Shown in pieces: positions 1 through 64,000 of a stretch of DNA of 64,000 nt. The DNA lies in contig NC_018868.3 in assembly GCF_000305785.2 (NCBI RefSeq), positions 2,080,001 to 2,144,000 on the forward strand, in the 5' to 3' direction. A program made the translations under genes and the position numbers. How positions within the stretch are numbered: position 1 is the stretch's first letter; every line of letters starts with the position of its first letter. The notes under the pieces are model-generated. The model had not been told where the DNA came from. It saw only the letters and a program-made list of their open reading frames with translations, and searched no databases. The stretch comes from Simiduia agarivorans SA1 = DSM 21679 (GTDB taxonomy: Bacteria > Pseudomonadota > Gammaproteobacteria > Pseudomonadales > Cellvibrionaceae).

Positions 1-546
1 CATTATTTCACTCCCACAGGCGACAGCATGCGCAAGGAGTTTTTGCGCACGCCAGTGGATTTTGCCCGCATCAGTTCACACTTCAATCTGCGCCGCAAAC
101 ACCCGGTATTGCACTCGATCCGCGCGCACAAAGGCACCGACTATGCCGCCTCGACCGGCACACCCATCCGCGCGACCGGCGATGGCAAGGTCATCCATGC
201 CGGACGCAAAGGTGGTTACGGCAATACCGTCATTATTCAACACGGCCAGACCTACCGCACGCTCTACGCCCACATGAGCAAATATGCCCGTGGGGTGAAA
301 ACCGGCAGCCGGGTTAAGCAGGGGCAGATCATCGGCTACGTGGGCTCAACCGGCCTGGCCACCGGCCCGCATCTGCATTATGAGTTTTATGTGAATGGCG
401 CCGTGCGCAACCCCGTCACTGTGCCGCTGCCCAAAGCCAATGCCATCGCTAAATCCGAAATGAACCGGTTCCTGGCGCAGACCACCACCGCGTTGGCCGC
501 ACTGGAAAATTACCAGAAGACGACCCAACTCGCCCTGGCCGACTGA
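1..546 (+). CDS. M23 family murein endopeptidase, 3' part
   Basis: This is the C-terminal part of a LytM/M23 zinc peptidase that cuts peptidoglycan cross-links in the periplasm. The reading frame is open from base 1, and the residues before the first internal ATG (28) still fit the family, so the real start lies upstream of the window. The metal-binding HxxxD motif (HKGTD, near base 130) and the HLH motif (HLHYEF, near base 370) are both present. The tail after the catalytic fold is short and helical. The gene ends 3 bases before anmK, so the two probably share a transcript. The pairing links wall cleavage with recycling of wall fragments and matches the Pseudomonas gene order. Assignment to M23 is secure; the substrate is inferred. 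Confidence 0.93.
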   Translation, partial: HYFTPTGDSMRKEFLRTPVDFARISSHFNLRRKHPVLHSIRAHKGTDYAASTGTPIRATGDGKVIHAGRKGGYGNTVIIQHGQTYRTLYAHMSKYARGVKTGSRVKQGQIIGYVGSTGLATGPHLHYEFYVNGAVRNPVTVPLPKANAIAKSEMNRFLAQTTTALAALENYQKTTQLALAD

Positions 547-549
547 TCC

Positions 550-1659
550 ATGGACGGGCTTTATCTGGGCCTGATGTCCGGCACCAGCGCGGATGGCATT
601 GACGCCGCGCTGGTGCAATTCACAAACCACCGCTATGAACTGGTTGCCAGTCGCCACCAACCTTTCTCGGATAGCTTGCGCACACGGATCCACGCAATCG
701 CCGACGCACATCAATGGCGGCCGGCCGAGCTGGGCGAACTGGACGTCATACTGGGCCAGGCGTTTGCCTCTGCCGCACTGGCACTGCTCGACACTGCCTG
801 CATCAAACGCCAGCAAGTTATCGCCATTGGCAGTCACGGCCAGACGATCCGGCATCAACCTCCGGCGCCCGGACTCACCCCCTTCACCACGCAAATTGGC
901 GATGCGAACACCATTGCCGAACAGACCGGCATAGACACCATTGCCGACTTCCGGCGCCGCGACATGGCCGCCGGTGGACAGGGCGCGCCACTGGCGCCCG
1001 GCTTTCACCAGTGGGCCTGGGGGCGACGTCAGGACAGCTTCGCGGTAGTTAATCTGGGTGGCATCAGCAATCTCACCTGGCTGGCGAGCAGCGGCCAGCA
1101 AGCCGAAGGGTTTGACTGCGGTCCCGCGAACACGCTGATGGATGCCTGGTGCCAACGGCACCTGAATCGGGCCTTCGACAAAAACGGCGAGTGGGCCGCT
1201 TCAGGCCGGATCGATGATGCGCTGTTGCGGGCGCTACAAGCGCACCCATTCCTCAGGCAAACCGGGCCACGCAGCACTGGCCGCGAAGCGTTTAACCTCG
1301 CTTGGCTGGATCAGGTCCTGCAACAGTTGCCGCCCCTGGCACCGGCCGATGTACAGGCCAGCCTGTGTGAGTTCACCGCCCTTTGCATCACCCAGCCTTT
1401 ACAGGCACGACCTGCCAGCCAGCTCTACTGCTGCGGAGGCGGCGCCTACAACACGCATCTGTTAAACCGACTACAAAGCCGGTTGCCCGCCTGGCAGGTA
1501 ATGAGCACAGCCGCCCTGGGGCTTGCCCCCGAATGGGTCGAGGCCAGTGCGTTTGCCTGGCTCGCTTACCAGTTCATCCGCCAGCAACCGGGGAATCTGC
1601 CCGCGGTTACGGGCGCAACGGCGCCGAGAGTTCTGGGCGCGCGCTTCCCCTCGATTTGA
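550..1659 (+). CDS. anmK: anhydro-N-acetylmuramic acid kinase
   Basis: AnmK phosphorylates and opens 1,6-anhydro-MurNAc to MurNAc-6-phosphate during cytoplasmic recycling of the cell wall. The 369-residue product has the usual family length. It begins with the family signature GLMSGTSADGIDAAL and contains the conserved SHGQTIRH, ADFRRRDMAAGGQGAPL and NLGGISNLT motifs, which belong to the actin-like ATPase fold. The ATG at 550 follows the stop of the M23 peptidase by 3 bases, indicating translational coupling. No truncation or missing motif is visible. Confidence 0.97.
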   Translation: MDGLYLGLMSGTSADGIDAALVQFTNHRYELVASRHQPFSDSLRTRIHAIADAHQWRPAELGELDVILGQAFASAALALLDTACIKRQQVIAIGSHGQTIRHQPPAPGLTPFTTQIGDANTIAEQTGIDTIADFRRRDMAAGGQGAPLAPGFHQWAWGRRQDSFAVVNLGGISNLTWLASSGQQAEGFDCGPANTLMDAWCQRHLNRAFDKNGEWAASGRIDDALLRALQAHPFLRQTGPRSTGREAFNLAWLDQVLQQLPPLAPADVQASLCEFTALCITQPLQARPASQLYCCGGGAYNTHLLNRLQSRLPAWQVMSTAALGLAPEWVEASAFAWLAYQFIRQQPGNLPAVTGATAPRVLGARFPSI

Positions 1660-1681
1660 CCAATCGGTCAGTATTGGTCAA
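1656..1681. promoter_or_regulatory. 9-bp perfect inverted repeat, possible operator
   Basis: TTGACCAAT and ATTGGTCAA form a perfect inverted repeat with an 8-base spacer that holds a further GGTCA half-site. The repeat overlaps the anmK stop codon and lies about 20 bases upstream of the TATAAT at 1703. There is no T-tract, so it looks more like a repressor site (TetR-like GACC/GGTC half-sites) than a terminator. The regulator is unknown. Confidence 0.4.
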
Positions 1682-1702
1682 TTATTAAGCGATAATTTCG
1701 CG

Positions 1703-1708
1703 TATAAT
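1703..1708 (+). promoter_or_regulatory. sigma-70 -10 element for the coiled-coil exported protein gene
   Basis: A consensus TATAAT inside GCGTATAATGCGC lies about 42 bases before the ATG at 1750. No convincing -35 hexamer is visible at the right distance (TCAATT at 1679 is the nearest), which would fit a promoter that is controlled through the inverted repeat at 1656-1681. Confidence 0.55.
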
Positions 1709-1749
1709 GCGCGCCCCCAATTTCACTAACGCGGACTAAGCTGTTGTAT

Positions 1750-2679
1750 ATGAAGTTATTGACCTGCCTGACCTCACGCTCCTTGCCCGCCGGCCTGCTG
1801 GCGCTGGCTTGCCTGATGGCACCGCACGCCGCCATGGCGGACTCGCAACAAGCCATTGATAGTGAACGCAAGAAAATCCAATCGACCCTGACCCAGCACG
1901 CCGAACGGGAAGTCTATTTAAAAGACCGGATCGCGCGCACGGAAGAGGAGCTGCAATCCGCCGAGAAAGCGCTGGAGAAGCAGGAAGAAAAGCTCTCCGA
2001 CGCCATCAGCAACGCTGAGCAGAATCCGAGTGATTCGACCGCGCGCGCCGCCACGCACGCATCCATTCGCTACAACCGCTCAGAAGCCCGTAGCGAACGC
2101 CTGCAAGAACGACTGGACGCAGCCAAAGATGAGCTCGCCAGTATCGAGGCCCACCGCTCGGAGCTGAACCGGCAATTAGGCGCGCTGAAAACCCGCGAAG
2201 AACAGCTCAAAGCGGCGGCGGCAAAACCTGCCCCCAAGCCGGCTGCACCGGTATCCAAACCCGCGCCTGCGGTGGCTGCACCGGCGGTGGCGCCGGCGGC
2301 ACCCGTCGTAGCTGCACCCGCACCAGCGCCCGCTGTGGCGGCAACCTGGCCCAGCCCCGACGACGAATCGCCCGCGAATGTCGCGTTTGCCAAGCGCAAA
2401 ATGGCGGCGGCCACCGGCAAACCGGCCGGTCAACCACCGTTGCCAAGCGTCAAGCTGAACCACAATCGGGGTCGCGGCACAGAATCCCTGGAGTATATCG
2501 GGGACAATCTGTACGTCATTTCCATGCGCCTGGAAGCGGGCATGTGGGGCTTCAAAATCTTCAATGAAACGTTCTGGGTCAGCATCCCCAAGGCCAGTGC
2601 CGACCAGGAGTTCCGTCTGGTATACGATGTGAACGGGCGCGCTCAGCTGAACGTGTTCCGCGCCAGTTTGCTCAACTGA
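1750..2679 (+). CDS. exported coiled-coil protein of unknown function
   Basis: The product of about 309 residues starts with a clear Sec signal peptide (cleavage likely after AMA). A long charged coiled coil follows over roughly residues 35-150, then an Ala/Pro-rich linker (about 155-200), and a compact C-terminal domain of about 75 residues containing YIGDNLYVISMRLEAGMWG. I chose the ATG at 1750; a TTG at 1744 is also in frame. The layout suggests a periplasmic or envelope protein with a spacer region. It is flanked by wall-recycling genes and convergent with erpA, separated by a strong bidirectional terminator. I do not recognise the family and assign no function. Confidence 0.8.
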   Translation: MKLLTCLTSRSLPAGLLALACLMAPHAAMADSQQAIDSERKKIQSTLTQHAEREVYLKDRIARTEEELQSAEKALEKQEEKLSDAISNAEQNPSDSTARAATHASIRYNRSEARSERLQERLDAAKDELASIEAHRSELNRQLGALKTREEQLKAAAAKPAPKPAAPVSKPAPAVAAPAVAPAAPVVAAPAPAPAVAATWPSPDDESPANVAFAKRKMAAATGKPAGQPPLPSVKLNHNRGRGTESLEYIGDNLYVISMRLEAGMWGFKIFNETFWVSIPKASADQEFRLVYDVNGRAQLNVFRASLLN

Positions 2680-2683
2680 TCTA

Positions 2684-2728
2684 ACCCGCATAAAAAAACC
2701 GGCTTTAAGCCGGTTTTTTTATGCGGGT
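2684..2728. terminator. bidirectional rho-independent terminator
   Basis: A perfect 20-bp inverted repeat (ACCCGCAT, A7, CCGGC / GCCGG, T7, ATGCGGGT) with a TTTAA loop lies between the convergent gene ends at 2679 and 2740. A-tract and T-tract flank the GC core on both sides, so it should work in both directions. Confidence 0.95.
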
Positions 2729-2739
2729 AGCGCAGCAGG

Positions 2740-3096
2740 TCAGACTGAAAAACTGGCGCCACAGCCGCAAGTGCTGGTGGCATTGGGGTTCTGGACTACA
2801 AAACGGGAACCCTGCAGACCTTCCTCATAATCCACTTGCGATCCCACCAGATAGGGATAGCTCATGGCATCGACGACCACCTTAATACCGTCTTTCTCCA
2901 CAATGGTGTCGTCTTCGGCAAGCTGTTCTTCAAACGCAAACCCGTATTGGAAACCGGAACAGCCGCCGCCCGTTACGTAGACCCGCAGCTTCAGCTCGGG
3001 GTTACCCTCTTCCTCGATGAGGCTATGCACCTTGGCTGCCGCCTGGGCGGTGACATTCAAAGCCTGGGGAATGAATACTTCAGGGGTGGACATCAT
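2740..3096 (-). CDS. erpA: iron-sulfur cluster insertion protein ErpA
   Basis: ErpA is an A-type carrier that delivers Fe-S clusters to apo-proteins, including enzymes of isoprenoid synthesis. The 118-residue product has the A-type fold with the three conserved cysteines C46 (GGGCSGFQY), C110 and C112 (TCGCG near the C-terminus). Two adjacent ATGs (3096 and 3093) are possible starts. It is the last gene of a reverse-strand group with argC, a coiled-coil protein and a bactofilin, but it has its own likely promoter at 3125-3153. The same order occurs in Pseudomonas, supporting erpA over iscA or sufA. Confidence 0.96.
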
Positions 3097-3124
3097 GACT
3101 CCGGTCTATTTCACACAGCCGCCT

Positions 3125-3153
3125 ATTATGCGCCATGGCAATACCCCAGTAAA
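3125..3153 (-). promoter_or_regulatory. candidate sigma-70 promoter of erpA
   Basis: On the reverse strand TTTACT (3148-3153) and CATAAT (3125-3130) are separated by 17 bases, about 30 bases before the erpA start. This would let erpA be expressed separately from the upstream bactofilin gene. Confidence 0.55.
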
Positions 3154-3163
3154 CGGGTCAGGA

Positions 3164-3565
3164 TTAACCCGCCTCTGATACGCCTTTGAGCGCAGGGGCA
3201 GGGGCAGCCTTGGCCTTGGTCTCGGTGGCACCATAAACCAAATTGCCATTAACCTGCGAACCTTTGACCATCTCAATCATGTGGTAGTGCACATTGCCCT
3301 CAACCACTGCTTTGGCCGCGAGCTCAATGTGCTTGTCGGAATGGACATTGCCCTTTACGTGGCCATTGATGATAACGGAGGGCACACGAATATCGCCCTC
3401 GACCTGGCCTTTTTCCATAATGCGCACGCGCGCATCCCCCTTGCTGTCGGCAATGATATTGCCCCGCACTTTGCCTTCAATTTCCAGATTGCCGGAAAAG
3501 TGCACGTCGCCCACGATTTCAGTGGCTTTGGAGATCAGCGTTGTACCGCCCGTTGCAAAACTCAT
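3164..3565 (-). CDS. bactofilin (polymer-forming cytoskeletal protein)
   Basis: The 133-residue product has the short repeating beta-helix pattern of bactofilins (IVGDVHFSGNLEIEGKVRG, then repeats of G-x-V and GNV spaced about 15-20 residues apart), framed by a short N-terminal tail and an Ala/Pro-rich C-terminal tail. Bactofilins polymerise without nucleotide and help position wall-synthesis enzymes or set cell shape. The neighbours are a membrane-anchored coiled-coil protein 22 bases upstream and, across the terminator, murein-recycling genes, which fits an envelope role. The start ATG at 3565 is preceded by a purine-rich stretch. Function in this organism is inferred from the family. Confidence 0.92.
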   Translation of the reverse strand: MSFATGGTTLISKATEIVGDVHFSGNLEIEGKVRGNIIADSKGDARVRIMEKGQVEGDIRVPSVIINGHVKGNVHSDKHIELAAKAVVEGNVHYHMIEMVKGSQVNGNLVYGATETKAKAAPAPALKGVSEAG

Positions 3566-3587
3566 AATGACTACCTGCCTGTTGTGA

Positions 3588-4328
3588 TTAGCGCTCTTCC
3601 ACTAACCAGCCAAATTTTTTCTCGACGGTGGCGGGCTTGGCACCCCGGACACGGGCCGAAATCTCAATACGAATGGGTTCAAATCCCTGCGGCAACACCA
3701 TTTCGCCTTCAATATTCTGAAAGTATTTAAAACCCAGCCGGATATCCATCGCATCCACAGTGGCCGAAACATCCTTCAGCGCCAGACTCATGGGCAGGTC
3801 ATTTTGCCTACCCACAATCGTGAAATTCAACGAGCCGGTGAGCAACTTGTGATTGGTCGCAAATTGCTGCACCACCAGCTTGTAACGATAATGCCGGTCA
3901 ACACCTGTAGACAGCAGGTTGAGCGAGCCGATGGTCAGCCCCTGCGCCTCGGCATTGGGCGCCATCAGCCCCCGGTAGAAGCTGATATCTTCCTGCAGCT
4001 CGGCAATCTGGGCTTTGAGATCAATGACCTCATTGCGCACATCCTCGCTGGCCACTTTGTCCACCTCTGAACCCAGACGAAGATTGGCCACCTCCTGTTG
4101 CAATCGCTCTACCTCCGCCCGGCTATCGGCCAGAGCACGCTCAAACTGATCGCGCTCCTGCAACGCCGCTTGCTGAAACCGCAGAGCTTCTTTGGTGGCG
4201 TACCAATGCGCAACCGCCACCGCGATCGCGGCCAACGCCACAAATGTCAATCGGATGGTCCAACGCCACACGGGCCGATAAGGGACCACCTCAAGCTTGT
4301 ACTGCTTGCTGCCTTTGACAGCGGTCAT
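3588..4328 (-). CDS. membrane-anchored coiled-coil protein (DUF6776-like)
   Basis: The 246-residue protein has a basic N-terminus, one transmembrane helix at about residues 25-45, a coiled coil at about 50-125 and a C-terminal beta-rich domain. The layout resembles the DUF6776 proteins that accompany bactofilin genes in gammaproteobacteria. It lies between argC (27-base gap) and the bactofilin (22-base gap) on the same strand, so co-transcription is likely. A partnership with the bactofilin at the inner membrane is plausible but not shown by sequence. The domain name is from memory; the topology is seen directly. Confidence 0.75.
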   Translation of the reverse strand: MTAVKGSKQYKLEVVPYRPVWRWTIRLTFVALAAIAVAVAHWYATKEALRFQQAALQERDQFERALADSRAEVERLQQEVANLRLGSEVDKVASEDVRNEVIDLKAQIAELQEDISFYRGLMAPNAEAQGLTIGSLNLLSTGVDRHYRYKLVVQQFATNHKLLTGSLNFTIVGRQNDLPMSLALKDVSATVDAMDIRLGFKYFQNIEGEMVLPQGFEPIRIEISARVRGAKPATVEKKFGWLVEER

Positions 4329-4355
4329 GGAATTCTCCTGCTGATTGGGATTATG

Positions 4356-5399
4356 TCAGGGTAGCAGAGCCGGTGCCGCAAGCCCCATCGTCTCGTCGAA
4401 ACCAAACATGATATTCATGTTCTGGATGGCCTGACCGGAGGCGCCCTTGGTGAGGTTATCAATCACTGACATCACCACAACAGTATCACGTTGTTGCGGC
4501 CGGCATACGGCGATACGGCACATATTGGAGGATTTCACACTGCGGGTTTGCGGGTGACTGCCGGCGGGTAACACATCCACAAAGGGTTCATTCGCATAAC
4601 GCTCCTCGTACAACGCCTGCAAATCGCAGGCATCGCCGCGCAGGGTTGCATAGAGCGTGGCATGGATGCCCCGCACCATCGGCAGTAAATGCGGCACAAA
4701 GGTCAGCTGGGCGCGGCCGACGCCTTTGGGCAGCACCGCATTCAAACCTTGCTCAATTTCCGGCAGGTGGCGGTGGCCCGCCGAACCATAGGCCTTGAAG
4801 CTGTCCGCCACTTCCGACAACAGGTTATCAATACTGGCCTGACGGCCTGCTCCGCTGGTACCGCTGGCGGCATTGGCGATGAGGCGCGACGGATCCACCA
4901 GGTTGTTTTCCAGCAAGGGTAAAAAACCTAACTGAGTGGCGGTGGGGTAGCAGCCCGGGCAGGCAATCAACTGGGCGTCAGCAATCAGGTGCCGGTTCAC
5001 TTCCGGCAGACCATAGACCGCGCTGCCAATCAGTTCAGGACAACCATGGGGTTTGCCATACCATTTGGCCCACAGCTCGGCGTCCCTGATGCGGAAGTCG
5101 GCGGACAAGTCCACCACGCGCACTCCCCGCTTCATCAGCTCGGGCATCATTGCCTGCGCCACACCGTGCGGGGTGGCAAAAAACACCACGTCGCATTCAC
5201 CCAGCCGATCCGGATCAGGTACGGAAAACGCCAACTCGTCGTAATGGCCACGCAAGTTGGTAAACAACTGCGTCACCGGAACGCCCTCTTCGGCGCGTGA
5301 GGTAATGACATCCACCTTTACTTTCGGGTGAACGGCCAACAGTCGCAACAGCTCTACACCGGTATATCCCGTGCCGCCAACAATACCTGCCTTAATCAT
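4356..5399 (-). CDS. argC: N-acetyl-gamma-glutamyl-phosphate reductase
   Basis: ArgC reduces N-acetylglutamyl phosphate to the semialdehyde in arginine synthesis, using NADPH. The 347-residue product starts [17 protein letters not shown] (Rossmann motif) and has the catalytic cysteine motif [10 protein letters not shown] and the HRHLPEIEQ stretch. I start it at ATG 5399 because an AGGAGGT ribosome site lies 6 bases upstream; the frame stays open for 35 more codons upstream but those residues do not fit the family. It is the first gene of the reverse-strand group and diverges from the ClC gene. Confidence 0.97.
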
Positions 5400-5437
5400 T
5401 TGCCTACCTCCTGCCTGAATTCTCTGGGTGAGTCGCG

Positions 5438-5466
5438 TATAATAAAAAGCCTGTGCCAATACGCAA
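5438..5466. promoter_or_regulatory. divergent promoter region of argC and the ClC gene
   Basis: TATAATA at 5438-5444 can be read on both strands: as TATAAT forward and TATTAT reverse. For argC, TTGCGT (5461-5466, reverse strand) lies 16 bases upstream of TATTAT. The forward -35 is unclear. Confidence 0.4.
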
Positions 5467-5556
5467 GTAAAAGGAAGCCCTCTGGCGATCAACAAGGCAC
5501 ACAATACCTGTTACGCCTGATTTTCCATCACATCGCAAGGAGTCGAGTCCGTTACC

Positions 5557-7308
5557 ATGGCCGTGAAGGCGCTGCAGCTCATTCAGAATTGGCTCGATAA
5601 CTTCCGCTTGCGCCTGGCCTATACCGATGCCCTGCCCCAGCTTGCGCTGCTGGGTCTGGTGAGCGGCCTTGCCGCCGCCGGCGTTATCGTGGTGTTCCGG
5701 CTGGCTCTGGACGCCCCGCTCAATTGGATTCTCCCTCACGGCCAGGATGATTTTGAGAGTTTACCCTCCGTCTGGCACGCCGGGCTGCCGGTGATTGGCG
5801 GCATTGTGCTGGCGATCTTTTTTCATTTTCTGCCCGCCCGCTACCGTTCGCTGGGCGTCACCCATGTACTCGACCGGTTGAACGCTCACCAGGGCCATAT
5901 GTCATCGCGCAATATGTGGGCACAATTTGTTGGCGGTCTGATTTGTCTTGCCAGCGGTCAATCGGTTGGCCGGGAAGGCCCGGCCGTCCACATGGGCGCG
6001 GCCAGTGCCAGCATCATCGGGCGCTGGTCCCGGCTGCCCAACAACAGCATGCGCACACTGGTAGCCTGCGGCGTTGCCGCCGCCATTGCGGCCTCGTTCA
6101 ACACCCCCATGGCCGGCGTCGTATTTGCCATGGAAGTGGTCTTGCTGGAATACACCATCACCGGCTTCCTGCCGGTTATTCTGGCGTCGGTTTCCGGCGC
6201 TATGCTTAGCCAGATTTTTTTCGGCCAGGAAGTGGCGTTCAAGGTGCCCCCCTTGGCCATGAACAGTCTGTGGGAGTTGCCCTATATTGTGTTTGGCGGT
6301 CTGGTGGTTGCGCTGTTTGCGTCGCTTTTCATCCAGATTATTGTGCGCATGGTGCCACTGCAAAAACACCCGGTAGCCCCCCGGTTATTGGCGGCCGGCT
6401 GCATCACCGGGGTTGCCGCCTATTTTGTGCCACAAATCATGGGCATTGGTTACGACACCGTAAACCAGGTGATGAATACCCAGCTCGGCATGCAATTACT
6501 GGTCGTGATTGTGCTGACCAAGTTATTTATCACCGGCATCGTGTTTGGCCTCGGCATCCCCGGCGGCTCCATCGGCCCAACCCTCTTTATGGGCGCGATG
6601 CTGGGCAGCCTGCTCGGCATTACCGCCAATGTACTGATGCCGGACTATGCCTCTGATCCGGCCTTTTATGTGCTGCTGGGCATGGTGGGAATGATGGCGG
6701 CAGTACTGAACGCGCCACTGGCGGCGTTGCTGGCACTGCTGGAGTTGAGCGCCAGTCACACGATTATTTTCCCCGGCATGTTAATGGTTGTCACCGCCTG
6801 CTTCGCCAGCCGCCAGATCATTCCCAACACCGGCCTGTTTCAGGAAATACTCAAAGCCCAGGGTAAGTCAGGGCGCCAGGGCGTGGCAGGGCAAATTCTG
6901 TCGCGCGCCGGTATCGAAAGCGTGTTGGAACGCAATTTTATTGTGTGCGGTCGACGCAAGTATTACGACGAGTTGCGCAAATTGCTTGAGCAACAACCCG
7001 CCTGGTTATTGGTGGATGAACTGGAAGGCAAAAAATTCCTGGTGCGGCCCGCCGACGTGGCCAAGTACCTTGAAGAAGCCCCTATCGAAGAGCTCAGCCT
7101 GGAACGGGAAGTCGACCTGCTTAAAATCCCGGCCAAACGCCTTGAGCTGGCACCGATTCATTCGCGCGCCAATTTATATGAGGCACTCAGTCAACTGAAA
7201 CAAACCGGCGCCGACGCGCTCTATGTGAGTCGCACTGGTGCCCCCCTGTTATCATCGGTGTACGGTATCGTGACCCGTCACGCCATCACCAGCTATTACC
7301 AACTATAA
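5557..7308 (+). CDS. ClC family chloride channel/transporter
   Basis: The 583-residue membrane protein has the ClC core in about the first 430 residues with the anion-pathway motif GREGP (SVGREGPAVHMG, carrying the gating glutamate) and the third signature GIPGGSIGPTLF. A glutamate in the segment FAMEVVLLEY occupies the place of the proton-coupling residue of H+/Cl- exchangers, so an antiporter is likelier than a channel. The C-terminal 150 residues resemble a divergent pair of CBS-like domains that would sense nucleotides in the cytoplasm. An AAGGAG element lies about 14 bases before the ATG, rather far. The substrate (chloride or another anion) cannot be read from the sequence. Confidence 0.93.
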   Translation: MAVKALQLIQNWLDNFRLRLAYTDALPQLALLGLVSGLAAAGVIVVFRLALDAPLNWILPHGQDDFESLPSVWHAGLPVIGGIVLAIFFHFLPARYRSLGVTHVLDRLNAHQGHMSSRNMWAQFVGGLICLASGQSVGREGPAVHMGAASASIIGRWSRLPNNSMRTLVACGVAAAIAASFNTPMAGVVFAMEVVLLEYTITGFLPVILASVSGAMLSQIFFGQEVAFKVPPLAMNSLWELPYIVFGGLVVALFASLFIQIIVRMVPLQKHPVAPRLLAAGCITGVAAYFVPQIMGIGYDTVNQVMNTQLGMQLLVVIVLTKLFITGIVFGLGIPGGSIGPTLFMGAMLGSLLGITANVLMPDYASDPAFYVLLGMVGMMAAVLNAPLAALLALLELSASHTIIFPGMLMVVTACFASRQIIPNTGLFQEILKAQGKSGRQGVAGQILSRAGIESVLERNFIVCGRRKYYDELRKLLEQQPAWLLVDELEGKKFLVRPADVAKYLEEAPIEELSLEREVDLLKIPAKRLELAPIHSRANLYEALSQLKQTGADALYVSRTGAPLLSSVYGIVTRHAITSYYQL

Positions 7309-7358
7309 AAAACCATTAATAATTGCCGGTGCAGGTGCATAGCCGGCGGAGATACAAA

Positions 7359-8261
7359 ATGACACACGCCGTAAGCCTGGCGCCCGATTTAACTTTTTCC
7401 CGCCTGATCTATGGCTGGTGGCGACTCATGTCCTGGGACATGGACACCAAGGCCATCGAACAACGCCTGGAAGCGTGTATTGCCATGGGCATTACCACGC
7501 ACGACCACGCCGACATTTATGGCGACTACCTGTGCGAAACCACCTTCGGCCAGGCCCTGCGCCAGCGGCCGGATCTGCGCGCGCAGATTCAGCTGGTGAG
7601 CAAATGCGGCATCGAACTGGTCAGCGCCCAACGACCGGCCCACAGAGCCAAAGCCTACAACACCAGCCGCGATCATATCGTGGCATCCGCAGAGCGTTCC
7701 CTGCGCGAACTGGGCACCGATTACCTCGATGTGTTATTGATCCATCGCCCGGATCCGCTGATGGATGTGGACGCAATTGCCAGCGCATTTGCGCAACTGA
7801 AGTCAGCTGGTAAGGTACGTTATTTTGGTGTGTCGAACTTCCTGCCGGACCAATATCAACTGCTGCAAAGCCGTCTGGACTCGCCCTTGGTGACCAATCA
7901 ATTGGAAGTCTCCGTCATGCACCACGACGCCTTTCACGACGGCAGCCTGAATCTGGCCCAGCGTGTGAGACAGCCGGTCATGGCCTGGTCTGCGCTGGCG
8001 GGTGGCCGCTTGTTCAGCGACCCGTCACCAGAGGCCCAGCGCGTGCGCGACGCTCTGACAGCGGTCGCCAAGGACATCGGCGCCGAGAGTATCGATCAGG
8101 TCGCGCTGGCCTGGCTGCTGTGCCACCCGGCACAGATTCTGCCCATTGTCGGCAGCGGTAATCTGAACCGCATCCAGTCTGCCAAGGGCGCGCTCGAACT
8201 CGGGCTCACCCGCGACCAGTGGTACAGCATCTGGCTGGCCGGCAACGGCACGCTGCCATAA
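7359..8261 (+). CDS. aldo/keto reductase (YdhF-like)
   Basis: This is an NADPH-dependent oxidoreductase with a TIM-barrel fold. The 300-residue product shows the aldo/keto catalytic set: Asp and Tyr in DHADIYGDY, Lys in LVSKCG and His in LLIHRPDPL. C-terminal VGSGNLNRIQSA is the cofactor-binding segment. The ATG at 7359 follows a GGCGGAG ribosome site; an upstream TTG would only add residues that do not fit. It lies between the ClC gene and hemJ without a clear pathway link. The natural substrate is unknown. Confidence 0.93.
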   Translation: MTHAVSLAPDLTFSRLIYGWWRLMSWDMDTKAIEQRLEACIAMGITTHDHADIYGDYLCETTFGQALRQRPDLRAQIQLVSKCGIELVSAQRPAHRAKAYNTSRDHIVASAERSLRELGTDYLDVLLIHRPDPLMDVDAIASAFAQLKSAGKVRYFGVSNFLPDQYQLLQSRLDSPLVTNQLEVSVMHHDAFHDGSLNLAQRVRQPVMAWSALAGGRLFSDPSPEAQRVRDALTAVAKDIGAESIDQVALAWLLCHPAQILPIVGSGNLNRIQSAKGALELGLTRDQWYSIWLAGNGTLP

Positions 8262-8292
8262 CTTTTTCGAAACACTTGCAGGATTCAATCCC

Positions 8293-8712
8293 ATGCTCTG
8301 GATAAAGGCCTTCCACCTCATTGCAGTGATCTGCTGGTTTGCAGCACTGTTTTATTTACCGCGCCTGTTTGTCTATCACGCCATGAGCGACGATCAGATC
8401 AGCCGCGACCGGTTTGTGATCATGGAGCGCAAGCTTTACCGCGGCATCGCCACCCCGAGCATGGTGCTGACACTGGTATTGGGATTGTGGTTATTGCATT
8501 TGGTGCCCGGTTTCATGAAATCGGGCTGGATGCACGCCAAATTGACCCTGGTACTGCTGTGCGTGGCCTATCACTTCGCCGCGCGGCATTACATGGTGCA
8601 ATTGCGCGATGGGCGCTGCACCAAATCGCACCGGTTTTTCCGCGTGTTCAACGAGTTACCGGTGTTCCTGCTGGTGCCCATCGTGATCCTGGTGGTGGTC
8701 AAACCCTTCTGA
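8293..8712 (+). CDS. hemJ: protoporphyrinogen IX oxidase HemJ
   Basis: HemJ is an inner-membrane enzyme that oxidises protoporphyrinogen IX to protoporphyrin IX, the step before iron insertion in heme synthesis. The 139-residue product has four hydrophobic helices and the conserved His in the first helix (KAFHLIAVICWFA) and the FYLPRLFVYH motif. Family members are about this length. A conserved arginine/lysine-rich loop (ERKLYRGIATPSM) follows. Nearby hemL (1.5 kb downstream) is another tetrapyrrole gene, consistent with the call. Confidence 0.93.
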   Translation: MLWIKAFHLIAVICWFAALFYLPRLFVYHAMSDDQISRDRFVIMERKLYRGIATPSMVLTLVLGLWLLHLVPGFMKSGWMHAKLTLVLLCVAYHFAARHYMVQLRDGRCTKSHRFFRVFNELPVFLLVPIVILVVVKPF

Positions 8713-8773
8713 TCGGCCGGCAGTTTTTTCTGCCTGTGTTAAACTCAAGCAGAGTGACTGCACAGGCTGAAAA

Positions 8774-9592
8774 GTGAACAACCCAACACCGCCGGTCATA
8801 CTAACCCTCGCCCCGCACGATCCCACTGGCTGCAGCGGGGTCAGCGCCGACATACAAACCGCCGTCAGCCTCGGCTGTCACCCGGCGGCCGTGGTCACGG
8901 CCCTGGCGGCGCGCGACACCCGAGAACTGAAAGACAGCCTGTCGGTCGACACCGCATTAGTGATCGAACAGGCCCGCGCCCTGCTGGAAGACATGCCGGT
9001 AGCCGCGATCAAAGTGGGCGAACTGGCCGAGGTGGAGCACTGCGAGGCCATTCACAGCATCCTGAAAGACTACCCCCGCATTCCCGTGGTGCTCGACCTG
9101 AGCGCCCAACGCGCCGGCATCCACCGGCCCGGGATCATGCAGGCCATGCGCGCCCTGCTCTTGCCGCTGACCCGGCTGCTCTGTGCCAATACCCACGACC
9201 TGCAGCAACTGGCCCCGGAAGGTGACACGCTGGACGCCAAAGCCAATCTGCTGATGGAAACCGGCTGCCAGGCTATTCAGGTATCGCGCTGTCGTCACAG
9301 CCGGCAGGCTTGCATTAACCGGCTGTACAGCCGCACCGAGCCCGCCCGCGAATTCGAGTGGGGCAGCGGTTGCCCCAAGCCGGAAACACTCCTCGGTGCC
9401 AACGCCACTCTGTCGAGCGCCTGCGCCGCCTACCTGGCCCATGGCTCCAGCGTGCAGCAAGCGGTTCAACAGGCGCAACAGTTCGCCTGGCAGGCCTACG
9501 CCAACGCCCAGCGTGTGGGCATGGGCAAGCTGGTACCCAATCGCCTGTTCTGGACTCTGGACCAGGACACCCCCAAGCGCTTCCGCCACTGA
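8774..9592 (+). CDS. thiD: ThiD-like hydroxymethylpyrimidine/phosphomethylpyrimidine kinase, divergent
   Basis: ThiD phosphorylates HMP and HMP-phosphate for thiamine synthesis. The product (272 residues, GTG start at 8774) is a ribokinase-fold protein with the N-terminal LxLAxxDPxGxxG pattern (LTLAPHDPTGCSG) and the ThiD-like VVTALAARDT. It is directly followed by thiE and hemL, the Pseudomonas order. The site that normally reads GTGC, holding the anion hole and catalytic cysteine, reads GANA at about residues 208-211, so the usual catalytic cysteine is missing. It may use another residue, act on another substrate or be regulatory. The family call is firm; full ThiD activity is uncertain. 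Confidence 0.85.
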   Translation: MNNPTPPVILTLAPHDPTGCSGVSADIQTAVSLGCHPAAVVTALAARDTRELKDSLSVDTALVIEQARALLEDMPVAAIKVGELAEVEHCEAIHSILKDYPRIPVVLDLSAQRAGIHRPGIMQAMRALLLPLTRLLCANTHDLQQLAPEGDTLDAKANLLMETGCQAIQVSRCRHSRQACINRLYSRTEPAREFEWGSGCPKPETLLGANATLSSACAAYLAHGSSVQQAVQQAQQFAWQAYANAQRVGMGKLVPNRLFWTLDQDTPKRFRH

Positions 9593-9627
9593 TACAATCG
9601 CGCCTTGTTTTTTAAGGGCAATCTCAC

Positions 9628-10269
9628 GTGCACGGCCTCTACGCGATCACCCCCACCTTTGAGCAATGCGCCAGCGACAGATGGCTGATGGCGCAGACCC
9701 GTGCTTTGCTCACAGGCGGCGTGCGCTACATCCAGCTGCGGGACAAGAGCTGCGATCAGCCCCGGCGCCTGAAAGTGGCCAAAGCACTGCGCGCGCTTTG
9801 TGCAGAGCATGAGGCCCACCTGCTGATCAACGACGATTGGGCTCTGGCGCAGGCCTCAGGCGCACACGGTGTGCACCTTGGGCAAGGCGATGGTTCGCCG
9901 GCAGATGCCCGCGCTGCACTCGGCAAGCACGCACTCATCGGCCGCACCTGCCACGACTCGGAGCAGCTCGCCGCCGATGCGGTCGCACAGGGTGCCAGCT
10001 ACCTCGCCTTTGGCCGGTTTTACCCCTCGCGCACCAAACCCCACGCCCGCCCGGCAACACCCGCATTGCTGACCCGGGCCAAAGCCCGTTTCAACCCGCC
10101 ACTGGTGGCCATCGGCGGGGTGAATCTGGATAATGCGGAGCCATTGATCCGCGCCGGCGCCGACGCTCTGGCCCTATGTCAGGGCCTGTACGGGAGCAGC
10201 GAACCCGAGTCAGTTGCACGCGCATTTACCCTATTATTTTCCGTTACACACAAGCAGGACACCCCATGA
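9628..10269 (+). CDS. thiE: thiamine phosphate synthase
   Basis: ThiE joins HMP-pyrophosphate and the thiazole phosphate to give thiamine phosphate. The 213-residue TIM barrel has the phosphate and Mg-binding motifs: [39 protein letters not shown] and AIGGVN. The start is a GTG at 9628 with AAGGGC about 8 bases upstream. Its stop overlaps the hemL start in ATGA, so translation of the two is coupled. Length and motifs are ordinary. Confidence 0.96.
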
Positions 10270-11546
10270 GCCGTTCAGAGCAGCTGTTTTCCGAAGCCCA
10301 GAAAGTCATTCCCGGCGGGGTTAATTCCCCTGTGCGGGCATTCCGTGCCGTGGGGGGCACACCGGTGTTCTTCGAGCGCGCCAAGGGCGCCTACCTGTAT
10401 GACGCCGATGGCAAGGAATACATCGACTATGTGCAGTCCTGGGGCCCCATGATCCTGGGTCACGCCCACCCCGACGTGCTCGCTGCCGTGATCGAGCGGG
10501 CCCAGTCCGGCCTGAGTTTCGGTGCGCCCACCGGCCTAGAAACCGACCTGGCCGAGCGCGTGTGCGCGCTGGTGCCGGGCATGGATATGGTGCGCTTTGT
10601 GAATTCCGGTACCGAAGCCACCATGAGTGCTATTCGCCTGGCCCGGGGTTTTACCGGCCGCGACAAAATTGTGAAATTCGAGGGCTGCTACCACGGTCAC
10701 TCCGATTCCCTGCTGATCAAAGCCGGCTCCGGCGCCCTGACCATGGGCGTGCCCAGCTCGCCCGGCGTGCCCGAAGCATTGGCACAGCACACCATTACCC
10801 TGACCTACAACGACATCGAGGGCGTCAAGCAGGCGTTCGCCGAAATCGGCGATCAGGTGGCGTGCATCATTGTGGAGCCGGTCGCCGGCAACATGAATTG
10901 CGTGCCGCCGGTGGAAGGGTTTTTACAGTGTCTGCGCCAGGTGTGTGACCAGCACGGCGCGCTCCTGATCATTGACGAGGTGATGACCGGCTTCCGCGTT
11001 GGCCTGCGAGGCGCGCAGGGTCACTACGGCGTCACCGCCGACATCACCACCCTGGGCAAAGTCATTGGCGGCGGCATGCCGGTGGGCGCATTTGGTGGCC
11101 GGCGCGAGGTGATGGAAAAAATCGCGCCGCTTGGTCCCGTTTACCAGGCTGGCACCCTGTCGGGCAATCCGGTCGCCATGGCCGCCGGTCTCACCAATCT
11201 GGCGCTGATTTCTGCACCGGGTTTTTACGACCCGATTGTTGCCCGCACCGCGGCACTGACCGATGGCCTGCAGCGCGAAGCGGATGCCGCCGGCGTGCCC
11301 TTTACCACCAACCGGGTGGGCAGCATGTTCGGTTTTTTCTTCACTGAATCCAAACGGGTGGAAAATTTTGCCCAGGTCATGGCCTGCGATATTCCGCGCT
11401 TCAATAAGTTTTTCCACTTGATGCTGGAGCAAGGCGTTTATCTGGCACCGGCTTCCTATGAGGCCGGATTCATGTCGGCTGCACACACCGATGAGGACAT
11501 TGCCCGCACGCTGGAGGCGGCCAGGTCGGCATTCGCGCAGCTCTGA
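10266..11546 (+). CDS. hemL: glutamate-1-semialdehyde 2,1-aminomutase
   Basis: HemL converts glutamate-1-semialdehyde to 5-aminolevulinate, the committed precursor of heme. The 426-residue PLP enzyme starts [18 protein letters not shown] and has [10 protein letters not shown], the cofactor motif [10 protein letters not shown] and the Schiff-base lysine in [18 protein letters not shown]. The ATG at 10266 shares ATGA with the thiE stop. The frame extends 30 codons upstream, inside thiE, but the family start is at 10266. Confidence 0.98.
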
Positions 11547-11553
11547 GGTCACC

Positions 11554-12192
11554 ATGCACGCCTCCCGGGCACGCTGGCTTGAACTGATCATCCTGTTCGG
11601 GTTGTGCCCGCTGGTGGGGTTTGTCGGGCGCCATTGGCTCGGCAGCTGGATGCTGCCGGTGTTGATCGGACTCGCGTTTGCCTGTACCTGGTTGATCCTG
11701 CGCGATCCGGGCTTCAAGCGTTTTCGGCTGGTCAACGCCGGCAACCTGTGGCCCGCATTAAAGCGGCGCCGCGCCGTGTTTGCCACCGGGCTCGCAGCCA
11801 GCGCGCTGTTGTTTGTCAGCGGCGCCGAGGCCGAATGGTTCCGTTTGCCCACGCAGGATACGGGCAGCTGGCTGATACTGCTGGTGGCCTATCCGTTACT
11901 GTCGGTTCTGCCGCAGGAACTGATCTTCCGCACCTTCTTTTTTCATCGCTATAAAAAGATTATCCCCAGCAAAAAACAGCGCGCCTGGCTGTCCGCGAGC
12001 GTGTTTGCCTGGGCGCATATCGTGTACGGCAACTGGGTGGCAGTTTTACTGGCGTTTGCCGGCGGCGTGCTGTTTGCCTTTACCTATGCAAAAAAGCGTT
12101 CCACGCTCGCCTGTGTGGTTGAACACAGCCTGTGGGGTTTATGGCTGTTCAGCTTTGGACTGGGGGAATACCTGGATGCAAACGCACTCTGA
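11554..12192 (+). CDS. CPBP family (ABI/CAAX-like) membrane protein
   Basis: The 212-residue protein has about six or seven transmembrane helices and the three conserved blocks of the CPBP glutamic intramembrane protease family: QELIFRTFFFHR, SVFAWAHIVYGNW and VEHSLWGLWLF. The first block carries QE where the founder enzymes have EE, so the first glutamate is replaced. It starts 7 bases after hemL on the same strand and converges with the PilZ gene. The substrate is unknown. It differs clearly from the MrtJ-type CPBP protein at 49120. Confidence 0.82.
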   Translation: MHASRARWLELIILFGLCPLVGFVGRHWLGSWMLPVLIGLAFACTWLILRDPGFKRFRLVNAGNLWPALKRRRAVFATGLAASALLFVSGAEAEWFRLPTQDTGSWLILLVAYPLLSVLPQELIFRTFFFHRYKKIIPSKKQRAWLSASVFAWAHIVYGNWVAVLLAFAGGVLFAFTYAKKRSTLACVVEHSLWGLWLFSFGLGEYLDANAL

Positions 12193-12224
12193 CGCCACCG
12201 GAGACGAGCATCAACGGGCCTGAA

Positions 12225-12569
12225 TCACTGCACGGCCATGCGCGCGATCACACGCTGAATCACTGCAATCTGCTCGCTACCCACATCAATTATCTGGAAT
12301 CCGGACCATTGCAGCTCGGTTTCGGTATCTGCGCGCACCCAAAGGCAATCGACACCCAACACCAATTCGCCGTCATCGCTGAGCGCCTGCGGTAAATGAA
12401 TGCGCACCGAATAGAGTTTGTTTTCCTCGAACGAAAAATCGCCCAGCACCATCATGCCTTCCTGGTGCAAATTCACCAATTGACCGAGCCGCTCATCAGT
12501 TTCACTGTCCCACACATCCAATTTATCGCTTAGTGTATGGCGGGTGAGGCGGCGACGGTTATCAGGCAT
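12225..12569 (-). CDS. PilZ domain protein
   Basis: The product of about 114 residues matches the c-di-GMP-binding PilZ fold: an N-terminal arginine motif (NRRRLTRH), then strands and a loop NLHQEGMMVLG in the place of the D/NxSxxG motif. The ATG at 12569 overlaps the DUF1631 stop by 8 bases and has GGGAG 6 bases upstream; a longer frame to 12593 also exists. The tight overlap says that the two proteins are made together. Because the second motif is imperfect (His-Gln in place of Ser), ligand binding should not be assumed. Confidence 0.85.
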   Translation of the reverse strand: MPDNRRRLTRHTLSDKLDVWDSETDERLGQLVNLHQEGMMVLGDFSFEENKLYSVRIHLPQALSDDGELVLGVDCLWVRADTETELQWSGFQIIDVGSEQIAVIQRVIARMAVQ

Positions 12570-15021
12570 GCTCGGCTCCCTGGTCAGGTTCATCCTCGGC
12601 GGCTTTATTGTTCAGGCTGTGGAAAATATTCTCCAGGGCGCGCTCGAAAAACGGCTTGGTGGAACCGGCAATGACTTTCGCCGCACCACTCAACATTTCA
12701 CGAGCCAACTCCAAACCGGACTTCATCGCCACTTTTTTACCCATCTGATCCACTAACATGTAGTGCAGGGTTTTGGAGTTGTACCATGCCACTTTCAGGC
12801 GTCGTCCGCCTTCAAACTCAAACCAGGTGCCAAACTCAATCATCTTGAGGTTGTCGACCATTTGTTCTTCTTCAGGCGTGGGCTTTTCTTTGCCGAAGTC
12901 GGTATGGCCCGCCTTTTCAGCGGCCATGGTTTCCAACTTATCGCGCATGGGCGCGGGCGCCGCTTCGACCTGCTTACTTTGCAATGCCATCTTCTGCAGC
13001 GACTGCAACGCTTCGACCAGTTTTTTACCTTTCGCCTGATCGTAACCAATGGTTTCAAAGCCGGTTTCGATGACATCCAGCAAACTGTCGTGTAAGTCCA
13101 ACTGGCGGGCACGGTCTTCCGAACTGACCTTGGGTTTGATACTCCACAGGATATCGTTCACGGCCGACAAGGCCCGCGACCAGCTTTCCGACTCGTCGCC
13201 ATAGCGCAGCAGGACAAACGCAAGGTAATCAGACCAAGGCTGCAACAACAGCAACAACACCGCCGACGGCAGCTCCTGACCATCCGTGCGCGCGCGCACT
13301 TCCTGGTTGACGCGGATTTTTACTTCGCGCAGCTTTTCTTCGCCCTGCACCTTTTCTGTGGCGCGACGCTCCATCAACTCCTGACGGCGGGCGATTTTCT
13401 TGGTGTAAGAGCTGAACTCCAGTAACAGTTCGGCGAACAAGCGCACATCGTTTTTGAATTCTTCCAGTACCCGCGACACCACGGCCTTAATCTTCGGGTA
13501 GATCTCGTACTGGCAGGTGCCATCATTGCTGACCCACTGGGAGCCCGCTTCGGCCAGGTTATTCAAAAGCAGGCGTGCAGGGTGTTCAGTTTCTTCGAAA
13601 AAGTCCTTATCGATAAACGCCAATTTGAGAAACGGTGTATGCAAATAGCTCAGCAGTGCCTTCACGGAGTCGGGCAAATTGTCATCGGACAACATGTACT
13701 CGAACAACATACCCACCAGATCGATGGTGTGCAGGTCGTCGCCATCGACGGCGCCATCTTCACTTTGTTCGCGCAACTTTTGGGTCAGGTCACGTTCCAC
13801 CTGCGCAATCATGGCTGGCGCGAGCGGTTGCAGACTGCTTTCGTCCGCCTGGAGGAACTGCTTGGTCACCGCAGTGGCCTGATTCTGCAGCGTTTGCAGT
13901 GCCGACACTAATTGATGGCTGGAATACACCACAGCCTGACGCACAGCAGCGCCTTGTTGGGGCACGCCCTGGGCGGGCTGGGCAGGTACGCCCTGGGCAG
14001 GTACGCCCGCCGCCGGCACGCCCTGGGCAGGTACGCCCGGTGCACCGGTGTGCATGGGGCCCATTTGTGCCTGCAGGTTGCGGATTGCACCCACCAGATC
14101 AGACTGGTACTGGGCGGTGGGCAGATCGGGATTAGGGGCTTGCGCAGGCCCTTGTGATACGGGCGAGGTAAAGCCGGGAATCCGGCCCTGGCCGGGCGGC
14201 GGCACAGCCGGGCCCGACAAGGTGTCGGCGACGGCGGCATCTTCCACACCGTCAAAATCTTCCGCATAGTCTGCCGCCGCTGGCGCCGATGCCACATGGG
14301 CGGAACCGCTCGCTCCGGGCGAATACTGTAAATTGGGAAGAATACCGGCTTCGACAAAGTAACTGTTCAACTCGCCCAACAAATCGGGCACCGCCGGCAT
14401 AAACGCCTGATCAAATGCCTTGTAGGCGAGAATTTTGGCTTTGGTGTTCAACTCCAGCTTGCGCAGCGCCTTGCGCAGCGACTCACAAAACTGCACCGGG
14501 CTCACCGGATTGCCTTTGTCCTCCACCTGATCGCCGCCATTAAGCAGGGCAAAACGCTGGTTCAGCGCCCACATCACTTCAGCGACTTTGGCGTCGGCCT
14601 TGCGGGTAATCGAGGCGATGGCAATGGTCTCTTCCAGGTCGGCATTGTCCACCAGCGATAGCATATCGCCCGAATACTTCTCTTCACCGGTTTCTGTGCT
14701 GAGCGTCCGGTTTTTGAACTTGATAAAACCTTCGCCCAGATAGCCACAAAAATAGCGTTCGAGAATTTCCTGCTTTTCGTTGAATTCGCGCAAGGTATCG
14801 TTGGCGCGCGAGCGCTCCTGATCGGTCTTGGCTTCGTTTACCTGGTTGGACAGCGACTCTGACAGTTGCTTGTAAAACTCCGCCAGGTGGTTCTTGCTCG
14901 CCTCGACGGTGATTTTCTGGCAGGCCTTCAGGCGCTCGATCACGCTGGAATCAGCACCAGTGGTTTTAGGTGTGGCTTTGCCTTTCTCAGTCATAGAAGA
15001 ATTCTTTTGGATAACATCCAT
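12562..15021 (-). CDS. DUF1631 family protein
   Basis: This 819-residue acidic, mostly helical cytoplasmic protein matches DUF1631 (long alpha-helical proteins of Pseudomonas-like bacteria). A low-complexity linker rich in Gly-Val-Pro-Ala-Gln occupies about residues 290-360 and splits the protein into an N-terminal part (1-270) and a C-terminal part (365-800). The C-terminal end again looks PilZ-like (FGTWFEFEGGRRLKVAWYN), and a PilZ protein follows with an 8-base overlap, so a link to c-di-GMP is likely but inferred. Start ATG at 15021; an internal ATG nine codons later is an alternative. Confidence 0.85.
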   Translation of the reverse strand: MDVIQKNSSMTEKGKATPKTTGADSSVIERLKACQKITVEASKNHLAEFYKQLSESLSNQVNEAKTDQERSRANDTLREFNEKQEILERYFCGYLGEGFIKFKNRTLSTETGEEKYSGDMLSLVDNADLEETIAIASITRKADAKVAEVMWALNQRFALLNGGDQVEDKGNPVSPVQFCESLRKALRKLELNTKAKILAYKAFDQAFMPAVPDLLGELNSYFVEAGILPNLQYSPGASGSAHVASAPAAADYAEDFDGVEDAAVADTLSGPAVPPPGQGRIPGFTSPVSQGPAQAPNPDLPTAQYQSDLVGAIRNLQAQMGPMHTGAPGVPAQGVPAAGVPAQGVPAQPAQGVPQQGAAVRQAVVYSSHQLVSALQTLQNQATAVTKQFLQADESSLQPLAPAMIAQVERDLTQKLREQSEDGAVDGDDLHTIDLVGMLFEYMLSDDNLPDSVKALLSYLHTPFLKLAFIDKDFFEETEHPARLLLNNLAEAGSQWVSNDGTCQYEIYPKIKAVVSRVLEEFKNDVRLFAELLLEFSSYTKKIARRQELMERRATEKVQGEEKLREVKIRVNQEVRARTDGQELPSAVLLLLLQPWSDYLAFVLLRYGDESESWSRALSAVNDILWSIKPKVSSEDRARQLDLHDSLLDVIETGFETIGYDQAKGKKLVEALQSLQKMALQSKQVEAAPAPMRDKLETMAAEKAGHTDFGKEKPTPEEEQMVDNLKMIEFGTWFEFEGGRRLKVAWYNSKTLHYMLVDQMGKKVAMKSGLELAREMLSGAAKVIAGSTKPFFERALENIFHSLNNKAAEDEPDQGAEHA
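13978..14037. repeat. 15-bp direct repeats in the DUF1631 linker
   Basis: CTGGGCAGGTACGCC occurs at 13978-13992, 13993-14007 and 14023-14037, with degenerate copies around them. On the coding (reverse) strand each copy encodes Gly-Val-Pro-Ala-Gln. All units are in frame, so copy-number change would lengthen or shorten the linker without breaking the gene. Confidence 0.85.
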
Positions 15022-15041
15022 GCTTTTCAGCCCTAGGTTTC

Positions 15042-15069
15042 AGTGTAGTCAATTATTGCCTGGCGCCAA
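15042..15069 (-). promoter_or_regulatory. candidate sigma-70 promoter for DUF1631-PilZ
   Basis: On the reverse strand TTGGCG (15064-15069) and TACACT (15042-15047) are 16 bases apart, giving a transcript that would start about 15 bases before the DUF1631 ATG. The rest of the gap to 15228 shows nothing else. Confidence 0.4.
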
Positions 15070-15228
15070 CATAGGCCTTTTTATCTAAGACCTGGCGGAT
15101 CCAGCGGTTAAATGACGACAGAGCGTTCCCTGCGCGGGCGTTGGTTTTATTGTTGTGAGTCAGTGCTGACGTTTGGCCTGCCTCGGGTTTGTACCAACGT
15201 ACATTTTATCACCAGTGCCGGGCCGGGG

Positions 15229-15621
15229 CTATGGCTGGGCAAATTGCTGCAATTGCGCCGTCAGGGTTTCATCCGAACCACTGTAACGCAAGCCCAAACG
15301 CGCGAAATTGCGCGCCTGGTCCCGGTTTCCAAGCGCATCGTAGGCTTGCGCCAGAAGCAGGTATAAATCGGCTGCATAGCGGTTAGACCGTAAACCGCGC
15401 TCGGCCAGGGAGATTGCGCGCCGGTAATCGCCCTGCTGAAAGGCCGCATCGGCCGACCGGGCATAGGCGGTAACGGCATTCTGCGTGGGTGCTTTTGCAG
15501 GTGCCGGGGCAACCGGAGCCGGTTCCGCCGCCGGCTCGGTCTCGGGCGGCAACGCCGGTTCCGGTGCGGACGCACAACCCACCATCCACAACAGCACAAA
15601 CGCAATAATCAGTCTTGCCAC
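15229..15621 (-). CDS. TPR-containing lipoprotein
   Basis: The product of about 130 residues has a short hydrophobic leader ending in MVGC (probable lipobox), a Pro/Ala/Glu-rich spacer, and a C-terminal tetratricopeptide pair (AFQQGDYRRAISLAERGL and LAQAYDALGNRDQARNFARLGL). I place the start at GTG 15621, which overlaps the end of mrcB and has GGTGGA upstream; the frame is open to 15660 without a signal sequence at that end. Its location next to PBP1b suggests an outer-membrane partner or a helper in wall synthesis, but that is inference. The Pseudomonas mrcB region has a similar small TPR gene. Confidence 0.82.
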   Translation of the reverse strand: MARLIIAFVLLWMVGCASAPEPALPPETEPAAEPAPVAPAPAKAPTQNAVTAYARSADAAFQQGDYRRAISLAERGLRSNRYAADLYLLLAQAYDALGNRDQARNFARLGLRYSGSDETLTAQLQQFAQP

Positions 15622-17906
15622 AGCTTTTTCCACCAGTGCATCAGCGGGTTCTGCACCCATTCACAGTCGGCCTTGCCGGACGGTGCCTGACCGTAGCTAT
15701 AGGGAATCAGGCGGGCAAAGCGGCAATTTTCACCGCTGGCCTGGCCGCTTCTTTCGTCCGTCCAGTAATAGGTTACCCCCGCCGGCGGGGGCGCATCCAA
15801 TCCTCGGGTGTCGAGGCCGGCCACAATCTCGCTCCAGATTGGCAGGGCACCAATGGAGCCGGTCAGGGGCGTGGTGCCGTTGTCGTCCCGCCCGACCCAG
15901 ACCGTGGCCACGTGTTCGGCGCTGAAGCCCGCAAACCAGCTGTCCCGCTGATCATTGGTGGTGCCGGTTTTACCCGCCACATCCAACGAAGCCGGTAGCT
16001 GGCGATAGGCCGCCTTGCCGGTACCTTCGCGCATGACCGACCGGAGCGCATAGTGCAGCAGAAACACCGACTGCGCATCAAAGCGCTGCTCCACCGCCAA
16101 CGGGTAGCGCGACAGCGGTTTGCCGCGTTGATCGGTCACCTCCAGGATCGCGCGCAATGGCGAGTAAAACCCGTCGGCTGCGAGGGTGTGATACTGCTCG
16201 GTTACCGCCAACGGCGACATGTCCACAGCCCCTAACAGCATGGCCGGTACGCGCGGAACGCGAGCCTCGCCCCCCATGCGCTCCAATGTGCGCGCAACCT
16301 GATTCAGCCCCAACTGCATCCCCAGACGCGCGGTGGCCTGGTTGTAGGACTGGGCCAGCGCCTGGTAAAGCGGTACCTGGCCATGGCTTTCACGGTCGTA
16401 ATTAGTGGGCGCCCACTCACCGTCCGGCCCAGCAACCCTGACGGGCTCGTCACTGATCCGGGTGGCAAGCTGATACGCCGGACTCTGCTCAAAGGCCGCC
16501 AGATAGACAGCCGGCTTGGCCAACGAGCCAATGGGCCGGCGGGCGTCGAGCGCGCGATTGAAGCCCGCCAGCGAGGGCGTGCGATCACCCGCCAGGGCCA
16601 ACACTTCGGCACTGCCGACACGCGCCACCACTACCGCGCCCTGCAAGCTGCCGGCGGCCAGACCACGATCCCGCTCAACCCGTTTGAGAGAGGATGCAAG
16701 GGTTGTTTCCACTTGGTTCTGTACGCCGGTTTCGAGTGTCGTAAATACCCGCAAGCCTTCGCTTTGCAGGTCATCTGCGCTGTAATCACGCCTGAGCTGG
16801 CGTTTTACCAGGTCCAGAAAATTGGCATAACGGGTTATCGGTTCCTGATTCGGCGCCGCCACCCGCAGCGGACGCTGGCTTTCAATCTTGTATTGACGGT
16901 CATTGATCAGACCCGATTCGTGCATGATGCCCAACACCAGGTCGCGCCGGTCTTTCGCGCGCGCCGGCGAACGCCAGGGGTTGTAGTAGCTGGCGCCCTT
17001 CACCAAGCCCACCAGGAGGGCAATCTGGTCGATACCGAGTTCGTTCAGTGGCCGTCGGAAATAATGCTGCGACGCCAACCCGAACCCATTGATGGACTTG
17101 GCCCCCTGCTGCCCCAGATACACTTCATTGAGGTAGGTTTCCAGAATTTCTGCCTTGCTGTAATGCACTTCCAGCAGCAGCGCCATGATCGCTTCCATGC
17201 CTTTGCGGCTCAGGCTGCGTTCATTGGTGAGATAGAAATTTTTCACCAGCTGTTGGGTGATGGTACTGCCGCCCTGGGCGACACCACCGGCTTTGACATT
17301 GGCCCAGAGTGCACGTCCGATGGCGCGGATCGACACGCCCTGATGATCGAGAAAGTGTTTATCCTCAACCGCTAACAGTGTTTCGCCCAGCAAAGGCGGA
17401 ATGTCCTGCAAACGCACCAACTGGCGGTCTTCCTGATGCGCCGGGTAAATGCCACCGATTTTTTCAGGCTCCAGTCGCAACAGGTTGCCACCGGTCAACC
17501 GCGTTATTTGGTCTCCGCTGAAAGTCAGATCCCAACGCGCCGGCGGCTCGGCCTGATCCCAGAATTCAAAACCGCGGCTGTTGATGGCGAATACCGTCTG
17601 CGCGCCCAGGCGCCGACGCTCGAATTGCCCAGGGCCGGACAAGGTCGCCACCGGCTGATAACCCAGCGTTTTGAGCTGAGCTTCAAGTCTGGCGGGCGCG
17701 AGTGGCATACCCTCGTAAACTTCGAACGGGCGCGCGTACACATGCGCGGGCAAGGCCCATTTACGGCCCTCAAATTTGCTGCGCACCTGGATGTCCAGCA
17801 GCACCACAGCCACCAGCCCCAGCAGTGCCGACAACGCCAGCAATCGCCATAGCCACGCACGCCAGCTGGTCCTGCTCGCTCGACTTCGCGCCCGCCGTTT
17901 GGCCAT
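15609..17906 (-). CDS. mrcB: penicillin-binding protein 1B (bifunctional)
   Basis: PBP1b polymerises and cross-links peptidoglycan at the inner membrane. The 765-residue protein has a basic cytoplasmic N-terminus, one transmembrane helix (about 18-40), a UB2H-like region, then the GT51 domain with AVEDKHFLDHQGVS and GGSTITQQLVKN. The transpeptidase domain carries the active-site SLAK (RRPIGSLAKP), SYN (AQSYNQATARLG) and KTGT (AGKTGTTNDQRDSWFAGF). All catalytic motifs are intact. It is followed by an overlapping TPR lipoprotein gene, which suggests co-expression. Confidence 0.97.
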   Translation of the reverse strand: MAKRRARSRASRTSWRAWLWRLLALSALLGLVAVVLLDIQVRSKFEGRKWALPAHVYARPFEVYEGMPLAPARLEAQLKTLGYQPVATLSGPGQFERRRLGAQTVFAINSRGFEFWDQAEPPARWDLTFSGDQITRLTGGNLLRLEPEKIGGIYPAHQEDRQLVRLQDIPPLLGETLLAVEDKHFLDHQGVSIRAIGRALWANVKAGGVAQGGSTITQQLVKNFYLTNERSLSRKGMEAIMALLLEVHYSKAEILETYLNEVYLGQQGAKSINGFGLASQHYFRRPLNELGIDQIALLVGLVKGASYYNPWRSPARAKDRRDLVLGIMHESGLINDRQYKIESQRPLRVAAPNQEPITRYANFLDLVKRQLRRDYSADDLQSEGLRVFTTLETGVQNQVETTLASSLKRVERDRGLAAGSLQGAVVVARVGSAEVLALAGDRTPSLAGFNRALDARRPIGSLAKPAVYLAAFEQSPAYQLATRISDEPVRVAGPDGEWAPTNYDRESHGQVPLYQALAQSYNQATARLGMQLGLNQVARTLERMGGEARVPRVPAMLLGAVDMSPLAVTEQYHTLAADGFYSPLRAILEVTDQRGKPLSRYPLAVEQRFDAQSVFLLHYALRSVMREGTGKAAYRQLPASLDVAGKTGTTNDQRDSWFAGFSAEHVATVWVGRDDNGTTPLTGSIGALPIWSEIVAGLDTRGLDAPPPAGVTYYWTDERSGQASGENCRFARLIPYSYGQAPSGKADCEWVQNPLMHWWKKLWQD

Positions 17907-18028
17907 TACTCTTCCCCGTATTGCTCCCGCTCAGACTGCGGCAGTGTAAACAAGCCACCGACCATAGTCAGCATTAGACTTGCAGCGCCCGAGTCGGGAT
18001 AATTGCGCTTTTGTTTCCGGGACGTGGC

Positions 18029-19021
18029 ATGAAACACTTGGATATCTATGGCGTGGGCGCCGCATTGGTGGACACCGAAATCAAAGTCTCAGACCAGCAA
18101 CTGCTGGACTGGGGCATACAAAAAGGCGTCATGACCTTGGTTGATGAGGCCCGTCAGACCGAGCTGCTCACCGCCATGGGCGAACACCTTGCCGGCGCCG
18201 AACGCGCGTCTGGCGGTTCCGCCGCCAACACCATCATCGGCGCGGCCTGGATGGGTGCAAAAACCGGGTATGCCTGCCGGGTGGCGGACGATGACAACGG
18301 CCGTTTTTATCTGGCCGACATGGACCGCGCCGGCGTGCAACTGACGCAGGACAAAACCACGTCGGCGTCGGGTATTACCGGTAAATGCCTGGTCATGATC
18401 ACGCCGGATGCCGAACGCACCATGAATACCTACCTGGGCACCAGCGAAGGACTGGCGGCAGATAACCTGCACCTGGACCACATCGCGGCCAGCCAATGGC
18501 TGTACCTGGAAGGCTATCTGGTCACCTCTGACACCGGCCGACCGGCCGCCATCGCGGCGCGCAACCACGCCGAGCAACACGCCACCCGTACCGCACTGAG
18601 CCTGAGCGACCCGGCCATGGTGCAGTTTTTCCGCGACGGCCTGCTGGAGATGATTGGCGGCGGAGTCGATCTGCTGTTCTGCAACCGCGATGAAGCGCTG
18701 GGATTTACCCAGACACAAACGCTGAACGACGCCGCTGCTGCGCTGAAACATCACTGCAGGCAGTTTGCCATCACCCTGGGCGCCGAGGGTGCGCTGTTGT
18801 TTGACGGGGAACAGGAAATGATGGTGGCAGGCCAACCCGCCTGCGCGGTCGATACCAACGGTGCCGGCGACATGTTTGCCGGTGCGTTTCTGTACGGCCT
18901 GACCCAAGGCTGGGATTTTGCCCGCGCCGGAGAGCTGGCAAACCGCGCGGCAGCGCAAGTCGTCAGTCAATACGGACCGCGGCTGACCGAAGCGCAATAC
19001 CGATCCCTGACGTCAGTCTGA
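18029..19021 (+). CDS. PfkB family sugar/nucleoside kinase
   Basis: The 330-residue product has the ribokinase fold: N-terminal YGVGAALVDTEIKVSD, the substrate-contacting GGSAANTI, and the C-terminal catalytic motif DTNGAGDMFAGAFL with the base aspartate. Proteins of this type next to mrcB are often annotated adenosine kinase, but the substrate cannot be decided from sequence. The ATG at 18029 is used rather than the TTG at 18011. It diverges from mrcB and converges with the GGDEF-EAL gene. Confidence 0.9.
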   Translation: MKHLDIYGVGAALVDTEIKVSDQQLLDWGIQKGVMTLVDEARQTELLTAMGEHLAGAERASGGSAANTIIGAAWMGAKTGYACRVADDDNGRFYLADMDRAGVQLTQDKTTSASGITGKCLVMITPDAERTMNTYLGTSEGLAADNLHLDHIAASQWLYLEGYLVTSDTGRPAAIAARNHAEQHATRTALSLSDPAMVQFFRDGLLEMIGGGVDLLFCNRDEALGFTQTQTLNDAAAALKHHCRQFAITLGAEGALLFDGEQEMMVAGQPACAVDTNGAGDMFAGAFLYGLTQGWDFARAGELANRAAAQVVSQYGPRLTEAQYRSLTSV

Positions 19022-19034
19022 GCCCTCAGCGCAC

Positions 19035-21104
19035 TTAGTGACCACCGGGTTTGGCCGCCGCAAGTCCCAGCAGCGTTTCCAGTGGTTTGGGCGGACTGAA
19101 AAAATAGCCTTGCGCGTAATCCACGCCGATGTCCTGCAATAAGCCCAGGACTTCGGCGTTTTCCACGTACTCAGCCACGGTTTTCAGGCCGATTACGCCA
19201 GCCAGGTGATTGATGCTGGACACCATCGCCAGATCAATGGAGCCCGGCGTCATGGCCCGCACGAAACTGCCATCGATCTTGAGAAAGTCCACCGGCAGGT
19301 CGCGCAGGTAGCCAAAAGATGACAAGCCGCTACCGAAATCGTCCAGGTAAAACTTGCACCCCAATCCCCGCAGGCTTTTGATCAGGTGCACCGCCGCACG
19401 GAAATTCGCTACCGCCGCGGTCTCGGTAATCTCGAAATGCAGCCGGCTGGGATCTATGCCGCTCGCTTCGATTTCACTGTGCACAAATTGCGCGAAGGTT
19501 TCGTCGCTGATAGTGGTGCCGGATAAATTGACACCAAAACTCACGCGTTTATCCGGACAGCGTTCGATGAACTCCACCACTTTGATCAGCACAGTGCGAT
19601 CAATTTCGTCCATCAATCCAAAACGTTCCGCCGCCGGCAAAAATTGCCCGGGCGCCACCAGTTTGCCGTCGTCATCCAGCATCCGCACCAGCACCTCCAC
19701 GTGGCTGATCCGTGCATGCGGTTCAGCCACAGGTACCAGAGGCTGTGCGTACAACACCATCCGGTCTTCGGCCAGCGCGGCACTGATCTTGCCAACCCAA
19801 TGCATCTGCGAACGGCGACGCTCTACCGCGGCGCTGTTGAGATTATGGTGCAAATGAATCCGGTTGCGCCCGGTTTCTTTGGCGGCCTCGCTGGCAGCCG
19901 TCGCCGCCGCCAACGCCTGGCTTTCCGATTCGGTGTCCACATCCACCGCCATGGCGCCGATGCTGATTGCGGCTTTGATGCGCTGGCCTTCCCATTCAAA
20001 GTTGAGCGCTTGCACCGATTGAATCATGGCATCGGCCACGCGCTGGGTGCCGGCCAGAGTTGCGCCCCGCAACAACACGCCAAATTCATCGCTGCCAATG
20101 CGCGCCAATACATCCTGCCTACGCAGGCTGGCCGCCAGGGTTTGCGCCAATTGCACCAGCAACTGGTCGCCACCGGCCTGGCCACAGGTCTCATTGATTA
20201 CCCGCATCTGGTATATGTCGATCACCATCAAACCATGACCGGCATTCCCGCATTTAGCCCTGGCCACTTCGCGCGCAAGCTCTGCCTCAAACTGCAAACG
20301 ATTGGGCAACTGGGTCAGTCCATCATGGGTGGCCTGCCAATTCATCCGCGCCGTGGTGCGCCGGCTACCACTGGCATCGCGAAATACCAGTACACACCCC
20401 GCCACGCGGCGTTGACCATCCCGGAACGGCGCCGCCATGGCATCGACCGCCATGGGTTCTTCACCACTGACAAACAACTGAGCATTACTGGCGGCATTAC
20501 TGAGCCGGCCGCGCGTGAGCGCGTCCCTGACCAGACAGGGCAATGGCTGGTGTGACTCACCGTTAAACAGAGTGAACAAATTGCACACTTCCACGCCCAT
20601 GGCTGAATGGGCACCCACATTGAGGAGACTGCGGGCGCTGGGATTAAGCGCGGTGACCATGCCCCGCTCGTCGGTCAGAATGACCGCGTCGGCAACGGAA
20701 AACAGGGCCAGCTGGACCTGCTCCCTGAGCGAGACCAATTCGTCCCGGAATGGCTGACTTTCGCTGATGTCTTCCAGCAGCAACAGCCAACCCTCTGGCC
20801 TGGCTTCAATGGCGCGCCAACGCAGCGAGAATTGCGTACTGTCTGCCGCGCGCATGCGTTGTACGAAGGGCCCCTGATTCTGGAATTGACTGACCATGGC
20901 GCTGAAGTCTTGCGCGGGACCGGTTACCCGCGCCGGCAGCAGACTGTTAATCAGTGGGGTGCGGCCGCCCAAGGCTTTCTCTGCACGTTGATTGGCCCAA
21001 AGGACCCGGCCTTGTGCGTCGGCCAGAATGACAAAATCGCTGACCTGCTGGAGCAGGCTGTCTATGAAGAGTGGCTGTTGTCGGTTTTCAGCAACTTGGC
21101 TCAA
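19035..21104 (-). CDS. PAS-GGDEF-EAL c-di-GMP signalling protein
   Basis: The 689-residue protein lacks membrane segments. Two PAS domains (about 1-120 and 125-240) precede a GGDEF domain whose signature reads IGSDEFGVL, i.e. GSDEF, and an EAL domain. The EAL domain keeps ExLxR (EVLVRM), DDFGSG and FLKIDGSFV, so phosphodiesterase activity is likely; cyclase activity is doubtful because of the changed GGDEF. The start is a TTG with AAGGA 7 bases upstream; the next in-frame ATG would remove most of the first PAS domain. It would link an internal signal to c-di-GMP level. Confidence 0.92.
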   Translation of the reverse strand: MSQVAENRQQPLFIDSLLQQVSDFVILADAQGRVLWANQRAEKALGGRTPLINSLLPARVTGPAQDFSAMVSQFQNQGPFVQRMRAADSTQFSLRWRAIEARPEGWLLLLEDISESQPFRDELVSLREQVQLALFSVADAVILTDERGMVTALNPSARSLLNVGAHSAMGVEVCNLFTLFNGESHQPLPCLVRDALTRGRLSNAASNAQLFVSGEEPMAVDAMAAPFRDGQRRVAGCVLVFRDASGSRRTTARMNWQATHDGLTQLPNRLQFEAELAREVARAKCGNAGHGLMVIDIYQMRVINETCGQAGGDQLLVQLAQTLAASLRRQDVLARIGSDEFGVLLRGATLAGTQRVADAMIQSVQALNFEWEGQRIKAAISIGAMAVDVDTESESQALAAATAASEAAKETGRNRIHLHHNLNSAAVERRRSQMHWVGKISAALAEDRMVLYAQPLVPVAEPHARISHVEVLVRMLDDDGKLVAPGQFLPAAERFGLMDEIDRTVLIKVVEFIERCPDKRVSFGVNLSGTTISDETFAQFVHSEIEASGIDPSRLHFEITETAAVANFRAAVHLIKSLRGLGCKFYLDDFGSGLSSFGYLRDLPVDFLKIDGSFVRAMTPGSIDLAMVSSINHLAGVIGLKTVAEYVENAEVLGLLQDIGVDYAQGYFFSPPKPLETLLGLAAAKPGGH

Positions 21105-21243
21105 GAGTCATCCTTTTGGGTATTGGCGCCTTCCACTGAAGTATAGGTTGGCCTGCGCAGTTGGTTAGACTCTTTGACTATGGATTCCCTCACACATAGG
21201 GCGTTTTTATTACCATTTGGCACCTTAATCCACGAAAAAGGCG

Positions 21244-23559
21244 TCAGAACAGATCCAGCTGGTCATCCACCAAACGATCAAAACGTTCACCAAACACGCC
21301 CAGAATGGCGTCGGCAACCGGGCGCAATTGGCGCTCGAGGTAATGCGCGTAATCCAACGGCGACTGCTGCCGGGACAGGGGCTCGGGACCATTCACCGTG
21401 ATCAGGTATTCGACCCAATCACCCCGCTTGGGGGGCTCTGGCAATTTGAGTGCGGCCTGCACGTGCGGCGGCCGATTGCGGGTGTAGTCCGTCAAGCGGC
21501 GTCGAAGGCGTTTGCGATACACCAATTGCGCATCCAATTCGCCGGCCCGCAAGGCCGCCACCTGATCCAGCAGCCAGCGCTTCCAGCTCAGGCCTTCGAA
21601 TAGCCGCCAGTACAATTCCCGTTGAAAATCGCGCGCCAACCGGGTCCAGTCTGTGCGCACAGCCTCCAGCCCTTTAAAAATCAGCTCACGTCCTTTTTCG
21701 CCCGACACGATGCCGGCATAACGCTTTTTACTGCCGGTTTCAGCGCCCCGGATGGTGGGCATAAAAAACTTTTCGAAATGGGTTTCAAACTCAATTTCCA
21801 GCGCGCTCGTCAACGCCAGTTCCGCGTCGAGTTTTTCTCGCCACCAGTGGTTTAAGCCGGCGGCCAGCGCCGTGCCGGTTGCGCGCGCGTCCTCGCCCTT
21901 GTCGATATCAGCCAACCAGACAAATAAAGAGTCCGTATCACCATAGATGACCTGGTAACCCTGGTCTTCAATCCAATCGCGCGATTGCCGGATGATGTCA
22001 TGCCCGCGCAAGGTAATGGAACTGCACACGCGCGGGTCGAAAAACCGGCACCCCTCTGAACCCAGCACCCCGTAAAACGAATTCATGAGAATTTTTATCG
22101 CCTGCGACAAAGGCGCATCGCCGCGTTGCTTGGCCTGGTCGCGGGCATTCCAGAGATGCGCAATCAGGTCAGGCAGTATGTGCCCCTCGCGGGAGAATGT
22201 GGCGCCATTGAAGCCCGGTACCGTCGCGTCGGCCTGTTGCGCGCGCGCTAACCAATAGCCGCAAGGATCAATCAGAAAAGTCCGGATAATAGAGGGGTAC
22301 AGGCTTTTGAAATCCAGCACCAGTACGTTGTCATAGATACCCGGCACAGATTCCATGACATAGCCACCGGGGCTGACGATATCGGATTCCAGCTCGCCCA
22401 GGTTTGGCGCAATGTAACCAGCACGATGCAGCCTGGGCAGATAGGAAAATTCGAATGCGGCCACCGAACCACCCACGCGATCCAGCGGCAAGCCCGTGAG
22501 CCGCGCCCGCGCCAGCACGAATTCGAGCAAATGGGCGCGAGCAAAAATATCGGCGACCAGCTTACAATCCTGTAGGTTGTAGCGAGCCAGCGCCACCTTA
22601 TCGTGTTGAAATAACCGGCTGATTTCACCCCCGCGATCGGTACCGGAAATCAGCTTGGCGTCTCCGAGCAACTGCCCCGATACATGGTTCAGGCTGAAGG
22701 ATTCAAACTGGTAACTGGCGGCTTTCAGCCAATCGATGCCATCGAGCGCCACCCGACCCGGGATGTGTATGTAGCGTCGCTCAGACTCCGCATCTTCCCG
22801 CCAGCGAGGCTCGGCCCCTTGGCGCCCAAGCGAGAATTTCAGTTTTTGCGCCTGGCAGAATTGCGCCAGCATCCACAGGTCGAAGCCCACCAGATTCCAG
22901 CCGATGAGGATATCCGGATCGAGCAAGCGCAGCGCGCGCAGGAATTTGTCCAGGCAATCCCGCTGATCCCGGCAACTGATCAGTTCAAATTCGGTTTGCT
23001 CCGGGCAGTCGCCCACCATGTAGACCCGCGCAACATCGCAGCCATAGATACCGATGGAAAATAATTGTTTGCCATCCATGGACGTTTCAATGTCCAGCGA
23101 CAGAGAACGCAGGGCTATGTCCTGCACCGGCGCCGGCAGCAATTTGCGTACAGGCAGACGTTCGCGCCCTGCGCTGGCACTGTGCCATTGCACATCGGCG
23201 GTGATGAATCGCTCCATGAGATACCGGTCGGGCGGGCGGATATCCGTTTCCCATAGGGCAATACCGGCCGCCTCGGCAAGTGATTCGATTTCGCGCTGGG
23301 TGCGCAAGTCATGGCAATAGAGCGCGTTAACCGGGCGCGCATCCCTGTTGCAGAGTTCAACCGGCTGCTGACGCCAATCGGGAAGATGGCCGATCAACTC
23401 ACTCAGGCGGGACAGGTCGTCGCGGTCAAAAAAACACACGCTTTGCTCGCCGCTGACGACCAATAAACGCGCGCCTTCCGGTGTTGCCACCCAGAATTCC
23501 AGCGTGAGGCCTGTACGGCCTTCACGCCAGTCACGGGTGAGAAGGAAACCCTGTTGCAC
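21244..23559 (-). CDS. polB: DNA polymerase II
   Basis: Family B DNA polymerase used in damage tolerance and restart of replication. The 771-residue product has the 3'-5' exonuclease motifs (SLDIETSMDG; DILIGWNLVGFDLWML) and the polymerase motifs DFKSLYPS, KILMNSFYGVLG and YGDTDSLF. The N-terminus QQGFLLTRDWREG matches the E. coli enzyme, which supports the GTG start at 23559; this lies 3 bases after the stop of the DUF2333 gene. No LexA box is visible just upstream, so if SOS-regulated the control must act at the operon start. Confidence 0.97.
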   Translation of the reverse strand: MQQGFLLTRDWREGRTGLTLEFWVATPEGARLLVVSGEQSVCFFDRDDLSRLSELIGHLPDWRQQPVELCNRDARPVNALYCHDLRTQREIESLAEAAGIALWETDIRPPDRYLMERFITADVQWHSASAGRERLPVRKLLPAPVQDIALRSLSLDIETSMDGKQLFSIGIYGCDVARVYMVGDCPEQTEFELISCRDQRDCLDKFLRALRLLDPDILIGWNLVGFDLWMLAQFCQAQKLKFSLGRQGAEPRWREDAESERRYIHIPGRVALDGIDWLKAASYQFESFSLNHVSGQLLGDAKLISGTDRGGEISRLFQHDKVALARYNLQDCKLVADIFARAHLLEFVLARARLTGLPLDRVGGSVAAFEFSYLPRLHRAGYIAPNLGELESDIVSPGGYVMESVPGIYDNVLVLDFKSLYPSIIRTFLIDPCGYWLARAQQADATVPGFNGATFSREGHILPDLIAHLWNARDQAKQRGDAPLSQAIKILMNSFYGVLGSEGCRFFDPRVCSSITLRGHDIIRQSRDWIEDQGYQVIYGDTDSLFVWLADIDKGEDARATGTALAAGLNHWWREKLDAELALTSALEIEFETHFEKFFMPTIRGAETGSKKRYAGIVSGEKGRELIFKGLEAVRTDWTRLARDFQRELYWRLFEGLSWKRWLLDQVAALRAGELDAQLVYRKRLRRRLTDYTRNRPPHVQAALKLPEPPKRGDWVEYLITVNGPEPLSRQQSPLDYAHYLERQLRPVADAILGVFGERFDRLVDDQLDLF

Positions 23560-23562
23560 CCA

Positions 23563-24636
23563 TTAACCCTGGGCCAGGAGCTCCCGCAAATCAATGATTG
23601 CGGCGTTGGCGCGGGAAATGTAATTCGCCATTACCAGTGAGTGGTTGGCGAGCATACCAAAGCCGGAGCCATTCAGGATCATGGGGCTACCGAGAGGCTC
23701 CTGCGTCGCTTCCAGCTCACGAATGATTTGCTGCAAACTGACGCGGGCATTTTTCTTTTCCAGCACGTCGGCGAAATCCACCTCGGCAGCTTTGAGCAAA
23801 TGCAGCAGTGCCCAGCTGGTACCGCGCGCCTCGTAAAAGACATCGTCGATTTCCCACCAGGAGGTTTTGACCACCAGCTCTGCCGGCACCGCGGTGGATT
23901 GAACCGCAGCCGCATCACCGGCCAAATCCGTATTCACCCGGACCCGCTCCACACTGGCTGACAAACGCTGGGACAAGCTGCCCAAGCGGGATTCGACCGT
24001 GCGCAACCAGTAATTGAGATTATCTGCACGAGCATAAAACTGCGCTTCACGATCGTTTGGATCCGTCAGGCGCGTGAGATACGACTCTAATCGTTTGATG
24101 CCGGCAGCGTATTCGTTCTCAGACGACGGCAACATCCAGCTGCGATGATCGAAATTAAAACGGGGCTCCGCCAGTGCGAGATCTTTGTCCTCACGGGACT
24201 GCGATTGCGACCGACTCAGGGCTTCGCGCATGGCCTTGCTCATGTCGCGCACCTGCACCAATACGCCAAATTCCCAATTGGGAATATTGTCCATCCACAC
24301 CGAGGGCGGCATAAGGTCATTGCTGAGATAGCCGCCGGGTTTGGTCAGCAGCGTATCGGCAATATGAATCAGCGTGGCGGTGGTTACCGCGCCCACCACC
24401 GGCTCCGCTGACTGTGCAGGCACTCGTTCAGCGGCAACCTGTTGTACTGAAAAGGGCGCCGGCTCGGTATCCCAGATGATCGCCAGCACCACCAACGGCA
24501 ATGCCAGCGCGACCAGCGCGATCAACACCCAGCGCCAGTGCGATTGCCGGGTAAAATCCTCTTTCACATCCGCGCTGTAATCAGACATGCTGCGCTTGTT
24601 TTTCAACCAGAAGCGTTTAAGCCGATTCCACGCCAT
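23563..24636 (-). CDS. DUF2333 family membrane protein
   Basis: The 357-residue protein has a basic N-terminus, one transmembrane helix (about 37-57) and a large periplasmic helical domain, the layout of DUF2333. Conserved-looking segments include GGYLSNDLMPPSVWMDN and GSGFGMLANHSLVMANYISRAN. The start ATG at 24636 has GGGAG 9 bases upstream. It is immediately followed by polB, with 3 bases between them. The function of the family is not known to me. Confidence 0.88.
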   Translation of the reverse strand: MAWNRLKRFWLKNKRSMSDYSADVKEDFTRQSHWRWVLIALVALALPLVVLAIIWDTEPAPFSVQQVAAERVPAQSAEPVVGAVTTATLIHIADTLLTKPGGYLSNDLMPPSVWMDNIPNWEFGVLVQVRDMSKAMREALSRSQSQSREDKDLALAEPRFNFDHRSWMLPSSENEYAAGIKRLESYLTRLTDPNDREAQFYARADNLNYWLRTVESRLGSLSQRLSASVERVRVNTDLAGDAAAVQSTAVPAELVVKTSWWEIDDVFYEARGTSWALLHLLKAAEVDFADVLEKKNARVSLQQIIRELEATQEPLGSPMILNGSGFGMLANHSLVMANYISRANAAIIDLRELLAQG

Positions 24637-24666
24637 TGCGAGAAGCTCCCTATTAACCTTTGAACA

Positions 24667-25155
24667 CTAGTGTTGATGGTGGTGATGATGATCAGCGCCG
24701 CGGGCCGAACGCACGTCGGCGGTGGCTGCAACTTTTTCGCCGGAGGCAAATCTGAATTCAGTCGCGACCGTCTGGCCCGCTCGCAATGGCGCCGCCAACC
24801 GGAACAGCATCACGTGATACCCGCCGGGTGCCAACTCTACCGTTTGGCCTGCAGGAATCACCACCTGCTCCAATCTGCGCATGCGCATCATGCCGCCATC
24901 GTCCTGACTGGCATGCAATTCGGTTTTATCGGCACCCTGGACGGCCACAGAAACCAACGTGACATCTTTTTTGCCGGTGTTTTTCACACTGGCAAACAGT
25001 GCCGAACTGGATGTACCCGGAATGGATTCCCTCGCCCAGCTGTCGCTGATCACTACGTCCGCAAAACTCATGGACGAGACCAATAACGCCGCAGGCAAGG
25101 CCAGACCCGCCAATAACTTTACCGATAGCGGCTCGCAAAACGCCATTATTTTCAT
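24667..25155 (-). CDS. PCuAC-type periplasmic copper chaperone
   Basis: The 162-residue product has a signal peptide ending near SMSFA and a single PCuAC (DUF461) domain. This domain binds Cu(I) in the periplasm through His and Met residues, here ELHASQDDGGMMRM and GGYHVML, and commonly passes copper to cytochrome oxidase. The C-terminus ends in a His-rich tail (DHHHHHQH) that could bind extra metal. The ATG at 25155 follows AAGGAG. The gene starts 16 bases after the LapD-like gene on the same strand, an odd functional partner. Confidence 0.92.
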   Translation of the reverse strand: MKIMAFCEPLSVKLLAGLALPAALLVSSMSFADVVISDSWARESIPGTSSSALFASVKNTGKKDVTLVSVAVQGADKTELHASQDDGGMMRMRRLEQVVIPAGQTVELAPGGYHVMLFRLAAPLRAGQTVATEFRFASGEKVAATADVRSARGADHHHHHQH

Positions 25156-25171
25156 GCTGCACTCCTTATTA

Positions 25172-27112
25172 TCAGCCCTGTTCATCAACGGGCAAATCCT
25201 CAGCCGGATGGCCCAGCAGGTATCCCATGCCACCGTCCAGTCCCAACGCGGTAATCTGCTGCCACTCGGCGGCCGTTTCCACGCCCTCGGCCAGCACCAT
25301 CATATCGCAACTGTGTGCGATTTGAGCCAAGGACTTAACAAAGAACTGGTTTTCCTGACTGGCGTCAATCGCGCGAATGAAGCTGCGATCAATCTTCAAG
25401 CTGTATAGCGCAAGCGATTGCAGATAGTTGAACGCTTTACCCGCCTGACCAAAGTGGTCGAGCGCTACCCTGACGCCCTGGGCCTGCACCCGCGCCAACA
25501 AATCTGTCAGTTCACTGCGATGATTTACCATCACCTGCTCGCTGACCTCCAGAATCAACCGCTCCGCTATAGCCGGGTGCTGACCCAGAAAGTGTGACAA
25601 CCACAAACCAAAACCGGTATCGGCCACCGTGCTGGGCGATAAGTTCACACACAAATCACATTCCGGTACGGGCAACACCTGCGCCAACTTTTGTAACACA
25701 CACCGATCCAATTTGGGCGCCAGACCAAAGCGCTCGACCAGCGGCAGTACTCTACCCGCACTTTGTAACTGGCCATCCACCGGTATACGTACCAGCACCT
25801 CTGCATGCAGCAACGATTGCGAGGCATCACACACCGGCTGGTAATGCAGCACCAGACCGCCGGCATCCAGTAACCGGCCCAGTAATTGCTGCCATTCGTT
25901 TGCGGGGCGTCCAGCCGAGCCCGAGGGCTCTGCCATCATCCATGCCGGTCGGCGCTGATGCTGAGCACGGCGCAGGGCTTCGTCCGCATTGGCCAGTAAC
26001 TGGCTGTCCAGCGTCACCGCCGGCACATGCACGGCACCGATGGCGGCGGGAATACTGCCCTCGGGCCAGGCAATTTGTTGCAACGCCTGCGCAAGCCCGG
26101 CGCACAGCGATTCCGTCTGTTCACGCTCAATGGCAGGCACAAAAATACAAAAATCCGCACCACCTCGACGAGACACAATTGCACCCGGCCAACGCTCTAC
26201 CATCGGTACCAACAGCGCGGCCACCTGCTTTAAAAGTAAGTCGCCCGCTTCACGGCCCTGCAACTGGTTGTAGGTCTGCATGTCACTGATTTGCAATAAC
26301 AACAGTGCACCTTCGCCGCCACCGCGTTCGGATTGAATGAAGGATTCCAGGCGCGCATCAAAATCCACCCGGTTTGACAGGCCGGTCACAGCATCCTGAT
26401 GCGACGCCCGGTGCAGCGATTCGGTCAGCTCCAGTTGCTCGCGGAACATATCGCGGATTTTCACCACCATGCGATTCATGGCCAGCACCATGCGCCGCAA
26501 TTCGCGCGTGCGCGGCAAGGTGGCCTGCTCGGTGAACTCACGCCGGCAAATGGCTTCCGCCTGGCGCTCCACCTGGCGCAGCGGCCGCAACAAAAAGTGC
26601 AGGGCAATGCCCGCAAGCCCGTAGGCAAGTACTGCAGTGAACATAAACAGCCACAACTGCTCATTGAATACCCGCCACAAGTCGCGATACGCCAGGCCGG
26701 TGTGCGCACTCACTTTGAGTTCACCCAAACGGAACCAACCGCTGATGACCTCCGACTTACCGGCGGGCTCGGGGATTTCAATCAGATCGATGAACCACGC
26801 CGGTACGCCGTCAGCTTCCAATTGCTGATTGCGCTCCACCAGTACCTGCCCGTTCAGATCGAGATAGACGATCTCGCGGTAGTAGCCGCGATCAAAAATC
26901 ACATCGATCATCGAGCCCACCAGGACCAGATCCTTATCCTGTGCCGCCTGGGAAATCGAAAAACCCAGGGCTGTTGCCGTGTCCTGTGCGTGGACCTGCA
27001 TCTGCTCGTAAAAATAGCTGCGGGCATTGAACACGCTGACCACGAGGTTGCCCGCGAGCAACACGATAACCAGACAGGTGATAGCAAAAATTAACTGACG
27101 TAACAGGCTCAC
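25172..27112 (-). CDS. lapD: LapD-like inner-membrane c-di-GMP receptor
   Basis: The 646-residue product starts SLLRQLIFAI (GTG 27112, GGGAG upstream), like LapD of Pseudomonas fluorescens. It has a first transmembrane helix, a periplasmic LapD/MoxY N-terminal domain with HAQDTATALG and FDRGYYREI, a second helix and HAMP segment (about 150-210), then degenerate GGDEF (SRRGGADF) and EAL domains. The EAL domain keeps EVLVR, but DHFG replaces DDFG, so it should bind but not cleave c-di-GMP. LapD binds the periplasmic protease LapG and so controls release of a surface adhesin. No lapG or adhesin gene is in the window. Confidence 0.82.
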   Translation of the reverse strand: MSLLRQLIFAITCLVIVLLAGNLVVSVFNARSYFYEQMQVHAQDTATALGFSISQAAQDKDLVLVGSMIDVIFDRGYYREIVYLDLNGQVLVERNQQLEADGVPAWFIDLIEIPEPAGKSEVISGWFRLGELKVSAHTGLAYRDLWRVFNEQLWLFMFTAVLAYGLAGIALHFLLRPLRQVERQAEAICRREFTEQATLPRTRELRRMVLAMNRMVVKIRDMFREQLELTESLHRASHQDAVTGLSNRVDFDARLESFIQSERGGGEGALLLLQISDMQTYNQLQGREAGDLLLKQVAALLVPMVERWPGAIVSRRGGADFCIFVPAIEREQTESLCAGLAQALQQIAWPEGSIPAAIGAVHVPAVTLDSQLLANADEALRRAQHQRRPAWMMAEPSGSAGRPANEWQQLLGRLLDAGGLVLHYQPVCDASQSLLHAEVLVRIPVDGQLQSAGRVLPLVERFGLAPKLDRCVLQKLAQVLPVPECDLCVNLSPSTVADTGFGLWLSHFLGQHPAIAERLILEVSEQVMVNHRSELTDLLARVQAQGVRVALDHFGQAGKAFNYLQSLALYSLKIDRSFIRAIDASQENQFFVKSLAQIAHSCDMMVLAEGVETAAEWQQITALGLDGGMGYLLGHPAEDLPVDEQG

Positions 27113-27181
27113 CGGCGCTCCCGGACTGACTGTGGATTTTGCCCTGACTATAGCATGAGCGGCGATGACCACCGCCAGTGG

Positions 27182-27931
27182 TTATCCGGCCGATGCGACC
27201 GGCGCAAGCTGTTGCGGGACTGGCACCACCACGATCCGCGGTCTGGGCGACAAGCCGGTGGTTGCGCTGAACTGGAACTGGGGCTGAGCCTGCTTGAGCT
27301 GTTGATAGACCCAGCGGGCCTCGGCGTCTGTGCGAGCGTAGATCACAATGCGCTCCTTGTGCCTGACCAGCTGGGACGCCAACCCTTGCAATTGAGCCAC
27401 CAAACCGGGGTCGCGCGATGACAAGGCATCCACCGGTAGCGGCAACTCATTCAGCGCGGCGCCGGCCAGCACCAACTGCTCCTGCTGTGCCAGCGCCTGG
27501 CGCAGTGCGATTGCCTCCGGATTCTGTGGATCTACGCGCAATAATCGGCGCAGGTACCGTTGCGCGCGCTTGTAGTCACCTTCGGACAGGGCGGCATTGG
27601 CAAGCGCAAGGTAGCGCCGGCAGATCATACTCAAGCCACGACGGGCATGGGGGTTTTCAGGGTCCAGCACCAATGCGCCGCGGTACAGCTCGAACGCACT
27701 GTTGCGCAAAGGCACGGTCAGGTGGTCGCGCGCCAACGCCTCGTCCGCCGCCGCCAGGTATTCCAACAGCTGGTTTTCCGGCTCAACCGCAGAGGGCTCG
27801 AAAGGTGCCGGCCGCTGCAACTGGGTCAGCTGCGTCAATTGCGGCACGCAGCCAGACAGAAACACCAGCAGCGCTGTAACAATCCACACCCGCGGCCGAT
27901 CAGACCATCGGGAGGTGGCGCCCGCTGACAA
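27182..27931 (-). CDS. TPR-containing lipoprotein
   Basis: The product has a lipoprotein leader with lipobox LSGC (WIVTALLVFLSGC), then a helical tetratricopeptide domain (FELYRGALVLDPENPHARRGL; LSEGDYKRAQRYLRRLLRVDPQNPEA) and a C-terminal domain of about 60 residues with strands ending in Pro/Val-rich sequence. The start is uncertain: TTG 27931 gives an n-region with arginines, GTG 27886 a shorter leader, while the frame is open to 28189. It lies upstream of the LapD-like gene on the same strand (69-base gap). I infer an envelope role; the partner is unknown. Confidence 0.75.
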   Translation of the reverse strand: MSAGATSRWSDRPRVWIVTALLVFLSGCVPQLTQLTQLQRPAPFEPSAVEPENQLLEYLAAADEALARDHLTVPLRNSAFELYRGALVLDPENPHARRGLSMICRRYLALANAALSEGDYKRAQRYLRRLLRVDPQNPEAIALRQALAQQEQLVLAGAALNELPLPVDALSSRDPGLVAQLQGLASQLVRHKERIVIYARTDAEARWVYQQLKQAQPQFQFSATTGLSPRPRIVVVPVPQQLAPVASAG

Positions 27932-28114
27932 GATGACAGCTGCGGGCGACGATTTTTGAGTTAATGGAACACGTTGAAGCACTGACCAATCCGACAAAAC
28001 CACTGCCAAAGCGACAAAACGCCACGGGAAGCACACAGCTGACCAGAGGCAGGTGCTATCCTTGACCTCTTTTCTGCCCGACCCACCCGGGCATCCACAT
28101 AGACATTTGTACCG

Positions 28115-29908
28115 GTGAACGACACTATCCCTATGCTCGCACTCATTACCCGCACGATTCACAGGGGCGCACAGTGTGCCAAAAGCCACCCACTCGCGCC
28201 AGTTTCAATACTGCTGACCCTGCTGCTTACGTTGGCGATGGCGCCCGCCCAGGCCCAGTTCACCACTGACGGGCTCGGCAGCGAACCCGAGTTCCTGCCC
28301 GTAGAAGAAGCCTACCAGGCTGTGCCGCTGGTGACGGGGCAGCAATTATCGCTGGAGTGGCGCATAAGCCCCGGCTATTACTTGTACCGGGAGCGCTTCA
28401 ACCTCCAGGCGGCCCAAGGCGGTCAAACCATCCCGCTGAGTACCCAGTGGCCCGCCGGCAAACACAAATATGACGAGTACTTCGAGAAAGAACTCGAGGT
28501 GTATTACTCCGGTGTGATGCTGGAATTAGCCGGCGCCTTGGATCTGACGCAGGATTTCGAGCTCCTGACCCAATCCCAGGGCTGCGCCGACGCCGGCCTG
28601 TGCTACCCACCGCGCAATCAACGCTTCCTGTTCGACGCCAGCACCGGCCAATTCACCGAAGTGGCCGTACAACTACCCGTTGCTGCCGAATCCGCGCCAG
28701 CGGCATCAATCCCGACTCCGGCGCCCGAAGGCAGCTGGGCATTTGCCCTGCTGGCCGCTTTGTTGGGTGGCGCCATCCTCAACCTCATGCCCTGTGTGTT
28801 CCCGGTGCTGTCGATCAAGGCGCTCTCGCTGGCCGCCAGTGGTGAGGACGCCCGCCACCGGCAAATGCATGGCTGGGCCTACACGCTGGGGGTTGTGCTC
28901 AGCTTTGTCGCCATTGCAGCCGCCTTGCTGCTGGTGCGTGCCGGCGGCGAAGCGGTGGGCTGGGGCTTTCAGCTGCAGACACCGGGTCTGATACTGGCAC
29001 TGGTCTATCTGTTCTTTATTCTGGGCCTGGCACTGCTGGGCGCAATCGAAATTGGCTCCGGCCTTGCCAATCTGGGCAGCGGTTTGGCCAGCAAAGGCGG
29101 ACTCAAGGGTTCTTTCTTTACCGGTGGTCTCGCCACCCTGGTGGCCAGCCCGTGTACGGCGCCGTTTATGGGTACCGCGCTGGGCTACGCCATGACCCAA
29201 CCCGCCTATGTCAGCCTGACCGTGTTCGCCGCCCTGGGTACCGGCATGGCATTGCCGTTTCTGGCTTTGTGCTACTTACCCAACCTGCACCAATGGCTGC
29301 CAAAACCCGGCGCCTGGATGGAAACCTTTAAGGAAATTCTGGCCTTCCCTCTGCTGCTGACCGCCATCTGGTTGCTGTGGGTGTTGGGACGTCAGACCAG
29401 CACGGATCAACTGGCGCTGGCACTGTGTGGCCTGGTGGCACTCGGGTTTGCGTTGTGGGCGTGGAAACGCCGGCACTGGCTGGGCCGGGCCTTCGCCGTC
29501 GCCGCCGTGGCAAGCGCGGTAATCCTGCCGTTGGCAGACGCCGACAGCCCCGACATCTGGACAGCCTATGACAAAGACAGCTTCAGCCAACTGCGCCAGA
29601 GCGGCCAGCCGTTGTTCGTGAATGTCACCGCCGACTGGTGCCTGACCTGCCTGGCCAACGAAAAACTGGTGTTCAGCCAGCAGGACGTGATGATTGAAGT
29701 GGCTGACGCGGATTTGCTGTTAGTGAAAGCTGACTGGACCAAATACAATGCCGATATCACTGCACTGCTGGCGCAATACCAACGCAATGGCGTGCCGCTC
29801 TACCTGATGTTCCCCGCAGATCCGGCGGCCAAACCCGAGATTTTGCCGCAGCTGCTGACGCCCGAAATCTTTACCGACGCACTTTACCGCGCGATAGAGA
29901 CAAATTAA
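28115..29908 (+). CDS. dsbD: thiol:disulfide interchange protein DsbD
   Basis: DsbD moves electrons from cytoplasmic thioredoxin through the inner membrane to periplasmic proteins. The 597-residue protein shows signal peptide, N-terminal alpha domain with cysteines (CADAGLCYPP), the eight-helix beta domain with its two redox cysteines in MPCVFPVLSIKAL and ASPCTAPFMG, and a C-terminal thioredoxin domain with WCLTC (C509/C512). The start is GTG 28115 or ATG 28133; neither has a strong ribosome site. aroQ, accB and accC follow as in Pseudomonas. It may also supply reductant for the PCuAC or cytochrome c pathways. Confidence 0.96.
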   Translation: MNDTIPMLALITRTIHRGAQCAKSHPLAPVSILLTLLLTLAMAPAQAQFTTDGLGSEPEFLPVEEAYQAVPLVTGQQLSLEWRISPGYYLYRERFNLQAAQGGQTIPLSTQWPAGKHKYDEYFEKELEVYYSGVMLELAGALDLTQDFELLTQSQGCADAGLCYPPRNQRFLFDASTGQFTEVAVQLPVAAESAPAASIPTPAPEGSWAFALLAALLGGAILNLMPCVFPVLSIKALSLAASGEDARHRQMHGWAYTLGVVLSFVAIAAALLLVRAGGEAVGWGFQLQTPGLILALVYLFFILGLALLGAIEIGSGLANLGSGLASKGGLKGSFFTGGLATLVASPCTAPFMGTALGYAMTQPAYVSLTVFAALGTGMALPFLALCYLPNLHQWLPKPGAWMETFKEILAFPLLLTAIWLLWVLGRQTSTDQLALALCGLVALGFALWAWKRRHWLGRAFAVAAVASAVILPLADADSPDIWTAYDKDSFSQLRQSGQPLFVNVTADWCLTCLANEKLVFSQQDVMIEVADADLLLVKADWTKYNADITALLAQYQRNGVPLYLMFPADPAAKPEILPQLLTPEIFTDALYRAIETN

Positions 29909-30243
29909 GCGAAATTGAACACCAAAGCCTGCAAGTTTTTAAATCTTGCGGGCTTTGGCTGTCAAACTGCAGCCACTTTCGCCAAACATGTCGCCTTCTG
30001 CCCACTTCCAGACAACCAAATCCCAAATAAAACAAGCGTTTTGATGCTAACTTCTGCGAACTGGTAGCGATTAGGTAAGAATTCACGGTTTTCACCTGCA
30101 ACCCGTGGACAAGGAGTCACAAATGGGGCACACTCGCCCTTCATTTTCGGCTCCCGACCCTTTTGCCGACGTTCGTTGCACGATCGCGGCCAGATCAGGG
30201 AATCGGGTCATTTTGAATCAACCAGGTGACGAAATTCTCCGGC
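29909..30243 (+). other. intergenic region dsbD-aroQ with hairpin and possible leader ORF
   Basis: A 14-bp stem (CCAAAGCCTGCAAG, 29922-29935, and CTTGCGGGCTTTGG, 29945-29958, one G-U pair) lies just after dsbD and has no T-tract. Further on, AAGGAG (30111-30116) stands 6 bases before an ATG at 30123 that opens a frame of 96 codons running into aroQ out of frame. The translation has no recognisable domain. It may be a translated leader or chance. Confidence 0.45.
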
Positions 30244-30681
30244 ATGGCGACAATTCTTGTACTGCACGGCCCAAATCTGAATTTACTCGGCACCCGCGAG
30301 CCTGGCGTGTACGGCAGCACCACGCTGACCGACATCAACCAGCGCCTGACCGAACGCTGTCTGCGCGACGGCCATCACCTGCAAGCCCTGCAAAGCAACG
30401 CCGAATATGAACTGATCGACCGCATTCACGACGCCAAGCGCGAGGATGTGGATTTCATTCTGATCAACCCCGCTGCGTTTACCCATACCAGCATCGCGCT
30501 GCGCGATGCGTTATTGGCGGTCGCGATCCCCTTTATCGAAGTGCACCTGTCAAATGTGCACGCGCGTGAACCATTCAGACACCACTCCTACTTTTCCGAT
30601 GTGGCGGTGGGTGTCATCTGTGGGCTGGGAGCCCAGGGATATGAGCTGGCATTGGAAGCCGCACTTCAGAAACTGGCCTGA
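30244..30681 (+). CDS. aroQ: 3-dehydroquinate dehydratase, type II
   Basis: AroQ dehydrates 3-dehydroquinate to 3-dehydroshikimate in the shikimate pathway. The 145-residue product begins [20 protein letters not shown] and has the catalytic tyrosine (PGVYG), the NPAAFTHTS loop and the histidine motif [17 protein letters not shown]. The ATG at 30244 fits the family start; an in-frame GTG at 30226 is upstream. The dodecameric type II enzyme is usually this length. It sits upstream of accB by 44 bases. Confidence 0.97.
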
Positions 30682-30725
30682 AAACCAATTCCTATTAACA
30701 GGCAATAACACAAAGTGAGAGTGTG

Positions 30726-31187
30726 ATGGATATTCGCAAAATCAAAAAGTTGATTGAGCTCCTTGAAGAATCCGACATCGGCGAAATTGAAATTAAAGAG
30801 GGTGAAGAATCAGTGCGCATCAGCCGTGGCTCCAGCCACCAGCCGGTGATGCCCGTGCAATACGCCGCTGCGCCTGCCGCAGCACCGGCCGCTGCACCTG
30901 CCCCTGTTGCGGCAGCCGCCGCACCGGAAGCCGCCGCCGCGCCGGCCACCAGTGGTCACGCAGTGAAATCACCCATGGTGGGCACCTTCTACCGCTCCCC
31001 CAGCCCGGGCTCACCGGCGTTTGTGGAAGTGGGCAAACAAGTGAAAGCCGGCGACGTCATCTGCATTATCGAAGCCATGAAGATGATGAACCAGATTGAG
31101 GCCGACAAGGCTGGTGTAATTGAGGCGATACTGGTAGAAGACGGCGAGCCCGTCGAGTTTGATCAACCCCTCGTCACCATCGTTTAA
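30726..31187 (+). CDS. accB: biotin carboxyl carrier protein of acetyl-CoA carboxylase
   Basis: AccB carries the biotin that is carboxylated by AccC and then donates the carboxyl to acetyl-CoA. The 153-residue protein starts [16 protein letters not shown], has the Ala/Pro-rich linker in the middle (about 45-75) and the biotinylation motif [12 protein letters not shown]. The start is the ATG at 30726; a GTG one codon earlier is in frame. accC follows 28 bases later, so it forms the usual accBC operon. Confidence 0.98.
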
Positions 31188-31215
31188 CTGACGGCTGCCG
31201 ACAGGAGTTGACCTC

Positions 31216-32562
31216 ATGTTTGATAAAGTACTGATTGCAAACCGCGGCGAGATTGCGCTGCGGGTTTTGCGCGCGTGTAAAGAGCTCGGCATCAAAACCG
31301 TGGCCGTGCACTCGCAAATTGACCGCGACCTGAAGCACGTGCGCCTGGCCGACGAAACCGTGTGTATCGGTCCCAACCCGTCGCCCAAAAGCTACCTGAA
31401 TATCCCGGCCATTATTTCCGCCATGGAAATCACCGATTCGGTGGCAGTACACCCCGGTTACGGCTTCCTGGCCGAAAATGCCGACTTTGCTGAACAGGTG
31501 CAGCGCAGCGGGTTTGTTTTCATTGGCCCCGACCCGGACGTGATTCGCCTGATGGGCGATAAAGTCTCTGCCATCGCGGCAATGAAAAAAGCCGGTGTAC
31601 CCACCGTGCCCGGCTCGGACGGCCCGCTGCCGGATGACCGCGAGCGCTGTCAGGAAATCGCCAAACGCATTGGTTACCCGGTGATCATCAAGGCCGCTGC
31701 CGGCGGTGGTGGTCGCGGCATGCGTGTGGTGCATACCGAAGCGGCGCTGATCAACGCCATTCAGCTGACCAAATCCGAAGCCAAGAACGCGTTTGGCGAC
31801 GATACCGTGTACATGGAAAAATTCCTCACCAACCCACGCCACGTGGAAGTGCAGGTCATGTCTGACGGTCAGGGCAATGCCGTGCACCTGTACGATCGCG
31901 ATTGCTCTTTGCAGCGCCGTCACCAGAAAGTACTGGAAGAAGCACCGGCACCCGGCATTCCCGATGCTGTGCGCGAGGCCTGCTACGCATCCTGCGTAAA
32001 AGCCTGTATTGATATTGGCTATAAAGGCGCCGGCACTTTTGAGTTCCTGTACGAAGATGAACGTTTCTACTTCATCGAAATGAACACCCGCATCCAGGTG
32101 GAGCACCCGGTCACCGAAATGGTTACCGGCATCGACCTGATTAAAGAGCAAATCAGTGTGTGTGCGGGCAACAAATTGTCGATCAAGCAGGAAGACATCG
32201 TGCTCAAAGGCCACGCCTTTGAATGCCGCATCAATGCAGAAGATCCGAAAACGTTCATGCCCTGTCCGGGCAAGATCAACACTTTCCACAGCCCCGGCGG
32301 GCTGGGCATCCGGGTCGACTCGCACATTTACGGCGGCTACAGCGTGCCCCCGAATTACGACTCCATGATCGCCAAGGTGATCAGCTACGGAGACGACCGG
32401 GAAATCGCGCTCAAACGCATGCGCAACGCACTGGATGAAATCGTGGTGGACGGTATCCGGACCAACATCCCTCTGCAGAAGGAGCTGGTGCGCGATGCTG
32501 GCTTCGCGAAAGGGGGCGTTAACATCCACTACCTCGAGAAAAAGCTCGAAGCCAACAAGTGA
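31216..32562 (+). CDS. accC: biotin carboxylase subunit of acetyl-CoA carboxylase
   Basis: AccC uses ATP and bicarbonate to carboxylate AccB-bound biotin, the first step of fatty acid synthesis. The 448-residue product has the ATP-grasp fold: [16 protein letters not shown] at the start, the glycine-rich loop [12 protein letters not shown], and the active-site stretch [16 protein letters not shown]. It closes the operon, followed by a strong terminator at 32567. In Pseudomonas prmA follows accC; here an M1 aminopeptidase does. Confidence 0.98.
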
Positions 32563-32566
32563 TACC

Positions 32567-32591
32567 AAAGCCCGCATCTGCGGGCTTTTTT
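32567..32591 (+). terminator. rho-independent terminator after accC
   Basis: AAAGCCCGCA and TGCGGGCTTT pair around a TC turn and are followed by a T-run (32586-32591), 5 bases after the accC stop. Confidence 0.92.
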
Positions 32592-32667
32592 GTCTTTGCC
32601 CCGGGCATTTTTGGGGTGTGGCGCCGCCTTATCCGTCTTTAACCTGACACAATAAACGGAGTATCCC

Positions 32668-34524
32668 ATGTCCCGGACATTTTTCGCCTGGGTCCTGCTC
32701 ATTTGCACCAGCCTCGGTGCCCATGCAGCCACACTGGACCCATCCAAGGACTACCACAGCCAGTCCAACCCCCATCAGATTAAGGTGACCCATTTCGCAT
32801 TGGACCTGAATGTGGATTTCAAAAAGCGCGAGCTGGCAGGTCATGTGGTTTATGACTTCGAGCGCAAAGACCGCAATGCCCGCGAACTGCTTCTGGATAC
32901 CCGGGACATCACCGTCATCGCCACCAGCGTGCGCGTAGACGGCAAATGGCAGAAAACCGGCTTCAAACTGGAAGCCGCCGACCCCGCACTGGGCAGCGCG
33001 CTGCGCATTGCCGTGCCGGAGAAAGCCGAACAGGTCAAAGTCCAGTATCGCACCAGCCCGGCCGCGTCCGGCCTGCAATGGCTCCAGCCCGAGCAAACTG
33101 CCAGTAAAAAGCACCCGTTCCTGTTCACCCAGGCACAGGCGATTCACGCCCGCAGCTTTATCCCGTCCCAGGATACGCCCCAGGTGCGCACCACCTACGA
33201 CGCAATCCTGCGCACGCCCAAAAACCTGCGCGCGGTCATGAGTGCCGAAAACACGCCCAATGCGGCCAAAACCGGCACCTATCAGTTTCACATGCCGCAG
33301 GCCATTCCCTCCTACCTGATCGCACTGGCAGTGGGCGATCTTGACTTCAAAGCCATGGGCGACCGCACCGGGGTCTATGCCGAGCCGGCTCTGTTAGATG
33401 CCGCTGTGGCCGAGTTTGAAGACACCGAATCCATGCTCATTGCCACCGAAAAAGCCTACGGCCCCTACAGCTGGGGGCGCTATGACCTGCTGATTCTGCC
33501 GCCGAGTTTTCCATTCGGCGGCATGGAAAATCCGCGCCTGAGCTTCATCACCCCCACGGTGATTGCCGGCGACAAAAGCCTGGTCAGCCTGATTGCGCAC
33601 GAATTGGCGCACTCCTGGTCGGGCAACACCGTCACCAACGCCACCTGGCGCGACCTGTGGCTGAACGAAGGCCACACCACCTACCTGACCTACCGGATCA
33701 TGGAGATCATCTACGGCACCGACCGGTTCAATATGGAATCGGTGCTCGGCTATCAGGACCTGACCGCCGACCTGGCCGATCTACCGGCGAATTACCAACA
33801 CCTGGCCATCGACCTGCGTGGCAAGGATCCGGACGACGCCTTCAGCGATGTGCCCTATGAAAAAGGCGCGCTGTTTCTGAAAGAAATTGAACAGCGCATC
33901 GGCCGCGCCGCGTTCGACGCTTATCTGAAACAGTATTTCGCCGACTACGCGTTTAAAAGCCTGTCCACCGAAGACTGGCTCGCCTACGCGCAAACGCACC
34001 TGATTGCCAAACACCCGTCGGCCTTGTCCCTGGATCGCTTCAAGGCCTGGATCTATGCGCCGGGCCTGCCTGCCGATCACCCGCTGGCCGAATCCGATGC
34101 GTTCACAAAGATCGATCGCATCCACACCGACTGGCTTGCCGGCGCGATCCCGGCCACCGCCATCGACACCAAAGGCTGGACTGTGCATCAGTGGCTCTAC
34201 TTCCTGAACAATTTGCCAGAACAACTCAGCCCGGAGCAAATGAGCGCGCTGGACAGCGCCTTTAATCTGACCGCCAGCACCAACAATGAAATCGCTCACA
34301 GCTGGTTGCTCATGGCCATCCGCAACCAGTACCAGCCCGCCTACGCCCGGCTGGAAACCTATCTGGTCAGCATTGGCCGGCGCAAGCTGATCACACCGCT
34401 CTATCGCGCCCTGATGGAATCCCAACAAGGGCAGGCATTCGCGCGCAAGGTTTACGCCGAAGCCCGTCCGGGCTATCACCCGCTGGCCCAGGGCACCATG
34501 GACGCCATCGTCAACGCAAAATAA
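32668..34524 (+). CDS. M1 family aminopeptidase (LTA4 hydrolase-like), exported
   Basis: The 618-residue zinc aminopeptidase has a signal peptide (cleavage near AHA-AT), an N-terminal beta-saddle domain, the exopeptidase motif GGMENPRLSF and the zinc site HELAHSWSG with the downstream glutamate in LWLNEGHTTY. The C-terminal third is an alpha-helical repeat domain, as in leukotriene A4 hydrolase-type M1 enzymes. It should trim peptides in the periplasm or outside the cell. It stands alone between two terminator-like hairpins. Confidence 0.95.
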   Translation: MSRTFFAWVLLICTSLGAHAATLDPSKDYHSQSNPHQIKVTHFALDLNVDFKKRELAGHVVYDFERKDRNARELLLDTRDITVIATSVRVDGKWQKTGFKLEAADPALGSALRIAVPEKAEQVKVQYRTSPAASGLQWLQPEQTASKKHPFLFTQAQAIHARSFIPSQDTPQVRTTYDAILRTPKNLRAVMSAENTPNAAKTGTYQFHMPQAIPSYLIALAVGDLDFKAMGDRTGVYAEPALLDAAVAEFEDTESMLIATEKAYGPYSWGRYDLLILPPSFPFGGMENPRLSFITPTVIAGDKSLVSLIAHELAHSWSGNTVTNATWRDLWLNEGHTTYLTYRIMEIIYGTDRFNMESVLGYQDLTADLADLPANYQHLAIDLRGKDPDDAFSDVPYEKGALFLKEIEQRIGRAAFDAYLKQYFADYAFKSLSTEDWLAYAQTHLIAKHPSALSLDRFKAWIYAPGLPADHPLAESDAFTKIDRIHTDWLAGAIPATAIDTKGWTVHQWLYFLNNLPEQLSPEQMSALDSAFNLTASTNNEIAHSWLLMAIRNQYQPAYARLETYLVSIGRRKLITPLYRALMESQQGQAFARKVYAEARPGYHPLAQGTMDAIVNAK

Positions 34525-34533
34525 TCGCTCTGC

Positions 34534-34562
34534 CATCCGGTGGTCTGCGCGACCACCGGATG
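34534..34562 (+). terminator. hairpin after the M1 aminopeptidase gene
   Basis: CATCCGGTGGTC and GACCACCGGATG form a perfect 12-bp stem with a TGCGC loop, 10 bases past the stop codon. No T-tract follows, so termination strength is doubtful; it could instead stabilise the 3' end of the mRNA. Confidence 0.5.
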
Positions 34563-34650
34563 CCGCGCACTAAGTTGAAAAACTTTCACGCGCCCAATCC
34601 GGCAACCGGTCTCTGAATCGTTATACTGACCGCCCAACCCGGAGCCCACT

Positions 34651-35049
34651 ATGAATCACCCCCTGTTCGAGCAACGCCAACAGCATTCAGAAACCCGTGT
34701 GGTCAAGGCGATCTTTCCCGGCACCACCAACCACCACGACACCCTGTTTGGTGGCCAGGCGCTGGCCTGGATGGATGAGGTCGCGTTTATCAGCGCCACG
34801 CGCTTTTGTCGCAAACCGCTGGTCACCGTATCCAGCGACCGCATTGATTTCAAAGAACCCATTCCCGCCGGCACTTTTGCCGAACTCGTGGCCCGCGTGG
34901 TTGGCGTGGGGCGCACCAGCCTGACCGTGCGCGTGGATATTTATTTGGAGTCCATGTATTCCGACGGCCAGCACCTGGCCATCAGTGGTGAATTCAAATT
35001 TGTCGCCATTGGCACCGATAAAAAACCGGTACCGGTGTTTGACCAATGA
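34651..35049 (+). CDS. acyl-CoA thioesterase (YciA-like hotdog fold)
   Basis: The 132-residue product is a hotdog-fold acyl-CoA thioesterase. The active-site helix is seen as NHHDTLFGGQALAWMDEVAF, with the catalytic Asp region intact, and SSDRIDFKEPIPAG follows. It should hydrolyse acyl-CoA in the cytoplasm; chain length is not predictable. A TATACT (34622-34627) upstream may be its -10. Its stop overlaps the start of the CWC protein by ATGA. Confidence 0.93.
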   Translation: MNHPLFEQRQQHSETRVVKAIFPGTTNHHDTLFGGQALAWMDEVAFISATRFCRKPLVTVSSDRIDFKEPIPAGTFAELVARVVGVGRTSLTVRVDIYLESMYSDGQHLAISGEFKFVAIGTDKKPVPVFDQ

Positions 35050-35261
35050 TCAAGCCGCACCAACAGCCAGCGAGTAACAGCCTGTGCCCCCTGTGCCAGC
35101 GCGACAACCACTGCGCGCTCGCCCGGGGCCATGCACCGGACAGCTGCTGGTGTATGCACACCGCCGTGGATGCGACTCAACAGTCACGCGCGCAGGCCAT
35201 CGATCCCGCCCGTTGCGTGTGTCCATACTGCGCTGCGCCCACAAAGGGTGCAAAGCGCTGA
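35046..35261 (+). CDS. small cysteine-rich CWC-type protein
   Basis: The 71-residue product has cysteines in CPLCQRDNHCA, SCWCMHT and CVCPYC, the pattern of cysteine-rich CWC family proteins, probably a small zinc-binding protein. It overlaps the thioesterase stop by ATGA and so is translated with it. Many gammaproteobacteria carry this family but its role is unknown. Confidence 0.82.
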   Translation: MIKPHQQPASNSLCPLCQRDNHCALARGHAPDSCWCMHTAVDATQQSRAQAIDPARCVCPYCAAPTKGAKR

Positions 35262-35407
35262 AAGCCGCAAAAAACCTGCACCAGCAGAGCGCAGCCCGTT
35301 GGCGACACTTTTTCTGTGCCGGGCCAGGCCGAAATATTTAGCCCAAAAACTTAAAAAAAAATTTCATTTATTGCTAAGAATCGCGCCTTTTTTAATTCCT
35401 ATAAATT

Positions 35408-35423
35408 TGGCACGGGCAATGCA
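35408..35423 (+). promoter_or_regulatory. candidate sigma-54 (-24/-12) promoter
   Basis: TGGCACGGGCAATGCA keeps the invariant GG and GC dinucleotides with exactly 10 bases between them and matches the full TGGCACG half; the -12 half reads ATGC in place of TTGC. Transcription would start near 35433, about 48 bases before the ATG at 35481. The region upstream (35330-35405) is AT-rich, as often seen at IHF-dependent promoters. Confidence 0.6.
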
Positions 35424-35480
35424 ATATCCCCGGTGTAGTCAGTTAGTTTCGATTTATTTTTTACTACCGAGGGTCTGATC

Positions 35481-35780
35481 ATGAAAGTACGCACACTTGC
35501 CACCACGCTGTTGATGACATTTGCAGCCAGCGCAACTTTTGCTGCCACTTGTGACAACGCCGCATTGCCAGCAATGCCCGGCATTCCAGCCGCTGACGAG
35601 CGCAGCTTTGAGTCCATGCTGGCCGCGCAAAACGACGTAAAAACTTACGTCACTGCCAGCAAAGAATACCTGAAGTGCGTTCGTTCAAGCAGCCGCCACA
35701 ACGCATTGGTTGACCAGATTTATGCGGTCGCCGACGAATACAACACTGCGCTGGCAGAATTCCAGGCCAGCACCCGATAA
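35481..35780 (+). CDS. small secreted protein of unknown function
   Basis: The 99-residue product has a clear signal peptide (cleavage after TFAA-TC or nearby) and a mature part of about 77 residues with only two cysteines (one near the mature N-terminus, one in LKCVRSS), which could form a disulfide. The rest is helical and charged. GAGGG lies 8 bases before the ATG. A sigma-54-like promoter precedes it and a terminator follows, so it is probably a single-gene unit. I do not recognise the family. Confidence 0.8.
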   Translation: MKVRTLATTLLMTFAASATFAATCDNAALPAMPGIPAADERSFESMLAAQNDVKTYVTASKEYLKCVRSSSRHNALVDQIYAVADEYNTALAEFQASTR

Positions 35781-35917
35781 TTTTGCAACACGCGCTGAAT
35801 CACCACGCCGCCCGGCTGTGTTTCAGATGAATACGATCGCCTGTTTGCAGGACAGGCCGTTCGATGGGATTACAGTTTTCATTGCTCTCCTGCTGTCTTT
35901 ATGACAGAACCGGCGCA

Positions 35918-35968
35918 ACAATTCCAAAAGGCTTACTGGCTTTTGGAATTGTCCGCCGGACTTTTTTT
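35918..35968 (+). terminator. hairpin terminator between convergent genes
   Basis: ACAATTCCAAAAG and CTTTTGGAATTGT form a perfect 13-bp stem with a 9-base loop; a second small stem GTCC-GCC-GGAC follows, ending in T7 (35962-35968). It lies between the secreted protein gene and the reverse-strand gene ending at 35989. The bases 35781-35917 hold nothing else I can name. Confidence 0.8.
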
Positions 35969-35988
35969 GTCAGCGTTTACTCTATAAA

Positions 35989-36423
35989 TCAATGCACAGC
36001 CGTGCGCCATTGACCACCGAACACCACACTCAACAACGCCTGACCGCGCGCCTCCAACCGACGCATCCGCGCTGCGTTCTCCTGCGTCATGGGTTTTGCA
36101 CACACATCCATCAGGTGCGCGCGGGCACACAGTGCTGCGGCTTGTGCTTCGTGCCAGAAACCTAACTCGGTCAGTGTATGTGCATGGTATTCGGCCGTAT
36201 CCAGTAATCGCTCGGCATCAAAACCGGACACCAGGCCCATACCCCCATCGTTGGCGCGGATACGGACAATGTCCCAGGCCGACCCGAAAAAACTGCGCGC
36301 ACGGGCCCAGTCCCGCACTAAAAATGCCTGCTGTCCCTGACTGAACGCGCCCACCCAAAGCGCCTGCGCCAGCGCAACCGAGCGCGCCACCTGCGCGCGA
36401 TGATGCCCACACAAATAAACCAT
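35989..36423 (-). CDS. protein of unknown function, next to a Fur/Zur-like box
   Basis: The 144-residue product is helical and soluble, without signal peptide or recognised motif. It has histidines and cysteines near the start (LCGHHRAQ) and in the middle (YHAHTL, ALCARAHLMDVC). The start ATG at 36423 has GAGG 7 bases upstream. It diverges from a small forward gene across a 7-1-7 Fur-type palindrome at 36437, so metal-responsive expression is likely. The helix pattern may be TPR-like. No function is assigned. Confidence 0.75.
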   Translation of the reverse strand: MVYLCGHHRAQVARSVALAQALWVGAFSQGQQAFLVRDWARARSFFGSAWDIVRIRANDGGMGLVSGFDAERLLDTAEYHAHTLTELGFWHEAQAAALCARAHLMDVCAKPMTQENAARMRRLEARGQALLSVVFGGQWRTAVH

Positions 36424-36436
36424 GCCAACCTCTTAT

Positions 36437-36466
36437 TGATAACGATTATCATTTGCAATATAACAT
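36437..36466. promoter_or_regulatory. Fur/Zur-like box between divergent genes
   Basis: TGATAACGATTATCA (36437-36451) is a 7-1-7 palindrome with one mismatch, matching the Fur consensus TGATAATnATTATCA in 13 of 14 positions. A TATAACAT half-site like those of Zur lies close by (36459-36466). Because a COG0523 gene, typical of zinc limitation, is adjacent, either Fur or Zur may act here. Confidence 0.7.
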
Positions 36467-36505
36467 ACGCAATGACTCATCCCATGGCAAGTGGAGGCAC
36501 CCAAG

Positions 36506-36679
36506 ATGGTACGGAAATCTCAACAAGCACCCCTGTTGGTGGCGGTAACGCCGGAGACATTGCGCCAGTTGCTGGCCGAAGGAAGGCTGGGGGCCGCGGA
36601 TGTGCGTTGCTGCAACGCGCAACAACGCCAGTTGATCAAACGCTGGTGTCTGGAGAATCTGCGAGCGCGGTTGTGCTGA
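36506..36679 (+). CDS. small cysteine-containing protein, probably metal-regulated
   Basis: The 57-residue product (ATG 36506, GGAGG about 10 bases upstream; an in-frame GTG at 36491 also exists) is helical with an RCCNAQQ pair of adjacent cysteines and two further cysteines (RWCLE and the C-terminal residue). It lies directly downstream of the Fur/Zur-like box and its last 44 bases overlap the end of the convergent COG0523 gene. I do not recognise it. The good ribosome site, the box and the Cys pattern argue that it is real. Confidence 0.55.
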   Translation: MVRKSQQAPLLVAVTPETLRQLLAEGRLGAADVRCCNAQQRQLIKRWCLENLRARLC

Positions 36680-37640
36680 TGGCCGCAAGCAGTTGCTGTT
36701 CGATGGCGCCCCAATCCAGTGCCTCCGGATTGAGGATCTCCACCCGTGAGTCCAGGCAGTCGTCCATGGATTGCTGACGCAATACACGATCCACCATATT
36801 AAAGCCCAGTACATCATCCGGGGTGATCATGACCGCCTTCAGGCGTTCACACGCGATACCTGAAAACAGCGCCCAGAGCCGGTCCGGATCAAAGCAGAGC
36901 TCGGGTTTAAAGGCCCAGCCGGCGCTGTGCCAGCCGCCCGAACGCCGGCTGCGGAACAGGAAACCCCGTGCGTTGTAGACCGGATTCAGCGTTAAAAGCG
37001 GCAAGGTCGAAGCCGGCACGACCGCACCGGTGGCGTCGGACTCCGCCGCCGGCCCCACCAGCCACGCCAGCTGCCCGGCCCCCTCGTGTACCGGCGACCA
37101 GGGTTTATGCCGCCACTCATGCTGGTGCAGGTATTGTTCAAACAGCATCAGGTGTTGCGGCTCATAGGTGTCGGCCTTGGCAGCCAGCACCCGGTCGGCC
37201 ACCGCAATCTGCTGGTTGAATAGCGGGTTTGACCGGTAGCGGCTGTCGGTGAGCTTACGCGCATCCACCAGAGTCAGGGTGGCGCACACCGCCAGCAGGT
37301 TTGCCATATGAGGGGCACGCAGCTGCGCCAGGATCTCGTGCGGATGGCCAAGCCCGGTGGGTTCGATGATCAGCCGATCGGGCTTGGCGCGCCCGATCAG
37401 CTGATTCAGCGCAATCTGAAAGGGCAGCCCATTGGCACAACACAAACAGCCGCCCGGCACTTCTCTGACCACGACGTCGTTCGCGCCATTAGCCAGCAGC
37501 GCACCATCAATGCCGATATCGCCAAACTCATTGACCAGCACCGCCCAGCGCTCACCCGCCGGGCGTTGACGCAGCAAAGACTGTATCAGCGTGGTTTTAC
37601 CAGCGCCCAGAAAGCCGGTAATGACATTGACCTTGACCAT
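36636..37640 (-). CDS. COG0523 (CobW/YeiR/ZagA-type) metallochaperone GTPase
   Basis: The 334-residue GTPase has the P-loop GFLGAGKTT (residues 9-17), NEFG, the metal-binding GGCLCC (C65, C67, C68) and IIEPTGLGHP. The C-terminal CobW domain is present. Such proteins bind Zn(II) or another metal and hand it to client proteins, often under zinc starvation. The start is ATG 37640; the frame extends upstream into non-family residues. The divergent gene pair with a Fur/Zur-like box is just downstream, which supports a metal-limitation role. Confidence 0.9.
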   Translation of the reverse strand: MVKVNVITGFLGAGKTTLIQSLLRQRPAGERWAVLVNEFGDIGIDGALLANGANDVVVREVPGGCLCCANGLPFQIALNQLIGRAKPDRLIIEPTGLGHPHEILAQLRAPHMANLLAVCATLTLVDARKLTDSRYRSNPLFNQQIAVADRVLAAKADTYEPQHLMLFEQYLHQHEWRHKPWSPVHEGAGQLAWLVGPAAESDATGAVVPASTLPLLTLNPVYNARGFLFRSRRSGGWHSAGWAFKPELCFDPDRLWALFSGIACERLKAVMITPDDVLGFNMVDRVLRQQSMDDCLDSRVEILNPEALDWGAIEQQLLAAISTTALADSPDTSV

Positions 37641-37827
37641 GGTGCCCCCAATCAAAAGAAGCCGCACCCTACACCAATTGGTTGCCGCCGGTATAGGGAT
37701 CATCGAACGGTGCTACCCTTGGAAGGTCATTTTTAATGTTCATAAACTGGGGGTAAGATGCCTCCCATCCGTCTGGTGCCGCAGATACTGCCAGGCGCAG
37801 TCCACTTTGACCTTTCAGGAGAGTTTC

Positions 37828-38706
37828 ATGTCTCGCAACGTTACCGTCGCCGCCACCCAGATGGCCTGTTCCTGGGATCGCGATGCCAATATCGCCAATG
37901 GCGAAAAGCTGGTGCGTCAGGCCCATGCCGCCGGCGCCCAGATTATTTTGCTGCAGGAGCTGTTTGAGACCCCCTACTTCTGCCAGAAGCCCAATGCCGA
38001 TTACACCCAGTTGGCCACCGAACTCGCCGACAACCCGGCCATCAAGCATTTTCAGGCCATCGCCAAAGAACTGGCCGTCGTACTGCCCATTTCCTATTTC
38101 GAACGCGCAGGCCGCGCGCGCTACAACTCCATCGTGGTGATCGACGCCGATGGCAGCATTCTGGGTAACTACCGCAAGAGCCACATTCCCGATGGCCCCG
38201 GCTACCACGAGAAGTACTACTTCAATCCGGGCGATACCGGCTTCAAAGTCTGGAACACCCGCTACGCCAAAATCGGCATCGGCATTTGCTGGGACCAGTG
38301 GTTCCCGGAATGTGCGCGCAGCATGGCACTCATGGGTGCGGAACTGTTGTTCTATCCGACCGCCATCGGTTCAGAACCCCACGACCCCAACATCACCTCG
38401 CGCGACCACTGGCAGCGGGTACAGCAAGGCCATGCCGGCGCCAATCTGATGCCGCTGATCGCCTCCAACCGCATTGGCCGCGAGGACCAGGAGGATTACC
38501 ACATCACTTTCTACGGCTCGTCATTTATTGCCAACCAGTTCGGCGAAAAGGTGCAGGAACTGGACGAGACCAGCGAAGGCATTCTGGTACAAAGTTTTGA
38601 TCTGGACGCGCTGGAAAAAATCCGCACCGCCTGGGGCGTATTCCGCGATCGCCGGCCGGCACTGTATCGCGCCATTAACACCCTGGATGGCAGCCTGGAG
38701 TCCTGA
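37828..38706 (+). CDS. aguB: N-carbamoylputrescine amidase
   Basis: AguB hydrolyses N-carbamoylputrescine to putrescine. The 292-residue nitrilase-superfamily protein has the catalytic triad: Glu44 in [11 protein letters not shown], Lys in [12 protein letters not shown] and Cys in [10 protein letters not shown]. The start ATG at 37828 has CAGGAG upstream; the frame is open further upstream but without family residues. aguA follows with a 1-base overlap (TGATG), giving a two-step route from agmatine. Confidence 0.96.
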
Positions 38707-39794
38707 TGATGAGCACGCCACGCGCCGACGGCTTTGCCATGCCCGCCGAATGGGCACCCCAGAAACAGGCCTGGATGATCTGGCCCGAGCGCACCGATAA
38801 CTGGCGCCTCGGCGCCAAGCCCGCGCAAGCGGCGTTTATGGCGGTGATGCGGGCAATCGCTCAGTACCAGCCACTGACTGTGGGCGTTTCGCACGCCCAG
38901 TTTGAAAACGCCAGTGAGCAACTGGCTGGCATCGCCAATATCCGCGTGGTGGAAATCAGCAACAACGACGCCTGGGTGCGCGACACCGGCCCGACCTTTG
39001 TACGCAACAGCGCCGGCGAAGTACGGGCGGTGGACTGGCGCTTCAATGCCTGGGGCGGGCTTAATGGTGGCCTGTATTTCCCTTGGGATAAAGACGATGC
39101 GGTTGCGCGCAAGATCGCACAAATCGAGAACACCGCGCGTTACCGCACCGACGAGTTCGTGCTGGAAGGCGGCTCCATCCATGTGGACGGAGAGGGTACC
39201 CTGATCACCACCGAGGAATGCCTGCTCAATGCCAACCGCAATCCGCACCTGACGCGCGAGCAGATTGAAGCCTACCTGGCAGATTATCTTTCAGTGGAAA
39301 AAGTCATCTGGTTGCCCGACGGTCTGTACAACGATGAAACCGATGGGCACGTGGACAACTTCTGTTGTTTCGTGGCGCCTGGCGAGGTGCTGTTGTGCTG
39401 GACCGATGATGAGACCGATCCCAACTATGAACGCTGCCAGCGCGCTTTTCAGGTACTCGAAGCCAGTACCGATGCCCGCGGCCGGTCGTTCAAAATACAC
39501 AAAATGCCAATTCCCGGCCCGCTGTTCGCGACTGAGGAAGAGTGTGCAGGAGTTGATCGCGTTGCCGGCACGCAACCGCGCGACCCATCCATCCGGTTGG
39601 CGGGGTCCTACGTGAACTTTCTGATCATTAACGGCGCCATCATTGCGCCCAGTTTTGATGACGCCAAGGATCGCGCGGCCGCGTCACTGCTGTCCGATTG
39701 CTTCCCCGGACGCGACATAGTGATGGTCCCCGGACGGGAAATTCTGCTGGGCGGCGGCAATATCCACTGTATTACGCAGCAGCAGCCCGCCTGA
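38706..39794 (+). CDS. aguA: agmatine deiminase
   Basis: AguA converts agmatine to N-carbamoylputrescine and ammonia. The 362-residue protein has the pentein fold with [12 protein letters not shown], the [13 protein letters not shown] motif, [11 protein letters not shown] and the catalytic cysteine in [12 protein letters not shown] near the C-terminus. It overlaps aguB by one base, so they are translated together. No regulator is next to the pair. Confidence 0.96.
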
Positions 39795-39806
39795 TCAATT
39801 GCGCCT

Positions 39807-39832
39807 GAATTCCACACTCAGGTGTGGAATTC
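39807..39832. terminator. hairpin between convergent aguA and chemoreceptor genes
   Basis: GAATTCCACAC and GTGTGGAATTC form a perfect 11-bp stem with a TCAG loop, covering the chemoreceptor stop. There is no clear T-tract, so it may be weak or serve RNA stability. Confidence 0.5.
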
Positions 39833-40981
39833 GTTCACCTTCTGGCGCAGGTTCTGCACCGCAGAATTGAGCTCGCCGGCAATATCGGCCAGGGTGGTCA
39901 CATCCTGCGCGGATAAATCCGTGGCATTGCCAAGGCTTGCCACCTCTTCCAGCACCTGATCCACTTTCTGGCTCACGCTATGGATATTGGATTCACCTTT
40001 TCGGGTTCGCTGACCCGTGAGCTCCGCCACCTGTTGCATCACATCGCAGGTGGTTACGATCACATCGCTCGCTTCGCGCGAGGACTGACTCAGTTTTTCC
40101 AACGAAGCTTTTTGTGAATCCACTTTTTTTCCGGCCGCATCGATCGCGCCGGTAATGGCGGAAATAATCTCGTTAATTTCGGTCAGGCTGTTCTGGGTTG
40201 ACTGGCTTAAGCCCCGCACTTCATCGGCCACCACAGAGAAACCGCGACCGTGCTCGCCGGCGCGGGCGGCCTCAATGGCGGCGTTGAGCGCGAGCAGGTT
40301 GGTCTGATCAGCAATGCCGTTAATCACCGCCAGCACATCTTTTATTTTAAGCGCATTCTCTGATAGCAAGGAAAAGTTATTGGTGATTTCGTTACTGGCG
40401 CGCACGTGTTCGTCCACCAGATCTGCCATGGCACTGACGTTCGCGCGCGAACTCTGTAACTGACTGTTGGCATCATTAACGCGTGCATTGGTCTGCTCAG
40501 CGCGCTGGCTGATCCCTTGAGTCAATGCCTGCATTTCTTCCATATGCTGGCGCGCGCGATTGACCACCGCCAGTTGGTCCCGAATCCGGGAACGCATGCC
40601 CGATGCCGTGTCGTCCAACTGCTGGGCGGCGCCTTCATTCAATTCTGCCACCCGCTTGATATCCACCAACGCGTCGCGGATTTCACTGCGAAATAAATCG
40701 ATGGTTTGAACCATCTCGGCCATTTCCGCATTGAGTTTGGTGTCGACATTGCAGTCCACCGACAGATCTTTGCGGGCAAAGTGTTTGAAATAATCAGCCA
40801 CGCTTTGCAACGCGTCCACGCCCCAGCGCTTCTCATCAATATCGTGGATGACAAGCACGCCAATCAGCAAAAACTGGATTACCTGGCTGAGGGTATTGTC
40901 GGTAAAAAACAGGGCGTTTACTGCCAGAAGCACCATGCCCACCCAATGGACCAGGCGCATGCGTAAGAATAAGGAGGTCAT
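39818..40981 (-). CDS. methyl-accepting chemotaxis-type signalling protein
   Basis: The product of about 388 residues starts with two closely spaced hydrophobic segments (about 10-50) and no large periplasmic domain, then a cytoplasmic coiled coil with the chemoreceptor hairpin tip signature (ADQTNLLALNAAIEAARAGE, then GRGFSVVADEVRGLS). It should signal to CheA/CheW, but the ligand site is not evident; sensing may be cytoplasmic or at the membrane. I use ATG 40981; a GTG at 41008 is possible. Confidence 0.9.
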   Translation of the reverse strand: MTSLFLRMRLVHWVGMVLLAVNALFFTDNTLSQVIQFLLIGVLVIHDIDEKRWGVDALQSVADYFKHFARKDLSVDCNVDTKLNAEMAEMVQTIDLFRSEIRDALVDIKRVAELNEGAAQQLDDTASGMRSRIRDQLAVVNRARQHMEEMQALTQGISQRAEQTNARVNDANSQLQSSRANVSAMADLVDEHVRASNEITNNFSLLSENALKIKDVLAVINGIADQTNLLALNAAIEAARAGEHGRGFSVVADEVRGLSQSTQNSLTEINEIISAITGAIDAAGKKVDSQKASLEKLSQSSREASDVIVTTCDVMQQVAELTGQRTRKGESNIHSVSQKVDQVLEEVASLGNATDLSAQDVTTLADIAGELNSAVQNLRQKVNEFHT

Positions 40982-41077
40982 ATGATCGGCTATCCATAAA
41001 AAAAACACAGCATTTTTCAGGCTAGCACAGCTTTATATACCTACAAGTGATTATTCAATACCCTTAAATTACGTGTG

Positions 41078-41105
41078 GGTATAGGCGCAATGATACGCCT
41101 ATACC
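41078..41105. terminator. hairpin near the end of the DUF3718 gene
   Basis: GGTATAGGCG (41078-41087) and CGCCTATACC (41096-41105) form a perfect 10-bp stem, 15 bases downstream of the DUF3718 stop on the reverse strand. No T-tract follows on that strand. Confidence 0.4.
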
Positions 41106-41120
41106 TTATTGCTGGCTGCA

Positions 41121-41489
41121 TCAGCGCGCAGCCACTTCTTCTGTGGTTACCAGCGTATCGCGGTTGAATTTTGGTGCCAGATAGCCCACCACCTTCTGTG
41201 CTTCGACCATTTCAGCAAAGCTGAGCAAATTCATGTCGTTGCAATTGTAAAAGGTGTGGGCGCGGGTACGATCGATTCCGCGAATACCGTGGTAAAGCGA
41301 TGTCCGCAGCTGACCAGGCTGGTCGCGCACAATTGCTTTGCACACCCCGCTGGCTTCGTTGTCGGCCACCACAAATACTTTGCCGTTGCGCTCAATCCGG
41401 GTATCTGCCTGAACCATCGCGGCAGAGGTTAAAAGTGCGCCACCCAGCGCGGCGGCAATAACCAATACTGATGCATTTTTAATTTTCAT
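41121..41489 (-). CDS. DUF3718 domain secreted protein
   Basis: The 122-residue product has a signal peptide (cleavage near VQA-DT) and a short domain with two cysteines: SGVCKAIVRDQPGQL and FYNCNDMNLLSFAE. This matches the DUF3718 pattern (Cys, then CN-x-x-LLxFA). It ends in a helix. AGGAG lies about 10 bases before the ATG at 41489. The two cysteines may form a disulfide in the periplasm. Function is unknown. Confidence 0.78.
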   Translation of the reverse strand: MKIKNASVLVIAAALGGALLTSAAMVQADTRIERNGKVFVVADNEASGVCKAIVRDQPGQLRTSLYHGIRGIDRTRAHTFYNCNDMNLLSFAEMVEAQKVVGYLAPKFNRDTLVTTEEVAAR

Positions 41490-41858
41490 GTCGGGTAAAC
41501 TCCTGTGACTCTCTGTGCTGTTTGTTCGCGAGCTTGCTGCAGTACCTGCCAGCGCCGGCAATTGGCTGCCGGTTGAGATCCAGTATTACAGGCCCGGAAA
41601 CGAAAAAAAGAGTCCTTCGACAGCCCGCCGAAAAGCCGGGTCAGCCAGCATAAAAACAACAACAGACCGACTTTTTCGGTCAATCGTGTCGCCAAAAAAC
41701 GCTTATAGAGAGATAAAATGCACTGACGCACGATTAACGGTTGATCGAATCACGCTCATTATTGGCACAGAAATCGCGGTCGACAGACCGACTGAATCGC
41801 CAGCGTCGAAGTGAATGGCCGGATCGGCCAATGGAGCAACCCGAGGTGCCACCGGCGG
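41490..41858. other. intergenic region upstream of the DUF3718 gene
   Basis: This 369-base gap has no supported gene. It holds a small hairpin (GACCGA-CTTTT-TCGGTC near 41666), a repeated CAGACCGACT (near 41664 and 41780), and a sigma-54-like TGGCAC with GC 10 bases on (41763-41777, forward) that faces no gene on its strand. I find no clear promoter for the DUF3718 gene. Confidence 0.5.
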
Positions 41859-42242
41859 TTATTGATCCGTTTCACTGTGCAACGCCAGGCGATTACCCTC
41901 CGAATCGATAATCAACGCGCGGTATCCATGCGGCCCAATGGCGTGAATAGCTTGCTCAACCCGTCCACCCTGCGCTGTCACCGCCGCCTCCGCAGCCCGG
42001 ATACGACCATTGACATTGAGGTACACCAAGGGGCCGAGCGAACCTACCCGGTCTGGTTGCACGATGAGACACGCGCCATTGCCCTGGCCGTGGTCCAACA
42101 CCGCAAACGCCACCTCGCCAACGGCTTCCTGATGCACCGGCAGCCCCAATACCTGCTCATAAAAAGCCGATGCGCGGGCAAGGTCTGCCACTGGAATATC
42201 CATCCAAACCACACGGTTGTGGTCTTTGTTCATTTCTGCCAT
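41859..42242 (-). CDS. VOC (glyoxalase/dioxygenase fold) family protein
   Basis: The product of about 127 residues is a single VOC domain: VVWMDIPVADLARASAFYEQ, VAFAVLD, LVYLNV and a C-terminal strand ending in metal-ligand-type EGNRLALHSE. Such proteins include glyoxalases and resistance proteins, but the substrate here is not known. The ATG at 42242 has GGAG 9 bases upstream and diverges from the SRPBCC gene with 32 bases between them. Confidence 0.88.
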   Translation of the reverse strand: MAEMNKDHNRVVWMDIPVADLARASAFYEQVLGLPVHQEAVGEVAFAVLDHGQGNGACLIVQPDRVGSLGPLVYLNVNGRIRAAEAAVTAQGGRVEQAIHAIGPHGYRALIIDSEGNRLALHSETDQ

Positions 42243-42274
42243 GTTTAGCGGCTCCAAACAGATGAGGCGGGTCT

Positions 42275-42709
42275 ATGCAAACTATCCACATTGAACGGAT
42301 TTTTCCACTGCCACCCGCCGAATTATTCGCAGAACTCACTCACCACGAGCGGTTCGGCGAAATCATGGGCCAGAATATCCTGACGCTGAAGGCCGCTGAG
42401 GGAGAAGCCAGCTGCGGCGTGGGCTCTGTCCGACAGATCCCGCTGGGCATTGGACTCACGTTCGAGGAAACCGTTCGCAGTTATGTACCCGGCCAATTGA
42501 TGGAGTACCAGGTCACGCGCGGCAGCCCGGTGACCGAACATTGGGGCCGGATGGCATTCCACCCCCACCCGCGCGGCTGCCGGTTGCTCTACAGCATCCG
42601 GTTTCAACCCCGCATCCCGTTCACCGGAGGGCTGATCGCCGTGGCCTTGCGCCGGGCGCTGACCCGGGGGCTGGACCGCTACCGCGATCGATTGCCATTG
42701 CGAGATTAG
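42275..42709 (+). CDS. SRPBCC (START-like) family protein
   Basis: The 144-residue product looks like a ligand-binding SRPBCC domain: IERIFPLPPAELFAELTHHERF at the start, then GSVRQIPL and a long C-terminal helix (IAVALRRALTRGLDRYRDRL). Members bind lipids or other hydrophobic ligands, or take part in polyketide or ubiquinone pathways. It diverges from the VOC gene and is 62 bases upstream of the M13 peptidase on the same strand. Confidence 0.82.
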   Translation: MQTIHIERIFPLPPAELFAELTHHERFGEIMGQNILTLKAAEGEASCGVGSVRQIPLGIGLTFEETVRSYVPGQLMEYQVTRGSPVTEHWGRMAFHPHPRGCRLLYSIRFQPRIPFTGGLIAVALRRALTRGLDRYRDRLPLRD

Positions 42710-42771
42710 GCCCGTCACACGTCCCTTATGTGAGAGTTTTTTCCATTCCTCTAACAACAACAGGGAACCCT

Positions 42772-44819
42772 ATGAACACGCTCCTTTCCAAGAGCTTGCC
42801 CATTGCACTGCTGGCGGCTGCCATCGCCGGCTGCAATGCGGACAAACCCGCCAACGACGCCGCTCAACCTGCTGCTCTGGTCAGCGGGATAGACAAAGCC
42901 AATGCCGATCCGAGCGTACGCGCTCAGGATGACTTCTACCGGCATGTGAACGGCCATTGGCTCGACACCAAAGAAATCCCGGCCGACAAATCCAATTACG
43001 GCTCCTTCACCAAACTGGCCGATGAGGCCGAGGTGCAGCTCAGAGCCATTATTGAAGACGCGGCCAAAGCCGGCGCCCAAGCCGGCACCGAAAAACAGAA
43101 AGTGGGCGATTTCTTCAACAGCTACATGAACACCGACAAGTTGGAAACACTGGGCACCCAGCCGCTGCAGCCACTGCTGGCGGAAGTGGACGCCATTGCT
43201 TCCAAAGACGCGCTGATGACCTGGTTTGGCAACGCTTCCCGTTCCGGCGTGAAAACCCCGGTGGTGTCTTTTATCAACCCCAGGATAAGCGCGACGCCAC
43301 CCGGTACGCGGTATACACCTACCAAAGCGGCCTGGGGCTGCCCGACCGCGACTACTACTTCAAGGACGATGAAAAAAGCGTCAGCCTGCGCGCAGCTTAT
43401 AAGGCTCACATTGCCAAGATGCTGACACTGGCCGGGATTGAGGCCGATGCCGAGGCGATTTACGCCATCGAAGAAGCGCTGGCTGAAGGCCATTGGGCCC
43501 GGGTAGATAATCGCGACCCGGTAAAAACCTACAACAAAATGCCGCAAGCAGAGCTCAATACCCTGGCAGCGGGCGTGGCCTGGGCCAACTGGACCAAAGC
43601 CCTGGGCATCGACGGCGAAGCCGATATCATCGTATACCAGCCGTCCTACCTGACCGCATTCGCTCAGGTCATGGCAGACAAGCCACTGGCAGACTGGAAA
43701 GCCTATGCCAAATGGCAGCTCGCGGCCGGTGCGGCGCCTTTGCTGAACAAAGCGCTGGACGACGAAAGCTTTAACTTCAACAAGAAAACCCTGCGCGGCA
43801 TCGAAGCCCAGCAGGAGCGCTGGAAGCGTGCAGTGCAATTCACCGACGACGTGATTGGCGAGGCGGTTGGCAAAATTTACGTGGAGAAGCATTTTCCGCC
43901 GGAAGCCAAGGCGCGCATGGAAACCCTGGTGCAGAATCTGTTGCTGGCCTTTGGCGAGGGCATCGATGGCCTGGAGTGGATGACCCCCGAAACCAAGGTG
44001 GCGGCACGCGAAAAGCTGGCCAAGTTCACCTACAAAATTGGCTACCCGGATAAATGGCGCGATTACAGCTCGCTGGAGATCAAAGCTGACGACCTGTTTG
44101 GTAACGCCCAGCGCGCAGCGGCATTCGAATACCAGCGCAACCTGGCCAAGCTTGGCGCCCCAATCGATAAAACCGAATGGTACATGACGCCCCAAACCGT
44201 TAATGCTTATTACAACCCGGTGGCCAACGAAATCGTATTCCCGGCCGCCATCCTGCAACCACCTTTCTTTAACATGGCGGCGGATGATGCGGTGAATTAC
44301 GGTGGCATTGGCGCCGTGATCGGCCACGAAATCGGTCACGGTTTTGACGATTCCGGCAGCCAGTACGATGGCGATGGCAATCTGCGCAACTGGTGGACCG
44401 ATTCCGATCGCACCGAGTTTGAACAGCGCACCACTGCACTGGTGGAGCAGTACAACGCGTTTGAGCCCCTGCCGGGCGAATTTGTCAACGGCAAGTTCAC
44501 CCTGGGTGAAAACATCGGCGACCTGGGCGGCTTAACCATTGCGCACAAGGCCTATGGTCTGTCCCTGGCTGGCAAGCCGGCGCCGGTGCTGGACGGGCTC
44601 ACGGGTGACCAGCGTTTCTTCATGGGCTGGGCCCAGGTGTGGGCGCGCAAGTACCGCACTGAAGAGTTATCCCAGCGCTTGGTTACCGACCCCCACTCGC
44701 CCAGCGAATACCGTTGTAACGGTATCGTGCGCAATATGCCCGAGTTCTATCAGGCATTTGACGTGAAAGCTGGCGATGGCCTCTATCTGGCGCCCGAGCA
44801 GCGGGTCAAGATCTGGTAA
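42772..44819 (+). pseudogene. M13 family metallopeptidase lipoprotein, disrupted by a one-base frameshift
   Basis: The gene encodes an M13 (neprilysin-like/PepO) zinc peptidase with lipoprotein leader (lipobox AIAGC). Frame 1 gives the N-terminal part from 42772 to the C-run at 43278-43281; after that the family sequence continues in frame 3 (QDKRDATRYAVYTYQSGLGL). Adding one C would restore one frame. The catalytic HEIGH in GAVIGHEIGHGFDD, GENIGDLGG, NAYYNPVANEIVFPA and C-terminal YLAPEQRVKIW are all intact downstream. This is either a sequencing error in a homopolymer or a recent mutation. Repaired, the product would be about 682 residues and lipid-anchored in the periplasm or outer membrane. 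Confidence 0.88.
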
Positions 44820-44841
44820 GCGCAGCAGACTTTCTGGTCAC

Positions 44842-44869
44842 AAAAAGGGGGGCTTAGCCTCCCTTTTTT
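44842..44869 (+). terminator. rho-independent terminator after the M13 gene
   Basis: AAAAAGGGGGGCT and AGCCTCCCTTTTTT pair with one G-U, followed by the T-run, 22 bases after the stop. Confidence 0.88.
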
Positions 44870-44907
44870 ATGGTTATACTGTTTGTGCTCAGCAGGAGAC
44901 TTACACC

Positions 44908-45573
44908 ATGACAAGCATCAGATCCGACCTGGATCGCGCCAAGCGCAAGGCCTATAGCCTGGCGGAAGAAATCGCCAACAGCGTCAGCCACGGTATCGGT
45001 GCCGCCCTCAGCGTTGCGGCCCTGACCCTGATGGTGGTGGTATCTGTCGCCAGTGGCGACGGCTGGAAACTGACCAGCGCGCTGGTATACGGCATCAGCC
45101 TGGTATTTCTGTTTCTGGCGTCAACCCTGTACCACGCCATCGTGCACGATAAAGTCAAAGGTGTACTGCGCCTGATCGACCACTGCGCCATTTACCTGTT
45201 GATTGCCGGTACCTATACCCCCTTCCTGCTGATCAATCTGCGCGGCGCCTGGGGCTGGACATTGTTTGCGGTGATCTGGAGCCTGGCGCTGTTCGGCATT
45301 TTCTTTAAGCTGTTTTTCAAGCACCGGTTTCCCAAACTGTCGTTGTTTACTTACATTCTCATGGGCTGGCTGGTGATTGTGGCGTTATCCGAAATGCTGG
45401 CCAAAGTCCCGTCCGGGGCCATGTGGCTGCTGCTGGCCGGCGGCCTGGTGTACACACTGGGTGCCGTGTTTTACAAGTGGGAGAAACTGCCATTCAACCA
45501 TGCCATCTGGCACCTGTTTGTGCTTGGCGGCAGCACCTGCCACTTTTTAGCGGTCTACCTTTACGTCATGTAA
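44908..45573 (+). CDS. trhA: hemolysin III/TrhA family membrane protein
   Basis: The 221-residue integral membrane protein has seven transmembrane helices and the family metal-site motifs: an early EEIANSVSHG, STLYHAIVH with DHCAIYLLIAG, and C-terminal HAIWHLFVLGGSTCHFL. Relatives are the PAQR proteins; the E. coli protein TrhA (YqfA) takes part in membrane energetics. Despite the family name, haemolysis is not implied. The ATG at 44908 has AGGAG 8 bases upstream. Confidence 0.94.
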   Translation: MTSIRSDLDRAKRKAYSLAEEIANSVSHGIGAALSVAALTLMVVVSVASGDGWKLTSALVYGISLVFLFLASTLYHAIVHDKVKGVLRLIDHCAIYLLIAGTYTPFLLINLRGAWGWTLFAVIWSLALFGIFFKLFFKHRFPKLSLFTYILMGWLVIVALSEMLAKVPSGAMWLLLAGGLVYTLGAVFYKWEKLPFNHAIWHLFVLGGSTCHFLAVYLYVM

Positions 45574-45600
45574 TCCCGGTGGCGTAAAAGCCAGCGGCAT

Positions 45601-45629
45601 AAAAAAAGGCACCTGCGGGTGCCTTTTTT
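45601..45629. terminator. bidirectional rho-independent terminator
   Basis: A7, GGCACC, TGCG, GGTGCC, T6: a GC stem flanked by A- and T-tracts between the convergent ends at 45573 and 45651. Confidence 0.92.
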
Positions 45630-45650
45630 GTGTGTCGACGCGGTAGTGAA

Positions 45651-46445
45651 TTACTGCGCGGTACGGCGACGCGCGGCAGCCAGCCCCAACAAACCCAGGC
45701 CCAGCAAAAACAGGGAGCCCGGCTCAGGCACACTGGAATAACCAATCGCCTCGATGTAACCACCGGGTGCATCGTTCCAGCCGGTGGCGGCAATCGCGTA
45801 GTAGCTGTAGCCCGTGTTCAGTCCCGTCATCAAAAACTCGCTGTCGGTAGGCGTTCTCTGAGACAAGCCATTGCTCGCGGGTGCGAACACAGACGAGTAA
45901 TTAATCCCGTCCAGACTGTAGAAAATATTGAACATGGTGGGATTGCCCGCTTCACTGATCCCGGTATGTTCAGAGTGACCACCATTGAACCAGACCTGGT
46001 CCAGAATCACGTCGAAGGAAAAGTTGAAGAACAGGATTTCGTCACCGGCACTGGAGGAATAGACATTCGGCTCCAGATTGTCGGTATCGCGATTAAAGCG
46101 GCTGTCATCACCCGCGGTGTAGGCGCCAAGGCCACCGTGCTTGGGATCAACATCCTGATAAACCACGCCACTGACGTTGGGATCAATGTGATTGGTGGTA
46201 TTGAATCCCGGCTGCGCCAGGTTTTTGTTGGCGGTGGAAATACCCGCGGTGACCACGAAATCACCGAAACCCAGCGCACTGCCATACGCATCGCCACTGG
46301 TTTTGACACTGCCGCCGGTACCGGTCAGCACATCACCCGCCTTGGCAACACCGCCGCTGTTATTGTCAAAAATGACCACTGTGGCCTGCGCCAGACCAGT
46401 CACAGACGCCAGCGCCACCGCCCCTAACATTTGAGCAAATTTCAT
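45651..46445 (-). CDS. PEP-CTERM sorting domain protein
   Basis: The 264-residue product has a signal peptide (cleavage near LAQA) and a beta-rich secreted domain, ending in the PEP-CTERM tail: VPEPGSLFLLGLGLLGL followed by RRR. Such proteins are processed by exosortase (XrtA/EpsH type) at the membrane and released or placed in the biofilm matrix. No exosortase is in this window. The middle domain (DEILFFNFSFDVILDQVWF; GYSYYAIAATGW) resembles a jelly-roll surface domain but I do not name it. The start ATG is at 46445; a sigma-54-like element lies upstream. Confidence 0.92.
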   Translation of the reverse strand: MKFAQMLGAVALASVTGLAQATVVIFDNNSGGVAKAGDVLTGTGGSVKTSGDAYGSALGFGDFVVTAGISTANKNLAQPGFNTTNHIDPNVSGVVYQDVDPKHGGLGAYTAGDDSRFNRDTDNLEPNVYSSSAGDEILFFNFSFDVILDQVWFNGGHSEHTGISEAGNPTMFNIFYSLDGINYSSVFAPASNGLSQRTPTDSEFLMTGLNTGYSYYAIAATGWNDAPGGYIEAIGYSSVPEPGSLFLLGLGLLGLAAARRRTAQ

Positions 46446-46768
46446 AAAAAATCATCCATGTAGAAAGTAAAATCCTGCAAAGCAGAACTAAAGCATCAAT
46501 TCGTTAGCAATAACCGGACCACATATAGAAAACGCTTAGACATCAAACAGTTAAAGCAATTACAAAGCATTAGATAAAGTCAGAGTGTTAAGTTATCCGA
46601 CACCCTAAAGCATGAATTTCAGCCCTTGGCCGAATCCATCGGGCCAATGCGTTGAGGCCACCGTAAAACTAACCGACGATCGAAAATCCGGGTAAGGGGC
46701 TTTCGTTCCCCTCCGTCATATGGTGTGATTCAAAATTGGCAATTATTTGCTCAGGTGATGTAGTACAT
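46446..46768. other. divergent intergenic region, PEP-CTERM / FTP genes
   Basis: 323 bases without a gene. On the reverse strand TGGTCC-GGTTA-TTGC (46507-46521) keeps GG-N10-GC and could be a sigma-54 promoter for the PEP-CTERM gene, with the transcript starting about 50 bases before its ATG. On the forward side a small GGGG-CTTTCGTT-CCCC hairpin (near 46697-46712) lies about 60 bases before the FTP gene. No sigma-70 elements stand out. Confidence 0.45.
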
Positions 46769-47473
46769 ATGAACAAGGTTAAACTGTTGGCCGCCACGAT
46801 AGTGGTAACGGCCACTTTGGGTACGCAGGCCTCTGCCGCCACACCCAATCAGGTCATGCGCATGGATACCAACGCACAAGGACAAGCCCACGGACTGTTC
46901 CAGATCCAGGGGCCCATCACCCCCACCTCTCAGGCAGTACAGAAAGCCGCGCGCGAAGGCGCCGCCGACTCGCTGCTGAGCAAGGCCAGGGCGTTTTTCT
47001 GGGATCACCAGACAATGCTGGGCGCAGGTGCCGGCGATCTGGTGCTGCACAAGCAAAACACCGATGCCTTTGGCAATCAGCATTTGCGTTTTTACCGCAC
47101 CCTGGCCGGCATTCCGGTGAAAGACATGGAAGTGCTGGTCCATTTTGACTCCGCCGGCAATATGACCAGCGTCAATGGCGAGATCGTTCAACTGTCGCCA
47201 GCGCTGGAAACCCACATGGCCAGCCAGCGCCCGCGCATCAGCGAGGCCGACGCCCTGGCAGCGGTGGCAACGCTGCGCAATACCACGCCCGATCAATTGC
47301 GTTTGCTGTCCGCCAAACAATGGCTGTTCAATGAAGCTCCCCACGTGCGTTGGCACCTGGATTTAAACCCCGAGAACGGCATCGACAGATTCAGTTACTG
47401 GCTGGATGCGGAAACCGGCGCCCTGATAGACGTGCAGAACACCCTGCGCCATCCCATTCCCTTCCGTCGCTGA
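46769..47473 (+). CDS. stand-alone FTP (thermolysin propeptide) domain protein
   Basis: The 234-residue exported product has a signal peptide (cleavage near ASA-AT) and a fungalysin/thermolysin propeptide (FTP) domain (LRFYRTLAGIPVKDMEVLVH; GNMTSVNGEIV), then a short C-terminal PepSY-like part (RWHLDLNP, SYWLDAETGALIDVQN). In ordinary M4 proteases these are the N-terminal propeptide that folds and inhibits the enzyme. Here it is a separate gene ending 10 bases before the M4 protease gene, which lacks its own propeptide, so it probably acts in trans. The start is ATG 46769. Confidence 0.88.
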   Translation: MNKVKLLAATIVVTATLGTQASAATPNQVMRMDTNAQGQAHGLFQIQGPITPTSQAVQKAAREGAADSLLSKARAFFWDHQTMLGAGAGDLVLHKQNTDAFGNQHLRFYRTLAGIPVKDMEVLVHFDSAGNMTSVNGEIVQLSPALETHMASQRPRISEADALAAVATLRNTTPDQLRLLSAKQWLFNEAPHVRWHLDLNPENGIDRFSYWLDAETGALIDVQNTLRHPIPFRR

Positions 47474-47483
47474 GGAAAGCCCC

Positions 47484-49127
47484 ATGCATTACATTTTTTC
47501 AAGCGCCGGCCTGCTTTTCGCGGGCGCGCTGCTCGCCGCTGGCGCCGCCCATGCCGATAGCCTGAGCAAAGGCAATATCGCCCAATTCAGTTTTGACGGC
47601 ACCGCCGGTAACAGCTATGAAATCGGCTTCAATGCGCAGAACACCTGCCCTACCAGTGCCAGTAAAAGCTGCTGCGTATTGCTGGTGAACAATGGCGCCC
47701 AGCAACCGACCTCGGGCTCCTTTGAGCAGGCCGTTGCCGCACCAGATACCAGTGTCGCCTCGGTGGTGGTAGACAAGGCCAGCGACGGTAAAATTTCAGC
47801 CGCGATTTACGCCATAGAAAACTGCGAGTACACGCCACCCAGCATCGTCGCCATCAGGGCCACGTCAGAGACTCTGCAATTCGGTTCAGGCAATGGCCAA
47901 CTGGGCGAAAGCTACAGCGCGGTACCCACCACCCAGACCGCTGACGGCGGTGGATTTATGCTGCGCGATATCAGCCGACGCGCCAGCATGGAGGGCATTA
48001 ATGACAACCCCAACGCCGGCCAGATGAGTGATACCAGCGCCATTACCGCGCGCCGGGTGTTTGGCTATTGGTCTGCCAACGACCTGTTCCTGTCGGACAA
48101 CCCGAAGGACAGCGATGGCGTTTACAACACCAGCGCCCAATCGGAGCTGCTCGACGCGTTGATGAACTCCGGCAAGGTCTACGACTACTGGCAGTCAGTG
48201 CTGGGCTTCAACAGTTTTGACAATAACAGCGCCACCATGGACGCGCTGACCAATGCGCCTTTCCCACCGGCGCCTGCAACTTTCTGTGGCGAAGTCATTC
48301 CCGCCGGCTCGCTCTACAACGCGTTCTGGAATGGCTATGAAATTGTCTTCACTCCGCGCGATTTCACCAGCGCCCGTTCCGGCAATTACTACGCCAACAG
48401 CCTGGCCGCCGCGCTCGATGTCACCGCGCACGAATGGGGTCATGCCATCTCTGATCGCGCGGTAAATCTCACCTACGCACGCGAGTCCGGTGCACTGAAC
48501 GAGGCCTACTCGGATTGGATGGGCGTAGCGGTTGAACTGGCCAACGGCGAAGACAACTGGACCATGGGTGAAGGCGTTGCCCTGATACGCGATCTGGCCA
48601 ATCCGGCGCGATTCGGCGACCCCGATACTTATCAGGGCGAAAACTGGCAGCCCACCGATACCGTGTCCTGTTCTACCCCGGATATCTGTGTGAACGACTA
48701 CTGCGGTGTTCACACCAACAGCGGTGTGGCCAACAAGATGTTCTACCTGCTCGCTGCCGGTGGCACGCACAACGGCATTGAAGTGCAAGGCATCGGCGCG
48801 GATGTTGCGCTGCAGATCGCCACCGATGCGCTGCACAACTACTGGACCTCAAATGTGGATTTTGCCGGCGCCAAGGCGGGCATGATTTCCGCTGCAGCCA
48901 ACTACGGTGACAATGCGGTTGAACAAACCCGCAAAGCCTGGGAGGCCGTGGGTGTCAGCGAAAGCAAAGCCGACTGCAATGGCGGCACTATTTTCGGCAA
49001 AAGCTGTGGCAGTAGCAGCGGCGGTGGCGGTTGTGCGCTGGGCAACCCCGATGGCGATATCGACCCCACGCTGTATTTACTGCTCCTGCTGGCACTGGTG
49101 ACACTGGTCCGCCGTCGCATTGTCTGA
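47484..49127 (+). CDS. M4 thermolysin-like metalloprotease with JDVT-CTERM sorting tail
   Basis: The 547-residue protein has a signal peptide, a beta-rich N-terminal domain (about 30-140) with a double Cys, and an M4 catalytic domain. HEWGH (316-320) and E340 in GALNEAYSDW form the zinc site, and CGVHTNSGVANKMFYLL holds the transition-state histidine. A Ser/Gly-rich Cys linker leads to the C-terminal DIDPTL, a hydrophobic helix and RRR: the JDVT-CTERM pattern (D527-P-T-L530). It should be exported, anchored by the tail and then cut by MrtJ, whose gene overlaps the stop by 8 bases. GAGGA lies before the ATG. Confidence 0.9.
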   Translation: MHYIFSSAGLLFAGALLAAGAAHADSLSKGNIAQFSFDGTAGNSYEIGFNAQNTCPTSASKSCCVLLVNNGAQQPTSGSFEQAVAAPDTSVASVVVDKASDGKISAAIYAIENCEYTPPSIVAIRATSETLQFGSGNGQLGESYSAVPTTQTADGGGFMLRDISRRASMEGINDNPNAGQMSDTSAITARRVFGYWSANDLFLSDNPKDSDGVYNTSAQSELLDALMNSGKVYDYWQSVLGFNSFDNNSATMDALTNAPFPPAPATFCGEVIPAGSLYNAFWNGYEIVFTPRDFTSARSGNYYANSLAAALDVTAHEWGHAISDRAVNLTYARESGALNEAYSDWMGVAVELANGEDNWTMGEGVALIRDLANPARFGDPDTYQGENWQPTDTVSCSTPDICVNDYCGVHTNSGVANKMFYLLAAGGTHNGIEVQGIGADVALQIATDALHNYWTSNVDFAGAKAGMISAAANYGDNAVEQTRKAWEAVGVSESKADCNGGTIFGKSCGSSSGGGGCALGNPDGDIDPTLYLLLLLALVTLVRRRIV

Positions 49128-49575
49128 ACCAGACGTCCCCGCACCGGCGCCAGACGCTTTACCTTTCTGGCGCCAATCCACCTGGCGCATTTGCACTGTG
49201 GTCGGCACCTTGGTGGCGCTGGCCCTCGGTGCCTGGATGCCCGTCTCCCTGACGCCATTCCAGCTGGTGCTGCTGGTCATTCTCTTTCCCCTGCTGGAGG
49301 AGATTGTGTTCCGGGGGCTGGTCCAACCCCTGATTGCCCGCCACTGGCGCGCGCGCTGGCAACAGCTGAGTCTGGCCAACATGGCCACATCGGCACTGTT
49401 TGCGCTGGCACATGTGGCCAGCCGCGGCCCCTCGCCGCTGACCGTGGGCGTATTCATTCCATCTCTGTTGTTCGGCCACGCAGCAGAGTCCAATCGGGGC
49501 AAGCTGGGTGCACCGATTGCCATGCACATGGCCTTCAATGCGGGCTTTTTTTTACCGGGGCTGATCGCGCATTAA
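49120..49575 (+). CDS. mrtJ: JDVT-CTERM system glutamic-type intramembrane protease MrtJ
   Basis: The 151-residue CPBP-family protein has four to five transmembrane helices and the full active-site set: EEIVFRG (E60, E61, R65), ALAHV with its histidine and HMAFNAGFF with another histidine. It is much shorter than the CPBP protein at 11554 and lies directly after a JDVT-CTERM protein, the defining neighbourhood of MrtJ. It likely cuts the tail of the upstream protease. The start is TTG 49120, overlapping the protease stop by 8 bases with no good ribosome site, so translation is probably coupled. Confidence 0.8.
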   Translation: MSEPDVPAPAPDALPFWRQSTWRICTVVGTLVALALGAWMPVSLTPFQLVLLVILFPLLEEIVFRGLVQPLIARHWRARWQQLSLANMATSALFALAHVASRGPSPLTVGVFIPSLLFGHAAESNRGKLGAPIAMHMAFNAGFFLPGLIAH

Positions 49576-49577
49576 TT

Positions 49578-49746
49578 TCATTGGGCAGTGAATTTGAACA
49601 CGCCGACCGAAGCGTCGGACCGTCGCCATGACTCCTGTCGGCATACGCCGATGTGTCGGACCACGGTTTTTGCTCCTGCAAAACCGGCATTTCTGTCAGT
49701 ATTGATCGTGAACTGAACTCATTGGGCAGTGAATGTCAGCACGCCG
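49578..49746. repeat. 28-base imperfect direct repeat with small hairpins between
   Basis: A 28-base unit beginning TCATTGGGCAGTGAAT and ending CACGCCG occurs at 49578-49605 and 49719-49746, differing at only a few inner positions. Between the copies are short stems: CCGAC/GTCGG near 49603, TCGGC-ATAC-GCCGA near 49638, and a longer GGTTTT/AAAACC one near 49665. There is no reading frame; the gap from 49576 to 49860 holds this and the terminator at 49793. Confidence 0.7.
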
Positions 49747-49792
49747 CTCCTGCGCTTCCCTGCGCCCGCGGCATACCGTACATCCTGTACAT

Positions 49793-49816
49793 AAAAAAAG
49801 CCCGGGAGTGCCGGGC
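49793..49816 (-). terminator. rho-independent terminator after the GH13 glucosidase gene
   Basis: On the reverse strand GCCCGG-CACTC-CCGGGC is followed by T7, downstream of the glucosidase stop at 49861. Confidence 0.9.
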
Positions 49817-49860
49817 CAGTGACGAGAGTACTCAAAAAAGTACAAGAGAGAACATAAGGC

Positions 49861-51483
49861 TTACGCAATAAACGCACCGCCGAAGGCGGGCAAACTCAAC
49901 TGGCCGGCTGAAAGCTCAGCGCCGGTCAGTCCAGAATCCGGGAGCAAGGCTGATTGATCGGGTACCTGTAAGGTGACCGGCTCAGCCGTGAGGTTAAAGG
50001 CCGCCCGCATCACCTGACCATCCGCCATAGACCGCCTGATCAGCAAGCAGCCGTCTGGCGCATCATCAAAGGCAATGTCACCCTGGGTGAGCAGAGGCTG
50101 TTGTTTACGCCAGGCCATAAAGTGGCGGAAGAAGTTCAGCATGGAGTGCGGATCCTGGTCCTGCAGGTTCACGGCCAGGGTGCGATGGCTATCGGGCACG
50201 GGCAACCACGGCTTCTCTGCACTGAATCCCGCGTGGGGCGCGTCAGACTGCCAGGGCATAGGGGTGCGGCAACCATCGCGGCCTTTGAAATTCGGCCAGA
50301 AGGTAATGCCGTAGGGGTCCTGCAGGTCTTCGTAAGCAATATCCGCTTCCACCAGCCCCAGTTCTTCACCCTGGTAGTAACACACACTGCCACGCAGCGC
50401 AGCCACCAGTGCGTGCAATGTCTTGCCCAGCGTTGGGTTGAATCCTCCCCCCCAGCGGCTCATCACCCGCACCACATCATGGTTGGATAGCGACCAACAG
50501 GGCCAGCCGTCATTGAGGCTGGCTTCCAGGTTTTCGACGGTGGTACGGATATGTCTGGCGCAGAATTCCGGCACCAGCAACTCAAAGCTGTAGGCCATGT
50601 GCAGGCGCTTGTTGCCTTCGGTGTATTTGGCCATGGTGGCCAGACTGTCTTCCGAGGAGATCTCACCCAAGGTCACCACACCCGGGTAACGGTCACACAG
50701 CGCGCGCAACTGCTCGAGAAACCCGATGTTCTCAGGCAGATCGTTGTTGTAATAGTGGTACTGGAACGCGTAGGGATTATCTTCACTGAAACCGCGCCCC
50801 TGACGCTGATCTGCCGGCTTGGCCGGGTTATCGCGCAGGTCTTTGTCGTGGAAACAGAAACTGATGGCATCCAGACGCAAGCCGTCGACGCCACGCTTCA
50901 GCCAGAACTCCACTTCAGACAGTATCTGGGCCTGAACCTCGGGGTTATGGAAGTTCAGATCCGGTTGGCTTTTCAGAAAGTTATGCAGATAGTACTGGCC
51001 CCGGCGAGGCTCCCATTCCCAACCGCAGCCGCCAAAAATAGACAGCCAGTTGTTGGGCGCCGTGCCATCGGGCTTGGCGTCAGCCCACACGTACCAATCG
51101 GCCTTGGGATTATCGCGGCTTTCGCGACTTTCCTGGAACCAGGCGTGCTGGTCGCTGGTATGGCTCAATACCTGGTCAATCATGATCTTGATGTTGCGGT
51201 CGTGGGCCTCGGCAATCAGCTCATCCAGATCGCCCAGGCTGCCAAACAGCGGGTCCACGTCGCGGTAATCACTGATGTCGTAACCGAAATCGCGCATGGG
51301 CGATTTGAAGAACGGCGAAATCCAGATAGCGTCCACACCCAGCGAGGCGATGTAGTCCAACTTACTGATAATGCCGCGGATATCGCCCACACCATCATTG
51401 TTGGCATCCATGAGACTGCGTGGGTACACCTGATAGATCACCGCGCCCCGCCACCAGGGGGCCTGATCCGACACTGAAGACAT
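49861..51483 (-). CDS. GH13 alpha-glucosidase (oligo-1,6/alpha-glucosidase type)
   Basis: The 540-residue product lacks a signal peptide and so is cytoplasmic. It is a GH13 enzyme of the alpha-glucosidase type: WWRGAVIYQVYPRSL, then GDIRGIISKLDYIASLGVDA, catalytic nucleophile in GVDGLRLDAI, acid in VTLGEISS and stabiliser in SLSNHDVVRV. It should release glucose from imported malto-oligosaccharides; linkage preference (1,4 or 1,6) is not certain. The start ATG at 51483 has GAGG upstream. It diverges from the amylase-transporter pair across the shared regulatory region. Confidence 0.93.
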   Translation of the reverse strand: MSSVSDQAPWWRGAVIYQVYPRSLMDANNDGVGDIRGIISKLDYIASLGVDAIWISPFFKSPMRDFGYDISDYRDVDPLFGSLGDLDELIAEAHDRNIKIMIDQVLSHTSDQHAWFQESRESRDNPKADWYVWADAKPDGTAPNNWLSIFGGCGWEWEPRRGQYYLHNFLKSQPDLNFHNPEVQAQILSEVEFWLKRGVDGLRLDAISFCFHDKDLRDNPAKPADQRQGRGFSEDNPYAFQYHYYNNDLPENIGFLEQLRALCDRYPGVVTLGEISSEDSLATMAKYTEGNKRLHMAYSFELLVPEFCARHIRTTVENLEASLNDGWPCWSLSNHDVVRVMSRWGGGFNPTLGKTLHALVAALRGSVCYYQGEELGLVEADIAYEDLQDPYGITFWPNFKGRDGCRTPMPWQSDAPHAGFSAEKPWLPVPDSHRTLAVNLQDQDPHSMLNFFRHFMAWRKQQPLLTQGDIAFDDAPDGCLLIRRSMADGQVMRAAFNLTAEPVTLQVPDQSALLPDSGLTGAELSAGQLSLPAFGGAFIA

Positions 51484-51859
51484 AAAAACCTCGAAAACCT
51501 GACCATACGGCAGCGTTGTCTGTGGTCCTCACAGACCGTCTCAACAACCCGCTGCTCCGTTATTGTTGTACATGGCACAAACATACAGGGCGCTCTCTCG
51601 CACCAGCAAGGGACTACATACGTATGCATGGGGTGCGGGCCACTTATCACGCCCGTGCAAGCGATGAATACGTATGTATTGCCGCCCTGAAATTGGCAGC
51701 CAAAGCCGCTTTTGTCATAACCTAAACACCGATTGTGATTGTTAGTCCTCTCGTCCTTGAAACCCGCCCATGGCAGCACCTTGCCGGGCGGGCATTTTTT
51801 CTTCACCCTCCTGCGATGACCCGACTGACAATCCTGGTTTCAGCGTTTTCGGAGCAACA
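51484..51859. other. divergent regulatory region of the glucan genes
   Basis: 376 bases without a gene separate the glucosidase and amylase starts. It holds two ATACGTAT palindromes (see separate entry) and, forward, TTGGCA (51693-51698) 17 bases from CATAAC (51716-51721) as a possible promoter for the amylase gene. No LacI-type regulator gene is in the window. Confidence 0.6.
51617..51680. promoter_or_regulatory. paired ATACGTAT palindromes, candidate LacI-type operators
   Basis: CATACGTATGCAT (from 51617) and AATACGTATGTAT (from 51667) share ATACGTATGnAT. The two centres are 50 bases apart, nearly five helical turns, in the gap between divergent amylolytic genes. This is typical for looped LacI-family sites such as those of maltose regulators (MalR). 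The regulator is inferred. Confidence 0.6.
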
Positions 51860-53527
51860 ATGAAAATAATCCGCCCCGCCCTTCTGGCAACTTCCATTGC
51901 CCTGGCTGCCTGTGGCAGCAAGGCGCCAAGCACCGCCGCACCCAGTACAACATTGCCGCTGATTGGCACCGACGAACCCTGGGCCTCTGAAGCCATTTAC
52001 TTCGTGCTCACCGATCGCTTTGTGGACGGTGACAGCAGCAACAACTTTGAAGATCAGGGGCGCGAGATCGGCGACGGGCGCTGGCACAGTTTTCACCGGC
52101 ACTTCGACGGCCCGAACGGCCGCAGTGCCAACGTAGGCTACATGGGCGGCGATTTCAAAGGTCTGCTCAACCACGCGGATTTCATTACCGACATGGGCTT
52201 TACTGCGGTGTGGATGACACCGATTGTGGACAACCCCGACGCCGCTTTTAACGGCGGTGACCCGGTGGGCTACGACCAGTGGGGCGACGGCGGAAAAACC
52301 GGCTTTCATGGCTACTGGGGCGTGAATTTCTACGCGCTGGATGAACACCTGCCCTCTGCCGATCTGGATTATCGCCAGCTGAACCGGCAACTGAAAGACA
52401 CCTACAACCTGAAAACCGTACTCGATATCGTCGGCAATCACGGATCGCCCTCGTACAGCGCTCCCGAGCAGATCAGCAATTTTGGCAAATTGTTCGACGC
52501 ATCCGGCGCGCTGGTGGCCGACCACCAGAACATCCATCCGGAACAATTGAGCGACGATGAGCCTTTGCATCATTTTTTCAACCGCAAACCGGATGTGGCG
52601 CAACTGTCAGACTTCGATGAAAACAACCCGGCTGTCGTGGACTATCTGGTGGGCTCCTACTTGCAATGGATCGACCAGGGTGCCGATGCCATTCGCATCG
52701 ATACCATCAAACACGTGCCTCACCATTTCTGGAAAACCGTGACCGACCGCATCCGCGCCGAACACCCGGGCTATTTCCTGTTTGGCGAATCGTGGAATTA
52801 TGACGCCGAATTCATTGCTCAACACACCCTGCCGGAAAACGGTGGCGTGAGCGTACTGGATTTCCCCATGCAACAGGCCATGTTCGCCATGTTCGGACAG
52901 GAACAGGCGCCCTACAGCAAAGCGCTGGAGGCCATGTATCTGACAGACGGCCCCTACCACAATGTGTACGAGCTGGTGACCTTCTACGACAACCATGATG
53001 TGCAGCGTCTCGACGCCAGCGATGAAGGCTTCATCGATGCCAACAACTTTATTTTTACCAACCGGGGTATTCCGCAGATTTATTACGGCTCGGAAATGGG
53101 TTTTGAACGCGGGATGAAAGAGCACCAGGGCTCGCGCAATTATTACGGCGTTGAAAATATCGAAAAGGCGCGCAAGCATCGCATTTTCGCCGAACTGAAA
53201 AACATCGCCCACGTCCGCAAAACCACGCCGGCGTTGCAACGGGGGTTACAGCACAACCTGGCCTTCACTCAGGATACCGCGGCCTTCTATCGGGTATTGG
53301 ACGCCGACGGCATTCAGCAAACCGCGCTGGTGTTGCTCAACAAAGGTGACCAACCACAGGCCCTGTCCGTAAGCCAGGGGCTCGCGCAGGGCGAATGGAA
53401 AAATGCCCTCACCGGCGAGACCCTGCAGGTACAAGACAAGTTACAACAAACGCTGGCGCCGCACAGCGTGCAGGTCTGGATCAAACACGGCGCGATCGAC
53501 GCCGAATTGCGCCAACTGCTGAATTAA
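51860..53527 (+). CDS. GH13 alpha-amylase family lipoprotein
   Basis: The 555-residue product has a lipoprotein leader (lipobox ALAAC) and a GH13 domain: FVLTDRFVDG, TVLDIVGNHGSPS, nucleophile in ADAIRIDTIKH, acid in YFLFGESWNYD and stabiliser in FYDNHDVQRL. A short all-beta domain closes it. It should cut alpha-glucan or cyclodextrin-like substrates at the outer membrane or in the periplasm. The Asn-His in place of the usual aspartate in NHGS is the ordinary region-I variant. A terminator at 53546 follows, and the symporter gene starts 99 bases after the stop. Confidence 0.93.
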   Translation: MKIIRPALLATSIALAACGSKAPSTAAPSTTLPLIGTDEPWASEAIYFVLTDRFVDGDSSNNFEDQGREIGDGRWHSFHRHFDGPNGRSANVGYMGGDFKGLLNHADFITDMGFTAVWMTPIVDNPDAAFNGGDPVGYDQWGDGGKTGFHGYWGVNFYALDEHLPSADLDYRQLNRQLKDTYNLKTVLDIVGNHGSPSYSAPEQISNFGKLFDASGALVADHQNIHPEQLSDDEPLHHFFNRKPDVAQLSDFDENNPAVVDYLVGSYLQWIDQGADAIRIDTIKHVPHHFWKTVTDRIRAEHPGYFLFGESWNYDAEFIAQHTLPENGGVSVLDFPMQQAMFAMFGQEQAPYSKALEAMYLTDGPYHNVYELVTFYDNHDVQRLDASDEGFIDANNFIFTNRGIPQIYYGSEMGFERGMKEHQGSRNYYGVENIEKARKHRIFAELKNIAHVRKTTPALQRGLQHNLAFTQDTAAFYRVLDADGIQQTALVLLNKGDQPQALSVSQGLAQGEWKNALTGETLQVQDKLQQTLAPHSVQVWIKHGAIDAELRQLLN

Positions 53528-53545
53528 CCGGATATGCACCGCTTA

Positions 53546-53572
53546 GGGCCAGATTCTGGCCCATCTTTTTTT
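53546..53572 (+). terminator. rho-independent terminator after the amylase gene
   Basis: GGGCCA-GATTC-TGGCCC followed by ATC and T7. It lies between the amylase and the symporter gene, so readthrough or a separate promoter is needed for the latter. Confidence 0.85.
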
Positions 53573-53626
53573 ACTGGCGGTAAACAAAACTACAATAAGC
53601 GATAACAAACCATAGGTCCTTCCTGT

Positions 53627-55090
53627 ATGAGCACAAACAAACAACAACCGGTCTTGCCGTTCTGGCAGGTGTGGAATGTGAGCTTCGGCTTTCTCGGCGT
53701 GCAATTCGGCTTTGCCCTGCAAAACGCCAACGTAAGCCGCGTACTGTCCGATCTGGGCGCTGATCTGCACGCACTTTCCCTGTTCTGGCTGGCCGCGCCG
53801 GTTATGGGGCTGTTGGTACAACCCATCGTGGGTGCCGCGTCCGATCGCACCTGGAATCGCCTGGGTCGCCGTCGGCCATTTATCCTCGGCGGTGCCATTG
53901 CCGCTGCGCTCGGCATGCTGCTGATGCCAAACGCGCCCCTGTTTGTCTCGCTCATGGCACCCATGTTATTTGGTGGCCTGATGCTGGCGCTGATGGACGG
54001 CGCCTTTAACGTCACCATGCAACCCTTCCGTGCGCTGGTGGCCGATATGGTGCCGAGCGAGCAACGCACGCTGGGCTACTCCATCCAATCACTGCTGATC
54101 AATATCGGCGCCGTGTTTGGTTCAATCCTTCCATTCCTGCTGACCAATGTGATCGGCCTGGATAACGCCTCCAAAGTAGGCGAGGTCGCGCCGTCGGTCA
54201 CCTGGGCGTTTTACATCGGCGCCACCATTTTATTTGTCAGTGTGCTGTGGACAGTGATCCGCACCAAAGAGTACGCGCCAGACGAATATGCCGCTTACAA
54301 GGGGCTTGACGCAGACGCGCTGAAAAAAGCCCAGGCACCCAAGCCGCTGATGGAAAAACTGAAAGGCTTTTTCGCGCTTTTCCCGCAGATGCCCACCACC
54401 ATGCGCCAACTGGCCATCGTGCAATTTTTCAGCTGGTTCGCCCTGTTTATCATGTGGGTATATACCACACCGGCCATTACCCAATACGTGTGGGGCGTGG
54501 AAGCCAAATGGTTTGACCCGGACTACCTGCACAGCGTGGGCGAAATTCCTGCTCACATCGCACAGGCCAAAGGCGCGGCGGGCGATTGGGTCGGCATCCT
54601 GTTTGCCGGCTACTCCCTGTTTGCCGCCATCTTTTCGGTTGTGCTTACCCGGTTGGCGCGTCAGTTCGGCCGCAAAGCCATCTACGCGTTTTCGCTCGCG
54701 GCCGGTGGCGTGGGTTACATGAGCTTCATGTTATTCCAGGGTGGCGATGCTACCAGCGTAAACCTGGGCGTTACTCAGATTACCGTACCCAGCGGCGCGC
54801 TCGGCCTGATGCTGCCCATGATCGGCGTGGGCATTGCCTGGGCCGCCATCCTCGCCATGCCCTATGCGATTCTGTCCGACAGTTTGCCGGCCGATAAAAT
54901 GGGCGTGTACATGGGCATTTTCAACTTCACTATCGCGGCACCGCAAATTGTGTCCGGTTTGTTTGCCGGCTGGATTCTGCACAGCGTGTTCGACAATCAG
55001 GCCATCAACATCATCATGCTGGCCGGCGGTGCCATGCTGGCGGGCGCTGTTTCGGTGATCTTTGTCAAAGAGCCTGAAGCCAGTCGCTGA
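53627..55090 (+). CDS. MFS/GPH-type sugar symporter (maltose or sucrose type)
   Basis: The 487-residue membrane protein has 12 predicted helices and the sucrose/maltose:proton symporter signature: GVQFGFALQNANVSRVL, then ASDRTWNRLGRRRPFIL between helices 2 and 3, and a long cytoplasmic middle loop (about 215-255). In this locus it most likely carries maltose or maltodextrins into the cytoplasm for the GH13 glucosidase. The sugar is inferred from the neighbours. Confidence 0.9.
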   Translation: MSTNKQQPVLPFWQVWNVSFGFLGVQFGFALQNANVSRVLSDLGADLHALSLFWLAAPVMGLLVQPIVGAASDRTWNRLGRRRPFILGGAIAAALGMLLMPNAPLFVSLMAPMLFGGLMLALMDGAFNVTMQPFRALVADMVPSEQRTLGYSIQSLLINIGAVFGSILPFLLTNVIGLDNASKVGEVAPSVTWAFYIGATILFVSVLWTVIRTKEYAPDEYAAYKGLDADALKKAQAPKPLMEKLKGFFALFPQMPTTMRQLAIVQFFSWFALFIMWVYTTPAITQYVWGVEAKWFDPDYLHSVGEIPAHIAQAKGAAGDWVGILFAGYSLFAAIFSVVLTRLARQFGRKAIYAFSLAAGGVGYMSFMLFQGGDATSVNLGVTQITVPSGALGLMLPMIGVGIAWAAILAMPYAILSDSLPADKMGVYMGIFNFTIAAPQIVSGLFAGWILHSVFDNQAINIIMLAGGAMLAGAVSVIFVKEPEASR

Positions 55091-55125
55091 TTGCCTTGGT
55101 GCTTACGACGATGCTTACAAAAAAA

Positions 55126-55148
55126 GCCGCGCAATGCGCGGCTTTTTT
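55126..55148. terminator. bidirectional rho-independent terminator
   Basis: A-tract, GCCGCGC-AAT-GCGCGGC, T6: a strong stem between the convergent symporter and halogenase-like genes. Confidence 0.93.
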
Positions 55149-56625
55149 ATTGGTGTATCGTGGAGTCTGACCCCACGCCAGGATAATGCGTGGCGCAGGC
55201 GCTCAGAAACTGCCTGATCGTTTGAACGGGAAAGCGATTGGCCTTGTCTGAGCCTGGCCGGAGCTGATCACCTGGCAGAAAACAGCCATAGCCACTCAAC
55301 AGGCTGTACCAGGACATGGGCGCGTAAAACCGGTCGTATTGCGGTTGCTTTAACAGCAAGCGCAAGTCGCCGGCCTGATGCCAGGCTTGTAGCAGCGGTG
55401 CCAGTGGATCCGATGCAGGCACAGCCGTTGCCGCTTGCCAGTAAGGCGTGTCCCGTCGTGCACTGGCCAGATAGTGCGCCACGATATAATCCCGCACACC
55501 GTCAAAATGATCATTCACCCGCTGATTAAATGCTTGTCGCTGGGTATCCGTAAAATCACTCAATTCCCAGGAATCGGCAAACTGCTCAATAGTGGTTTGC
55601 ACCAGATTGAGTGCGGTGGCCTCAAGCGGCTCGATAAAACCTTGCGATAATCCCAGGGCCAGACAGTTCTTTACCCAGTGGCGTGCGCGCCGCCCCACCC
55701 GCATGGTCAGATGCCGGGCGGGCACAGCGTCGGTTACACCCAGGTGGCGGCGCAAGCTTTGCTCGGCTTGCGCCGGCGAACAGAAACGGGAGGAATAGAC
55801 ATAACCGTAGCCGGTTCTGTGGGCGAGGGGAATTTTCCAGATCCAGCCGCAGTCGGCGGCCTCGGCCCGGGTATACACCGGCGCGGGTGATTCGGGCGCC
55901 AACCCGATGACCACCGCGCGGTCGTTAAGCAGCTGATCTTCATAACTGACAAAGGGTTCGGCCAATGCCCCCTGCAATAAATGCGCCGAAAATCCGGTGC
56001 AGTCTACATACAAATCCGCCACCAGGGTCTCGCCCGAATCGAGCTGTAACCGAGCGATACCGGATGCATCCACCGGCACACCGGTTACCCGCGCACGCGA
56101 ATGAAGCACACCGCGCGCTGCTGCCTGCTGACTCAGGTAGCCCGCCAGACGGCCGGCATCAAAGTGATAACCATAACCGGTGGCAAAGGGAAACTGCCGG
56201 TCGGGTACCGGTACGCGGTTTTCAGCGGCCAGACGGGCATTAATAAAGTAGTCATCGGGATGTGCTTGCACTGCGATACCCAGGCGGCGCATGTCGCAGT
56301 TGTAGAGAAATGCGGGCTCGGTGTGCAAATCCAGTGCGCTGTCAAAGGCATGGAAATAATCGGGATAATCTGCCCGACCCGACCAACCGGCAAATCGGAT
56401 ACCGGTTTTATAGGTGGCGCCGGTTGCCGCCATCCACTCGCTTTCCGCAATACCCAGAAAATCAAAATACTTTTTCAGTGCCGGTGTGGAGCCCTCGCCC
56501 ACACCCACGGTAGGAATATCCGGCGCCTCCACCAGCGTCACGGAAAAATCCCGCCAGATGTGGGCAAACAACACTGCCGCCATCCAGCCCGCGGTGCCGC
56601 CGCCAACGATTGCGATGTGTTTCAT
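55147..56625 (-). CDS. flavin-dependent tryptophan halogenase-like protein
   Basis: The 492-residue product has the FAD-binding GGGTAGWMAA near the start, the conserved lysine in ATGATYKTGIRFAGW (equivalent to K79 of PrnA) and the halogenase WxWxIP motif (CGWIWKIPL). Such proteins are often next to TonB-dependent receptors in polysaccharide-using bacteria, but their substrates are mostly unknown; free tryptophan is not certain. It needs reduced FAD from a partner reductase, which is not in the window. A terminator (56680-56709) lies between the upstream receptor gene and this one. Confidence 0.88.
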   Translation of the reverse strand: MKHIAIVGGGTAGWMAAVLFAHIWRDFSVTLVEAPDIPTVGVGEGSTPALKKYFDFLGIAESEWMAATGATYKTGIRFAGWSGRADYPDYFHAFDSALDLHTEPAFLYNCDMRRLGIAVQAHPDDYFINARLAAENRVPVPDRQFPFATGYGYHFDAGRLAGYLSQQAAARGVLHSRARVTGVPVDASGIARLQLDSGETLVADLYVDCTGFSAHLLQGALAEPFVSYEDQLLNDRAVVIGLAPESPAPVYTRAEAADCGWIWKIPLAHRTGYGYVYSSRFCSPAQAEQSLRRHLGVTDAVPARHLTMRVGRRARHWVKNCLALGLSQGFIEPLEATALNLVQTTIEQFADSWELSDFTDTQRQAFNQRVNDHFDGVRDYIVAHYLASARRDTPYWQAATAVPASDPLAPLLQAWHQAGDLRLLLKQPQYDRFYAPMSWYSLLSGYGCFLPGDQLRPGSDKANRFPVQTIRQFLSACATHYPGVGSDSTIHQ

Positions 56626-56679
56626 CAGACGGGCCCTTGCCGTTGCGAAAAAGTGTGCCTATCAGCGTATCACACAAAT

Positions 56680-56709
56680 AAAAAGGCCCCGCCAGAACAG
56701 AACGGGGCC
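56680..56709 (-). terminator. rho-independent terminator after the TonB receptor gene
   Basis: On the reverse strand GGCCCCG-TTCTGTTCTGG-CGGGGCC is followed by T5. It may lower transcription into the halogenase-like gene. Confidence 0.85.
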
Positions 56710-56727
56710 GACGAGCAAACTACCTGA

Positions 56728-59634
56728 TCAGAAGGAGTAATTCACACCCAGATAGTATTGGCGACCAAAATAAGAGATGGTGCCGGTTGCATCCTTGGAG
56801 CCGAAATAACCCACGTTGGGTTCATCGGTCAGGTTATTGATGGAGAACACCAGGTCCATACCGAAATCGAATTTGTAGCTGGCCTGATAGTCCCACACGG
56901 TAGAAGCATGGCGAATCGTTGGATTCACATTAATGCCCACCACCTCGTCGGTGCGGGTACTCTGATACACGCCAGACAACCGGGTTTCGAAATTCTCAAA
57001 CGTATAGAACAGCATCAGATTGCCGGAATGTGGTGACAAGCCAGGGAAGTCAGTGACTGCACCCGGTTCATCAGTAAAGATGCTGGGCGTGGTGATTTCA
57101 CTGTCAACATAGGCGTAACCGGCACTCAACCCCAGCCCATCAAAGGGTGCGGGCAACATGGAGAAGGTTTGTGTGTATGCCAGTTCGGCACCACGGATAT
57201 AACCACCTTCGTCATTGTTGGTCGCCAACGTGTAGTCGCCTTGTACAACGGGCACTTCACGGGGTAGCTCGCCAGGCGTTTCAATATAGAGGTAATCAGG
57301 CCGTGGAATACCCGCGTCCAGATAGGCTTCGACAAAGAAATCCTGGTAGGTCACCGTTTGAATACGGTTTTTGACATCTTTGTTATAAACCGCGACCACA
57401 ACCGCGCCATCACCGTCTTCAAAATAGTGTTCGTAAGACAGATCCACTTGGTCGGCCTCAAATGGTCTGAGGAACGGGTTACTGCCCTGATTCAAATCAT
57501 AACGGGCCAAACCAGAGCTGGGGGCCGTTTCTGACACAGAACCATTTTTCACATTGGCCAATTGTGCGATGGGGGCACGCGACATCACTTTGGCAAAGCT
57601 GAAACGGAGGTTGTCATTCTCGGTTAACGCGTAATTGAGGTTCAGGCTCGGCAGCACTTTGCGGTATTTCTCGCCAGCCCGCTCAATTTTCAGATCCTGG
57701 CCGTAATCCAGATTCGATTCACCCAGTTCGTCCAATACCACATCAGACGGTTGCAGCGGATCAGCGGTCAGCTCCAACGGAATAAGTCCGGTGGAGTACT
57801 GTTCGGTATCCACTATGCGTACGCCAACGTTACCGGTAAGTGCTTTACCTGCGACTTCCATATCCAGATTCGCCATCAGGTATAGCGCTTTAACGTCCTC
57901 TTCCACATCGGCTCGCTCACGCATAGACCAGGAGCGGTTTTCACCCCAGCGCGCTTTTGGCGTTATGTCCCGGGGATTGCCATTTTTATCCAGAACCAGC
58001 CCGGCGGCGACAGCACGATCAAAAATGGCCTGGGAATTTACCGCAGGAAATGCCGGGAAATGCGCAAATTCTCCGGCCCAGCTCACAGACTCTACATCAG
58101 CGGGGAGAATGGCCAGGCTCAAATCTGTGGCGTATTCACCGGTGCCATTGCCATCGTATACAAATACCTGCCGCGATTGATGATACCTGCGCTCAGACAC
58201 GCGAACGCCGGCTTCCAGCGACACCACTGGCCCCCAATCCACATCGAGCTTGCCGTCCAGCCGCAATGCATCCGACCGATCATCACTCAGGTGTGGATAG
58301 ACTTCATAACTGGTCAGGCGCAAGCGATCCAAATCGGTGTAATCTGAATTGAACGCGACATTGGGAATAGTAAGGCCATCATTCTGCCAGACAAGCTGTT
58401 GATCGCCGTCGCGCTCCCAGGAGATATTGCCGTTGCCGTCATCAACCGCATTGTAAAGGTGAGAGCGTGAAATACCGTCGGTTTCAAAGGCCTCAGATTC
58501 CGAGTGGGCATAGTCCAGCGACACCTGCCAACCTTCCCCACGGTACTCCAGATTGAGACCGCCGGACAGTATTTCGGCTGACTCAGACGAGTCATCATTG
58601 ATAACCTGGAAATTGATCCGCTCCGGTGTTGCCGGGTTGGTAGCAACCACACCACCAGTCACGATATCGCCCTGAGAAATGATATTACTCAGCTCACCAT
58701 CGCGGAAATTATTGACCCGGAATCCACTGGCGAACGTAGTGGTATCAAATTTGGAATAAAACAAATCACCTTTCGCCGTGAAGTTATCCGTCGGTTCAAA
58801 CACCAGGGTTCCTACAAAGCCATCGCGCTCATCAACGCCACCGTTTTGCTGGAACTCGAAGCCTTCACTCAGGCGCTTTCCATCCGCTGCATGACCGGGA
58901 TCCTCATACAATGAATAGGTCAGGCCGATCGATTCAGTGGCGGCATTAGCTTGTTTCAGATGCGCATACCCGAGCCCGACACCCAGCGTATCGTCCAGAA
59001 ACTTGCCCATGTATGACAGGGTAAAGCGGTTACCAAACGCATCGGCGTCCACAACATCGTCAGCGCGATCATTGTAAGAGCCGCGCAAACTGACAAAGGT
59101 TTTGTGTGTTTCGGCATTGTCCAGAGGATTGGCGGTACGCATATCCACTGTACCCGCCACACCGCCTTCGATCAGCGAGGCTTTGGGAGACTTATACACT
59201 GCAACGGTCGACAGCAACTCTGATGGATACTGACTAAAATCAATTTCACGTGTACCGCGGGTGTCCGTGGTCACCTGTTCGCGACCATTCATGGTAGAAA
59301 AGACGAAACCCGCGCCCATGCCTCGCAACTGAATCCGGCCCGCCTGGCCGCCGGTGCGGTCAAAGGTCACGCCGGGTAAACGCGCCAGTGAATCGGCGAT
59401 GGACATATCGGGCAGACCGCCCATATCGGCCGCAGAGATTGCTTCCACAATGGTATCCGCGTCGCGCTTGATATCGAGCGCATTCTGAATCGAGCGGCGG
59501 ATACCCACCACCTCAATTTCTTCTAAGGTTTCCAGTGCTTCCTGATCGTTTTCCTGAGCGGTGGTCAGCTGACCGCCCGCCAATAGAGCCGCGCCAATTA
59601 ACAGCGCCAGCGGCTTCTTACTGAATGTTTTCAT
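56728..59634 (-). CDS. TonB-dependent receptor, probable maltodextrin uptake
   Basis: The 968-residue outer-membrane receptor has a signal peptide, a plug domain (EEIEVVGIRRSIQNAL; SLARLPGVTFDRTGGQAGR) and a 22-strand barrel ending in phenylalanine (QYYLGVNYSF). It is of the long Caulobacter/Xanthomonas-type family for oligosaccharides. GAGG lies 8 bases before the ATG. The pullulanase gene is 64 bases upstream on the same strand. From these neighbours I infer that it takes up malto-oligosaccharides, energised by TonB. No separate TonB or ExbBD is in the window. Confidence 0.93.
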   Translation of the reverse strand: MKTFSKKPLALLIGAALLAGGQLTTAQENDQEALETLEEIEVVGIRRSIQNALDIKRDADTIVEAISAADMGGLPDMSIADSLARLPGVTFDRTGGQAGRIQLRGMGAGFVFSTMNGREQVTTDTRGTREIDFSQYPSELLSTVAVYKSPKASLIEGGVAGTVDMRTANPLDNAETHKTFVSLRGSYNDRADDVVDADAFGNRFTLSYMGKFLDDTLGVGLGYAHLKQANAATESIGLTYSLYEDPGHAADGKRLSEGFEFQQNGGVDERDGFVGTLVFEPTDNFTAKGDLFYSKFDTTTFASGFRVNNFRDGELSNIISQGDIVTGGVVATNPATPERINFQVINDDSSESAEILSGGLNLEYRGEGWQVSLDYAHSESEAFETDGISRSHLYNAVDDGNGNISWERDGDQQLVWQNDGLTIPNVAFNSDYTDLDRLRLTSYEVYPHLSDDRSDALRLDGKLDVDWGPVVSLEAGVRVSERRYHQSRQVFVYDGNGTGEYATDLSLAILPADVESVSWAGEFAHFPAFPAVNSQAIFDRAVAAGLVLDKNGNPRDITPKARWGENRSWSMRERADVEEDVKALYLMANLDMEVAGKALTGNVGVRIVDTEQYSTGLIPLELTADPLQPSDVVLDELGESNLDYGQDLKIERAGEKYRKVLPSLNLNYALTENDNLRFSFAKVMSRAPIAQLANVKNGSVSETAPSSGLARYDLNQGSNPFLRPFEADQVDLSYEHYFEDGDGAVVVAVYNKDVKNRIQTVTYQDFFVEAYLDAGIPRPDYLYIETPGELPREVPVVQGDYTLATNNDEGGYIRGAELAYTQTFSMLPAPFDGLGLSAGYAYVDSEITTPSIFTDEPGAVTDFPGLSPHSGNLMLFYTFENFETRLSGVYQSTRTDEVVGINVNPTIRHASTVWDYQASYKFDFGMDLVFSINNLTDEPNVGYFGSKDATGTISYFGRQYYLGVNYSF

Positions 59635-59668
59635 TGGTGTTTCCTCAAATTATTGTTTACACCGTTCG

Positions 59669-59689
59669 GGGCCGGCACAAGGCCGGCCC
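59669..59689 (-). other. GC-rich hairpin between pullulanase and receptor genes
   Basis: GGGCCGGC-CTTGT-GCCGGCCC stands in the 64-base gap of the operon, 10 bases after the pullulanase stop. No T-tract follows, so it looks more like an mRNA-stability or partial-attenuation element than a terminator. Confidence 0.6.
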
Positions 59690-59698
59690 GGCAGCCCA

Positions 59699-62600
59699 TT
59701 AAGGGGCCACAGTAATTGTCATCAGCGGATCACCAAAGTTGGCATCCAGGGTAAATCGCAAGCTTGTGTCAGCACCCACCTGCAAGGTGGAGTTGCTTTG
59801 ACCCGCGCCGGGGATAAAGGCTGTGGGCTGATACAGTTTTACCGAGCCATTGGCCGTGCGATCCACCGTGCTCCAGTCGGCACTCGCCACCTTCCACTCA
59901 TAGCCGCCTGCGGTGAGCGCAATGTCGACCTGATACACGTTGGTGGCGATTTCTGTCATCTGATCATCTTCACTCCAGCCGTTCATCGAACCGCGCACAA
60001 ACACCGGCACGGTAAAGCGGGCGGCTGGCACCAGATGCAGCGTGGGCTTTTGTGAATCACGGGTATCCAGTGTGAAGGTGTAATCACCCGCATCGGCAAT
60101 GGCCAACTTCAGGTTGCCCGGATTGCCCGCCACTTCGATGCGCAGGCTGGACGCCACGGCGATGGTGTCACCGGCTTCACCGGCACCAATGTTCGGCGCA
60201 CTCCAGCTACTGTCGGCAATCTTGAACTCGTAATTACCCGCCGCCAGATTGAAGCTGACGCGGTACAAGCCTTTGCCGACGTACACCATTTCATCCACGT
60301 CGCCCCAGCCGTTCATACCGCCTTTCAGGAAGATGGCATTGTCGTAGACGTCACCTTTAGTCACGGTCAGTACGGGCGCCTCTGAGTTAGTCGCCACAAT
60401 GGTGAAGCGGTATTCAGCCGTTTCTGTTGGCGTAAAACTCAGATTATCGTTGGTGCGGGCGAGGGTTTTTGCGACGCCCAACTGGACTGCGCTTTCACCC
60501 GCATTCTGTGCACCAAAGTTCACTGTGCCCCAATCTTCAGAGGCAAACTTGAAGCTGTAGCTGGTACCCGCGGTCAGGTTGGCAAACACAGTAAAGCTGC
60601 CATCGCCGTTGTAGATGAACGGATCGTTGGTGGACCATCCATTCATATCGCCACGCAAATAGGGCGTTGCGGTATAGGGATTTTCTATGGTCCCCGCCGC
60701 CGGCACGGTGGCATCCGCCGCCAGGCCTTCGCCCTGCGCGCCCGCCTGGGTTTTCACAAATACCGCAGTGGTGTAGGCCGGTACAGTGAAGGTACCGTAG
60801 GTAACATTTTCACCGTCTTCATCGCGCACTTCTTCGCTGAAGCTCGCGCTGCGTACAACGGCATCAGCGCTGGCCGCCTGCACCGGGTGCAGGCTGAAAC
60901 CACTGGCCGTGCGAACGGCAATGGATTTTTCCGAGCCATTACCGTTGAACACCACCATCAGGGCATCGGCGTTGGCATCCAGATCGGTCAGCCCAAGGCC
61001 GTCATCAATGCTCATGGCAATGATGCCTTTGATCTGCTGACTGCCGGTATTGTGGAAGCCCACCCGGTCGCTCACATCCTGCGCCGTGGCCAGACTGAAT
61101 AACGGCGAGCCTTGGGCAATGCGCAGGAATTCATTGAACACGTCGCTGGCCAGCTGTATATCCGCCGCCACCGGCTTGGTGCTCATGTTATTGAACTGGC
61201 TGATGATCCATTCTTCGCTGGTGTCACCGCGATCCAATGGCATGCCGATGGCCCAGTTGTTGGTGTTCTGCGTGAAGTCCACGTAGTTATACCAATCACC
61301 GGCGTCATAGGTGTTGCGATCCATAGATTTGGAACGCAACAGATCGGAACCCATGTGGAAGAAGGGCACGCCCTGGCTCAGCATATTCATGGAGAGCGTC
61401 AGGTTCTGGATGCGTGCGCGATCAGCCGCGCTCATATCCACCGATACCGCACCTTCTTTCTGGATCATGTCCCACAAGGTTTCGTTATCGTGCTTGGACA
61501 CGTAGTTCACGCTTTCCTGCGGATCCTCGGTATAAGCACCGATGGTGTCGGCCGTGACCTTTTCGCTGGCGGCGTTATAGATTTCGTAAGACTTCAGGTT
61601 ACCCGCCAGACCGATACGGATACGGTCAACGTTTTCACCTTTGATCAGTGCAAGATAACGCATGGGATCGCGCATGCGATCGTTAAACGTACCCACGCCG
61701 GTGCCGGCCATGTTGAACTGTTCTGCGCGCTCGAAAATCGCATCGCCCTCAGAACTGCCACCCATGTTCCAGCCTTCGCCGTAGAAATAGGTATCCGGAT
61801 TCACTGCCTGCACTGCGGCCAGTGAATCAACCACCAATTGCTTGGGCAGGAATGTCATCAGGTCAAAACGGAAATCGTTGTAGCCGTATTGGGTTGCCCA
61901 ATGCAGCAAACTGTCTTTGACAAACTTACCGAACATCACGTTCTCAGGCGCGGTATCGTTACAGCAGGAAACTGTCTCGATGGCACCACTCACCGGATCG
62001 CGGCGGTAGTAGTAGCCCGGCACCAGTTTGTCGAAGGTAGACGAGGCGTAAATCAGACCGGCGCCACTGGTGTGGTTGTACACCACATCCATCACCGTGC
62101 GCAGCCCCATGGCATTGAGCGCCTGGTTCATGGCGCGCAACTCTTTGATACGCGCGATGCCATCCGCATCGGAGGCATAAGAACCTTCCGGCACGTTGTA
62201 CAACACGGGGTCGTAGCCCCAGTTAAAGCCATCGTAACCCCGCAGGGATTCCACCAGATCGCGGGCCGCATTGGTGGTGGGATCGTAGCTTTGCAGCACA
62301 GACAAAATCGTTGCTGTATCCGACTCCACGCCACACACGGGCGCCGATGGCTCCACATTGCACAGTTTGGCCACCGTGTCGGTCACGTCTACGCGCGCGG
62401 CTTCCACTTCATCAATGGTACCGATGTCCGCCGTTGGCAGCGCGTGGAAATGGGTCAGGCCCGAGGCTTTCAGCTCAGCCAGGTGCTGCATGGGTACCGA
62501 ACCGGATTCGGTGAATGCCAGGTATTTGCCGCGATTGGCGGCGCTGGTGGACGCATCCAGAATAGAAAAATCGCGCACGTGGCCTTCGTAAATAACCGCG

Positions 62601-64000
62601 GCTTCCGGGTTGGCAATCATGGGCGTCGCCACAGTACCCCAACCGTCGGGTTGGGTATCGGCGTCATCCAGGTTTACAAATTGTGAATAGTGCGCACGCT
62701 CGGCCGCGCCCACTGAGTAGGGATCGGTGGATTCTACGGTGGCGACCAGATCATTTTCGCGGTCATATACACTCGCAGAAAAACGGTAGAACCGACGATC
62801 CAGGCGCTCTATGCTGTCGGTGTAGGACCAGATACCGGTGGCGCTATCCAACGTCATGTCCACGGTATCCAGCAAACGCTTGGGCGATGCATCGTTGAAG
62901 ACTTTCAAACGCACATTGTGCGCGGTGGGAGCCCACACCGATACGGTGATATTGCCACCCTCATAAACCACACCCAGATCCGCTTCGTCGGCATCGTTGT
63001 CGCCCATGGTGTAGAGCGCATCCAGCAAGCGCGCCGACTGCACCTCGGTGCCAATCAGATTGCCACCGGCATCGGTGCCGGTTACCCAGATCTGACCTTT
63101 GGTGGCAGTTTTAACCTGTTCGGCGCTCAGCCCTTCCACGGAAAACGCAGCCCAGTTGGCCAGATGAGGCACGCGCGCTGCTTGCTCTGACGTAAGCGTT
63201 GTAGGCGCAAGCGTTGCTGACAAGGTGCTGTTGATGATGTTGCCTTCGGCATCCTGATCCAGACCACCGGTTTCGGCCGCAAACAGACCATCGGCACTGC
63301 CATCGGTATTCCACACCAGTGTGGTGGCATCAATCCAGTGTGCCGCGGCATTGCGCATGGCACGTGCAGGCGGCTCAGCAGCCTCACACACATCGTTAAT
63401 GCAAATTGGCAAACCCATACTCACGCGTGACGTGCGCAGATCGTCGTTGGCAATCACAAACGCCATGCGGGCAAATTTGGTGTTGCCACTCAGCGACAAA
63501 GAGTAATCATTGGTCTGGTTGTCGCCGGCGGTGTTATGCACAATCCAGTTGCCGCAGGTAGATGCATCCTGAATGTTCAACACCCAATAAGCACCGTAGA
63601 TGGGATCAACACCAGCGCCATTCACGGAGGGACCATCAGGCCAGTTGGTTGGCGCGGTATCGGTAGCGGTAACCTGCGAAGCCCAGCCGCCAGTGCAACC
63701 TGAATTCCAGAGATGCAAAACCCAATCGCCATAAGCCTGATCGATGTGCTGACGGTTAAAGTAGATCACCGCCTCATCCGCTGCAGGGAAGTACAGCGGA
63801 TCCGGTCCGGCAAAGGGTGCATCCACGCACATCGCGCCGTCATCATCCGGCACCTGGCCATCCGGGCACACCAAAGGCCGTTCCACACACATGGTGCCAG
63901 CATCATTGGGAATTAGATTATTGGAACAGGTCAGCAATTCGCTTTGATCGCCGGACACATCCGTTTTACACCCGGCCATAGCCAGCAGTGCAACGGTGAG
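59699..64000 (-). CDS. GH13 pullulanase-type multidomain lipoprotein, 5' end outside window
   Basis: More than 1430 residues. The frame is open to the window end, and residues before the first ATG (63979) read as a lipoprotein leader (LTVALLAMAGC), so the start lies just outside. N-terminal Cys repeats (CPDGQVPDDDGAMCVD) come first, then a pullulanase-associated carbohydrate-binding domain (YFNRQHIDQAYGDWVLHLW), a CBM48-type domain (VSVWAPTAHNVRLKVF) and the GH13 core: VVYNHTSG, NDFRFDLMTF (nucleophile), FYGEGWN (acid) and VSKHDNETLWD. Three tandem modules each with an MNGW motif (about 110 residues apart) end the protein. It should debranch pullulan or starch at the cell surface. Confidence 0.93.
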   Translation of the reverse strand, partial: LTVALLAMAGCKTDVSGDQSELLTCSNNLIPNDAGTMCVERPLVCPDGQVPDDDGAMCVDAPFAGPDPLYFPAADEAVIYFNRQHIDQAYGDWVLHLWNSGCTGGWASQVTATDTAPTNWPDGPSVNGAGVDPIYGAYWVLNIQDASTCGNWIVHNTAGDNQTNDYSLSLSGNTKFARMAFVIANDDLRTSRVSMGLPICINDVCEAAEPPARAMRNAAAHWIDATTLVWNTDGSADGLFAAETGGLDQDAEGNIINSTLSATLAPTTLTSEQAARVPHLANWAAFSVEGLSAEQVKTATKGQIWVTGTDAGGNLIGTEVQSARLLDALYTMGDNDADEADLGVVYEGGNITVSVWAPTAHNVRLKVFNDASPKRLLDTVDMTLDSATGIWSYTDSIERLDRRFYRFSASVYDRENDLVATVESTDPYSVGAAERAHYSQFVNLDDADTQPDGWGTVATPMIANPEAAVIYEGHVRDFSILDASTSAANRGKYLAFTESGSVPMQHLAELKASGLTHFHALPTADIGTIDEVEAARVDVTDTVAKLCNVEPSAPVCGVESDTATILSVLQSYDPTTNAARDLVESLRGYDGFNWGYDPVLYNVPEGSYASDADGIARIKELRAMNQALNAMGLRTVMDVVYNHTSGAGLIYASSTFDKLVPGYYYRRDPVSGAIETVSCCNDTAPENVMFGKFVKDSLLHWATQYGYNDFRFDLMTFLPKQLVVDSLAAVQAVNPDTYFYGEGWNMGGSSEGDAIFERAEQFNMAGTGVGTFNDRMRDPMRYLALIKGENVDRIRIGLAGNLKSYEIYNAASEKVTADTIGAYTEDPQESVNYVSKHDNETLWDMIQKEGAVSVDMSAADRARIQNLTLSMNMLSQGVPFFHMGSDLLRSKSMDRNTYDAGDWYNYVDFTQNTNNWAIGMPLDRGDTSEEWIISQFNNMSTKPVAADIQLASDVFNEFLRIAQGSPLFSLATAQDVSDRVGFHNTGSQQIKGIIAMSIDDGLGLTDLDANADALMVVFNGNGSEKSIAVRTASGFSLHPVQAASADAVVRSASFSEEVRDEDGENVTYGTFTVPAYTTAVFVKTQAGAQGEGLAADATVPAAGTIENPYTATPYLRGDMNGWSTNDPFIYNGDGSFTVFANLTAGTSYSFKFASEDWGTVNFGAQNAGESAVQLGVAKTLARTNDNLSFTPTETAEYRFTIVATNSEAPVLTVTKGDVYDNAIFLKGGMNGWGDVDEMVYVGKGLYRVSFNLAAGNYEFKIADSSWSAPNIGAGEAGDTIAVASSLRIEVAGNPGNLKLAIADAGDYTFTLDTRDSQKPTLHLVPAARFTVPVFVRGSMNGWSEDDQMTEIATNVYQVDIALTAGGYEWKVASADWSTVDRTANGSVKLYQPTAFIPGAGQSNSTLQVGADTSLRFTLDANFGDPLMTITVAP

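Follow-up and report, generated by a model that had tools for sequence, protein, structure and literature searches.

Three co-directional genes of Simiduia agarivorans SA1, located at positions 46769-49575 of the window (the whole analysed stretch of DNA, 64,000 nucleotides), encode an FTP propeptide protein, an M4 metalloprotease and the CPBP protease MrtJ. We consider it fairly likely that they form an operon for a cell-surface M4 protease that receives its propeptide in trans, carries a JDVT-CTERM tail and has its anchor exchanged by MrtJ. The FTP gene (46769..47473, + strand; ATG at 46769, stop at 47473) encodes 234 residues, the M4 precursor gene (47484..49127, +) 547 residues and the mrtJ gene (49120..49575, +; TTG at 49120, stop at 49575) 151 residues when read from the TTG. 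A gap of 10 bases separates the first two genes (+10) and the MrtJ frame, read from its TTG start, overlaps the M4 stop by 8 bases (-8). Placement and spacings of the three genes are as given in the original prediction. Since a simple scan revealed no promoter-like site at the unit, spacing is what points to co-transcription of the three genes.

Products of the three genes

The first gene product matches the FTP model PF07504 at 53.6 bits (cut-off 21) over residues 90-138 (47036..47182, +), also contains a PepSY-like half and starts with a signal peptide as judged by eye, in good agreement with the exported FTP protein that had been predicted. FTP was the sole Pfam match at E up to 1, in a Pfam copy that may or may not contain an emfourin model. 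In addition to the FTP domain, the protein shows the propeptide fold of FTP/PepSY M4 propeptides. Structure comparison with the MCP-02 precursor superposed the FTP model on chain residues 27-204 and the M4 model on residues 205-503, so that the gene break corresponds to residues 204/205, the pro/mature junction of M4 precursors. The FTP protein spans the propeptide fold nearly end to end, and the Foldseek superposition of its model on 3nqz_A was loose (TM 0.41/0.52). From the computed propeptide fold and an end point where propeptides normally end we infer a role in trans, and the folding helper of the M4 protease is probably encoded by a gene of its own. A protein database search returned 16 FTP relatives, the window's own included, and those three that carry an organism name are from Simiduia. 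Our FTP profile (A3) matched 7/144 genomes of the family, four of which carry the window's own genus label, and 117 non-matching genomes outside the listing may include further members of that genus; the remaining three matches are frames of 900-1763 residues which, going by frame length only, we take to be fused.

The second gene product is a peptidase M4 with matches to PF01447 (54.8 bits) and PF02868 (129.4 bits), an HExxH zinc site (HEWGH, residues 316-320; 48429..48443, +) and the distal glutamate Glu340 (48501-48503), which we take to be the third zinc ligand. H316, E317, H320 and E340 are invariant in the 32 rows of our alignment A2. Pfam gave no FTP match in this chain at E up to 1; in contrast to M4 enzymes with a same-chain propeptide, the FTP/PepSY part sits in the upstream gene, as originally proposed. 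An ordinary fused M4 is also present in the same genome (L012, 4288-6474). Between signal peptide and catalytic domain lies an extra N-terminal beta domain (approximately residues 25-126; 47556..47861, +), delimited by the secondary structure of the model, in which Cys63 and Cys114 are invariant and Cys64 nearly so in alignment A2. Foldseek matched this domain weakly, to 1wmd at E 5e-4 and to folds of the GOLD and PliG kinds at E 2e-3 to 6e-3.

Residues 512-545 of the M4 protein (49017..49118, +), comprising GGGGC, DPTL, a hydrophobic helix and RRR, match the JDVT-CTERM model NF033191 at 45.8 bits (cut-off 27) whereas the score for MYXO-CTERM (TIGR03901) stays at 15.7 bits, below the cut-off of 20, which confirms the predicted class of the tail. 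With the threshold set at E 10, neither a PEP-CTERM nor a GlyGly-CTERM model picked up the M4 protein. As in JDVT-CTERM proteins generally, a cysteine (Cys517; 49032-49034, +), a hydrophobic helix and an arginine cluster are found at the extreme C-terminus, the helix occupying residues 528-546 of the predicted model, where pLDDT is low to middling.

The third gene product could be identified as MrtJ, as anticipated, based on an NF033192 match of 102.4 bits (cut-off 75), together with 60.7 bits for PF02517. It contains the catalytic EExxxR, His and HxxxN residues, namely EEIVFR at residue 60 (49297-49314, +), H98 (49411-49413, +; motif search) and HMAFN at residue 136 (49525-49539, +), and its gene adjoins that of a JDVT-CTERM protein. 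The start is uncertain: the protein database version has 125 residues, and by eye the likeness to the S. aestuariiviva frame extends upstream of that start. A further CPBP-family protease encoded in the window (11458-12192, +; PF02517 49.3 bits) is absent from the MrtJ profile matches.

Distribution of the unit and of MrtJ

In four genomes of the genus, i.e. the window's, G777, G778 and G779, one and the same locus carries the genes in the order FTP, M4 with JDVT tail, MrtJ. The tails score 45.8, 48.5, 33.0 and 27.9 bits against a cut-off of 27, and the MrtJ proteins 102.4, 94.0, 93.6 and 95.4 bits against one of 75, respectively. The G777 locus is identical to an S. aestuariiviva contig over the 3.2 kb compared. 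The genus loci also have their flanks in common, with an M13 peptidase gene and a hemolysin III-like one on the upstream side and an amylase-type pair behind the unit. Genes directly preceding the unit vary, with a PEP-CTERM gene in the window and kinase-like frames in the other three genomes, and G778 has one additional gene behind the unit. The M13 peptidase gene of the window (42541-44819) consists of two overlapping frames (42541-43425 and 43419-44819) and is a single frame of 684-687 residues in G777, G778 and G779, so that either a frameshift or a sequence error is present. The PEP-CTERM gene adjoins the unit (45651-46445, - strand; PF07589 32.6 bits) and thus places a second, unrelated C-terminal sorting tag next door.

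The same gene order was also observed in G042, a genome of another family, where a frame of 272 residues whose FTP match stays below threshold (16.1 bits against a cut-off of 21) precedes an M4 gene and an mrtJ gene (92.5 bits). The M4 tail in this case matches MYXO-CTERM (22.4 bits, cut-off 20) and gave no JDVT match. The predicted conservation of the three-gene order is therefore borne out in the genus and, at lower scores for FTP and tail, in G042. A metagenome contig probably carries the unit too, as P0002, P0017 and P0138 are each assigned to a contig of the same length, 3846 bases. A widespread three-gene module was considered and rejected, as A2 matches few genomes of the order and class: 3/293 order genomes at E 1e-40 (its own, G042 and a weak match in G118; best five or fewer candidates per genome) and 1/369 class genomes at E 1e-60 (its own; best three or fewer candidates per genome).

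At the level of the order, MrtJ exceeded its cut-off in 19/293 genomes and the JDVT tail in 14/293, with MrtJ being present in 13 of the 14 tail-containing genomes of this sample vs 6 of the 279 others. One genome (G025) has two JDVT tails, with MrtJ absent at E 1e-12 and no CPBP frame in the 36 kb around the tails by motif search. The expected linkage of the CPBP gene to a tailed protein holds in 14/19 MrtJ genomes, counting G042 by its MYXO-like tail, and fails in 5/19, four of which belong to one genus while one lies about 600 bases from a contig end. At L082, L083, L084 and L096, each from a different genome of one genus, MrtJ is over cut-off while there is no tailed protein nearby and no JDVT tail in the genome at E 0.001, and MrtJ perhaps acts on another target class there. 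A scan of eight tailed proteins encoded next to MrtJ or close by identified a subtilase, a reprolysin-like, a VWA, two Ig/cadherin and one HYR protein; two of the eight had no Pfam match at E 1e-5.

The window's genome encodes a second JDVT-tailed protein (1117 residues; L011, 4507-7860) about 1.5 Mb away, with Sortilin-Vps10, fn3 and CBM_4_9 matches. Its tail scored 29.6 bits in the genome search (cut-off 27) but 24.4 bits in a whole-protein scan, and its GGGGC and DPTL tail is clear by eye. The genome contains a single MrtJ, which probably serves at least this one further protein. Because of the second target, the unit is not self-contained as had been claimed, and a one-enzyme, one-substrate unit is rejected for this genome; the MYXO-CTERM model, as set out in PMC11980579, additionally requires a lipidating enzyme and a type II secretion system (T2SS), both with genes elsewhere. 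The same observation, together with the unrelated cargo found beside MrtJ in the order sample (subtilase, reprolysin-like, VWA, Ig/cadherin, HYR), raises the possibility that MrtJ is a general sorting enzyme encoded beside one of its substrates and that the three genes constitute no functional unit. The gene order is nevertheless fixed in the four genus genomes and G042, and the one JDVT tail of S. aestuariiviva (E 0.001) is that of the M4 protease. We regard such a general role as possible rather than probable, and it is compatible with a surface-protease operon since the mechanism of MrtJ would otherwise be identical.

Split propeptides and anchors in related proteases

Neighbouring genes were examined at nine of 32 loci (L044-L052, leaving out L053-L075), and L050-L052, with long frames of 898, 1644 and 1123 residues, were left uncounted. 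Four of the five lipobox-type loci examined keep a separate FTP gene (L045, L046, L047 and L048), in each case a small gene directly upstream of M4 with a PF07504 match over cut-off. At L049, from the same symbiont as L048, the 678 bases covered contain no upstream frame of at least 40 residues in the orientation of the M4 gene. None of the five lipobox loci contains a CPBP-motif frame, overlapping frames included, the 3' side of L047 covering 267 bases. MrtJ was absent at E 1e-8 from the genomes of L045 and L046 in a profile search, and the L048 genome, from a mussel symbiont, encodes MrtJ elsewhere (105 bits), adjoining a different tailed protein. The split propeptide occurs more widely than the JDVT tail. 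The Bathymodiolus brooksi symbiont (L048, L115; genome G296) has 13 JDVT tails above the cut-off, spread over many contigs, and one MrtJ at E 1e-8; its split M4 is of the lipobox type.

The FTP gene lies upstream of the protease gene in all nine loci where both were found. This position argues against a main role of the FTP protein as a separate inhibitor or immunity-like guard, comparable to that of emfourin towards protealysin, instead of a folding helper. Precedents for an inhibitor do exist, and two papers describe stand-alone propeptide-like inhibitors of subtilases (PMC6993865) and emfourin as a separate inhibitor gene within an M4 operon (PMC9505478). However, the M4 chain studied here is without any other propeptide and its partner covers nearly the entire propeptide fold, making a mainly inhibitory role rather unlikely.

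The rows of A2, which are M4 proteins without FTP, were sorted by anchor. In 22/32 rows the protein ends in an extension consisting of GC, a hydrophobic stretch and basic residues, and the 10/32 tail-less rows stop at most 10 residues past the catalytic domain; C-terminal extension length gives the same 22/32. Initially, 19/33 rows were called tailed by script; visual inspection of the alignment brought in P0018, P0029, P0031 and P0032 to give 23, and P0039, which is without N-terminus, was then left out. A further 16 proteins (P0049-P0063 and others beyond A2) are outside this census. A lipobox-like N-terminal cysteine was present in all 10 tail-less rows (nine by pattern, P0047 by eye) whereas only three of the 22 tailed rows contained the pattern (P0018, P0022 and P0034), located inside the signal peptide with hydrophobic residues following. 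Fisher's test on the lipobox pattern counts, in which kinship is ignored, yielded p = 7e-5. Relatives of the M4 protease seem to have their anchor at the opposite end, in the usual manner. Since tail-less relatives show the lipobox-like cysteine, tail plus MrtJ may do the job of the lipoprotein signal and take the place of an ordinary lipoprotein anchor.

A catalytic-domain tree of 51 rows can account for the tail with as little as a single change, and support for the branch on which this depends is weak (24/16). Lipobox rows P0037 and P0040-P0042 fall into an unresolved fork with tailed groups, and the tree shows no repeated anchor swaps. An exchange between tail and lipobox occurred, perhaps only once, and because the tree allows one change with a weak branch at that point, the census may count a single event. 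More tentatively, these proteins could represent a rare M4 subfamily with a separate propeptide gene, in which the protease is lipid-anchored at one end or the other, through a lipobox at the N-terminus or through a JDVT-type tail at the C-terminus that travels together with mrtJ. If so, tail and MrtJ would constitute a lipoprotein pathway inverted to the C-terminus that could stand in for the classical one and vice versa, and a split propeptide would suit a protease tethered to the surface of its own cell.

Proposed mechanism and comparison with known systems

In the mechanism we propose, the FTP protein would be exported separately and act as trans folding helper and temporary inhibitor of the M4 protease. 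The exported M4 chain would be held in the inner membrane, with the C-terminal helix serving as its tether. Based on the MrtX model, a general enzyme such as Lgt would then attach a lipid to Cys517, with MrtJ cutting beyond this residue, so that the helix is exchanged for a lipid. Finally, the protease, once folded, would be carried by the T2SS to the outer surface and remain there; a T2SS secretin was found in the window's genome. With the propeptide being a soluble protein of its own, autocleavage at the pro/mature junction would be unneeded, and dissociation or digestion of the FTP inhibitor would suffice. Free secretion is common among M4 enzymes, and by eye the tail is, signal peptide aside, the only hydrophobic membrane helix of the protein. 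It is nevertheless improbable that MrtJ frees the protease into the medium from a temporary membrane tether, the outcome implied by the earlier claim that it sets release from the membrane: a tail cut off without lipid would indeed free the enzyme, but this tail contains a cysteine, and release becomes less likely than helix-to-lipid exchange because MrtX, an experimentally tested relative of MrtJ, is required for surface anchoring of TraA (PMC11980579) and tail-less relatives have lipobox-like cysteines. By analogy, the neighbouring enzyme probably replaces the M4 tail with a lipid anchor. In case of MYXO-CTERM, PMC11980579 reports cysteine-dependent cleavage and surface anchoring as shown and the lipid step as proposed, with the lipidating enzyme unidentified even there.

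MrtJ and a single JDVT protein are already known as a conserved two-gene neighbourhood (Haft 2024, as described in PMC11980579), so that the pair itself is not new. Literature searches, with subscription papers mostly outside reach, retrieved no report of a split M4 or an anchor exchange and no separately encoded M4 propeptide, and a search on Simiduia metalloproteases gave no M4 case with a separate propeptide. Within the M4 family, the split propeptide would provide a naturally occurring pair for folding in trans. Further, homologous proteases, some with a lipobox at the N-terminus and others with a JDVT tail at the C-terminus, allow a direct swap experiment on what MrtJ-type cleavage achieves.

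Several known systems share parts of this arrangement. GlyGly-CTERM proteins, as described in PMC11980579, likewise have a tripartite C-terminal tail and are retained at the surface, but are processed by rhombosortase, a rhomboid serine protease, instead of a CPBP glutamic protease, and our M4 protein had no GlyGly-CTERM match at E up to 10. The protealysin/emfourin operon also co-encodes an M4 protease and a separate protein, emfourin binding protealysin according to PMC9505478, whereas the partner found here scores as an FTP propeptide and shows no other Pfam match at E up to 1. The MYXO-CTERM/MrtX system, as described in PMC11980579, has the same tripartite tail with cysteine and a CPBP enzyme with EExxxR and HxxxN motifs. 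It differs in that our tail scores 15.7 bits, below the cut-off of 20, and in that an adjacent pair and two JDVT proteins are found here compared with 35 MYXO-CTERM proteins in M. xanthus. Vibriolysin and thermolysin precursors share the M4 catalytic and propeptide folds, while the system described here has a separate propeptide gene, an extra N-terminal beta domain and a C-terminal sorting tail. Lastly, MrtJ/JDVT-CTERM two-gene systems resemble ours in placing a CPBP gene beside its JDVT-tailed target, both over NCBIfam cut-offs, whereas in S. agarivorans a third co-directional gene encodes the propeptide and a second, unlinked JDVT target is present.
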